This document shows, in pieces, positions 1 to 34,137 of a stretch of 34,137 nucleotides of DNA. Below the pieces are notes generated by a model. The model worked only from the letters and a program-made list of their open reading frames with translations, was not told the DNA's origin and searched no databases. This DNA is from a virus: the IMG/VR virus record IMGVR_UViG_3300010883_000189, positions 1-34,137 of that record; one strand, 5' to 3'. Position 1 is the first letter of the stretch. Every line of letters starts with the position of its first letter. The translations under genes were made by a program, and so were the position numbers.

Positions 1-1
1 A

Positions 2-1360
2 TATAATTTTAACAAACGATTCTGACAATGTTTCTCTTAGAGTTTGTAGCATAGAGTTTAGATTATTAAATGCTTGTGCTAGTGGACTTGTTTTACCCAT
101 GTCACTTTCTAATTCTTCAGTACTTCCTGTAAATCTTTGAATGCCCATTAACAAATCACCAAACGTTGGACCAAGGCCATCGCCAGCCATTGTAATTGCC
201 GCGGCAAATCTTGAATTATTTTGTACAAAACCTTTTTGACTGTTTGCAAAAGCAGTAACATTGCCTCGTAACCCATTTTCAAAATCTTCTAATGTACCAT
301 TAAAGTTTTTAGATGATGAAACAGACTGTCTAAGTGTGTCACTAAAGCCTTTGTTAATAGTCATCATTTGAGCCGCACCTTCAGTAAGAGGTGCTACACC
401 CATTATCATCGACATTGCCGCTTCTCTACCTGAATCACCAAACTGTCCAAATGTTCGCATGACTGATTCTGCTCTGGCTTTTTCTGCGCCTTCCATTCCG
501 GACATAAACACTGCAAACGATTTGTTAGCATTTGCTTTTTCTACTTCATCTTGAATTGCATCTGCTTGAGTACCAGTTAGTTCTGATAATCTTCTAATAC
601 CTTTTGCATAGTCATCACTCATATCAATCAATTGACTACGTGTCATTGTTTCTCGTTGCAATGCCATTGAGTTTTGTGCAAAGAATCTCATAAAGGTTTC
701 GTTTTGTTCTTCAAAAGTTAAACCAAATCTTTGTAAACTATCTCTATTTTGATCAAATGCTATTCCTGAATCTCTAACTGCCATTTCAGCACCGCGTGTT
801 GCTGTTCCTAAAAATGCTAGTCTTTCTGAATTTGATGCTAAACTTCCTGCAAGTCCGTCTAAACCAATACCTAGTCTAGCCGCCATTCCGTTCATGTATT
901 CTAACTTGTCGCCAAACGCTATACCTGATGCTGATAGTTGTTGGAATGTTGTATAGTTTTTGTATAATAGTTCTACAACTGCATGAACTGCTTCGCCTAA
1001 AGCACCTAATGGTCCTGGTAGATCTCCTAGTGCTTTAGATAAATCTGTAACTTTAGGTTGTGCCGCAACAAAACCGGCGCCAAGTTTAACTGCACCAGCA
1101 CCCATTGTTGTAAGTCCTGCTAAGGCTCCTGTGGCTAATCCAATCGCTCCGCCTAATCCTTTAAAAGCAATATTGGCTACATTAACTGATTTGCCTAATT
1201 TAACTATTGGTAACGCCGCTCCGCCAGCAGTACCGCCTTTGCCGCCTCCGCCCATGCCTTCCATATCACGCAAAGTGTCTAGGATCTTCTGCATTGTGGC
1301 TTCTTCAGCCGCATTATCCAATCTTACATCTGCATCACCAATTTGACCAGTTACTGCCAT
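2..1360 (-). CDS. Tail tape-measure-like protein, N-terminal part (truncated by window edge)
   Basis: An open frame of 453 codons starts at the ATG complementary to 1358-1360 and reaches the left edge with no stop, so the C-terminus is missing. GAGG lies about 11 nt before the start, and an exact late promoter octamer lies 61 nt upstream. The protein opens MAVTGQIGDADVRLDNAAEE. A Gly-rich stretch and a long Ala/Gly hydrophobic region follow at about residues 36-100, then a helical, Gln/Glu-rich part with phrases such as YMNGMAARLGIGLDGLAG and LSELTGTQADAIQDEVEKAN. Tape-measure proteins set tail length and usually have this mix of hydrophobic and long helical segments. The position next to a gp26-family gene fits that role. 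I do not recognise a specific family, so another large tail protein is possible. Confidence 0.55.
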   Translation of the reverse strand, partial: MAVTGQIGDADVRLDNAAEEATMQKILDTLRDMEGMGGGGKGGTAGGAALPIVKLGKSVNVANIAFKGLGGAIGLATGALAGLTTMGAGAVKLGAGFVAAQPKVTDLSKALGDLPGPLGALGEAVHAVVELLYKNYTTFQQLSASGIAFGDKLEYMNGMAARLGIGLDGLAGSLASNSERLAFLGTATRGAEMAVRDSGIAFDQNRDSLQRFGLTFEEQNETFMRFFAQNSMALQRETMTRSQLIDMSDDYAKGIRRLSELTGTQADAIQDEVEKANANKSFAVFMSGMEGAEKARAESVMRTFGQFGDSGREAAMSMIMGVAPLTEGAAQMMTINKGFSDTLRQSVSSSKNFNGTLEDFENGLRGNVTAFANSQKGFVQNNSRFAAAITMAGDGLGPTFGDLLMGIQRFTGSTEELESDMGKTSPLAQAFNNLNSMLQTLRETLSESFVKII

Positions 1361-1387
1361 AATTTAAAAATCCTCATTATATACGTA

Positions 1388-1395
1388 TATAAATA
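1388..1395 (+). promoter_or_regulatory. T4-type late promoter (TATAAATA) for the gp26-family gene
   Basis: This is an exact match to the T4 late promoter octamer, 47 nt upstream of the gp26-family start. A gp55-type late sigma factor is encoded in the same window at 8204-9058. Initiation would be expected about 6-7 nt downstream, near 1402. Confidence 0.75.
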
Positions 1396-1420
1396 CATTT
1401 ACTAATTATTAGTACAACTG

Positions 1421-1428
1421 TATTTATA
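1421..1428 (-). promoter_or_regulatory. T4-type late promoter (TATAAATA) for the tape-measure-like gene
   Basis: Read on the minus strand this is an exact TATAAATA, 61 nt upstream of the minus-strand gene starting at 1360. It faces the plus-strand octamer at 1388-1395, so the two predicted start sites (about 1402 and 1414) lie between the promoters and the 5' ends of the transcripts would overlap. It abuts the GAGGA ribosome-binding site of the plus-strand gene. Confidence 0.72.
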
Positions 1429-1441
1429 GAGGATAACAACC

Positions 1442-2308
1442 ATGGAAAATCAAAGCGTTTTAAACAAGTACAAACGCCAACCAAAAATTTACTTGGTACT
1501 GCCTAGTGGTGGTGCATTTTATCCTTCAAATCCAATGGAAAAAACTGGGTCTGGAGAATTACCAATTTATTCAATGACGGCTAAAGACGAGTTAATGATG
1601 AAAACACCTGATGCATTAATGAGTGGTGAAGCAACAGTAGATGTAATCAAATCATGCTGTCCATTAATTGACGACCCGTGGAGCATGCCATCAATCGATT
1701 TAGATGCTATTTTAATTGCTATACGTATTGCTACATATGGCGAAAAAATGGAACTACAAATTCCTATCAGATATTACGAAGAAGGTGATCTTAAAGTAGG
1801 TAGTGAAACTATTGAAATCGATTTACGTACCATATTAGATAAAATGCAAGGCAAAACTTGGAACAGCATTATTACTCACGGTGATCTTAAATTTCATGTT
1901 AAACCTTTATCCTACAAAGAAACAACCAGTTTCTTTATGACTACATTTGAGAACCAAAGATTGTCACAAGTAATGCAAGATACTAAAATTGATGAAGCAC
2001 AAAAATTACAAGCATTCAAAGAAGGATTTAAAAAATTAAGTCAAATGACACTGGATATGGTTATTACAAATGTTACTGAAATTGAAACTCCTGAAGGTAC
2101 AGAAAGCAATATACAAGCCATAAAACAATTTTTTGAAACTACAGACAAAGATACATTTACAGCGGTTCAAAAAGGACTTGAGGATTTGAAAGCATATTGG
2201 AGTACACCAAATACTAGATTTCAAGTACCAGCAGATTATGTGGAGAAGGGCGCCGAGTCAGTTATTGATGTACCGATGGTGTTCGACAATGCAAGTTTTT
2301 TCGCATAA
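1442..2308 (+). CDS. 26: gp26-family baseplate/tail assembly protein
   Basis: The 288-residue product carries the signature of the T4 gp26 family (Pfam 'T4 bacteriophage base plate protein'). It has LPSGGAFYPS near residue 20, then the YSMTAKDELMMKTPDALMSG segment, then a conserved Cys/Asp region (KSCCPLIDDPW) and an LDAILIAIRIATYGE segment. T4 gp26 is about 208 residues, so this one is longer at the C-terminus. GAGGAT lies 7-8 nt before the ATG, and a late promoter lies upstream. T4 gp26 is genetically assigned to the baseplate hub, but a non-structural chaperone role is plausible. The last codons (TTT TTC GCA TAA) contain a slippery heptamer that can redirect ribosomes into the -1 frame, giving a predicted 363-residue extended product ending at 2532. 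The next gene on the left encodes a tape-measure-like protein on the other strand. Confidence 0.8.
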   Translation: MENQSVLNKYKRQPKIYLVLPSGGAFYPSNPMEKTGSGELPIYSMTAKDELMMKTPDALMSGEATVDVIKSCCPLIDDPWSMPSIDLDAILIAIRIATYGEKMELQIPIRYYEEGDLKVGSETIEIDLRTILDKMQGKTWNSIITHGDLKFHVKPLSYKETTSFFMTTFENQRLSQVMQDTKIDEAQKLQAFKEGFKKLSQMTLDMVITNVTEIETPEGTESNIQAIKQFFETTDKDTFTAVQKGLEDLKAYWSTPNTRFQVPADYVEKGAESVIDVPMVFDNASFFA

Positions 2309-2357
2309 AGGTCGGGACACTCGATCTCTCAGAGATTGATGAATTCGTTACCGGCCT
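2296..2357 (+). promoter_or_regulatory. Candidate -1 programmed ribosomal frameshift site (slippery heptamer plus stem)
   Basis: T TTT TTC at 2296-2302 is a canonical X XXY YYZ heptamer in the zero frame (codons TTT, TTC). A 6-nt spacer (GCATAA) follows. Then AGGTCGG (2309-2315) can pair with CCGGCCT (2351-2357) in a 7-bp stem with one U-G wobble. Inside the loop is a second hairpin, CGATCTC/GAGATTG (2322-2328 with 2332-2338). The zero-frame stop TAA (2306-2308) lies 3 nt past the heptamer. The -1 frame opens after a TGA at 2266 and stays open to 2530. Heptamer, spacing and stem match known -1 frameshift signals; use in vivo is inferred. Confidence 0.72.
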
Positions 2358-2532
2358 AGAAAAAGAGTCCACAGCAATATTAAATGAATTAGTTAAGTTA
2401 TGTTGGTACATGCGTGGAGGCATGCAACTAAAAGACGCCTACTATTCAACCTACGACGAAAGAAAAGCCATAGGTAAGATGGTTGATGACAATCTAAAAA
2501 TTACCAAAGAGTCTGGAATGGCTTTTTTCTAA
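2302..2532 (+). CDS. -1 frame extension of the gp26-family gene (GT-like / gp51-position domain)
   Basis: This frame is open from 2269 to the TAA at 2530-2532. It has no ATG, GTG or TTG until an internal ATG at 2410, which is well inside the conserved-looking part. Read from the frameshift junction it gives 76 residues beginning RIKVGTLDLSEIDEFVTGLE. It then contains ILNELVKLCWYMRGGMQL and a YYSTYDERKAIGKMVDDN segment, and ends KESGMAFF. I recall similar 'YMRGG...' C-terminal sequences in small proteins next to gp26 in marine T4-like phages. In T4 itself gene 51, a hub assembly factor, follows gene 26. Whether this domain is homologous to gp51 is not shown by the sequence. The likeliest product is a gp26 fusion, comparable to lambda gpGT. 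It ends 3 nt before the end of a convergent gene. Confidence 0.65.
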   Translation, partial: RIKVGTLDLSEIDEFVTGLEKESTAILNELVKLCWYMRGGMQLKDAYYSTYDERKAIGKMVDDNLKITKESGMAFF

Positions 2533-2535
2533 GAT

Positions 2536-3072
2536 TTAATTTAAAGTTTTGATTAATTGTTTGAGTCTAGCACGACCTTGTGTGCTTTGTAGTGCCGCTT
2601 GAATAGCATTTATAATCGGTTTAACAGCATTTAATTCATTCTTATTACTAAGAGGCTTACCTGCTTGTAGTTTTTCTAGTGCTTTAACTGCCATTGCAGG
2701 GTTTTCTAAACCAAGTTCAGACCTAAGTGTATTAAGTCCTGCTCTTGTATCAGATGAATTTTTGTTTTTATCTTTTTCTTTAGGATCGTCCGCAGGATTA
2801 TCTTTTTCATAGTCATCTCCAGCATCACTGAACTTGTTTGCAATCGCTCCACCTGCTGTTTTTAAAGGATTTCTTCCTGCTTTGTAACCTTTGCGTAGTC
2901 CACTTACAAATGCACCTTTTTTATTATCTTTAGGTTTGTCGCTTGTAGGTGCTGATGCTGTTTTACTAAAAAATTGTTTTTTGATTGCCGCAGTTTCTTG
3001 CGGTGTAGGAGTATTGCCTTTGATTTCTACTTGCTGTACACCATCAGGTGTTTCTACTTTAATAACTGGCAT
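2536..3072 (-). CDS. Uncharacterised phage protein with N-terminal TPDG motif
   Basis: The 178-residue product begins MPVIKVETPDGVQQVEIKGN followed by TPTPQETAAIKKQF. This short N-terminal pattern recalls some phage virion-associated proteins, though I cannot assign a named family. The middle (about residues 40-110) is Lys/Asp/Asn-rich and probably disordered. The C-terminal 70 residues look helical (AVKALEKLQAGKPLSNKNEL, then PIINAIQAALQSTQGRARLK). Its ATG overlaps the stop of the upstream gene by one base (TAATG), so the two are probably translationally coupled. It is convergent with the gp26-family transcription unit. No signal peptide or membrane segment is seen. Confidence 0.6.
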   Translation of the reverse strand: MPVIKVETPDGVQQVEIKGNTPTPQETAAIKKQFFSKTASAPTSDKPKDNKKGAFVSGLRKGYKAGRNPLKTAGGAIANKFSDAGDDYEKDNPADDPKEKDKNKNSSDTRAGLNTLRSELGLENPAMAVKALEKLQAGKPLSNKNELNAVKPIINAIQAALQSTQGRARLKQLIKTLN

Positions 3073-3755
3073 TACTGAAACCTAAATATACCGTCGTTAC
3101 CTTTTACTAACTCGCTGTCAGTGGCACTCGGTGTTTGTGCAGTTGCTTTTTGTTGTGCTTGTTCTTTATCTTTTTTCTTGTTTTGTGTGCGTAATTTTGC
3201 TGTGTAAGCACCAGGAGCAAGATCTTTGATTTTATCATCTTGAAAAGAATCTCTAACAATAAACTCAATCATGTCTTCTACTTGGTTAGTGCTTAAAATA
3301 CTGTCGCCTTTGATGTCTAGTGCTTCATACGTGCTTTGCACCATTTTTGATCCTGCACTATTTCCTTGTGGAAAAGGAACAGTGTTATCATCGCCGCCTG
3401 CTTGTGCCTCAGGCTCAGTTGCTTTAACTGGGTTTGCCTTTTTCATCTTTTTGGCTTTTTCAACTTGTGCATATAACCCTGTAAGACTACCATATTTCTT
3501 TTCTAGTGGATAACCAGTTGCTGTAATAAATGCTTTTAAGTTATCGCCTGTTGGACGACCTTCGGGTGTAGGAGTGTAAAACTTTTTGTATTCTTTGTAC
3601 ATTGCGTTAATTGCACCTTGTACTTTGCTGGCTTCTTTTGCAGTAGAATTGCCAACCATTCCCGCAATACCTGTTACTGCTCTTTTAAATGCACCGATAG
3701 GTGCTTCGTCAACTTTAACGTTTGGCTCAATTATAGCAAATTCATTAATTTTCAT
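3072..3755 (-). CDS. Uncharacterised phage protein
   Basis: The 227-residue product begins MKINEFAIIEPNVKVDEAPI. A helical N-terminal half contains KVQGAINAMYKEYKKFYTPT. An Ala/Gln/Asp linker follows around residues 105-130, then a segment resembling a small helical domain (ILSTNQVEDMIEFIVRDSFQ), and then a Lys/Gln-rich tail. I do not recognise the family. The start is well supported: AGGAGAA lies 8 nt upstream, and a one-mismatch late promoter (CATAAATA) lies about 20 nt upstream. It forms a two-gene unit with the 178-residue gene, which overlaps its stop codon. A late, virion-linked or assembly role is inferred only from the promoter and the company of tail genes. Confidence 0.62.
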   Translation of the reverse strand: MKINEFAIIEPNVKVDEAPIGAFKRAVTGIAGMVGNSTAKEASKVQGAINAMYKEYKKFYTPTPEGRPTGDNLKAFITATGYPLEKKYGSLTGLYAQVEKAKKMKKANPVKATEPEAQAGGDDNTVPFPQGNSAGSKMVQSTYEALDIKGDSILSTNQVEDMIEFIVRDSFQDDKIKDLAPGAYTAKLRTQNKKKDKEQAQQKATAQTPSATDSELVKGNDGIFRFQ

Positions 3756-3892
3756 GTGGTCTTCTCCTAAATGTATTTATGTAATCGGCAATCTAGACAT
3801 CGAAAACCAAATAGCGTAGTTTAATCACACTAACTACTGCTCTAAATAATCTTTGCTATGATAAAGAAATATATAATATTAGAAGACCACAT
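3754..3892. repeat. 12-bp inverted repeat pair
   Basis: ATGTGGTCTTCT (3754-3765) overlaps the start codon and leader of the minus-strand gene that starts at 3755. AGAAGACCACAT (3881-3892) lies inside the small plus-strand ORF. They are perfect inverted copies, so divergent transcripts from the two sides would carry the same 12-nt sequence. This may be chance or a shared binding site. Confidence 0.35.
3774..3781 (-). promoter_or_regulatory. Probable late promoter (CATAAATA) for the 227/178-residue gene pair
   Basis: On the minus strand 3781-3774 reads CATAAATA, one mismatch from the TATAAATA late consensus. It lies about 20 nt upstream of the ATG at 3755, with AGGAGAA between them. Confidence 0.45.
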
Positions 3893-4040
3893 CGAAATAG
3901 CCGTTACTAACTCTGCAGAAGAGGCTACAACGACTGTTGGATGTTGGAAGGTTAATAACCCACATAAACAATATGAGATTCAGGAGATTCAGGTAAGTGC
4001 AGTAAAATCTGGATTTGGTAGAGATCCCGATCTTCATTAG
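3858..4040 (+). CDS. Small hypothetical protein (60 residues)
   Basis: A 60-codon ORF begins MIKKYIILEDHIEIAVTNSA and ends with SGFGRDPDLH. The composition (charged, mixed, no low complexity) looks like a genuine small phage protein and unlike a shadow ORF, because no gene lies opposite it. No strong Shine-Dalgarno sequence precedes the ATG. The nearest promoter-like element is TCTAAATA, which is too close to the start to be convincing. The function is unknown. A second ORF in the +1 frame begins before its stop, so the two could be overlapping genes or one gene broken by a frameshift. Confidence 0.4.
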   Translation: MIKKYIILEDHIEIAVTNSAEEATTTVGCWKVNNPHKQYEIQEIQVSAVKSGFGRDPDLH

Positions 4041-4155
4041 ACCCACATACGATCTTCAAGACGTTGAATGGTTCCAATACCATTATGTCGATGATCCTTG
4101 TGACGATGTTTCACATTGGTTTGAATATAAAACTATTAAAACTATTAAGAAGTGA
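4015..4155 (+). CDS. Possible second small ORF in the +1 frame
   Basis: The frame is open from just after a TAA near 4003 to the TGA at 4153-4155. The only plausible start is TTG at 4015, with no clear ribosome-binding site. It would encode about 46 residues, including VEIPIFIRPTYDLQDVEWFQ then YHYVDDPCDDVSHWFEYK. The aromatic and acidic composition looks protein-like for so short an ORF. It overlaps the 60-residue ORF by 26 nt. It may be an overlapping gene with a weak start, a +1 frameshift extension, or a decayed C-terminus. Its stop lies inside a hairpin that looks like a terminator. Confidence 0.3.
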   Translation: MVEIPIFIRPTYDLQDVEWFQYHYVDDPCDDVSHWFEYKTIKTIKK

Positions 4156-4176
4156 ACTACGTTCACTTGTGTTTTT
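4150..4176 (+). terminator. Candidate factor-independent terminator
   Basis: AAGTGAAC (4150-4157) and GTTCACTT (4161-4168) form a perfect 8-bp stem with a 3-nt loop. GTG and five T residues (4172-4176) follow. The stem contains the TGA stop of the small +1-frame ORF. Its GC content is low, so efficiency is uncertain. Confidence 0.45.
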
Positions 4177-4390
4177 CGCTATCGCTCAAACACTATTATT
4201 TAAAAGTAGATTAATTAATTACGAAGTAATTGTTTACATCATGTAGATTGTTTCAGTCAGACGGAACCTACGCAGTGGTCCCATCTAATCTTGAACATCA
4301 TGTGAGTTCGTCACAGCCAAGACTTGGAAGTAGGTAATTTTTTATACACAAGTTTAATGGGCTCTGACCTTTCCCAACCTACGTCGACAT

Positions 4391-4451
4391 ATGTGTTATA
4401 TGTGATAACATATAATTCCTTAAAAAATATATATTATTACATATAACACAT
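4391..4451. repeat. Long inverted repeat with competing internal hairpin
   Basis: ATGTGTTATATGT (4391-4403) and ACATATAACACAT (4439-4451) are perfect 13-bp inverted copies. The stem extends inward to 18 bp if one G-U pair is allowed. The left arm can instead pair locally: TTATATGT-GATA-ACATATAA (4397-4416) is a perfect 8-bp hairpin. The two folds exclude each other, as in an attenuator or switch. The function is unknown. Confidence 0.55.
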
Positions 4452-4563
4452 TACCTCTCGCTTCGTTCCTATTGCTAAAGAGTTTTTATAAACTGTGTTG
4501 TGTTTTTTGACTGACAGCAATCAATCTATATCAACTAGTGAGCCCAATTTGTTTGATGGCTTC

Positions 4564-4618
4564 CGCACTCTGGTGCGTCAATCAATATGTACGAGTGTCC
4601 TTCTCAGGGGACCTTTTT
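4564..4618 (+). terminator. Tandem hairpins ending in a T tract
   Basis: CGCAC/GTGCG (4564-4568 with 4573-4577) form a tight 5-bp stem with a 4-nt loop. Next, GTCCTT (4597-4602) pairs with GGGGAC (4607-4612), using two G-U pairs, and C plus five T residues (4614-4618) follow. This resembles a plus-strand terminator placed just before the convergent minus-strand gene. Confidence 0.45.
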
Positions 4619-4671
4619 CTCAGCGGTATTTTTAAACTGGCCCGCCAACCTTATGTGCTGTATTGATTTGC

Positions 4672-5094
4672 CTAAGTGTTTTGTAAGTGTTCTTTAAGAA
4701 TTTTTGATCCGCCAACTCTAACATTAATAATACCATTGTAGTATTCATCTGTTTCGAGTACTCTGCGTTCAAACTGCTCTCGTGCCTCTAAGTAACTTGC
4801 TATGCCTCTGCTAGGACAGTAATGTAGTATTTCTCTTGTGAACTTGTCTTCGCCTAATGTTTCAACGTCTGCATTAAGTCTATCACTGGAGCCATAGTAT
4901 TCTCTCCAGTCACTTTCTTTAGTTCCACGTCTTTTATTTTTTCTGCCTTTTAGCGGTGGCTTAGTTGTCTTAAACTTTGCTAGTTTCTTGCCTATGTACT
5001 TCATGCCATTGACTTTATTTGTTATCAAGTATACAAATGCTTCAACACCTTCGGGTATTTCTTCAACTGTTTTTCCTTGATAAGTCCACTCCAT
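4672..5094 (-). CDS. GIY-YIG family nuclease-like protein
   Basis: The 140-residue product has the GIY-YIG core near its start: FVYLITNKVNGMKYIGKK at residues 20-37, with Tyr22 and the YIG at 33-35. A basic linker follows (about 42-60), then WREYYGSSDRLN, and a conserved Glu candidate in SYLEAREQFERR. GIY-YIG domains cut DNA in homing endonucleases (T4 Seg proteins, I-TevI) and in repair nucleases. The size fits a stand-alone Seg-like domain with no recognisable DNA-binding tail. AGGTAAG lies about 9 nt before the start. It is the last gene of the minus-strand cluster that contains gp46 and gp47, 18 nt after the 78-residue gene. Homing versus repair or replication use cannot be told from sequence alone. 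Confidence 0.7.
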   Translation of the reverse strand: MEWTYQGKTVEEIPEGVEAFVYLITNKVNGMKYIGKKLAKFKTTKPPLKGRKNKRRGTKESDWREYYGSSDRLNADVETLGEDKFTREILHYCPSRGIASYLEAREQFERRVLETDEYYNGIINVRVGGSKILKEHLQNT

Positions 5095-5112
5095 GCAGAT
5101 ACTTACCTGTGT

Positions 5113-5349
5113 CTAATCTTGTGTATCTTGATTCTGGCTTTCTTGCTTGTTTGCCTTCTTTATAACTTTAAGTGCCTTACGTTTTGCCTGTATTTCGTTG
5201 CGTCTTTCTGTCGCTAGTTTTCTAATATCACTAAGAATAGATCGTGCCTTTCGGCCGGTTTCATCAAAGCCTTTTGCTTCAAATCTTGTTTGTGTATTAT
5301 AGTAGTCCATCATTGCTTGAACAAGCAACTCATGGGTAGTCCTAGGCAT
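5113..5349 (-). CDS. Small basic, helical protein linked to gp46 (unknown function)
   Basis: The 78-residue product begins MPRTTHELLVQAMMDYYNTQ. It continues with a strongly basic helix (RKLATERRNEIQAKRKALKV) and a Gln/Lys-rich tail. Its ATG overlaps the end of gp46 by 8 nt, and CGGAG from inside gp46 lies about 7 nt upstream, so translation is probably coupled. The basic helical character suggests nucleic-acid or protein binding, but this is inference. I do not recognise a named family. Confidence 0.6.
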   Translation of the reverse strand: MPRTTHELLVQAMMDYYNTQTRFEAKGFDETGRKARSILSDIRKLATERRNEIQAKRKALKVIKKANKQESQNQDTQD

Positions 5350-7123
5350 TCACAATCTCCGTATCATTGCTGTAAGAAGTGAACCCGTTATCCTTAATTA
5401 CCTTCAATATGCTATTCACACGTGAAGATAATTCATCTTTGTGTGAGATCAAATAAATGTTTTTATTACGTTCTCTACTCATCTTTTTAAGTACACTTAA
5501 TGCACTTTCAACACCAGCGGCATCAAGTCCATTATCAACAAGTTCGTCAATAAACAATAGATTAATACTCTGATATAAACTTTCCCATACATCTCTAAAT
5601 GCCCAACTCAAAGATAATATGAGTCTATTTCGTTCTCCTCTACTGAGGTTATCAAAGTCCAAGTCACGGCCAAGTTCTGTAATTTCAACTGTTAAATCGT
5701 TCTGAAATACAACTTGATGCGGTAATCCTGTTTTATCTAAGTAAAGTTGTAAGCGTTTGTTTAGGAACGCTAGGTTTTGATCAATAATACGTTTACGAAT
5801 AAATGAATCTTTACTTGTAAGCAGTTTGTACAAGAAATCCATATGCTCTTTCATTTCTGTTAGAGCATTTATACTATCCCAATTAATTTCTTGTAGTGCT
5901 TGGTCACGTAATTCATCCATTTGTTCTGTGTATGGATTCATTTCTGCATCTTTTTCTACTTTACGTTCTTCTAAACTTGCTAGGTTATTTTTATGATTAT
6001 ATGCTTCTTCGCTACTGTCATAAAATGTTTTAGGACATCCATTAATATCTCCTATAACATCTAATTTTTCTTGCACTTCGTTTAGTTGCAACGTAATACC
6101 GTCGATGTATGTTTGACTTTCAGTGACATCATTTTGCTTTTCAGCAAGAATTTTTTCATGTGCTTCGTGGTGTAGTTCTTGACCACACGTAAAACATTTT
6201 TTGTTAGCAATGTCTTTTAGTTCTGTTTCATATTTAGAATGTGTGCGGTCAGCACGTAACATACTACTTTCTAAACTTGCTTTTTCTTTGTTAAGATTTG
6301 CTTGTTCTGTATCTTGTACTAACCATTCTTTTTTATCTTTATGTGATTGAATCTCTGCTTCAATATCAACAGTAATTAATTGACTAATTGCTTTTGTTGT
6401 TCTAGCAATTTCTTCTGCTTGGTTTGCGTCCCACGCTTTAGATTTAATTTCTAAGTTATCAATTGATTCTTGAACTTTTTGATTTGCTGTTTCGATGCCT
6501 TTAATTGTTGCCTCTTCTTCAGCAATAGCATCACGTACTCTTTTTTGTTCTTCTTTAAGACGTTCTGCTTTTTCAGATAAGATAGTGATGCCTAATAACT
6601 GCTCAATAATTTCTCTTTGATCATTGGCTTTGAGTGAAAGGAAAGGCTCTGTATATGTGTTAAGCGCCACTAAATGTTTGAACATTGTATGACTCATGTT
6701 CAATAACTTTGCAATATCTTCTTGTGTTTTACGACTGTCACCTTGTGATTCATTAATATCATCTGCAGTGACGTCGACATTCTCTTTGTAAAATTTGAGA
6801 ATGTTAGGCCTACGCCCTCTTTCAATTCTGTAGTTTTGTCCGTTAGTTTCAAACTCAACAGTAACTAACATACCTTTGCCGTTAGTTTTATTAATTAAGT
6901 TTTCTTTACGAATGTTTGTTAGTGCATTGCCATATAATGCATAACTTAATGCATTAATAATAGTAGTTTTACCTGTGCCATTACGTGAACCTGCATCATC
7001 TCCTCCTAAATCTAAGTTTTCACCTAGTACAAGAGTAAGTAAATTTTTATCAAAATCAACTGCTTGAGTTTGATTACCTACACTCATAAAGTTTTTTACT
7101 GTTAACGTCTTAATTTTAAACAT
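5342..7123 (-). CDS. 46: gp46 recombination nuclease subunit (SbcC/Rad50-like ATPase)
   Basis: The 593-residue product is the ATPase of the gp46-gp47 complex, which processes DNA ends for recombination-dependent replication and host DNA breakdown. The Walker A motif (GSRNGTGKTT) lies at residues 45-54. Two coiled-coil arms flank a zinc-hook CxxC (KKCFTCGQEL, around residue 309). The ABC signature LSRGERNRLILSLS lies near residue 491, and Walker B plus the catalytic Glu (LLFIDELVDNGLD) near residue 521. T4 gp46 is about 560 residues. The start overlaps the gp47 stop by one base (TAATG), as expected for stoichiometric partners. The end overlaps the 78-residue gene by 8 nt. Confidence 0.95.
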   Translation of the reverse strand: MFKIKTLTVKNFMSVGNQTQAVDFDKNLLTLVLGENLDLGGDDAGSRNGTGKTTIINALSYALYGNALTNIRKENLINKTNGKGMLVTVEFETNGQNYRIERGRRPNILKFYKENVDVTADDINESQGDSRKTQEDIAKLLNMSHTMFKHLVALNTYTEPFLSLKANDQREIIEQLLGITILSEKAERLKEEQKRVRDAIAEEEATIKGIETANQKVQESIDNLEIKSKAWDANQAEEIARTTKAISQLITVDIEAEIQSHKDKKEWLVQDTEQANLNKEKASLESSMLRADRTHSKYETELKDIANKKCFTCGQELHHEAHEKILAEKQNDVTESQTYIDGITLQLNEVQEKLDVIGDINGCPKTFYDSSEEAYNHKNNLASLEERKVEKDAEMNPYTEQMDELRDQALQEINWDSINALTEMKEHMDFLYKLLTSKDSFIRKRIIDQNLAFLNKRLQLYLDKTGLPHQVVFQNDLTVEITELGRDLDFDNLSRGERNRLILSLSWAFRDVWESLYQSINLLFIDELVDNGLDAAGVESALSVLKKMSRERNKNIYLISHKDELSSRVNSILKVIKDNGFTSYSNDTEIVNA

Positions 7124-8145
7124 TACAATCCTCTATAGATATCTAACAACAAGTTCGGTTTGTATGTTTCTGTATCTAACTTTGTTATTTGATCGGTTAC
7201 AATTTGGTCTACTGATTCAAAATCAATCTCACCAGGTTCCTTTTGATTCATTTCGTCGTCTACGTTAGCATTAGGCAACAAACTTATTTCTCTTACATCA
7301 TATTGTGCAGAAAAGTTTTCTTTAATAAAGTTTGCTTCTTCGTAACTGATATCAATATCAAGTGTTACACGTAGATATAAATTATTAGGAGCAAGTATTT
7401 CTTCTGTTTTGTCTAATAACCTGCTCAATGGAATAGTTCTATATTTAGGACAATCTTTCCAGTCGATGAACTCGGGCTCACCTCCCCATTCTAACGTCAT
7501 CATACCACGTTCATCATCCCATGCATCGGCGTAATTGTGCGGAAAGGCATTACCGATGTAATAGATATTTTTACGTTGTTGACGTTTGTGGAAGTGGCCC
7601 GTGAACACCATTTCTTGATTAGCAAAGTCGTCTGCTTTGATTTCGCCTGTGTCGGGCATTTCAACCATTGCATTCATTTTAAAGTTAGGAAGTTCAAAGT
7701 GTCCAAACATGTATCGACACTTCATTTTTGAAACTTGTTTCCATTCTTCTCCTACTAACCAAGGAACCAAAGCAACATCATCAATTACTTGTGGTTCTGT
7801 AATCACAGTAACACCTGGTACGTGTTTACCAAATACTACACTGTGAATATCTCTTTTGTCTTTATAATATAAATCGTGATTGCCAGGAAAAAAGTAAAAC
7901 TTATCAAATGCTTCACCTAATTTTTCTAGTGATCGCAAACTAGCATCCATAGTGGTTAAGTTTAACGCACTTCTGTTGTGATGCCAATCTCCTGTAAAGA
8001 TTCCTACCTCACAGCCGTTTGCTTTGGCTTGTTCAATATACCAATCTACAAACCTTTCGCAATCATCGTTGTGAATTTTGCTGTTTGATTTTAGGCCAAA
8101 GTGAATGTCTGTAAACACCGCGGCCTTTTTAAATAATTGTGTCAT
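7123..8145 (-). CDS. 47: gp47 recombination nuclease subunit (SbcD/Mre11-like)
   Basis: The 340-residue product matches the length of T4 gp47 and shows all the metallophosphoesterase motifs. These are the D-x-H of VFTDIHFG (Asp13, His15), GDWHH (Asp53), PGNHDLYY around residue 92, and two later His motifs (FGHFE and FTGHFHKR, around residues 148 and 182). It acts with gp46 as the nuclease half of the Mre11-Rad50-type complex. AGGGAAGG lies directly before the ATG. A host-type promoter with a palindrome in its spacer lies in the 58-nt gap behind the gp55 stop, so this operon need not depend on read-through from gp55. Confidence 0.95.
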   Translation of the reverse strand: MTQLFKKAAVFTDIHFGLKSNSKIHNDDCERFVDWYIEQAKANGCEVGIFTGDWHHNRSALNLTTMDASLRSLEKLGEAFDKFYFFPGNHDLYYKDKRDIHSVVFGKHVPGVTVITEPQVIDDVALVPWLVGEEWKQVSKMKCRYMFGHFELPNFKMNAMVEMPDTGEIKADDFANQEMVFTGHFHKRQQRKNIYYIGNAFPHNYADAWDDERGMMTLEWGGEPEFIDWKDCPKYRTIPLSRLLDKTEEILAPNNLYLRVTLDIDISYEEANFIKENFSAQYDVREISLLPNANVDDEMNQKEPGEIDFESVDQIVTDQITKLDTETYKPNLLLDIYRGL

Positions 8146-8171
8146 GCCTTCCCTTATACTATTGTTATTAC

Positions 8172-8201
8172 ATTATACGTGAAACCTTATAGGTTTGTCA
8201 A
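8172..8201 (-). promoter_or_regulatory. Host-type promoter with spacer palindrome (gp47-gp46 operon)
   Basis: On the minus strand TTGACA (8201-8196) and TATAAT (8177-8172) are both perfect consensus boxes separated by 18 bp. The spacer and the last base of the -35 box contain the perfect inverted repeat AAACCTATAAGGTTT (8196-8182), a plausible operator. The expected transcription start (about 8165) leaves a leader of roughly 20 nt before the gp47 ATG at 8145. Confidence 0.85.
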
Positions 8202-8203
8202 CC

Positions 8204-9058
8204 TTAATAGTCTGCTTTTGGACGTCTAATGCTTTTATAGAATTCTGCAAGTTTTTCTTTATCTTCTTTAAACACTTCTTGATTCTGTCTTGTAAACGAA
8301 GGATTAAGATTATTTTCTTGTAGAATATCATCTCTAATATTTTGATTCTTCTTTTCGATGTTTAGTACTCTTGTGAAACTGTTTGTAACTGCGGCAGTAT
8401 AGTATGCAAAAGGATTTTCACTTTTGCTTTCATCAAACTGTAAGCCAATTTGTGAAAGTTGTAATACAGCCTGAGCCCTCATTTCGTCATTATATGTGTA
8501 ACCACGCCAGTTAGATCGAGTACCGTATCTGTCAGCAAGTTTTAAAAACATTCTTCCTAGTTCTTCAGTAACACGACCGTGTCCTTTATTAAAACTTCCG
8601 TTGCTCATACCACCTTCCCAGTGGCTTTTTCCTACACAAACTAGATTATCATTTTCATCAAATCTCCAATGCTGGAATGGAGGAAAATTACAGCGTTCAT
8701 GCTCGTCTGCAATAGTTTTAGTTTTACGTTTTCTACCTGGTGATAGTGGAATATGCTCAAACGTCATAATTCTAAATACCAACGATGTTTTTTCAATTTT
8801 ACGCCAGTCTGGAAGTACATCTGCTTGTTTAGTCTTTTTGTCACCTGCCATTCTAGCCGCTTCATATGCCGCTTTACCAATCCTATCAGCCTGATTTCTT
8901 TTTGCTTCTGCTATTGTAAGTCTATTAACTTTTTCTAAACTTGGTAAAATGATATCAAATCTGTGGTAATTGTCGTCAGTATACGAACTAAAACTGTTTT
9001 TGCTTATATGGATCTGTTTAAGCAGATCTTTATTGTTTAAATATTTTACTTTTCTCAT
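8204..9058 (-). CDS. 55: gp55-type late transcription sigma factor
   Basis: The C-terminal half resembles T4-family gp55. It has YTYNDEMRAQAVLQLSQIGL, then FDESKSENPFAYYTAAVTN and SFTRVLNIEKKNQNIRDDIL, roughly residues 185-245. This is the sigma region 2-like segment that recognises the late -10 octamer. gp55 directs host RNA polymerase to TATAAATA late promoters, several of which are in this window. At 284 residues it is about 100 longer than T4 gp55. The additional N-terminal part (YLNNKDLLKQIHISKNSF and following, to about residue 170) has no motif I can name. GGAGA lies 7 nt before the ATG, and a host-type promoter precedes it, so it should be made before late transcription starts. Confidence 0.85.
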   Translation of the reverse strand: MRKVKYLNNKDLLKQIHISKNSFSSYTDDNYHRFDIILPSLEKVNRLTIAEAKRNQADRIGKAAYEAARMAGDKKTKQADVLPDWRKIEKTSLVFRIMTFEHIPLSPGRKRKTKTIADEHERCNFPPFQHWRFDENDNLVCVGKSHWEGGMSNGSFNKGHGRVTEELGRMFLKLADRYGTRSNWRGYTYNDEMRAQAVLQLSQIGLQFDESKSENPFAYYTAAVTNSFTRVLNIEKKNQNIRDDILQENNLNPSFTRQNQEVFKEDKEKLAEFYKSIRRPKADY

Positions 9059-9081
9059 AAGATTCTCCGTATGTAAGTTCT

Positions 9082-9110
9082 ATTATAAACTACGTAGTTA
9101 ATAAAAGCAA
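9082..9110 (-). promoter_or_regulatory. Host-type promoter with spacer palindrome (gp55)
   Basis: On the minus strand TTGCTT (9110-9105) and a perfect TATAAT (9087-9082) are separated by 17 bp. The spacer contains the perfect 12-bp palindrome AACTACGTAGTT (9088-9099), directly adjoining the -10 box. The predicted leader before the gp55 ATG is about 17 nt. Confidence 0.65.
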
Positions 9111-9116
9111 TAAATA
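9109..9116 (+). promoter_or_regulatory. Probable late promoter (AATAAATA) for the baseplate operon
   Basis: One mismatch from TATAAATA, 27 nt upstream of the first baseplate gene (ATG 9143). AAAAGGAG serves as the ribosome-binding site. It overlaps the -35 box of the oppositely directed gp55 promoter by two bases. The 10-mer AATAAATATT found here recurs just before gp8 (33811-33820). Confidence 0.5.
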
Positions 9117-9142
9117 TTATTACCAAAAGGAGCCAAAACAAC

Positions 9143-9898
9143 ATGAATGACAAATTAACTAACATAGGTGGTAGACTAGTTGACAACCTTATAGGTGCAT
9201 CTGGCCTAAGCGGAAAACTAAAACGATTGCAATCGTTGCTTGGGGGAAACGCTGATAAACGAGGATCATCACCGAACGTGCAAACAATTTCATTCAGTGG
9301 TGATTTATTTGGACAAGATCCTAGAATCAAAATTAAAATTCCCGAAAGTTATTTAGGCGGTCCGGCAAGCCATATAAGAAACACAAGTGATGGAGGGATA
9401 GTATTTCCTTATACTCCGCAAATTGTTGTACAAACCAGAGCCAATTATAATAATTTAAATCCCACACATAGTAATTATACGTATTATGCCTATCAGAACT
9501 CGGCTCTGGACGCAATTTCAATTGTTGGAACATTTACAGCACAAAATCCAGATGATGCAAAATATATGCTAGGAGCAATCCATGCGTTAAGAGCAGTTAC
9601 TAAAATGAACTTTGGTGGAGGAACAGATGCAGGTGCTCCACCGCCGGTTTGTAGATTGAGCGGATATGGTGAATATCAGTTTAATAATTTACCAATTGTT
9701 ATTTCAAGTTTCTTTTATACTCTTAATGAAGATGTTGATTACATCTCAGTTGGAGTGCAGGGCCAAGCAACCGCGGTACCAACTAGAGCAGAATTTACTA
9801 TTGAATGTTTACCTGCATTTTCAAGAAGAGACCAAGCACAGTTTAATATTGACAACTTTATAAACGGTGATCTTACAATTGACAAAGGAATGCTATAA
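9143..9898 (+). CDS. Baseplate tube-cap/initiator protein (T4 gp48/gp54-like)
   Basis: The 251-residue product has a set of phrases I associate with marine T4-like baseplate tail-tube proteins: GGIVFPYTPQIVVQTRANYN, then SNYTYYAYQNSALDAISIVG, FTAQNPDDAKYMLGAIHALR, APPPVCRLSGYGEYQFNNLP and TLNEDVDYISVG. T4 gp48 (about 364 residues) and gp54 (about 320) sit between the hub and the first tail-tube ring. This protein is shorter and I cannot decide which of the two it replaces. An excellent AAGGAG lies 9 nt before the ATG. Its stop overlaps the next start (TAATG). It heads a plus-strand operon that runs to the right edge. Confidence 0.65.
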   Translation: MNDKLTNIGGRLVDNLIGASGLSGKLKRLQSLLGGNADKRGSSPNVQTISFSGDLFGQDPRIKIKIPESYLGGPASHIRNTSDGGIVFPYTPQIVVQTRANYNNLNPTHSNYTYYAYQNSALDAISIVGTFTAQNPDDAKYMLGAIHALRAVTKMNFGGGTDAGAPPPVCRLSGYGEYQFNNLPIVISSFFYTLNEDVDYISVGVQGQATAVPTRAEFTIECLPAFSRRDQAQFNIDNFINGDLTIDKGML

Positions 9899-10197
9899 TG
9901 CCAAGATATTCAAATTCAAGTTTATACGCTACAACTGGACAAAACAGTCTTGGTTTAGATATTCTTGATTACAAACAAATTCCAGCCAAACTAGGTGACA
10001 AATTATATGAACTTAAACCTCAATATAATTATCGTCCTGATTTATTAGCAAGTGATTTATTTGACGATCCTGATTTATGGTGGGTATTTAAATCAAGAAA
10101 TCCTGAAGTGTTAGACGATCCTGTTTTTGATTTTGTTGCAGGAGTTAACATTTATATTCCAACAATAGATGTAATTAGAAGCACAATCGGAAATTAG
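9898..10197 (+). CDS. 53: gp53-like baseplate wedge protein (LysM-like)
   Basis: The 99-residue product contains YRPDLLASDLFDDPDLWWVF, then a DP-rich turn and VAGVNIYIP. This is the 'leave the start, LWW, Asn-Pro, G..I.IP' pattern of the LysM-like fold found in T4 gp53 and in small phage tail proteins of the P2 gpX type. T4 gp53 is 196 residues, so only the LysM-like core is present. In T4 gp53 clamps wedges together in the inner baseplate. Translation is coupled to the preceding gene, and AAGGA inside that gene lies 8 nt before the ATG. The assignment rests on motif pattern and gene order. Confidence 0.6.
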   Translation: MPRYSNSSLYATTGQNSLGLDILDYKQIPAKLGDKLYELKPQYNYRPDLLASDLFDDPDLWWVFKSRNPEVLDDPVFDFVAGVNIYIPTIDVIRSTIGN

Positions 10198-10199
10198 TA

Positions 10200-11984
10200 A
10201 TGGCAGATAATGTAACCACCGAAACAGATAACATTGAACGAGTAGACACTCGAGATCCGTTTGCAAATGCAAGTAAAGTTGAAGAATGGGATCTTGCATA
10301 CATGAGTCAAGATTCTGACATATACTCTGGCCCATACAAAGATGATGATGATAGAAAATGGACAGATAGTAAAAATTGGAAACCAAATCCAAACTATATC
10401 GATGACCCAGAAGAGTTTAAACAAAAATACTTAGGTACCGCAGATAACAAAGATAAGAGACCTCTTAAAATTCCTAACTCTATTAATAATAATAAAAAAT
10501 CGATTCCAGACACAACTGCAGGACCGGAACTTAAAAGAGAAACTAATAAAGAAACAGCAAGTACTTCTAATAGTACTGTTACACCCGGCAATGCGGAATG
10601 GACATCATTTTATCCACAGGTTCAAGGAAGACACAATGCACTACATGATTTAAACAGTTACAATTATATTATTACCCTTGTTTCTGTGTCAACTGATCAA
10701 ATAAACGATCCAGAAACATACAAAGGAAAAATTATAAATTCCAATGGTGTTGAAAATAAAGATTTTTATATAGTTGCAAAAAGTGGCGGATACCAACGTG
10801 ACATTGGACGAACCCTTAAAGATGGTTTATTCAAACGTGATCAAGGCCAAGCCGGTGATTCTAGAGACAAAGATTTGTTTATAGAGAATTTAGATTTTGA
10901 AACTAGACCTGGTATTAATGACATGGGTAATAGTAATTTGACCACAGGAACGTTTGAAGTTGTTGAGCCTCACAGTGTATCTCAATTTTATAGAGAACTT
11001 ATGAATTCCTCTAGATTCAGTGGACATCCTGACTATATTGATGCTCCGTTTTTATTAGTGATTTCGTTTATAGGTAGAGATGCAGAAAGTGACCAAGCAA
11101 TAAATCCGCCTTTTACAACTAGATACCTTCCAATCAAAATACAAAACAGCGAAATGGATGTCACTGAAGCAGGCGCTAGATATTCTGTAAAATTTATGGG
11201 ATTCAACTCCCAAGCAACTACAGCAGTTTATAATACATTATTTGATGATGTAACTCCGCGTGTTAATCAAACAGAGTCTGTTGAAAGTATTACTTCTAGT
11301 GTATTTTTAAAACATTCTTTATTTGAAGCAAAAAGAATGTTAGCACACAAGCAAGATGTTAAAAATGATCCAGATCAAATAGCGGCCGTAGAACAAAAAC
11401 TTGCAGATCAAGAGTTATTGTCTCAGGTTAATCGAGGAGCCGGCAGTACTAATGTTCGGATAGACTATTGTATACCTAACGAGTATTATGTTTGGTTTGC
11501 AGACGGCTACGGTGGAAATTTTCCATCAAACGGAAAAGCACTTGGAAATTTAGCAGAGGCCTGGAAAAGCAAAGTAAAAACTTGGACAGACAATAGTGGA
11601 TTTGAAGGTCGACCAACTGTTGGATTGACAGGAACAAGCCGAATCGGGGGTGCTGGATTAAATGATTCAGTGTTGCCTTCAGGAGCACTTAAAATTCGAG
11701 GATTTGAAGATGAACTTCGAGAAAGAGACAAAGCAAAAAAAGATGCAACTACTGTATTAAACGCGGCTGATAAAGCACTCAACGCCGAACTTAAAGCACT
11801 AGATAGTGCAAGAGCGGCACTATATAATATTGCTAAAACTAAAGTTAAAGATACTGAGGCCGACAAGTTAAAAGATCCTACACTACCTCCTGGAACTCGT
11901 GTAGACGAAGTAAAGAAAGAAGTTGACAATCAAACAGGTATTGCAATTAGTAGAGAAGAAATATGGCAAAAATTGCCGGTTTGA
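10200..11984 (+). CDS. Baseplate hub-type structural protein, N-terminal part up to an in-frame TGA
   Basis: 594 codons end at TGA 11982-11984, but the same frame stays open for another 406 codons to 13205, so this is probably the first 60% of one 1,001-codon gene. An acidic, Asp/Asn-rich, probably disordered region fills about residues 1-135. A conserved-looking core then begins HNALHDLNSYNYIITLVSVS and includes TGTFEVVEPHSVSQFYRELM, YIDAPFLLVISFIGRD and a KFMGFNSQATTAVYNTLF segment. I recall similar large structural proteins in this position in marine T4-like phages. The place between gp53 and gp5 suggests the hub partner of gp5 (T4 gp27 role). The last 100 residues are Ala/Lys-rich and likely coiled coil. 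The start ATG follows the previous stop by 2 nt. Confidence 0.7.
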   Translation: MADNVTTETDNIERVDTRDPFANASKVEEWDLAYMSQDSDIYSGPYKDDDDRKWTDSKNWKPNPNYIDDPEEFKQKYLGTADNKDKRPLKIPNSINNNKKSIPDTTAGPELKRETNKETASTSNSTVTPGNAEWTSFYPQVQGRHNALHDLNSYNYIITLVSVSTDQINDPETYKGKIINSNGVENKDFYIVAKSGGYQRDIGRTLKDGLFKRDQGQAGDSRDKDLFIENLDFETRPGINDMGNSNLTTGTFEVVEPHSVSQFYRELMNSSRFSGHPDYIDAPFLLVISFIGRDAESDQAINPPFTTRYLPIKIQNSEMDVTEAGARYSVKFMGFNSQATTAVYNTLFDDVTPRVNQTESVESITSSVFLKHSLFEAKRMLAHKQDVKNDPDQIAAVEQKLADQELLSQVNRGAGSTNVRIDYCIPNEYYVWFADGYGGNFPSNGKALGNLAEAWKSKVKTWTDNSGFEGRPTVGLTGTSRIGGAGLNDSVLPSGALKIRGFEDELRERDKAKKDATTVLNAADKALNAELKALDSARAALYNIAKTKVKDTEADKLKDPTLPPGTRVDEVKKEVDNQTGIAISREEIWQKLPV

Positions 11985-11987
11985 CTA
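11982..11987 (+). other. In-frame TGA CTA interrupting the hub gene
   Basis: The local codons are CCG GTT TGA CTA TCA TCT. Frame 0 from 10200 is open up to this TGA and again from 11985 to the TAA at 13203-13205. UGA followed by CUA is a known favourable readthrough context in other systems. The site lies between two helical stretches. TGA acts as a normal stop elsewhere in the window (13891-13893), so a recoded genetic code is unlikely. Options are readthrough, a recent TGG/CGA/AGA/GGA-to-TGA mutation, or a sequencing/assembly error. Confidence 0.75.
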
Positions 11988-12236
11988 TCATCTGGGCCCG
12001 ATGGAAATCCTGCTCAGGCACAGTTAACGCCAGCAGAAGCGTCAGAAGTTGCAACCTTAAGAAAAACCATCGTAGATACATCACCAAAAATTGCTGGATT
12101 AAATGAAGCATTAACCAAAGCAAAAGCAGAGAGTAAAAAACTAAGCCAAGAATACGACAAATTCACACAGAGTGGAGGCGGTGGATACAATCTACAAAGT
12201 CGCGGTGAAGCATGGTCATTTAGAAAAGGCAGTAAC

Positions 12237-13205
12237 TTGATGACTATCATTGATACTATGATCACAAATAGTGTATACATGGACATCTTTAAACAACCAG
12301 AACAATTAGCAAGTATACAATCTTCAGAAATGATTCCTTGGTTTAAAACAGAAGTAATAAGTTACGTAATTGGGTTTGATGTTTTAAGAATGAGATATGT
12401 ATACCAATATCACTATGTTGTTTCACCATTTGATATCCATTACAGTGCAATGCCAGGTATTAATATTCAATTTACAACAGACCAGTTAAAAGCAAAAGCA
12501 ATACGTGAATACAATTATATCTATACAGGAAAGAACCTAGATGTATTAAGTTACAACATACGATATAATAATTTATTTACAACTCCGTTGTTGTTAAATC
12601 CGCCCAGATTTAAACCTGTAAAACAAGATGGTAAAGAAAAAACTACAAATACATTTTTAGAATCTATAGAAGGTGCAATTCAAACAAATGTTAACGGACA
12701 ATCTGGTTTTACTCCGACTCCTCCTAGTGCTAAATTAAATTATAGAGAAGGGCCAAATAATAGAAATGCAATAGGTATAATATTTCAAGATTTTTTATAT
12801 AATCCACCGTTTGAAAGATCTTTAATTTTAAGTGATATTGATATTATAGGCGATCCTGTATATATTCTTGGAAGCGGAATAGCAGATCGACCGATAGTTT
12901 CACCAGGGGACATTTTAACTAGAGATGGCGAAATGAATACATTTACTCATGAACCTCATGTAATATTAAATATTCGATATCCTGAAGATATACCGACGGC
13001 ATCAGAACTTGGCGATGAGCAAAACTCACAATTTGAAATGAAATTAAAAAGAGATCAGTACAGTGGTGTATTTGAAATCTTTAATGTGCGTAATAATTTT
13101 AGTGAAGGAGTTTTTAAACAAACACTAAGATTATCAAGAAAGAAAAATCAACCTGAAGACTATTATGATTATAGTAGCAATTCCGCAGAAATGGGAAGTA
13201 CATAA
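12237..13205 (+). CDS. Baseplate hub-type structural protein, C-terminal part after the in-frame TGA
   Basis: This is the continuation of the frame that starts at 10200. The frame is already open from 11985. 12237 (TTG) and 12240 (ATG) are merely the first possible start codons and have no convincing Shine-Dalgarno sequence. The coding text before them (NLQSRGEAWSFRKGSNLM) looks like part of the same conserved domain, so an independent start is doubtful. Conserved-looking phrases include TIIDTMITNSVYMDIFKQPE, then WFKTEVISYVIGFDVLRMRY and YHYVVSPFDIHYSAMPGINI. The C-terminal third includes LILSDIDIIGDPVYILG and a final helical stretch with KQTLRLSRKKN. If separate it would be about 322 residues; if read through, the full protein is 1,001 residues. 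Another structural gene follows 1 nt after its TAA. Confidence 0.65.
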   Translation: MMTIIDTMITNSVYMDIFKQPEQLASIQSSEMIPWFKTEVISYVIGFDVLRMRYVYQYHYVVSPFDIHYSAMPGINIQFTTDQLKAKAIREYNYIYTGKNLDVLSYNIRYNNLFTTPLLLNPPRFKPVKQDGKEKTTNTFLESIEGAIQTNVNGQSGFTPTPPSAKLNYREGPNNRNAIGIIFQDFLYNPPFERSLILSDIDIIGDPVYILGSGIADRPIVSPGDILTRDGEMNTFTHEPHVILNIRYPEDIPTASELGDEQNSQFEMKLKRDQYSGVFEIFNVRNNFSEGVFKQTLRLSRKKNQPEDYYDYSSNSAEMGST

Positions 13206-13206
13206 A

Positions 13207-13893
13207 ATGTATAAACAACTAGAAGACGAATCCAGCAAACCAGCATCAGAGGCTGAATTAGCAAAACACAACAAGCCTACTATTGTTAAAATTCCTAGTA
13301 ATGCTAGTAAAGTTGCAAATCGTCTAGACTCTGCAAAAGCAACAGGAACAACTTCTGTTGGTGATGCAACTATTAGTGCAAGTAAGTCTGTAGTAAAAGG
13401 AGTCAAAACATTTACTAGTGAAATATCAAACGCGGCCGGCAGAGTACAAAGTGGTATTGCACAAGCACAGTCAATTGCACAAGACCCTGTAAGTTATGTT
13501 GTAGGATTAGCAGAACAAGCAACTGGTTTTAGTGTACCGAGTAGTCCCCAAGGAATAGTAGAATTGTTAAGTAAATTTAGTAAACCAAAAGTTTCCGGCG
13601 ATGGTAGAACAGATCTTTCAAAAAATAAAAGCGCCGGAGAAAATGTTGTTGGCGAAATTGGTGATGTAGCATCGTTTTCTGCAGATGAGTTATCTTCAAA
13701 AATTTCAAGTGTATCAAACGCAATTTCTTCAGCAACAGAAGTTGTTGGAGCAGTAACAGAAATATCAAATTTAGGTGGTGTTCCGGTTGACAACGTAATT
13801 ACTCAATCTATTAGTAAAATATCAACTCCAGTACAGAGTACACTTACAAAAGTTAAAAATACTACAGATGGAACAAAAGGAATTATTACATGA
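13207..13893 (+). CDS. Uncharacterised structural-region protein, Ser/Val/Ala-rich
   Basis: A 228-residue product starting MYKQLEDESSKPASEAELAK. I chose the ATG at 13207 over an upstream ATG at 13165 because the upstream one would overlap the hub gene by 41 nt, whereas 13207 follows its TAA directly with GGGAAG just upstream. The sequence is dominated by amphipathic, Ser/Ala/Val-rich helical stretches (SKSVVKGVKTFTSEISNAAG, SSKISSVSNAISSATEVV) and lacks Cys. It could be a helical tail or hub accessory protein. I recognise no family. Its TGA overlaps the gp5 start (ATGA), so it is probably co-translated with gp5. Confidence 0.6.
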   Translation: MYKQLEDESSKPASEAELAKHNKPTIVKIPSNASKVANRLDSAKATGTTSVGDATISASKSVVKGVKTFTSEISNAAGRVQSGIAQAQSIAQDPVSYVVGLAEQATGFSVPSSPQGIVELLSKFSKPKVSGDGRTDLSKNKSAGENVVGEIGDVASFSADELSSKISSVSNAISSATEVVGAVTEISNLGGVPVDNVITQSISKISTPVQSTLTKVKNTTDGTKGIIT

Positions 13894-15848
13894 GTGGAGT
13901 TTTTCTAAAAAGTCAAAAAACTAATAGAATACAACGACCTAAAAATAGATCAGAACTTGAGTTTGGTTTATTTTCTAGTATATCTGAAGCAGAAGTAGTA
14001 GGTACAGGCGGACAAGGCACTATTAGAGTTGTGCGTATAGGTAATGACTACAATGACCAAGGTGAAGTTGAAGTTATGATGCTCAGTCCTCATGCTTCAT
14101 ATAAACCTGCTGATGCTGGCGGAGATAATATTGATTCGTTTGAAGATACTCAAACAGCAAGTGGTATGGTTGTACCTACACCGCAAATTGGTACTAGAGG
14201 TATTATAGCAACACCAAACAAAGATTCAACTAGAGGAGTTTGGTTAGGTTCTATCATGCCACCAGGACTAGGACAAACTATTCCAGAGCCAGCACGTAGT
14301 GATCAAGTTACTGGTAAAAAAGCAGACCTAGACGAATATGCTAGTCCTGTCGGAATGCCAGCAAGTGAAAAAAATGCTAGTACTTACGATGGCCGTGTAA
14401 CTACAGATAAAGCAAAACGTGCAATTCATCCTTTTGCAAAAGTTTTAAAAAATCAAGGACTGTTAGTAGACACAATTAGAGGATCGTCAACATCATCTAT
14501 TCTTAGAGATAATGATTCTAAAATGATTGGATTTAATACTCCGGGAGGAGTAGGAAAATCGCAGGATCTTACACCAACTATGGACGAAGGCGGCGAAGTT
14601 ACTAAAAAACCTATGAACCTAACAAGATTAGGCGGCCATACATTTGTTATGGATGATGGCGACACTGGAGGAGAAAACAATCTAGTAAGAATAAGATCCG
14701 GCAAAGGCGCCCAAATATTATTCCATGATACATCAGAAATGGTTTATATTGGTAATCAAAATGGTACTGCTTGGATCGAAATGACCAAAGACGGCAAGAT
14801 TGATATGTATGCTAAAGACAGTGTTAGTATTCATAGTGAAGCAGATTTTAATTTCCGTGCAGATAGAGATATTAATTTTGAAGCAGGTAGACACCTTAAC
14901 ATTAAAGGTATTGAAAGAACACAAATTGAAGCAGATCAATTAAGACTAATTGGAAAACAAGATACTGTAATAGATTCAAGAGGATCCTTAGATTTAGTAG
15001 GCACAAATATGACAATGTCAACTAATGATCTAAGTATGAACACAACTAATTTAAATATTTCAAACAAAATTAATACAAAGATTAGATCAGGAGAGATTGA
15101 TATAGTTTCGCAGTACGGAATGCGACAAAGTCACGGTACTGGTTTAGAAATTAAAACAAACGTATTAGAAAATCAAATTTGGAATGCACAAACATATAAT
15201 CCAGGAAGAACATATTACAAAGGCGAAACTGTAATATTTGGTACACTATTTTATAAAGCATTACAACAGAACATGATACCAAGTACTCCGGGTGTTAAAG
15301 TTCCACCATCTCCAGGATTATTTTGGCAAATTATTCCACCAGTTATTCCTAAAACTGTACATGGCGATATAAAACTAGACACAAATATTGCAGGACCTAT
15401 GCTTGGTAATATTGACATTCATGCTAAAGGAACAGTAACAGCAACCAGTCAAACTGGGGCGATTAATTTACAAACTATTGCTGATAACATTAATATACAA
15501 ACACCTAAAACTGTCTACATCGACGGAACAAGTGCAGTACACTTAAACTTACCTGGACCAGTTCAACCTCCAGCACTACCTATTGTGTTAAGTGCGTTAG
15601 CAACTAGCATACCATTTCCTTTTGATACAAGTGCAAGTGGCGGAGCAAATGGTTCTGAATTTGGTGTTTATGAAAATCCAATTACTGATCCTAGTAAACC
15701 GTGGAACGAAGCATACTATCAATCAGACGATGTATTGTATAGTATAATGAAGCGTGTACCTATGCATGAACCATGGTCGGGACATGAAGCAGGCGATGGT
15801 GTAGAAACTACAGCGTCTAATACAGATAGAGAAACCAGTGGTGAGTAA
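13890..15848 (+). CDS. 5: gp5-type baseplate hub/spike protein, without a visible lysozyme domain
   Basis: The 652-residue product has an N-terminal OB-fold-like segment (GTIRVVRIGNDYNDQGEVEV). From about residue 250 to 410 a beta-helix spike follows, with repeated short strands (WIEMTKDGKIDMYAKDSVSI, NFRADRDINFEAGRHLNIKG). A distinct insert is at about residues 430-482 (WNAQTYNPGRTYYKGETVIF, with FYKALQ and LFWQII). More helix repeats follow (GDIKLDTNIAG; GAINLQTIADNINIQTPKTV). The C-terminal MKRVPMHEPWSGHEAG recalls marine T4-like gp5 proteins. T4 gp5 (575 residues) carries a lysozyme domain between the OB fold and the helix; I see no lysozyme catalytic pattern here. The insert resembles small aromatic carbohydrate-binding modules. 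AAGGA lies 8 nt before the ATG. Confidence 0.85.
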   Translation: MSGVFLKSQKTNRIQRPKNRSELEFGLFSSISEAEVVGTGGQGTIRVVRIGNDYNDQGEVEVMMLSPHASYKPADAGGDNIDSFEDTQTASGMVVPTPQIGTRGIIATPNKDSTRGVWLGSIMPPGLGQTIPEPARSDQVTGKKADLDEYASPVGMPASEKNASTYDGRVTTDKAKRAIHPFAKVLKNQGLLVDTIRGSSTSSILRDNDSKMIGFNTPGGVGKSQDLTPTMDEGGEVTKKPMNLTRLGGHTFVMDDGDTGGENNLVRIRSGKGAQILFHDTSEMVYIGNQNGTAWIEMTKDGKIDMYAKDSVSIHSEADFNFRADRDINFEAGRHLNIKGIERTQIEADQLRLIGKQDTVIDSRGSLDLVGTNMTMSTNDLSMNTTNLNISNKINTKIRSGEIDIVSQYGMRQSHGTGLEIKTNVLENQIWNAQTYNPGRTYYKGETVIFGTLFYKALQQNMIPSTPGVKVPPSPGLFWQIIPPVIPKTVHGDIKLDTNIAGPMLGNIDIHAKGTVTATSQTGAINLQTIADNINIQTPKTVYIDGTSAVHLNLPGPVQPPALPIVLSALATSIPFPFDTSASGGANGSEFGVYENPITDPSKPWNEAYYQSDDVLYSIMKRVPMHEPWSGHEAGDGVETTASNTDRETSGE

Positions 15849-15878
15849 CAGTGATGAGTAACGTGGGTAAATAGCAGT

Positions 15879-16316
15879 ATGGCACAGTATAAAGAAATCA
15901 ATGTAGACGGAAAAACAGACGTAGTTCAAACTCAGCAAACTAGTCAAATTTACAAAGGCACTAGTACGGTTAGTAACGATAGTAAAAGTTTTTCATTATA
16001 CGATATAAACTTAATCAAACAGGATTTGTTGAATCACTTTAATATTAGAAAAGGTGAGAAGATCTACAATCCAAATTTTGGTAGTATTATATGGGATCTA
16101 ATACACGAACCGTTAACAGAACAAACAACTGAATTATTAGAAAATGACGTTAAAGAAGTCCTTAGATCAGATCCAAGGGTTTTAGTTGAAAACATTTCAA
16201 TTTTTGAACAGCAAACTGGTGTACAAATTGTTATTGAAATTAACTTTAAAGACTACAATCAACTAGAACAAATGGTATATACTTTTGATCGAAATAGCGG
16301 CTTATCGATGGCATAA
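15879..16316 (+). CDS. 25: gp25-family baseplate wedge protein
   Basis: The 145-residue product matches the GPW/gp25 family. It has SLYDINLIKQDLLNHFNIRK, then GEKIYNPNFGSIIWDLIHEP (the conserved glycine and the EP of the family), then an acidic helix and DPRVLVENISIFEQQ, and a final beta pair. T4 gp25 is 132 residues and joins the gp6-gp53 core of each wedge to the sheath. It lies between gp5 and gp6, the order I recall for marine T4-like phages. The start at 15879 follows the gp5 stop by 30 nt. The best ribosome-binding candidate is GTGGG, about 15 nt upstream, which is weak. Confidence 0.88.
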   Translation: MAQYKEINVDGKTDVVQTQQTSQIYKGTSTVSNDSKSFSLYDINLIKQDLLNHFNIRKGEKIYNPNFGSIIWDLIHEPLTEQTTELLENDVKEVLRSDPRVLVENISIFEQQTGVQIVIEINFKDYNQLEQMVYTFDRNSGLSMA

Positions 16317-16355
16317 AATAAAATACGCAGTTTATAATTTAAGGTAAATATTTGC

Positions 16356-19300
16356 ATGGCAAGTTATGATAGACAAAATTCACTTTTAGTAAACCAGGAT
16401 TGGAGTAAGATCTATCGATCTTTTACTGATGCTGACTTTAGTTCTTACGATTTCCCTACTATACGTAGGACGATGATTAATTACTTACGTAAAAATTATC
16501 CAGAAGATTTTAACGATTACATTGAATCAAGTGAATATCTTGCATTAATTGATGTAATTGCATTTCTAGGGCAAAGTCTATCCTATAGAGTTGACTTAAA
16601 TGCTAGAGAAAACTTTATTGAAACAGCACAGAAAAAAGAAAGTGTATTACGTCTTGCAAGATTAGTAGGTTATAACAATAAACGTAACCAAAGTGCTACA
16701 GGACTATTAAAAGTTACAGGTATACAAACTACACAGAATTTAACTGACAGTAACGGAACACAGTTACGTAATAGATTTATTTTATGGAATGACGATTCAA
16801 ATGTAAATTGGTTAGAGCAGATCAATACAATTATGAATAACAGTTTCCAAGGAACAACTGTTTTTGGAAAGCCAAATGCTAGTGATGCAGTTGGTGGAAT
16901 TCAAACAGATCAATACAAAGTTAATACAACTAATTCGGATATTCCAACATACAAATTTAATAAAACTGTTGCAGGATTACAAACATCATTTAATATTGTA
17001 AGTGCTAATTTAAATCAAGGTAATATAGTTGAAGAAACTCCGTTACCAGGAAACACTTTAGGATTATTATATAGAAATGATAAGAGAGGTAATAGTTCAG
17101 AAAACACAGGATTCTTTTTAAACTTTAAACAGGGCGAAACTTATACTTCACCGTTTTCAATTTCTGATCCTTCTAACAATGAAGTAATTAATTTAAACAC
17201 ACCTAACATTAATAACGATGATGTTTGGTTATGGGAATTAGATCAATTTGGAAACTATAAACAACAATGGACAAAACTTGATAGTGTTGTTGGAACAAAC
17301 GCCATTTATAATTCAGAAGCAAAAGATAATAGAAAAATTTATTCTGTAATTTCAAGAGACCAAGACAAAGTTAGTTTAAATTTTGCAGACGGTACATTTG
17401 GTGATTTACCTAATGGTTCGTTTAGAGTTTACTACAGAGTTTCAAATGGTTTAACATATACAATTAGACCAGCAGACATGCAAAACATTATTGTTGATAT
17501 TCCTTACACTTCAAAAAGTGGACAAAGAAATACACTAACAGTTCAATGTGCGTTGCAGTCTACAGTTACAAATGCTAGTGCTACAGAAAGTGTTACTAGT
17601 ATTAGAAACAATGCACCTCAAACATATTACACACAAAACAGAATGATTACAGGTGAAGACTACAACACTTTACCTTTAACGTCTAATCCACAAGTTGTCA
17701 AATCAAAAGCAGTAAACAGAGCAAGTAGTGGTATTTCAAGACAGTATGAAATTAAAGATCCAACTGGAAAATATTCTAGCACAAACATAATGGCTGATGA
17801 TGGAATACTTTATAAAAATGATTACGAAGTAGATTTTAATTTTACATTTAGTACAAGAAATGACGTATTAGGTGTTTTGAGAAATACCATTGAACCTATT
17901 ATTGCAGGCATAGGAACTAAAAGTTTTTACTATGATAAATTTCCTAGAATACAAACATCAGGACTAAACATTGATTGGGTTAAATCAACAAACACAAGTC
18001 TTGGATCAACAGGATATTTTAGAAACACAGTGAATAACGCACCTATTACAGTTGGTTCATTTACAGGAAACAACTTTAGGTTTATTGCAACTGATAGTAT
18101 GATTAAATTTGTTCCACCAAGTGGTAGATATTTTCTACCTAATGGAGAACTTACAACAACTAAAACAAAATTAACTAGTGATTATACTTGGGTCAAAGTT
18201 GCAAATGTTATTGGTGACGGGTCTAACGGTGGACTAGGTGCATTAGATGACGGAACAGGACCAATTGTAATTACAGAGAAAGTACCAGCACTAGCAATAC
18301 CAAGTGAGATTGTACCTAACATAGTAACAGACTTGCCAAGCGATATTGAAACAGAAATAGTTGACTTAGTATTTTCAAATAAGAACTTTGGATTGCGTTA
18401 TGATCAATCTACGCTAACATGGAAAATTATTGCTAATGCTAATGCTAACACATTAGATACATTTAGTTTAGATAGAGAAGGTGATTTATCAGGAACTAAA
18501 GCAGACAAGAGTTGGTTTATACTATTTGAAACTGACGGTGAAACATACACAGTTTCATATAGAGGATTAGACTATAGATTTGAAAGTCAAGATCTTGTAC
18601 AATTTTATGTTGATGCTACAGGAAAAACATACGATCCTAAAACAGGATTAGTAATTAAGGATCAAATTAAAATTCTTAAAGTAAACGAAGATCCAATTCT
18701 TAGTTCAATCTTAACAAAAGATTATCCATGGGAAATTACTGGAGCAATTAGAAATACAGACGGATTTGAAGATACAAATAGAGTGCAAGTAAATCTATAC
18801 GATTCAGACGATGACGGAATGATAGATGATCCAGATAGTTTTATAAATGTAGTTTCCCCAGAATCAACAGATGCTAGAGGATATCAAGACAAATTTGTAT
18901 TTTTCCAAAATACTGTTGTTGGAAATTACACAGTTGCTAAAAAAGTAAATGCAAGTATGTTTGTAATATTTGATAAAGAAACAAGTATTCCATCACTTGC
19001 AGATTATACTAATGGACAACTATTTTATTTTTATAGTTCTACAGAAAATGTTATTAAGTCTTATAATGCAACTAGAGGAGTACTAGAGTTAAACAACACA
19101 TACTTTGCAAAACCAGGAAGATCAGATATTAAATTCCAGTATATTCATAATGCAGAAAATGATAGAAGGTTAGATCCTAGTAAAACTAATTTAATAGATA
19201 TCTATATGTTAACTGAATCATATGACAATGACTTTAGAACATGGCTTGTAAATGGAGGAAATCGTCCATCAGCACCAAGTTCAGAACAACTTAGAAGTCA

Positions 19301-19883
19301 ATTTGAACCTGAATTAAATAAAATGAAATCAATAAGTGATACATTAATATTCCATTCAGTAAAATACAGACCATTATTTGGAACCACTGCTGATACAGAT
19401 CTTCAAGCACAATTTAAAATTGTAAGAGGACCAAACAGCACTATTAGTGATAACCAATTGAAAAGTGGTGTAATTGAAGCAATTAACGCATTCTTTAATG
19501 TAACTAATTGGGACTTTGGTGACACATTTTACTTTTCAGAACTAGCAACATTTGTACACAACAATCTTGCACCTGACCTAGCAAACATGGTCATTGTGCC
19601 AAGAAGTAATGGACAAAGTTTTGGATCGCTATTCCAAATACAAAGTAAAGCAGATGAAATTTTTGTAAGCAGTGCTACTGTTGATAATATAGAACTTATT
19701 GATAGTGTAACAGCAAGTAATTTACAAGCATCAGGTAATGTTGTTAGTAGTGTTGAACAGGTAGGAACAGTTGCAGTTACATCAACAAATACAACAACTA
19801 ATACTAATACTACAAGTACAACAGGTACATCGAGTACAACAGGTACTACCAACACCACTAGTAGCGGAGGTTCTAATTACTAA
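16356..19883 (+). CDS. 6: gp6-type baseplate wedge protein, enlarged
   Basis: The 1,175-residue product opens with the conserved gp6 N-terminus: LLVNQDWSKIYRSFTDADFS, then SSEYLALIDVIAFLGQSLSY and FIETAQKKESVLRLARLVGY. gp6 forms the wedge core ring that drives baseplate opening. T4 gp6 is 660 residues, so this version is nearly twice as long. Extra beta-rich material follows the J-like core in the second half, including a segment with acidic repeats (DSDDDGMIDDPDSFIN). The last 40 residues are almost only Thr, Ser, Asn and Gly. AAGG lies about 11 nt before the ATG, following TTTATAATTT. The stop overlaps the start of the giant gene (TAATG), preceded by GGAGG. Confidence 0.9.
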   Translation: MASYDRQNSLLVNQDWSKIYRSFTDADFSSYDFPTIRRTMINYLRKNYPEDFNDYIESSEYLALIDVIAFLGQSLSYRVDLNARENFIETAQKKESVLRLARLVGYNNKRNQSATGLLKVTGIQTTQNLTDSNGTQLRNRFILWNDDSNVNWLEQINTIMNNSFQGTTVFGKPNASDAVGGIQTDQYKVNTTNSDIPTYKFNKTVAGLQTSFNIVSANLNQGNIVEETPLPGNTLGLLYRNDKRGNSSENTGFFLNFKQGETYTSPFSISDPSNNEVINLNTPNINNDDVWLWELDQFGNYKQQWTKLDSVVGTNAIYNSEAKDNRKIYSVISRDQDKVSLNFADGTFGDLPNGSFRVYYRVSNGLTYTIRPADMQNIIVDIPYTSKSGQRNTLTVQCALQSTVTNASATESVTSIRNNAPQTYYTQNRMITGEDYNTLPLTSNPQVVKSKAVNRASSGISRQYEIKDPTGKYSSTNIMADDGILYKNDYEVDFNFTFSTRNDVLGVLRNTIEPIIAGIGTKSFYYDKFPRIQTSGLNIDWVKSTNTSLGSTGYFRNTVNNAPITVGSFTGNNFRFIATDSMIKFVPPSGRYFLPNGELTTTKTKLTSDYTWVKVANVIGDGSNGGLGALDDGTGPIVITEKVPALAIPSEIVPNIVTDLPSDIETEIVDLVFSNKNFGLRYDQSTLTWKIIANANANTLDTFSLDREGDLSGTKADKSWFILFETDGETYTVSYRGLDYRFESQDLVQFYVDATGKTYDPKTGLVIKDQIKILKVNEDPILSSILTKDYPWEITGAIRNTDGFEDTNRVQVNLYDSDDDGMIDDPDSFINVVSPESTDARGYQDKFVFFQNTVVGNYTVAKKVNASMFVIFDKETSIPSLADYTNGQLFYFYSSTENVIKSYNATRGVLELNNTYFAKPGRSDIKFQYIHNAENDRRLDPSKTNLIDIYMLTESYDNDFRTWLVNGGNRPSAPSSEQLRSQFEPELNKMKSISDTLIFHSVKYRPLFGTTADTDLQAQFKIVRGPNSTISDNQLKSGVIEAINAFFNVTNWDFGDTFYFSELATFVHNNLAPDLANMVIVPRSNGQSFGSLFQIQSKADEIFVSSATVDNIELIDSVTASNLQASGNVVSSVEQVGTVAVTSTNTTTNTNTTSTTGTSSTTGTTNTTSSGGSNY
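19770..19880 (+). repeat. Low-complexity Thr/Ser/Asn-rich coding tail of gp6
   Basis: ACA/ACT/ACC codons alternate with AAT, AGT and GGT in imperfect short repeats (for example two copies of AGTACAACAGGTAC). They encode a tail of the type TSTTGTSSTTGTTNTTSS. Such tracts are usually flexible linkers and are prone to length change. Confidence 0.6.
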
Positions 19884-22800
19884 TGGCATATAGTGACAAC
19901 AACAATGCTCCTGTTAACAGGGACAATAAAGATAAGTTTAGAAATAGTGCTGATTTACTTCCAATGTTTTTTAGAACAGAAGCAAATAAAAAGTTTCTTG
20001 GAGCAACATTTGACACACTTATTAGTAAAGGTCAATTAGAAAAAATTAACGGTTTTGTTGGAAGTAGATATTCTCCAACAGTAAAGCCGGAGGATAGATA
20101 CCTTACTGAACCAACATCTAATCGTAGACGTTATAACCTATTACCTAGTGTTGTAATTAGAGATGATTTTGATGATAGAACAGAATGGTTAGCAACATAT
20201 GATGATTTATTAAATCAGTTAGATTTTTTTAACAGCGAAACAAAAAATCACAACAGTTTATTTTCTAGCAAATACTATGCTTGGAACCCACACATTGACT
20301 TTGATAAAATTTCAAACTATAGACAGTACTATTGGTTGCCACAAGGTCCTAGCCCAGTAACAGTTACAGGACTAGCAGAAGGTAGCATAAGTGCATTTAG
20401 TGTTACTAATGATAGTTCCGGTGCTTATGTGTTTACGCCAGATGGTAGTTCAAAGAACCCTGTAATTAGATTATTTAGAGGTGCAACTTATAAGTTTGAA
20501 GTGAATGCACCAGGACATCCGTTTAATATTAAAATTGCAAAAACTATAGGTAATACAGATTTATACACTGACGGAGTTACAAACAATAGTACTGACAACG
20601 GAACAGTCGTGTTTACCATTCCAAAAGGTGCACCAGACATACTTTATTATGCTTGTGCTAATCATCAATCAATGCAAGGTATTTTTGAAATTAAAGATGC
20701 AGTTGATGAGTTAAACATTGATATTCCTACAGAAGTTTTAGGTAAAACAGAATACACAAGTTCTAGTGGAGTTGTGTTTACTAACGGATTAAAAGTTAAT
20801 TTTACAGGAAATGTATCACCGTCAAAATATAAAAATAAAAATTATTATGTTGAAGGTGTTGGAACAGGAATTACACTTACTCCTGTAACAGAGTTTGATA
20901 CGCCAGAAGGTTATAGTCAAAATTTTGATTATGAGTTTGATGTAGATAGTTTTGATGACACTCCGTATGATGATGGAGAAAGTTCACCACAAACTCCGGA
21001 GTATGTTAGTATTAACAGAGCAAGTATTGATAAGAATCCTTGGTCAAGATATAATAGATGGTTTCACAAAGAAGTTATTGAAGCAACGGCCAAGTACAAC
21101 AATACTAATATTGTATTAGATGAAACTCAACGTGCTAAACGTCCTATCATTGAATTTAGACCTAACATGCAACTTTACAACTTTGCTACGCAAGGGTTAG
21201 GCAACGTTGACGTAATTGACACAGTTACAACAGATGCGTTTAGTGAAGTCGAAGGACAAATAGGTTACTACATTGACCAAGTTGATTTAACAACAGGTAT
21301 GCGTGTTACATTCACAGCAGACCCTGACATTACTGTAGCAGGAAAGATTTATGAAGTTTCTTTTGTAACACATGGTGGAAAGTCAAGATTACGTTTAAAA
21401 GAAGTTGAAAACGGTTTAACTAATACAGGTATTGTTGTTACTAACGGTGTAACTAATAAAGGTACTAGTTGGTACTTTAATGGAACAACATGGGTTAAAG
21501 GACAACAAAAAACTATAATTAACCAAGCACCGATGTTTGAATTATTTGATAATAACGGTGTTAGTTTTACTGATACAAAGTATGGCGTACAAAATTTTGT
21601 TGGTAACAAACTAGTAAGTTATAAACAAGGTACAGGAGCAAATGATCCTGTTTTAGGATTTCCAATTTCATATCAAAATGTTAATAACATTGGTGATATT
21701 TGTTTTAACTTTGATTGGGACGACGATAGTTTTGTATATTCTACAACTGACGGAAATGTTTTACAAGACACAGCCGCCAGTGTTGTTAAAGTAAACAAAA
21801 GTTTAACTGAAGGCACATTTGAATCAGGATGGAGTTTAGTTGATACTAAATCTAGACAAAAAGTTATACAACTTAATGATACAATCTCCGAAACAACATT
21901 AATTGAAGTTACAGCAATTACTAATCCAGGACTATATCTAACAGCAAAAGATATTATTGTTGAGTATGCTGGAACAGTATTAAAACCTAATACAGGATTT
22001 ACTCTAACAAAAAGTGATGACGGTAAAAGATTATATATAATTCCTGTAGAATTTATTCCATCAGAGGAAAGAATTACTATAAAAATTACCACTGATGAAT
22101 TACCTACACAGTTTGGATTTTATGAACCACCTATAAACTTAACTAACAACAGTGAAAATAATGACCTAACTACATTTACTTTAGGTAGTGTAACTGATCA
22201 TGTTAGAACTATTTTTAGTAATAATATTAATGTTACTGGGAAGTTTAACAGCACATCAAATGCTAGAGACATTCCTAACTTATATAAATCAGGAACACGT
22301 TATGTAAAACACCAAGGTAGTTTATTACCTGCAATTTTTGGACTAGTTGACAACGAAACTAATGTAATTAAATCTATAAGAAAAAATGCACTTGATTACA
22401 ATGTATTCAAACAACAATTTTTAAATATGTTTGAAACAATTGAAGTTACAGGTGCTCCAAGAGATGATGTAGACAGCATACTATACAGTATGTCGGTGAA
22501 TCAAAACTCAAACAATTCTTACTTTTACAGTGATATGGCTGGCTACGGTAAATCTTTATCGTCTACAACATACGAAGTTAATACAGCCGGACAACAAATT
22601 TTTGGAATACAAAGTAACTTTAGTTTAACAACTAATTCAAATAGAAGTATATATGTTTATTTAAACGGTGAACATTTAATTAATGATGTTGATTATAACT
22701 TTGATACTGTTGATAACACAGTTAATGTTATTAAGAAAACTGCAATAGGCGATAGTGTAGTGATTTATGATTACAATACTATTGGTAGTATTATTCCTAG

Positions 22801-25800
22801 TACTCCTACAAAATTAGGATTATATCCAAAGTATACACCAGAAATTTATACAGATAAAACTTATATTACTCCTACTAAAATTATTCAAGGGCATGACGGA
22901 AGTAAAACTAAAGCGTTTGACGATTACCGTGATGAGTTATTATTAGAATTAGAAAAAAGAATCTATAACAATATCAAAGTTGAATATAATAGAGATATTT
23001 TTGACAACACTGAATTTAAACCAGGTGCATTTAGAAAAACAGATTTTACATTAGATCAATTTACTAGTGTATTAGATGATGACTTTAATTACTGGTCTAA
23101 CTTATATTCAGTAAACTATTTAAATAATACAACATCAGTGGAAGGCGAAATATTTTCGTACAATCACAACTCAGGGATAGATACAGTTAACGGTGAAATG
23201 TTACCAGGATCGTGGAGAGGAATTTATAAAAAGTTTTTTGACACAGATCGTCCACACACTGCTCCATGGGAAATGATTGGATATTCTGAAAAGCCTAGTT
23301 GGTGGGAAGGCCGTTACGGAGCCGCACCTTACACTTCAGGTAATGATATTCTTTGGAATGACCTAGAAAAAGGTTTTGATTTTAACAAACAAAAAGCAAA
23401 TCCAGTATATGTGAGAACAGGATTAAGTAAAATTATACCTGTAGACGAATACGGGGATTTAAAATCACCTTTACAATCAAATTTAGTAAAGAACTTTATT
23501 ACAACTAATATTGGGCATGATTGGATCTTTGGTGACATGGGTCCATCGGAGTATTCATGGAGATCAAGTAGTTGGTATCCGTATGTTGAACAAATTGCTT
23601 TAGCATTACTGAAACCTGCAAACTATCTTACAGCACAATATGATACTAGTCAAAATAAAGTTTCGCCAAGCGGCAATATTATATACAACAGTACAGGAAA
23701 GATTTTAGATTTTACAGATGTAAAAACACATACATTGTATTATAATAACGTAAGATATTTTGGATCAGGATATCATGTATTTGTAGTTGACTATATGAAA
23801 CAAGCAAATCAAGATGTGCTTACAGGTTATGCTAGTAGACTTACAAAAACAAGTATGAACCTAACATACAAAACAGGTGCATTTGTTAATAAAGATAGAC
23901 TTAGAGTCTTACTTGAAAGTGCTAATCCAAATTCTCCTGATAAAAGTATTTTCCTTCCAGATGAAAATTATGAAATTGCATTTAGAAAGTCTAATCCGGT
24001 TTATACTGCTAGTATATCTGGTGTAGTTGTAGAAAAAGTTGATAAAGGATATATGGTCAGAGGTTATGACAAATATAATCCTGTGTTTAACATTTACCCT
24101 GCAAGACTAGGTCAAAATGATCAAGCAGTTAATATTGGTGGTGTTGAAGCAAACTTTATTATATGGACAGAAGAAAAGTTTTATGGTGCACAACAAATTG
24201 TACAATACGAAGGTTCATATTACAGAGTAAAAGAAGACCATACCGCACAGCAACAATTTGATGGTAGCAAGTATACTAAACTTGTTGAGTTACCAACAAC
24301 AGGCGGAGCGGCGGCTCAAATACCTACATTGTTTGAAGACAGATTAGTTAAAGTACCATACCAAACAGTGTACAGTAACAAGCAAGAAATTTACAACTTT
24401 TTACTAGGATACGGACAGTATCTTGAGAGTATTGGATTTAAGTTTGAATCTCAAATCAACGAACTTGGTGAGAGCAGTGATTTTAAATTTAGTGGAAAAG
24501 AATTTTTATATTGGACTACACAAAATTTTGCAAAAGGAAGTGTTATTACACTAGCACCGTTTGCAAGAGATATTTCTTTTGAATTTTCAACAGGACAAGT
24601 AGATAATGTTTTAGATACATTCTATGAATACTCTATATACAATGCTGGCGGAAACCCAATAAGTAGAAAAAACATAAGCACAGTTAGATCTAGCGGAAGA
24701 TTTACATTAAAGCCAGTAGACACGCAAGAAGGTATTTTTAATGTACAATTAAATCTTATACAAAAAGAACACGTTATTGTGTTTGACGATAAGAGTGTAT
24801 TTGGTGATATAATATATGACCAAGAAGCAGGTTACCGACAAGAACGTATTAAGTTAATTGGATTTAAAACTACAGAGTGGGATGGCGATTTATATTCACC
24901 AGGATTTGTTTATGATGAAGCAAAGATTTCTTCCTGGGCTCAATACAGAGATTATAATCTTGGCGATGTTGTAAAATATAAAACAAAATTTTATACTGCA
25001 AAAAGTTTTATTGCAGGTGCAGAAACTTTCGTTTACAATAGATGGGCTTATTTAAATCAAGCACCAACAGCAGAGTTACTGCCTAACTTAGATTTTAAAA
25101 TTAGCAGTTTCCAAGATTTCTATAACTTAGATACAGAAACATTTGATGAAGCATCAAGTAAGTTATCGCAACATTTGGTAGGATATCAAAAAAGAACATA
25201 CTTAGATAATCTTATACAAGATAATACAGCACAGTATAAGTTTTATCAAGGATATATTAAAGAAAAAGGTACAATAAATGCTATTGATAAAATATCTCGA
25301 TTAAAGATTGATGATGTACAAACAGATATTTCAATTGACGAAGAATGGGCATTTAAAGTTGGTAGTTTAGGAAGTAACTCAACTGTTAAAGAAATTGAAT
25401 TTACCTTAGACGAAAGTTTAAATTTAGAAAATCCACAAGCATATGATTTTGTAAGTTCTATAAATGCAAATACTACGCCAGGAAATAATATACAAATTAC
25501 TGCAAACAATATTGCTGTAAAACCAGTTGACTATGATAACAATCCATGGCCAACTACAACACTTGATACTACAGCAGGAATTACTAGTGATTATCTTAAT
25601 CAACTGCCAGTTGCAGGATATCCTAGATTAGATGATATTCCAACAACCTCAGTAAACTATTCAGATCTAATTGGTAGCAGTGTTATTAACCAACTTGATG
25701 ATAGTGATCTAATTTGGGTAGCAAAGGACAAAGACAAAGATTGGAATGTGTATCAGTTACAAACAATTCCAGCAAGGGTAATTCAAACAGACGACATAAA

Positions 25801-28800
25801 AACTGAATTCTTAGATAACGAAATAACACTAAACACAGATATTCCACACAATTTAGTTGTTACTCAAATTATTAGTATTAAAAGTTTTTCAGAAGGTGTT
25901 GATAATGTTTACCTTGTAAAAAGAATTAACTCACCCACACAGTTTGTAGTTGAAGGAAATGATACTAGTATTACATTAGATGATAGTACATCGGGAGAAA
26001 TTTTAGAATTTATTTCTAACAGAGTTAGTAATCCAGATGATATTAACAATATTAAAAATGTATCAAACATAGAAAATGATTCACTTATGTTTGTAGACAA
26101 TGATGGTACTAACAAATGGGCAGTATATAAAAAGACAAGAGCATTTACAGAAAACAAATGGGGTTCTCCAAACCCTATCACTAAACAAAAGTTTGGTTAC
26201 AATATTGCTTCTGCAAATTTAGGCAGGACTATTGTTGTAGCGGCACCGAAGTTTGGCGATGAAGGTCAAATTTATATTTTAAACAGAGAATTTAATACAG
26301 GAATTCAAACACTACAAGTAACACAAGGGTTTGCTATTTCAGATAACGCAAGTGATAATATTGTTAGTGATGCAGGCTTACCTGCACTTGGAACAAGTTT
26401 AGCATTAAGCAATGACGGAACAGTATTAGTAGCAGGTGCATCAGAAGCAAGTAACTTTAAAGCGGCCGATGATAGTACATATGCTAGTGGATTTAGAGTA
26501 AGCGTTGGTAATATTAATGTTGCTCCTAGTGCTTTAGATAGAGAAGGTGTTGTAACTTTACACACATACGATACTGCTGAAAACTTGTTTAAAAGAAATT
26601 ATGTAATTGGGTGTAGTGAACCAGAAAGTGATTTGCATTTTGGTGCAAGTGTACTAGTATCAAATACAAAGTTGTTAGTTGGTGCTCCAGGTAAAACTAA
26701 CTTCCAAGGTAAAGTTTACATATATGATAAAACTACAAGACCAGACGGTAGTACATTAGATTGGGATTTAAGTGATCACCATATTTTATCAATTCCAAAT
26801 AGTAGAGACGGAGATAAATTTGGTTCATCTATGACTGCTAACAAAGATCTTAGTATTGTTGCTGTATCGGCTCCAGGATATGAAGAAGAAGGAGACGATA
26901 GTACAGCAAACAAAGGTGCAGTATTCATATACAGTTTAGATTCAAGTAACGAATATCAACTAATCCAAACATTGAGTTCAGCAACACTTAACCAAATTGA
27001 TTCAGGTGATAGTTTTGGTTACTCATTGGACATGAGTGATAACGGAACTACACTTATAGTATCAGCACCATACGATGATCAAAATACTATTAACAGCGGA
27101 GCATTATATTACTTTAGTAAAGAAGTAACTGCTGACAGCACACAAGATATGTACACATACCAACAAACTATTTTTAGTCCTCTTAAACAAGTACAAGAAC
27201 AGTTTGGAGCAAAGGTAAGTGTAAATGAAGACGGAACCGGATTTGCTGTGTGGAGTCAACATGGTCAGAATCGATTAACAACAACATTTGATAAATTTAC
27301 ACTACTAGATGATAGTTCACTAGGTAAAACTACAAGAGAAACTACATTTGATAGTCAGAGTTTAAACGTAGTTGATGAAAATTATGCAAGTGGTACAGTA
27401 TACACATATACAAAATTAAACACTAAATTTGTTTATGGACAACAATTAAGTTCAGACACAACACAAGAATTTGATGAGTTTGGTCGAGGTCTTATATACA
27501 CAGGTAATTCATTGTTAGTTGGAGCACCTAATAGTAAGACAGCAGATCTTACTGATGATATTGGTAGTTTGTTTGTATATCAAAAAACTGGATCAAGTGG
27601 TTGGAATAAAATTAGAACACAGGATGATCCTACAGATCCGTATAGTGTTAAAAAATCTTTCACATTTAACACATTAAAAAATGATGTAAAGGACTTTTTA
27701 GAAACTATTGACCCTGTAAAAGGAAAAATTCCATATCTAGCAGAAAAAGAAATTTCATTCAAAGCAAACATTGACCCTGCTTCATATACTACAGGCGACA
27801 CTGGCGTAACAGTTAAACCAACCACAGCATGGACAGAAGAACATGTTGGCCAACTATGGTGGGATTTAAGTACTGTAAGTTATATTTGGTATGAGCAAGG
27901 TGATACAGAATATAGAAAAACAAACTGGGGACAACAATTTCCTGGCAGTTCAATTGATGTGTATGAATGGGTTGAAACAGATCTTTTACCAAGTGAATGG
28001 TTAGAACTTTCGGTCACACAACAAGGACAATCAGCAGGAGTTAGCGGAACACCTAAATACAATGATAACACACTTGTACAGAAAAACATTTATAATTTTA
28101 CTAGTGGCGGATTTGAAACTAGATATTACTATTGGGTTAAAAATACTGTAACAGTTCCTGATGTAAAAAATCGCGATTTACCAGCAATTGAAGTTGCAAA
28201 TATTATTAATGATCCTAAAACATATGGAATCAAAAGTATTCAACTTTTATCTAAAAATGCAATCAGTATTAGCAATGTAAAAACAACACTTGATGACAAA
28301 GATGTTTTTTTAAGTGTGCAATACAGTAATGTAGATACTGATATTCCAGAACACAACGAATGGCAGTTAATTAGTGAAAATCAAGATAAAAAAATTGAAA
28401 ATACTTTATTAGTTAAAAAACTTATTGACAGTGCAGTTGGATATGACAGTGAAGGTAATCCTGTTCCGGATCAAGCACTTCCGGTACAACGAAAATACGG
28501 AATACAAGTTCGTCCTAGACAAAGCATGTTTGTTGATAGACTAGATGCACTTAAATCTATTATCACATTTACAAACGAAGTAATGAGTAATACTAGAGTT
28601 GTTGATACTAAAAATATTACTGCACTATCTGAAAAAGATCCTTTACCTGTATCAGGTAGCGGAAAATGGGATATACAAATCGACGACTATGACGATTTAT
28701 CACAAGTAGGTACAGAAGATTTAACAACAGCAACAGCAACAGCAAATATTGTTAACGGTAGAATAACTTCTGTAAACATAACCAATGCTGGTAAAGGATA

Positions 28801-31800
28801 TAAAAATGCTCCTGCAATTACTATTTCAGGTACAGGCACAGGTGCAAAATTACAATCTGTAATTGATGCTCAAGGTAAAATAACAGCAATCAATGTTAAT
28901 AAAACAGGTAAAGATTACACAGTTGCTAATTTAGATATTAGACCATTTAGAGCATTAGTTAAACTAGACTCAACAGCAAATAATAATTGGACAATATATC
29001 AATGGCAAGCAAGTACTAAACTTTGGTCAAGAACAAATACACAAACATTTGACTTGACACGTTTTTGGAAATATGCAGACTATACACTTGCAGGGTTTGA
29101 TGTTGATTCGATTATTAATTACAAACTAAAAGCAACATACGAGTTAAACACTATTACACCAGTAGTTGGAGAGTTAGTACAAGTTGACAACGCTGGAGAC
29201 GGTAATAAAATTATTCTTAAAAGAGTAGTTAGTAATGGTACTTTTGATGAGTCATATGACTTAATGTATAAAGCAAATAGTACAATACAGTTTAACGAAA
29301 GTGTTTATAATTACGAATTATTAAACTTTGGTTTTGCAGGTCAAGAAAATTATGACGTAAACTTGTTTGACAGTGAGCCAATACAAGAAACACGTAGAGT
29401 TTTAGAAATTATTAGAGATAATATATTTGTAGACGACTTAAAAACTAATTGGAACAAACTATTCTTTATTGCAGTAAGATATGCATTTTCTGAGCAGACA
29501 TTTGTAGACTGGGCATTCAAAACTAGTTTCATAACTGTAGATAATAAACTTGGCGGCTTTAGTAAAAAGTTAAATTACAAATTAAGTGACCCAGGATATA
29601 TTGAACAATATATTAATGAAGTAAAACCTTACAGAACTGTAATTAGAAACTTCTATAACAGTTATAGTCAAGTAGAAAACACACCTGTAAGTAATACAGA
29701 TTTTGATTTACCAAGTTATTGGGACGAGGAAAACAAAGTATTTGTTGCTCCTAAGATTACTGATGATAAAATTACTACTGAACCCTATGTTAATTGGTTT
29801 GACAACTACAAATATAATATTGGTAATGTAAGTGTTACTGATGACGGTCAAGGTTATACTGAAGCACCTGTGGTTATCATTAGTGGCGGTAGATCTAACA
29901 AACCTAAAATTATACAAACTAATCAATATAGACCATTAGTAACTACTGATTACACTGACAGCAGATTTTATATTAAAACAACAAGTATTCCAGATCACGG
30001 ATTTGCTAGAAACCCAGGTACCTTTGCTGTAAAATCGCAAAACTTTACATTTGAGATTTCTAGAACTCCAGTTGAAGCAGATACAAAAGTTAAAACTCCT
30101 ATGGGAGCAATTGGTGTTGCAGTAAATGGTGTTGTATTCCATAATCCAAAAGCAAATCAAACTGAAATGAGAGCAGGGGTTGATTATACAATTAATGCTG
30201 TTCATGCAGGAAAACGTTTAGGCATAGACGACGGATCAGGACATCCGCAAGAAGATGGAATTTATCATTATCATGCAGATCCTAGTTTAATGTATACAAA
30301 AGATGCTACAGCACATAGTCCGTTGTTGGGATATGCACTTGATGGTTATCCAATTTATGGATCTTATGGTTGGAATACTAAATCAGGAAGAAGTAATCCA
30401 AGAATAATGAAATCAAGTTATTCGTTAAAAACAACTATACGTTCAGATGGTAGTAATCATGATGGAACATATGTAGAAGATTACGAATACATTGCAGGAT
30501 TAGGAGACTTAGATGAACACAACGGTAGAACTTGTAACACACCCGAGTATCCAAATGGAACATACGCATACTTTGTAACTGTAGATCCTACAGACACTAC
30601 AGTTCCAGCATATCCATATATTGTTGGTCCTACATATTACGGTGCTCCTTTATTACCTAATGGAAATAAAGTTTTACCAGGAGAAGCATTTGTAGATGCA
30701 ACGGCAGTAGCATACATATCACGTGGTATTGTTAGAGAGATTGTTCTTACTAATCCAGGTAGTGGTTATGTTAGTGCTCCTCTTGTTACACTTGCTGGCG
30801 GCGGTGGTGAAAATGCTGTAACACGTACAGCAAAAGCATATGCAAGATTAGAAAACAAAAAAGTTAGAATAAACGCATTAAGTATGAAGTTTGATAGAGT
30901 TGCTAACAGTCATTTAATTCAAAGCCAAACACAAACAGATACATTTACTGCAACACAAGGACAGATCAAATTTAAATTAACATATATTCCAACGCTTGAC
31001 AAACGTCAAATCAATATTAATATTGCAAATGAAACTGTATATATTGAAAATTATGATGTAAGCATTGTTACTTTAAAAGGTCAAACGTATAAAAAACAAG
31101 AAGGATACATTATCTTTAGTGTTCCTCCGGGAAAAGGTAAATCTGTATCTATAACATATAAGAAGTCAATTGACTTGATGCAGGCAACTGATAGAATTAA
31201 TTACTATTACAATCCAACAGCAGGCATGCGTGGTAAAGATCCATCGCAGTTAATGACTGGTGTTGAATACGATGGTGTTAAAGTACAAGGATTAGAGTTT
31301 GATATTAGCGTAGGCTTTGATGGTCTTCCATGGTTTAGTCATGGTTGGGATACATTCTCAGGAACAAACACTGACTTTGCTTTCCGTGCAGATGGCAGTA
31401 CACAAACATTTACACTACCATACACACCAACAGCAGGTCAGGAGATAAATGTTTACTTTGATAATGTAAGACAAGATCCAACAAACACTCCAACAATTAC
31501 AGGAGACGGAAATACAACTGCATTTACATTAGACATAGGTGCTCCAGATGGTACTCTTGTTGTGTTTAGGCAAAAAGAATCAGATGGTTCGTTAGTTCCA
31601 ACTGATGTTAATAACTTAGATACAATTTTACAAGGTGGTAACTTCCAGTATTCAACAGCAACAGGACAGAATCCTGAGGACATTGATATTGACGGTGATG
31701 GGTTTGTAACAGTTGATACATCACATGCACCAGAAGAAGTTGTTCCAGGGCAAACATTTGATAGTTTAAGTATTAGTGTTTACAATTCACCAGCAGATGG

Positions 31801-33829
31801 TTCTCCGTTAATTGTTACAAACAGATATATTGGTAACAGTTTACTTAGAAGATATAGTTTTGATTTATATCCGGGAACAAATGATAGTTTATTTGTAACA
31901 GTTGATGGTGTATATCTAAAACAAACTACAGATTATACTATTGATTACGAAAATAAAGAAATTGTTTTTGTTGATTCTCCAGACGTTGGAGAAGTTGTAG
32001 CAATACAAACTCTTAATGTTGGTGGTGCAAATATTTTAGAAAGAAAAACGTTTACAGGTGACGGAAGTACAACAGAATTTGAACTTACAGCCAAGTATGG
32101 TGATGTAGGAAGTGTTTTTGCAACAGTTAACGGTGTAAGTAAAACATATGTATTGCGTGAATCAACAACAGGTAGTGCAATAGTTGATATTACTAACCCA
32201 CCAAGTGTGTCTAATACGGTAATTCAAATTACTGCTTTAAGTTCAACTGAAAAAACATACAGTGAAATTATAAAAGAATCAATTATTGATGACGGAAGTT
32301 CTATGGCATACACAATGTCAAACATTCCAGGCAACATTGCTCCTTATCATAACATGGTAATTGCAGAAGTAAAAGATATCAGCAGTGGTGTTGTAACTAG
32401 ATTACTTCCACCAGACACTGTTTACTATGTAAGTAACGGAGTAACACAAAATTATACAGTAAGTCAAAACCCAGAGTATCCTGTGTTTAGTTTAGCACTA
32501 GGAGAAATTGAAGTTTATCTAAACGGAAACAAACTAGTACCCATTAGAGACTTTAACTTTGATACACAAACTAACCTTGTAACATTTAACCAGAATGTTT
32601 TAACTTCCGGCGATGTGATTGCAATTACTATCCTTAAAAATCACGAGTATGAAATTAATGTTACTGGTGATAGTGCAGGAGATACTGAATCAAACTTGGT
32701 AATATTAAAAAGTAGATCAGATTTACCAACAAATGCAGAGTTCCATGTAACAACATTTACTAATCATGATTCAAACTTAATTAGAAAAGAAGTGTTTAAT
32801 GGTAACCTAGGAGGAACTTATAGATTAAGTCGTCCTGCGATCGATTCAAACTATGTATGGGTTGAAATTGATGGTACACCATTAGTTGCAGAACGTGATT
32901 ATAAGATTTTAGATAACAAGGTAACTGTTGAAATTGATAATAAATTTACTATATTAACAACATCAAAAGTTACAATAACAACATTTAGTGAAGAATTAAG
33001 TTACGACTCTGTTGGATACAAAGTGTTCAACGATATGTTAAACAGGACACACTTCAAACGTATTAGTGATAACGATAGTACTACACTAGCCGTAGATTTA
33101 TTGTTTAATGATAAAGAAATTACATTAACTGATGCAAGTTTCTTAGATACTCCGTCGATAGCAGATAAAACACCTGGTGTTGTATGGATTGATAGAGAAA
33201 GAATTGAATTTTATAAAATTACTGGTAACAAACTAGGACAAATTACAAGAGGTACATTAGGTACAGGTATTAAAGATAACCATAAATCGGGTAGTTTAGT
33301 TTTTGATGCAGGCCCAGAGCAAACAGTTCCGTACAAAGAGAATATTAATGTATACGAAAGTGTTATAAGTCCAAATTTACCAAATGGTAGAAAAGAACAT
33401 GTACTAGAAACTGTGAGTATAACAAGTAGTGTAAATGCACACGATCAAATTGAAGTATATTTGAGTGGTAAAAGACTACAAAAACCAACAGTAAGTACAA
33501 ATCCTATCAAAGTTCATAATGCAGAAATTGCATATGATAGTAATGAAACTAACAGTGCAGGTACATCGAGTGATGTAACGCAAATAGCAGAGTTTACTGT
33601 AGAACCAGTAGCAGACTCAACAGGAAAAAGTTATTATAAGTTAATATTAAGGGATGAGCCTCAAGATGGTGCTCAACTAAAAGTAACACAGAAGCAAGGG
33701 CGTGTATGGTACGAACAAGGCGTTAATTCAGCGTCTACAGGCACCACACTACAAAGAGCAGAAACTGCTCAAGCCAGGTTCTTACTAGAAAGAACCAGTG
33801 GCTTGCCTGTAATAAATATTAGGGAATAA
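19883..33829 (+). CDS. Giant baseplate-wedge-associated structural protein (4,648 residues)
   Basis: One uninterrupted ORF directly after gp6 and before gp8, the position of T4 gene 7 (1,032 residues). The N-terminus (NSADLLPMFFRTEANKKFLG, EPTSNRRRYNLLPSVVIRDD, YYAWNPHIDFDKISNYRQYY) matches my recollection of giant structural proteins of marine T4-like phages. Visible parts in order: cupredoxin-like domain (about 190-272); Trp/Tyr-rich region (about 1,090-1,260); seven FG-GAP-like blades (2,104-2,575); GYxxAP-type repeats near 2,966, 3,316 and 3,622; YHYH domain (YHYH at 3,461-3,464); and many 'VxVNG..L....DY....' beta repeats toward the C-terminus. It probably forms the peripheral wedge and carries receptor- or glycan-contacting domains. 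GGAGG lies 11 nt upstream. Its length makes it 41% of the window. Confidence 0.85.
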   Translation: MAYSDNNNAPVNRDNKDKFRNSADLLPMFFRTEANKKFLGATFDTLISKGQLEKINGFVGSRYSPTVKPEDRYLTEPTSNRRRYNLLPSVVIRDDFDDRTEWLATYDDLLNQLDFFNSETKNHNSLFSSKYYAWNPHIDFDKISNYRQYYWLPQGPSPVTVTGLAEGSISAFSVTNDSSGAYVFTPDGSSKNPVIRLFRGATYKFEVNAPGHPFNIKIAKTIGNTDLYTDGVTNNSTDNGTVVFTIPKGAPDILYYACANHQSMQGIFEIKDAVDELNIDIPTEVLGKTEYTSSSGVVFTNGLKVNFTGNVSPSKYKNKNYYVEGVGTGITLTPVTEFDTPEGYSQNFDYEFDVDSFDDTPYDDGESSPQTPEYVSINRASIDKNPWSRYNRWFHKEVIEATAKYNNTNIVLDETQRAKRPIIEFRPNMQLYNFATQGLGNVDVIDTVTTDAFSEVEGQIGYYIDQVDLTTGMRVTFTADPDITVAGKIYEVSFVTHGGKSRLRLKEVENGLTNTGIVVTNGVTNKGTSWYFNGTTWVKGQQKTIINQAPMFELFDNNGVSFTDTKYGVQNFVGNKLVSYKQGTGANDPVLGFPISYQNVNNIGDICFNFDWDDDSFVYSTTDGNVLQDTAASVVKVNKSLTEGTFESGWSLVDTKSRQKVIQLNDTISETTLIEVTAITNPGLYLTAKDIIVEYAGTVLKPNTGFTLTKSDDGKRLYIIPVEFIPSEERITIKITTDELPTQFGFYEPPINLTNNSENNDLTTFTLGSVTDHVRTIFSNNINVTGKFNSTSNARDIPNLYKSGTRYVKHQGSLLPAIFGLVDNETNVIKSIRKNALDYNVFKQQFLNMFETIEVTGAPRDDVDSILYSMSVNQNSNNSYFYSDMAGYGKSLSSTTYEVNTAGQQIFGIQSNFSLTTNSNRSIYVYLNGEHLINDVDYNFDTVDNTVNVIKKTAIGDSVVIYDYNTIGSIIPSTPTKLGLYPKYTPEIYTDKTYITPTKIIQGHDGSKTKAFDDYRDELLLELEKRIYNNIKVEYNRDIFDNTEFKPGAFRKTDFTLDQFTSVLDDDFNYWSNLYSVNYLNNTTSVEGEIFSYNHNSGIDTVNGEMLPGSWRGIYKKFFDTDRPHTAPWEMIGYSEKPSWWEGRYGAAPYTSGNDILWNDLEKGFDFNKQKANPVYVRTGLSKIIPVDEYGDLKSPLQSNLVKNFITTNIGHDWIFGDMGPSEYSWRSSSWYPYVEQIALALLKPANYLTAQYDTSQNKVSPSGNIIYNSTGKILDFTDVKTHTLYYNNVRYFGSGYHVFVVDYMKQANQDVLTGYASRLTKTSMNLTYKTGAFVNKDRLRVLLESANPNSPDKSIFLPDENYEIAFRKSNPVYTASISGVVVEKVDKGYMVRGYDKYNPVFNIYPARLGQNDQAVNIGGVEANFIIWTEEKFYGAQQIVQYEGSYYRVKEDHTAQQQFDGSKYTKLVELPTTGGAAAQIPTLFEDRLVKVPYQTVYSNKQEIYNFLLGYGQYLESIGFKFESQINELGESSDFKFSGKEFLYWTTQNFAKGSVITLAPFARDISFEFSTGQVDNVLDTFYEYSIYNAGGNPISRKNISTVRSSGRFTLKPVDTQEGIFNVQLNLIQKEHVIVFDDKSVFGDIIYDQEAGYRQERIKLIGFKTTEWDGDLYSPGFVYDEAKISSWAQYRDYNLGDVVKYKTKFYTAKSFIAGAETFVYNRWAYLNQAPTAELLPNLDFKISSFQDFYNLDTETFDEASSKLSQHLVGYQKRTYLDNLIQDNTAQYKFYQGYIKEKGTINAIDKISRLKIDDVQTDISIDEEWAFKVGSLGSNSTVKEIEFTLDESLNLENPQAYDFVSSINANTTPGNNIQITANNIAVKPVDYDNNPWPTTTLDTTAGITSDYLNQLPVAGYPRLDDIPTTSVNYSDLIGSSVINQLDDSDLIWVAKDKDKDWNVYQLQTIPARVIQTDDIKTEFLDNEITLNTDIPHNLVVTQIISIKSFSEGVDNVYLVKRINSPTQFVVEGNDTSITLDDSTSGEILEFISNRVSNPDDINNIKNVSNIENDSLMFVDNDGTNKWAVYKKTRAFTENKWGSPNPITKQKFGYNIASANLGRTIVVAAPKFGDEGQIYILNREFNTGIQTLQVTQGFAISDNASDNIVSDAGLPALGTSLALSNDGTVLVAGASEASNFKAADDSTYASGFRVSVGNINVAPSALDREGVVTLHTYDTAENLFKRNYVIGCSEPESDLHFGASVLVSNTKLLVGAPGKTNFQGKVYIYDKTTRPDGSTLDWDLSDHHILSIPNSRDGDKFGSSMTANKDLSIVAVSAPGYEEEGDDSTANKGAVFIYSLDSSNEYQLIQTLSSATLNQIDSGDSFGYSLDMSDNGTTLIVSAPYDDQNTINSGALYYFSKEVTADSTQDMYTYQQTIFSPLKQVQEQFGAKVSVNEDGTGFAVWSQHGQNRLTTTFDKFTLLDDSSLGKTTRETTFDSQSLNVVDENYASGTVYTYTKLNTKFVYGQQLSSDTTQEFDEFGRGLIYTGNSLLVGAPNSKTADLTDDIGSLFVYQKTGSSGWNKIRTQDDPTDPYSVKKSFTFNTLKNDVKDFLETIDPVKGKIPYLAEKEISFKANIDPASYTTGDTGVTVKPTTAWTEEHVGQLWWDLSTVSYIWYEQGDTEYRKTNWGQQFPGSSIDVYEWVETDLLPSEWLELSVTQQGQSAGVSGTPKYNDNTLVQKNIYNFTSGGFETRYYYWVKNTVTVPDVKNRDLPAIEVANIINDPKTYGIKSIQLLSKNAISISNVKTTLDDKDVFLSVQYSNVDTDIPEHNEWQLISENQDKKIENTLLVKKLIDSAVGYDSEGNPVPDQALPVQRKYGIQVRPRQSMFVDRLDALKSIITFTNEVMSNTRVVDTKNITALSEKDPLPVSGSGKWDIQIDDYDDLSQVGTEDLTTATATANIVNGRITSVNITNAGKGYKNAPAITISGTGTGAKLQSVIDAQGKITAINVNKTGKDYTVANLDIRPFRALVKLDSTANNNWTIYQWQASTKLWSRTNTQTFDLTRFWKYADYTLAGFDVDSIINYKLKATYELNTITPVVGELVQVDNAGDGNKIILKRVVSNGTFDESYDLMYKANSTIQFNESVYNYELLNFGFAGQENYDVNLFDSEPIQETRRVLEIIRDNIFVDDLKTNWNKLFFIAVRYAFSEQTFVDWAFKTSFITVDNKLGGFSKKLNYKLSDPGYIEQYINEVKPYRTVIRNFYNSYSQVENTPVSNTDFDLPSYWDEENKVFVAPKITDDKITTEPYVNWFDNYKYNIGNVSVTDDGQGYTEAPVVIISGGRSNKPKIIQTNQYRPLVTTDYTDSRFYIKTTSIPDHGFARNPGTFAVKSQNFTFEISRTPVEADTKVKTPMGAIGVAVNGVVFHNPKANQTEMRAGVDYTINAVHAGKRLGIDDGSGHPQEDGIYHYHADPSLMYTKDATAHSPLLGYALDGYPIYGSYGWNTKSGRSNPRIMKSSYSLKTTIRSDGSNHDGTYVEDYEYIAGLGDLDEHNGRTCNTPEYPNGTYAYFVTVDPTDTTVPAYPYIVGPTYYGAPLLPNGNKVLPGEAFVDATAVAYISRGIVREIVLTNPGSGYVSAPLVTLAGGGGENAVTRTAKAYARLENKKVRINALSMKFDRVANSHLIQSQTQTDTFTATQGQIKFKLTYIPTLDKRQININIANETVYIENYDVSIVTLKGQTYKKQEGYIIFSVPPGKGKSVSITYKKSIDLMQATDRINYYYNPTAGMRGKDPSQLMTGVEYDGVKVQGLEFDISVGFDGLPWFSHGWDTFSGTNTDFAFRADGSTQTFTLPYTPTAGQEINVYFDNVRQDPTNTPTITGDGNTTAFTLDIGAPDGTLVVFRQKESDGSLVPTDVNNLDTILQGGNFQYSTATGQNPEDIDIDGDGFVTVDTSHAPEEVVPGQTFDSLSISVYNSPADGSPLIVTNRYIGNSLLRRYSFDLYPGTNDSLFVTVDGVYLKQTTDYTIDYENKEIVFVDSPDVGEVVAIQTLNVGGANILERKTFTGDGSTTEFELTAKYGDVGSVFATVNGVSKTYVLRESTTGSAIVDITNPPSVSNTVIQITALSSTEKTYSEIIKESIIDDGSSMAYTMSNIPGNIAPYHNMVIAEVKDISSGVVTRLLPPDTVYYVSNGVTQNYTVSQNPEYPVFSLALGEIEVYLNGNKLVPIRDFNFDTQTNLVTFNQNVLTSGDVIAITILKNHEYEINVTGDSAGDTESNLVILKSRSDLPTNAEFHVTTFTNHDSNLIRKEVFNGNLGGTYRLSRPAIDSNYVWVEIDGTPLVAERDYKILDNKVTVEIDNKFTILTTSKVTITTFSEELSYDSVGYKVFNDMLNRTHFKRISDNDSTTLAVDLLFNDKEITLTDASFLDTPSIADKTPGVVWIDRERIEFYKITGNKLGQITRGTLGTGIKDNHKSGSLVFDAGPEQTVPYKENINVYESVISPNLPNGRKEHVLETVSITSSVNAHDQIEVYLSGKRLQKPTVSTNPIKVHNAEIAYDSNETNSAGTSSDVTQIAEFTVEPVADSTGKSYYKLILRDEPQDGAQLKVTQKQGRVWYEQGVNSASTGTTLQRAETAQARFLLERTSGLPVINIRE
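20450..20698 (+). other. Cupredoxin-like domain inside the giant protein
   Basis: Residues about 190-272 read as a plastocyanin-type beta-sandwich. They run from IRLFRGATYKFEVNAPGHPF through TVVFTIPKGAPDILYYACAN to HQSMQGIFEI. The four type-1 copper ligands are all present in the expected order: His212, Cys258, His261 and Met264 (C-x2-H-x2-M, the amicyanin spacing). Copper binding is inferred from this pattern. Confidence 0.7.
26192..27607 (+). other. Seven-bladed FG-GAP-like beta-propeller inside the giant protein
   Basis: Residues about 2,104-2,575 contain seven repeats of the type 'FG..(V/L)....D...L.VGAP......G.VY.Y'. They begin at FGYNIASANLG, LGTSLALSNDG, FGASVLVSNTK, FGSSMTANKD, FGYSLDMSDNG, FGAKVSVNEDG and FGRGLIYTGNS. 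This is the integrin-alpha-type propeller pattern, commonly a protein- or glycan-binding platform. Confidence 0.75.
30060..30600 (+). other. YHYH domain inside the giant protein
   Basis: The segment includes TKVKTPMGAIGVAVNGVVFH, then GHPQEDGIYHYHADPSLMYT with YHYH at residues 3,461-3,464, and SPLLGYALDGYPIYGSYGW. This is the recognised YHYH domain pattern. Its biochemical function is not established. The clustered His residues suggest metal binding. Confidence 0.75.
33811..33818 (+). promoter_or_regulatory. Possible late promoter (AATAAATA) before gp8
   Basis: One mismatch from TATAAATA, inside the last codons of the giant gene and 15 nt before the gp8 ATG. The longer 10-mer AATAAATATT is identical to that before the first baseplate gene (9109-9118). 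The short distance to the ATG is a weakness, because the start site would fall within a few bases of it. Confidence 0.3.
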
Positions 33830-33832
33830 CCA

Positions 33833-34137
33833 ATGTCAGACAAGGATAACAAAGTGAAGAAAACGTATCAAAAGCCAAACGAAAACCAGGGTGTGCTTAT
33901 GGAAGGGCACATTAAAATTAGTGACCCTGAAACTAAGAAAATACTTGTGGATAAAAGGAATGCTATTCATTACGAAAATATGAGTATATCACTAGCAGAA
34001 TCGCTAGGTAACGAAGGACGTGGTAACATTGTTGAAATGGCTTTTGGCAATGGTGGAACTACAGTTGATCCTACAGGTATTATTACATATTTGACACCAA
34101 ACAATGTTGGTGTAAATGCAAGTTTATATAATCAAAC
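33833..34137 (+). CDS. 8: gp8 baseplate wedge protein, N-terminal part (truncated by window edge)
   Basis: 101 codons are visible and the frame is open to the right edge. After a Lys-rich start (MSDKDNKVKKTYQKPNENQG) comes a strongly conserved-looking core: MEGHIKISDPETKKILVDKR, then NAIHYENMSISLAESLG and NIVEMAFGNGGTTVDPTGII. I recognise this as the marine T4-like gp8 N-terminus. T4 gp8 is 334 residues and forms a dimer that binds gp6, gp7 and gp10 in each wedge. AGGG lies about 9 nt before the ATG, inside the end of the giant gene, which stops 3 nt upstream. Confidence 0.82.
   Translation, partial: MSDKDNKVKKTYQKPNENQGVLMEGHIKISDPETKKILVDKRNAIHYENMSISLAESLGNEGRGNIVEMAFGNGGTTVDPTGIITYLTPNNVGVNASLYNQ

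Follow-up and report, generated by a model that had tools for sequence, protein, structure and literature searches.

Evidence for −1 frameshifting and a putative stimulatory hairpin in a gp26/gp51-family tail assembly chaperone gene of T4-superfamily phages

The window analyzed here is an IMG/VR virus fragment of 34,137 bases from a marine T4-like phage, in which a single-copy gene (1442–2308) closes at a TAA codon while an ORF devoid of a start codon runs past it in the −1 frame. The question raised by this locus is how the second ORF is translated and what its product is for. Very probably, the gene belongs to the T4 gp26/gp51 family, encodes tail assembly chaperones, and is decoded in two ways by means of a −1 frameshift. 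The features on which this reading is based are listed in Table 1.

Table 1. Features of the frameshift locus, in window coordinates
Feature	Position	Strand	Remark
Zero-frame gene, short form (TAC-N / lambda gpG-like)	1442–2308	+	288 aa, PF12322, phrog_150
Slippery heptamer T TTT TTC	2296–2302	+	after slipping by −1, the P- and A-site Phe codons would re-pair on TTT TTT
Zero-frame stop TAA	2306–2308	+	one codon (GCA) 3′ of the heptamer
−1 frame ORF without start codon	2269–2532	+	gp51-like C-terminus, motif WYMRGG
Predicted long form (TAC-NC / gpGT-like)		+	fusion of 287 + 76 = 363 aa; extension read from CGC at 2302–2304
Outer stem, 5′ arm AGGUCGG	2309–2315	+	6 nt 3′ of the heptamer
Outer stem, 3′ arm CCGGCCU	2351–2357	+	pairs with 2309–2315
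Inner 8-bp hairpin, UCGAUCUC / GAGAUUGA	2321–2339 (2321–2328 / 2332–2339)	+	in minimum-energy and centroid structures, within the outer stem
Divergent neighbor gene	2–1360	−	incomplete at window edge; may encode the tape measure or a different virion protein

The 3′ end of the gene reads AGT TTT TTC GCA TAA, and its protein ends in NASFFA. The heptamer falls inside the 40-nt overlap of the zero-frame gene and the −1 ORF. As for the −1 frame, no ATG, GTG, or TTG codon appears before position 2410, which is codon 48 of 87 and lies inside the conserved domain. A preliminary description of the window had proposed a −1 programmed frameshift at this site. The gene, heptamer, stop codon, −1 ORF lacking a usable start, and 288- and 363-residue products that it gave were all recovered, and the outer stem with a second hairpin inside it was present in the predicted fold, where the inner hairpin measured 8 bp.

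The comparison of the junction across relatives, which the preliminary description had proposed, showed that the heptamer, the −1 frame, and a downstream stem were conserved. For this comparison, 84 distinct gp26-type virus contigs were collected by motifs in the body of gp26, the junction itself not being used. TTTTTTC was found in 84/84 of these contigs and in 78/78 distinct cyanophage-type contigs, both sets consisting of related loci and not of independent events. The protein identity of the gp26-type loci to the window went down to 34%, and the zero-frame stop was located 1–4 codons past the heptamer. The chance of xxT TTT TTC for a given Phe-Phe codon pair, calculated from local codon use, was ~6% per locus. 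The base following the heptamer was G in 84/84 gp26-type contigs, while the rest of that zero-frame codon varied; with this G, the −1 frame reads Arg (CGN) here. The −1 extension comprised 77–82 residues in every untruncated gp26-type locus, with the WYMR motif in most of them, and substitutions in the −1 ORF at codon positions 1, 2, and 3 numbered 588, 338, and 954, as is typical of a protein-coding frame. In an earlier scan, too, every homologue with the junction present had the heptamer, and its −1 frame was open. A reverse scan, with only the extension as query, recovered at least 589 stretches that encode relatives.

Many isolated phages showed the same arrangement. Among giant phages, TTTTTTC was present in 12/14 (Phosso, Atu_ph07, BF, PA5oct, CBB, Munch, GAP32, Vibrio 2.275, 121Q, Hallingskeid, XbC2, and SCTP-2) and a T7 run in the other two, with an open −1 ORF in each. 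The heptamer and the −1 ORF were also found in cyanophages S-CAM8, DSL-LC02, and S-RIM8, and in Vibrio phage Bakedbeans. Judged from these sequences, the conservation of the heptamer together with the −1 ORF is far beyond chance. A one-base deletion in a single contig would look alike, but the same frame relation recurs in 162 distinct contigs and many isolate genomes, and because the junction is conserved in many independent assemblies, the single-base assembly error that the preliminary description had raised is ruled out, and a sequencing error or decayed gene is exceedingly improbable.

The downstream ORF might instead be a separate gene, whose translation would follow that of gp26 by coupling or reinitiation past the stop. 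In a number of giant phages and cyanophages, the extension is indeed annotated as a hypothetical protein of its own, and in Pseudomonas phage Cygsa01 the two genes overlap at TAATG. However, the window lacks a start until codon 48, and a start with a Shine-Dalgarno-like motif by the 30th codon past the heptamer was observed in only 8/84 loci. A separate gene would also need neither TTTTTTC in 162/162 contigs nor a constraint on the next base. We therefore regard independent translation of the ORF as very unlikely.

The RNA downstream of the heptamer was analyzed for structure. In the window, the fold comprising the outer stem and the inner hairpin had a predicted energy of −18.4 kcal/mol (z −2.27 versus dinucleotide shuffles). 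Across loci, synonymous-codon shuffles that preserve the −1 protein were used as the reference. The 72 nt after the heptamer were more stable than the shuffles, with a mean z of −2.02 for the 84 gp26-type loci, compared to about −0.6 to 0 elsewhere in gp26 and in the extension past the stem region, and −0.33 for the stretch starting 60 nt 5′ of the heptamer. A perfect stem of at least 8 bp starting at +4 to +9 was observed in 50/84 loci, whereas the shuffles gave a mean of 8.7 and a maximum of 14 (50 shuffles); under a stricter score, the count was 39 versus 1.7 expected. About 40% of the 84 loci were without an obvious 8-bp stem. Excess structure was also observed for the cyanophage-type contigs (mean z −1.4). 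Atu_ph07 and Phosso carried 10-bp stems, the longest class, while the giant phages other than these two, among them the giant enterobacterial phages, showed little excess structure (mean z −0.6). A strong stem is thus not universal.

The 5′ arm started mostly at +5 or +6 after the heptamer, and the 3′ arm ended mostly near +36, +54/55, +66/67, or +73–76. Several pairs in three registers were changed on both sides. Covariation in the three registers was 0.384, 0.312, and 0.181 and exceeded that of each slid control (0.217, 0.129, and 0.093, respectively); the pair counts came from loci mostly selected for a stem and are illustrative, the unselected test being the count of stems of at least 8 bp. 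As judged by covariation, the stem 5–9 nt downstream of the heptamer is conserved, and we regard it as a putative stimulatory hairpin. With moderate confidence, we propose that this hairpin drives the chaperone frameshift in the branch of the T4 superfamily that comprises these marine and giant phages. Its 5′ arm would be fixed 5–6 nt past the heptamer and its 3′ arm would occupy shifted registers (with ends ~36, 54, 67, or 75 nt downstream) with compensatory changes, such that function, and not a single set of pairing partners, may hold the element in place.

The stem also bears on how the fusion would be made. Transcriptional slippage on the T6 run, instead of ribosomal slippage, would yield the same protein, and the homopolymer run it needs exists. 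Nevertheless, six T is short for slippage by bacterial polymerase. Nearly all loci have T6C and not a longer run, the run is correctly phased for tandem tRNA slippage, and the conserved stem at +5/+6 is what ribosomal frameshifting predicts, so that a transcriptional origin of the fusion is scarcely probable. The conserved heptamer, the −1 frame, the absent start, and the downstream stem strongly support −1 programmed frameshifting, as the preliminary description had proposed.

The zero-frame protein matched PF12322 (T4_baseplate; E 2.8e-7, 30.9 bits versus a cut-off of 24.5) and phrog_150 (baseplate hub; E 4.9e-11). Its AlphaFold2 model was confident (pLDDT 88.9), and in a fold comparison with predicted viral proteins, baseplate hub assembly proteins of the T4-like type ranked first (E 2e-18). 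The extension was modeled as all-helical (pLDDT 90), and a Pfam and PHROGs search with the extension of the window found no credible family. The sequence search against solved structures yielded no relative, and a PDB fold search with both models, in which the HK97 gp13-type chaperone fold was sought, yielded no convincing match; both results are telling in neither direction.

PF12322 includes T4 gp26 as well as T4 gp51, indicating that they are paralogues. When the cyanophage frameshift product was aligned to T4 gp51 by hhalign, the alignment covered 236 columns including the C-terminus (Prob 99, E 8e-18), and the cyanophage extension alone aligned to the gp51 end with E 1.6e-10, these E-values being pairwise and not database-calibrated. 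The fusion from the window and giant phages aligned to gp51 with Prob 94; the match of their extension alone to the gp51 end was weak, with Prob 76, or 86 with cyanophages added. These alignments support homology of the extension to the T4 gp51 C-terminus, strongly for cyanophages and more weakly for the window clade. Furthermore, the end of T4 gp26, ...EFFELL, coincides with the end of the short product. The gp51 alignment and the position of the gp26 end together indicate that the T4 counterpart of the short form is gp26 and that of the long form is gp51. Thus, the predicted short product is gp26-like and the predicted long product gp51-like, which T4 encodes as separate paralogues. The preliminary description had proposed gp26 with an extension in the position of gp51 as the T4-superfamily counterpart of G and GT; to this the present alignments add homology of the extension to the gp51 C-terminus, which is clear by way of the cyanophages.

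Even if the frameshift is real, its products might act as baseplate-hub assembly factors and not as G/GT-type chaperones of the tape measure or tube. T4 gp26 and gp51 are listed as hub assembly chaperones in a 2010 review (PMC3004832), and neither model had a fold match to solved tail assembly chaperones. Conversely, the short and long arrangement is that of G/GT, and the T4-like genes were assigned as tail assembly chaperones by Vladimirov et al. 2022, as that work is cited in PMC10885494 and PMC12846349. The hub and tape-measure roles may also coincide, because the T4 tape measure gp29 belongs to the hub. We consider a role confined to the hub unlikely. The preliminary description had taken the frameshift to recast gp26 from hub part to chaperone; such a recasting is not new, given the 2010 listing and the short and long chaperones identified by Vladimirov et al. 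2022.

In long-tailed phages, G and GT are made by frameshifting beside the tape-measure gene. The position of the divergent gene beside gp26 was conserved in loci L002, L003, L047, L051, and L014 and in phage BF. Searches with this gene against Pfam and PHROGs found no family match, and none was found among phage records. It is plausible that the gp26-family gene adjoins the tape-measure gene, for which gene 2–1360 is a candidate. Elsewhere in the window, the minus strand encodes a SegE-type GIY-YIG endonuclease at 4672–5094 (PF19835, E 1.2e-34), for which the best PHROGs family is named 'NAD synthetase'. One plus-strand ORF of 4648 codons at 19883–33829, which makes up 40% of the window, probably encodes a large virion protein.

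Several loci depart from the common arrangement. In some giant-phage isolates, the zero-frame stop was more than 10 codons past the heptamer. In RAS14 (L032, 2740–2801) and XacN1 (L033, 2750–2813), the T7 run replaces TTTTTTC and the stop is more than 10 codons downstream. In cyanophage S-SCSM1 (L038, MK867354.2, 2660–2874), the heptamer was kept, the −1 frame was closed after 10 codons, and a gp51-like ORF was open in the +1 frame. Either a sequencing error or genuine loss of the frameshift could account for the closed frame. Cygsa01 (L041, PP179332.1, 2250–2482) had no heptamer, and its gp51-like ORF had its own ATG, which overlapped the gp26 stop; this is a third arrangement, besides the frameshift and the paralogues. 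In Straboviridae, gp26 and gp51 were encoded by two genes, which were divergent in T4, phiAS4, Aeromonas phage 31, Proteus phiP4-3, and Acinetobacter PhT2, and in tandem in RB43. The end of T4 gene 26 contained neither a heptamer nor a −1 ORF. In PHROGs, the frameshift extension of the 121Q type forms a family of its own, phrog_18291, with no assigned function, and the annotated start of the 121Q extension (L029, 2822–3031) falls after the junction.

We propose the following mechanism, in which a useful slippage rate, the stimulatory effect of the stem, and the functions of both products are inferred. Most ribosomes would terminate at the zero-frame stop and release the short form. Some ribosomes, delayed at T TTT TTC by the stem-loop starting 6 nt downstream, would slip by −1, so that the two Phe-tRNAs pair anew with UUU UUU, and would read the −1 frame to 2532, yielding the long form with its predicted helical C-terminal domain, the part homologous to the T4 gp51 end. 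The analogy to lambda gpG/gpGT would have the short form coating the tape measure and the long form recruiting tube or hub subunits, with neither staying in the virion.

This reading supports frameshifting as a widespread source of the short and long chaperone pair in the T4 superfamily, where T4 uses two genes. With one annotation rule, corrections would be possible for hundreds of genomes of marine and giant phages in which the extension is missing or a mis-started 'hypothetical protein'. The loci also provide a natural set of hairpins for testing the evolution of frameshift stimulators.

Phage P2 E and E+E′ are frameshifted chaperones, and in comparison with these and with lambda gpG/gpGT, the chaperone proposed here belongs to the T4 gp26/gp51 family. 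For T4-like phages, tail assembly chaperones in a short and a long form were described by Vladimirov, Gautam & Davidson (2022, Virology 566:9-15), as cited in PMC10885494 and PMC12846349. According to these citations, the chaperones belong to the same family and have short and long forms, which agrees with the gp26/gp51 relation observed here. That work is cited in the Adele paper (PMC12846349) for slip sites of the polyT type in T4-like phages, and in PRFect (PMC10885494) for some T4-like phages in which the short gene and the fused long gene are separate genes. The passages citing it make no mention of a conserved downstream stem with alternative registers. Chaperone frameshifting is thus already known, T4-like phages included, and the conserved, putatively stimulatory hairpin is apparently undescribed. 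Certain tailed-phage frameshifts seem to be without a stimulatory signal (Atkins et al. 2016, PMC5009743), in contrast to the conserved downstream stem here.

The comparison also explains a published oddity. Sullivan et al. 2010 (PMC3037559) described gp51 of cyanophages and marine vibriophages as missing the first ~200 aa and read it as a reduced gene. This short 'gp51' corresponds to the −1 extension, having the same position and homology to the same gp51 end, and would be the frameshift-encoded end of gp26. Finally, G-T frameshifting was described as widely conserved except in T4 (Atkins et al. 2016, PMC5009743). In T4 gp51, the family domain is joined to a C-terminal region that shares homology with the frameshift extension. 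T4 carries two paralogous, divergent genes without the heptamer, whereas the phages analyzed here would obtain both forms from one frameshifted gene.
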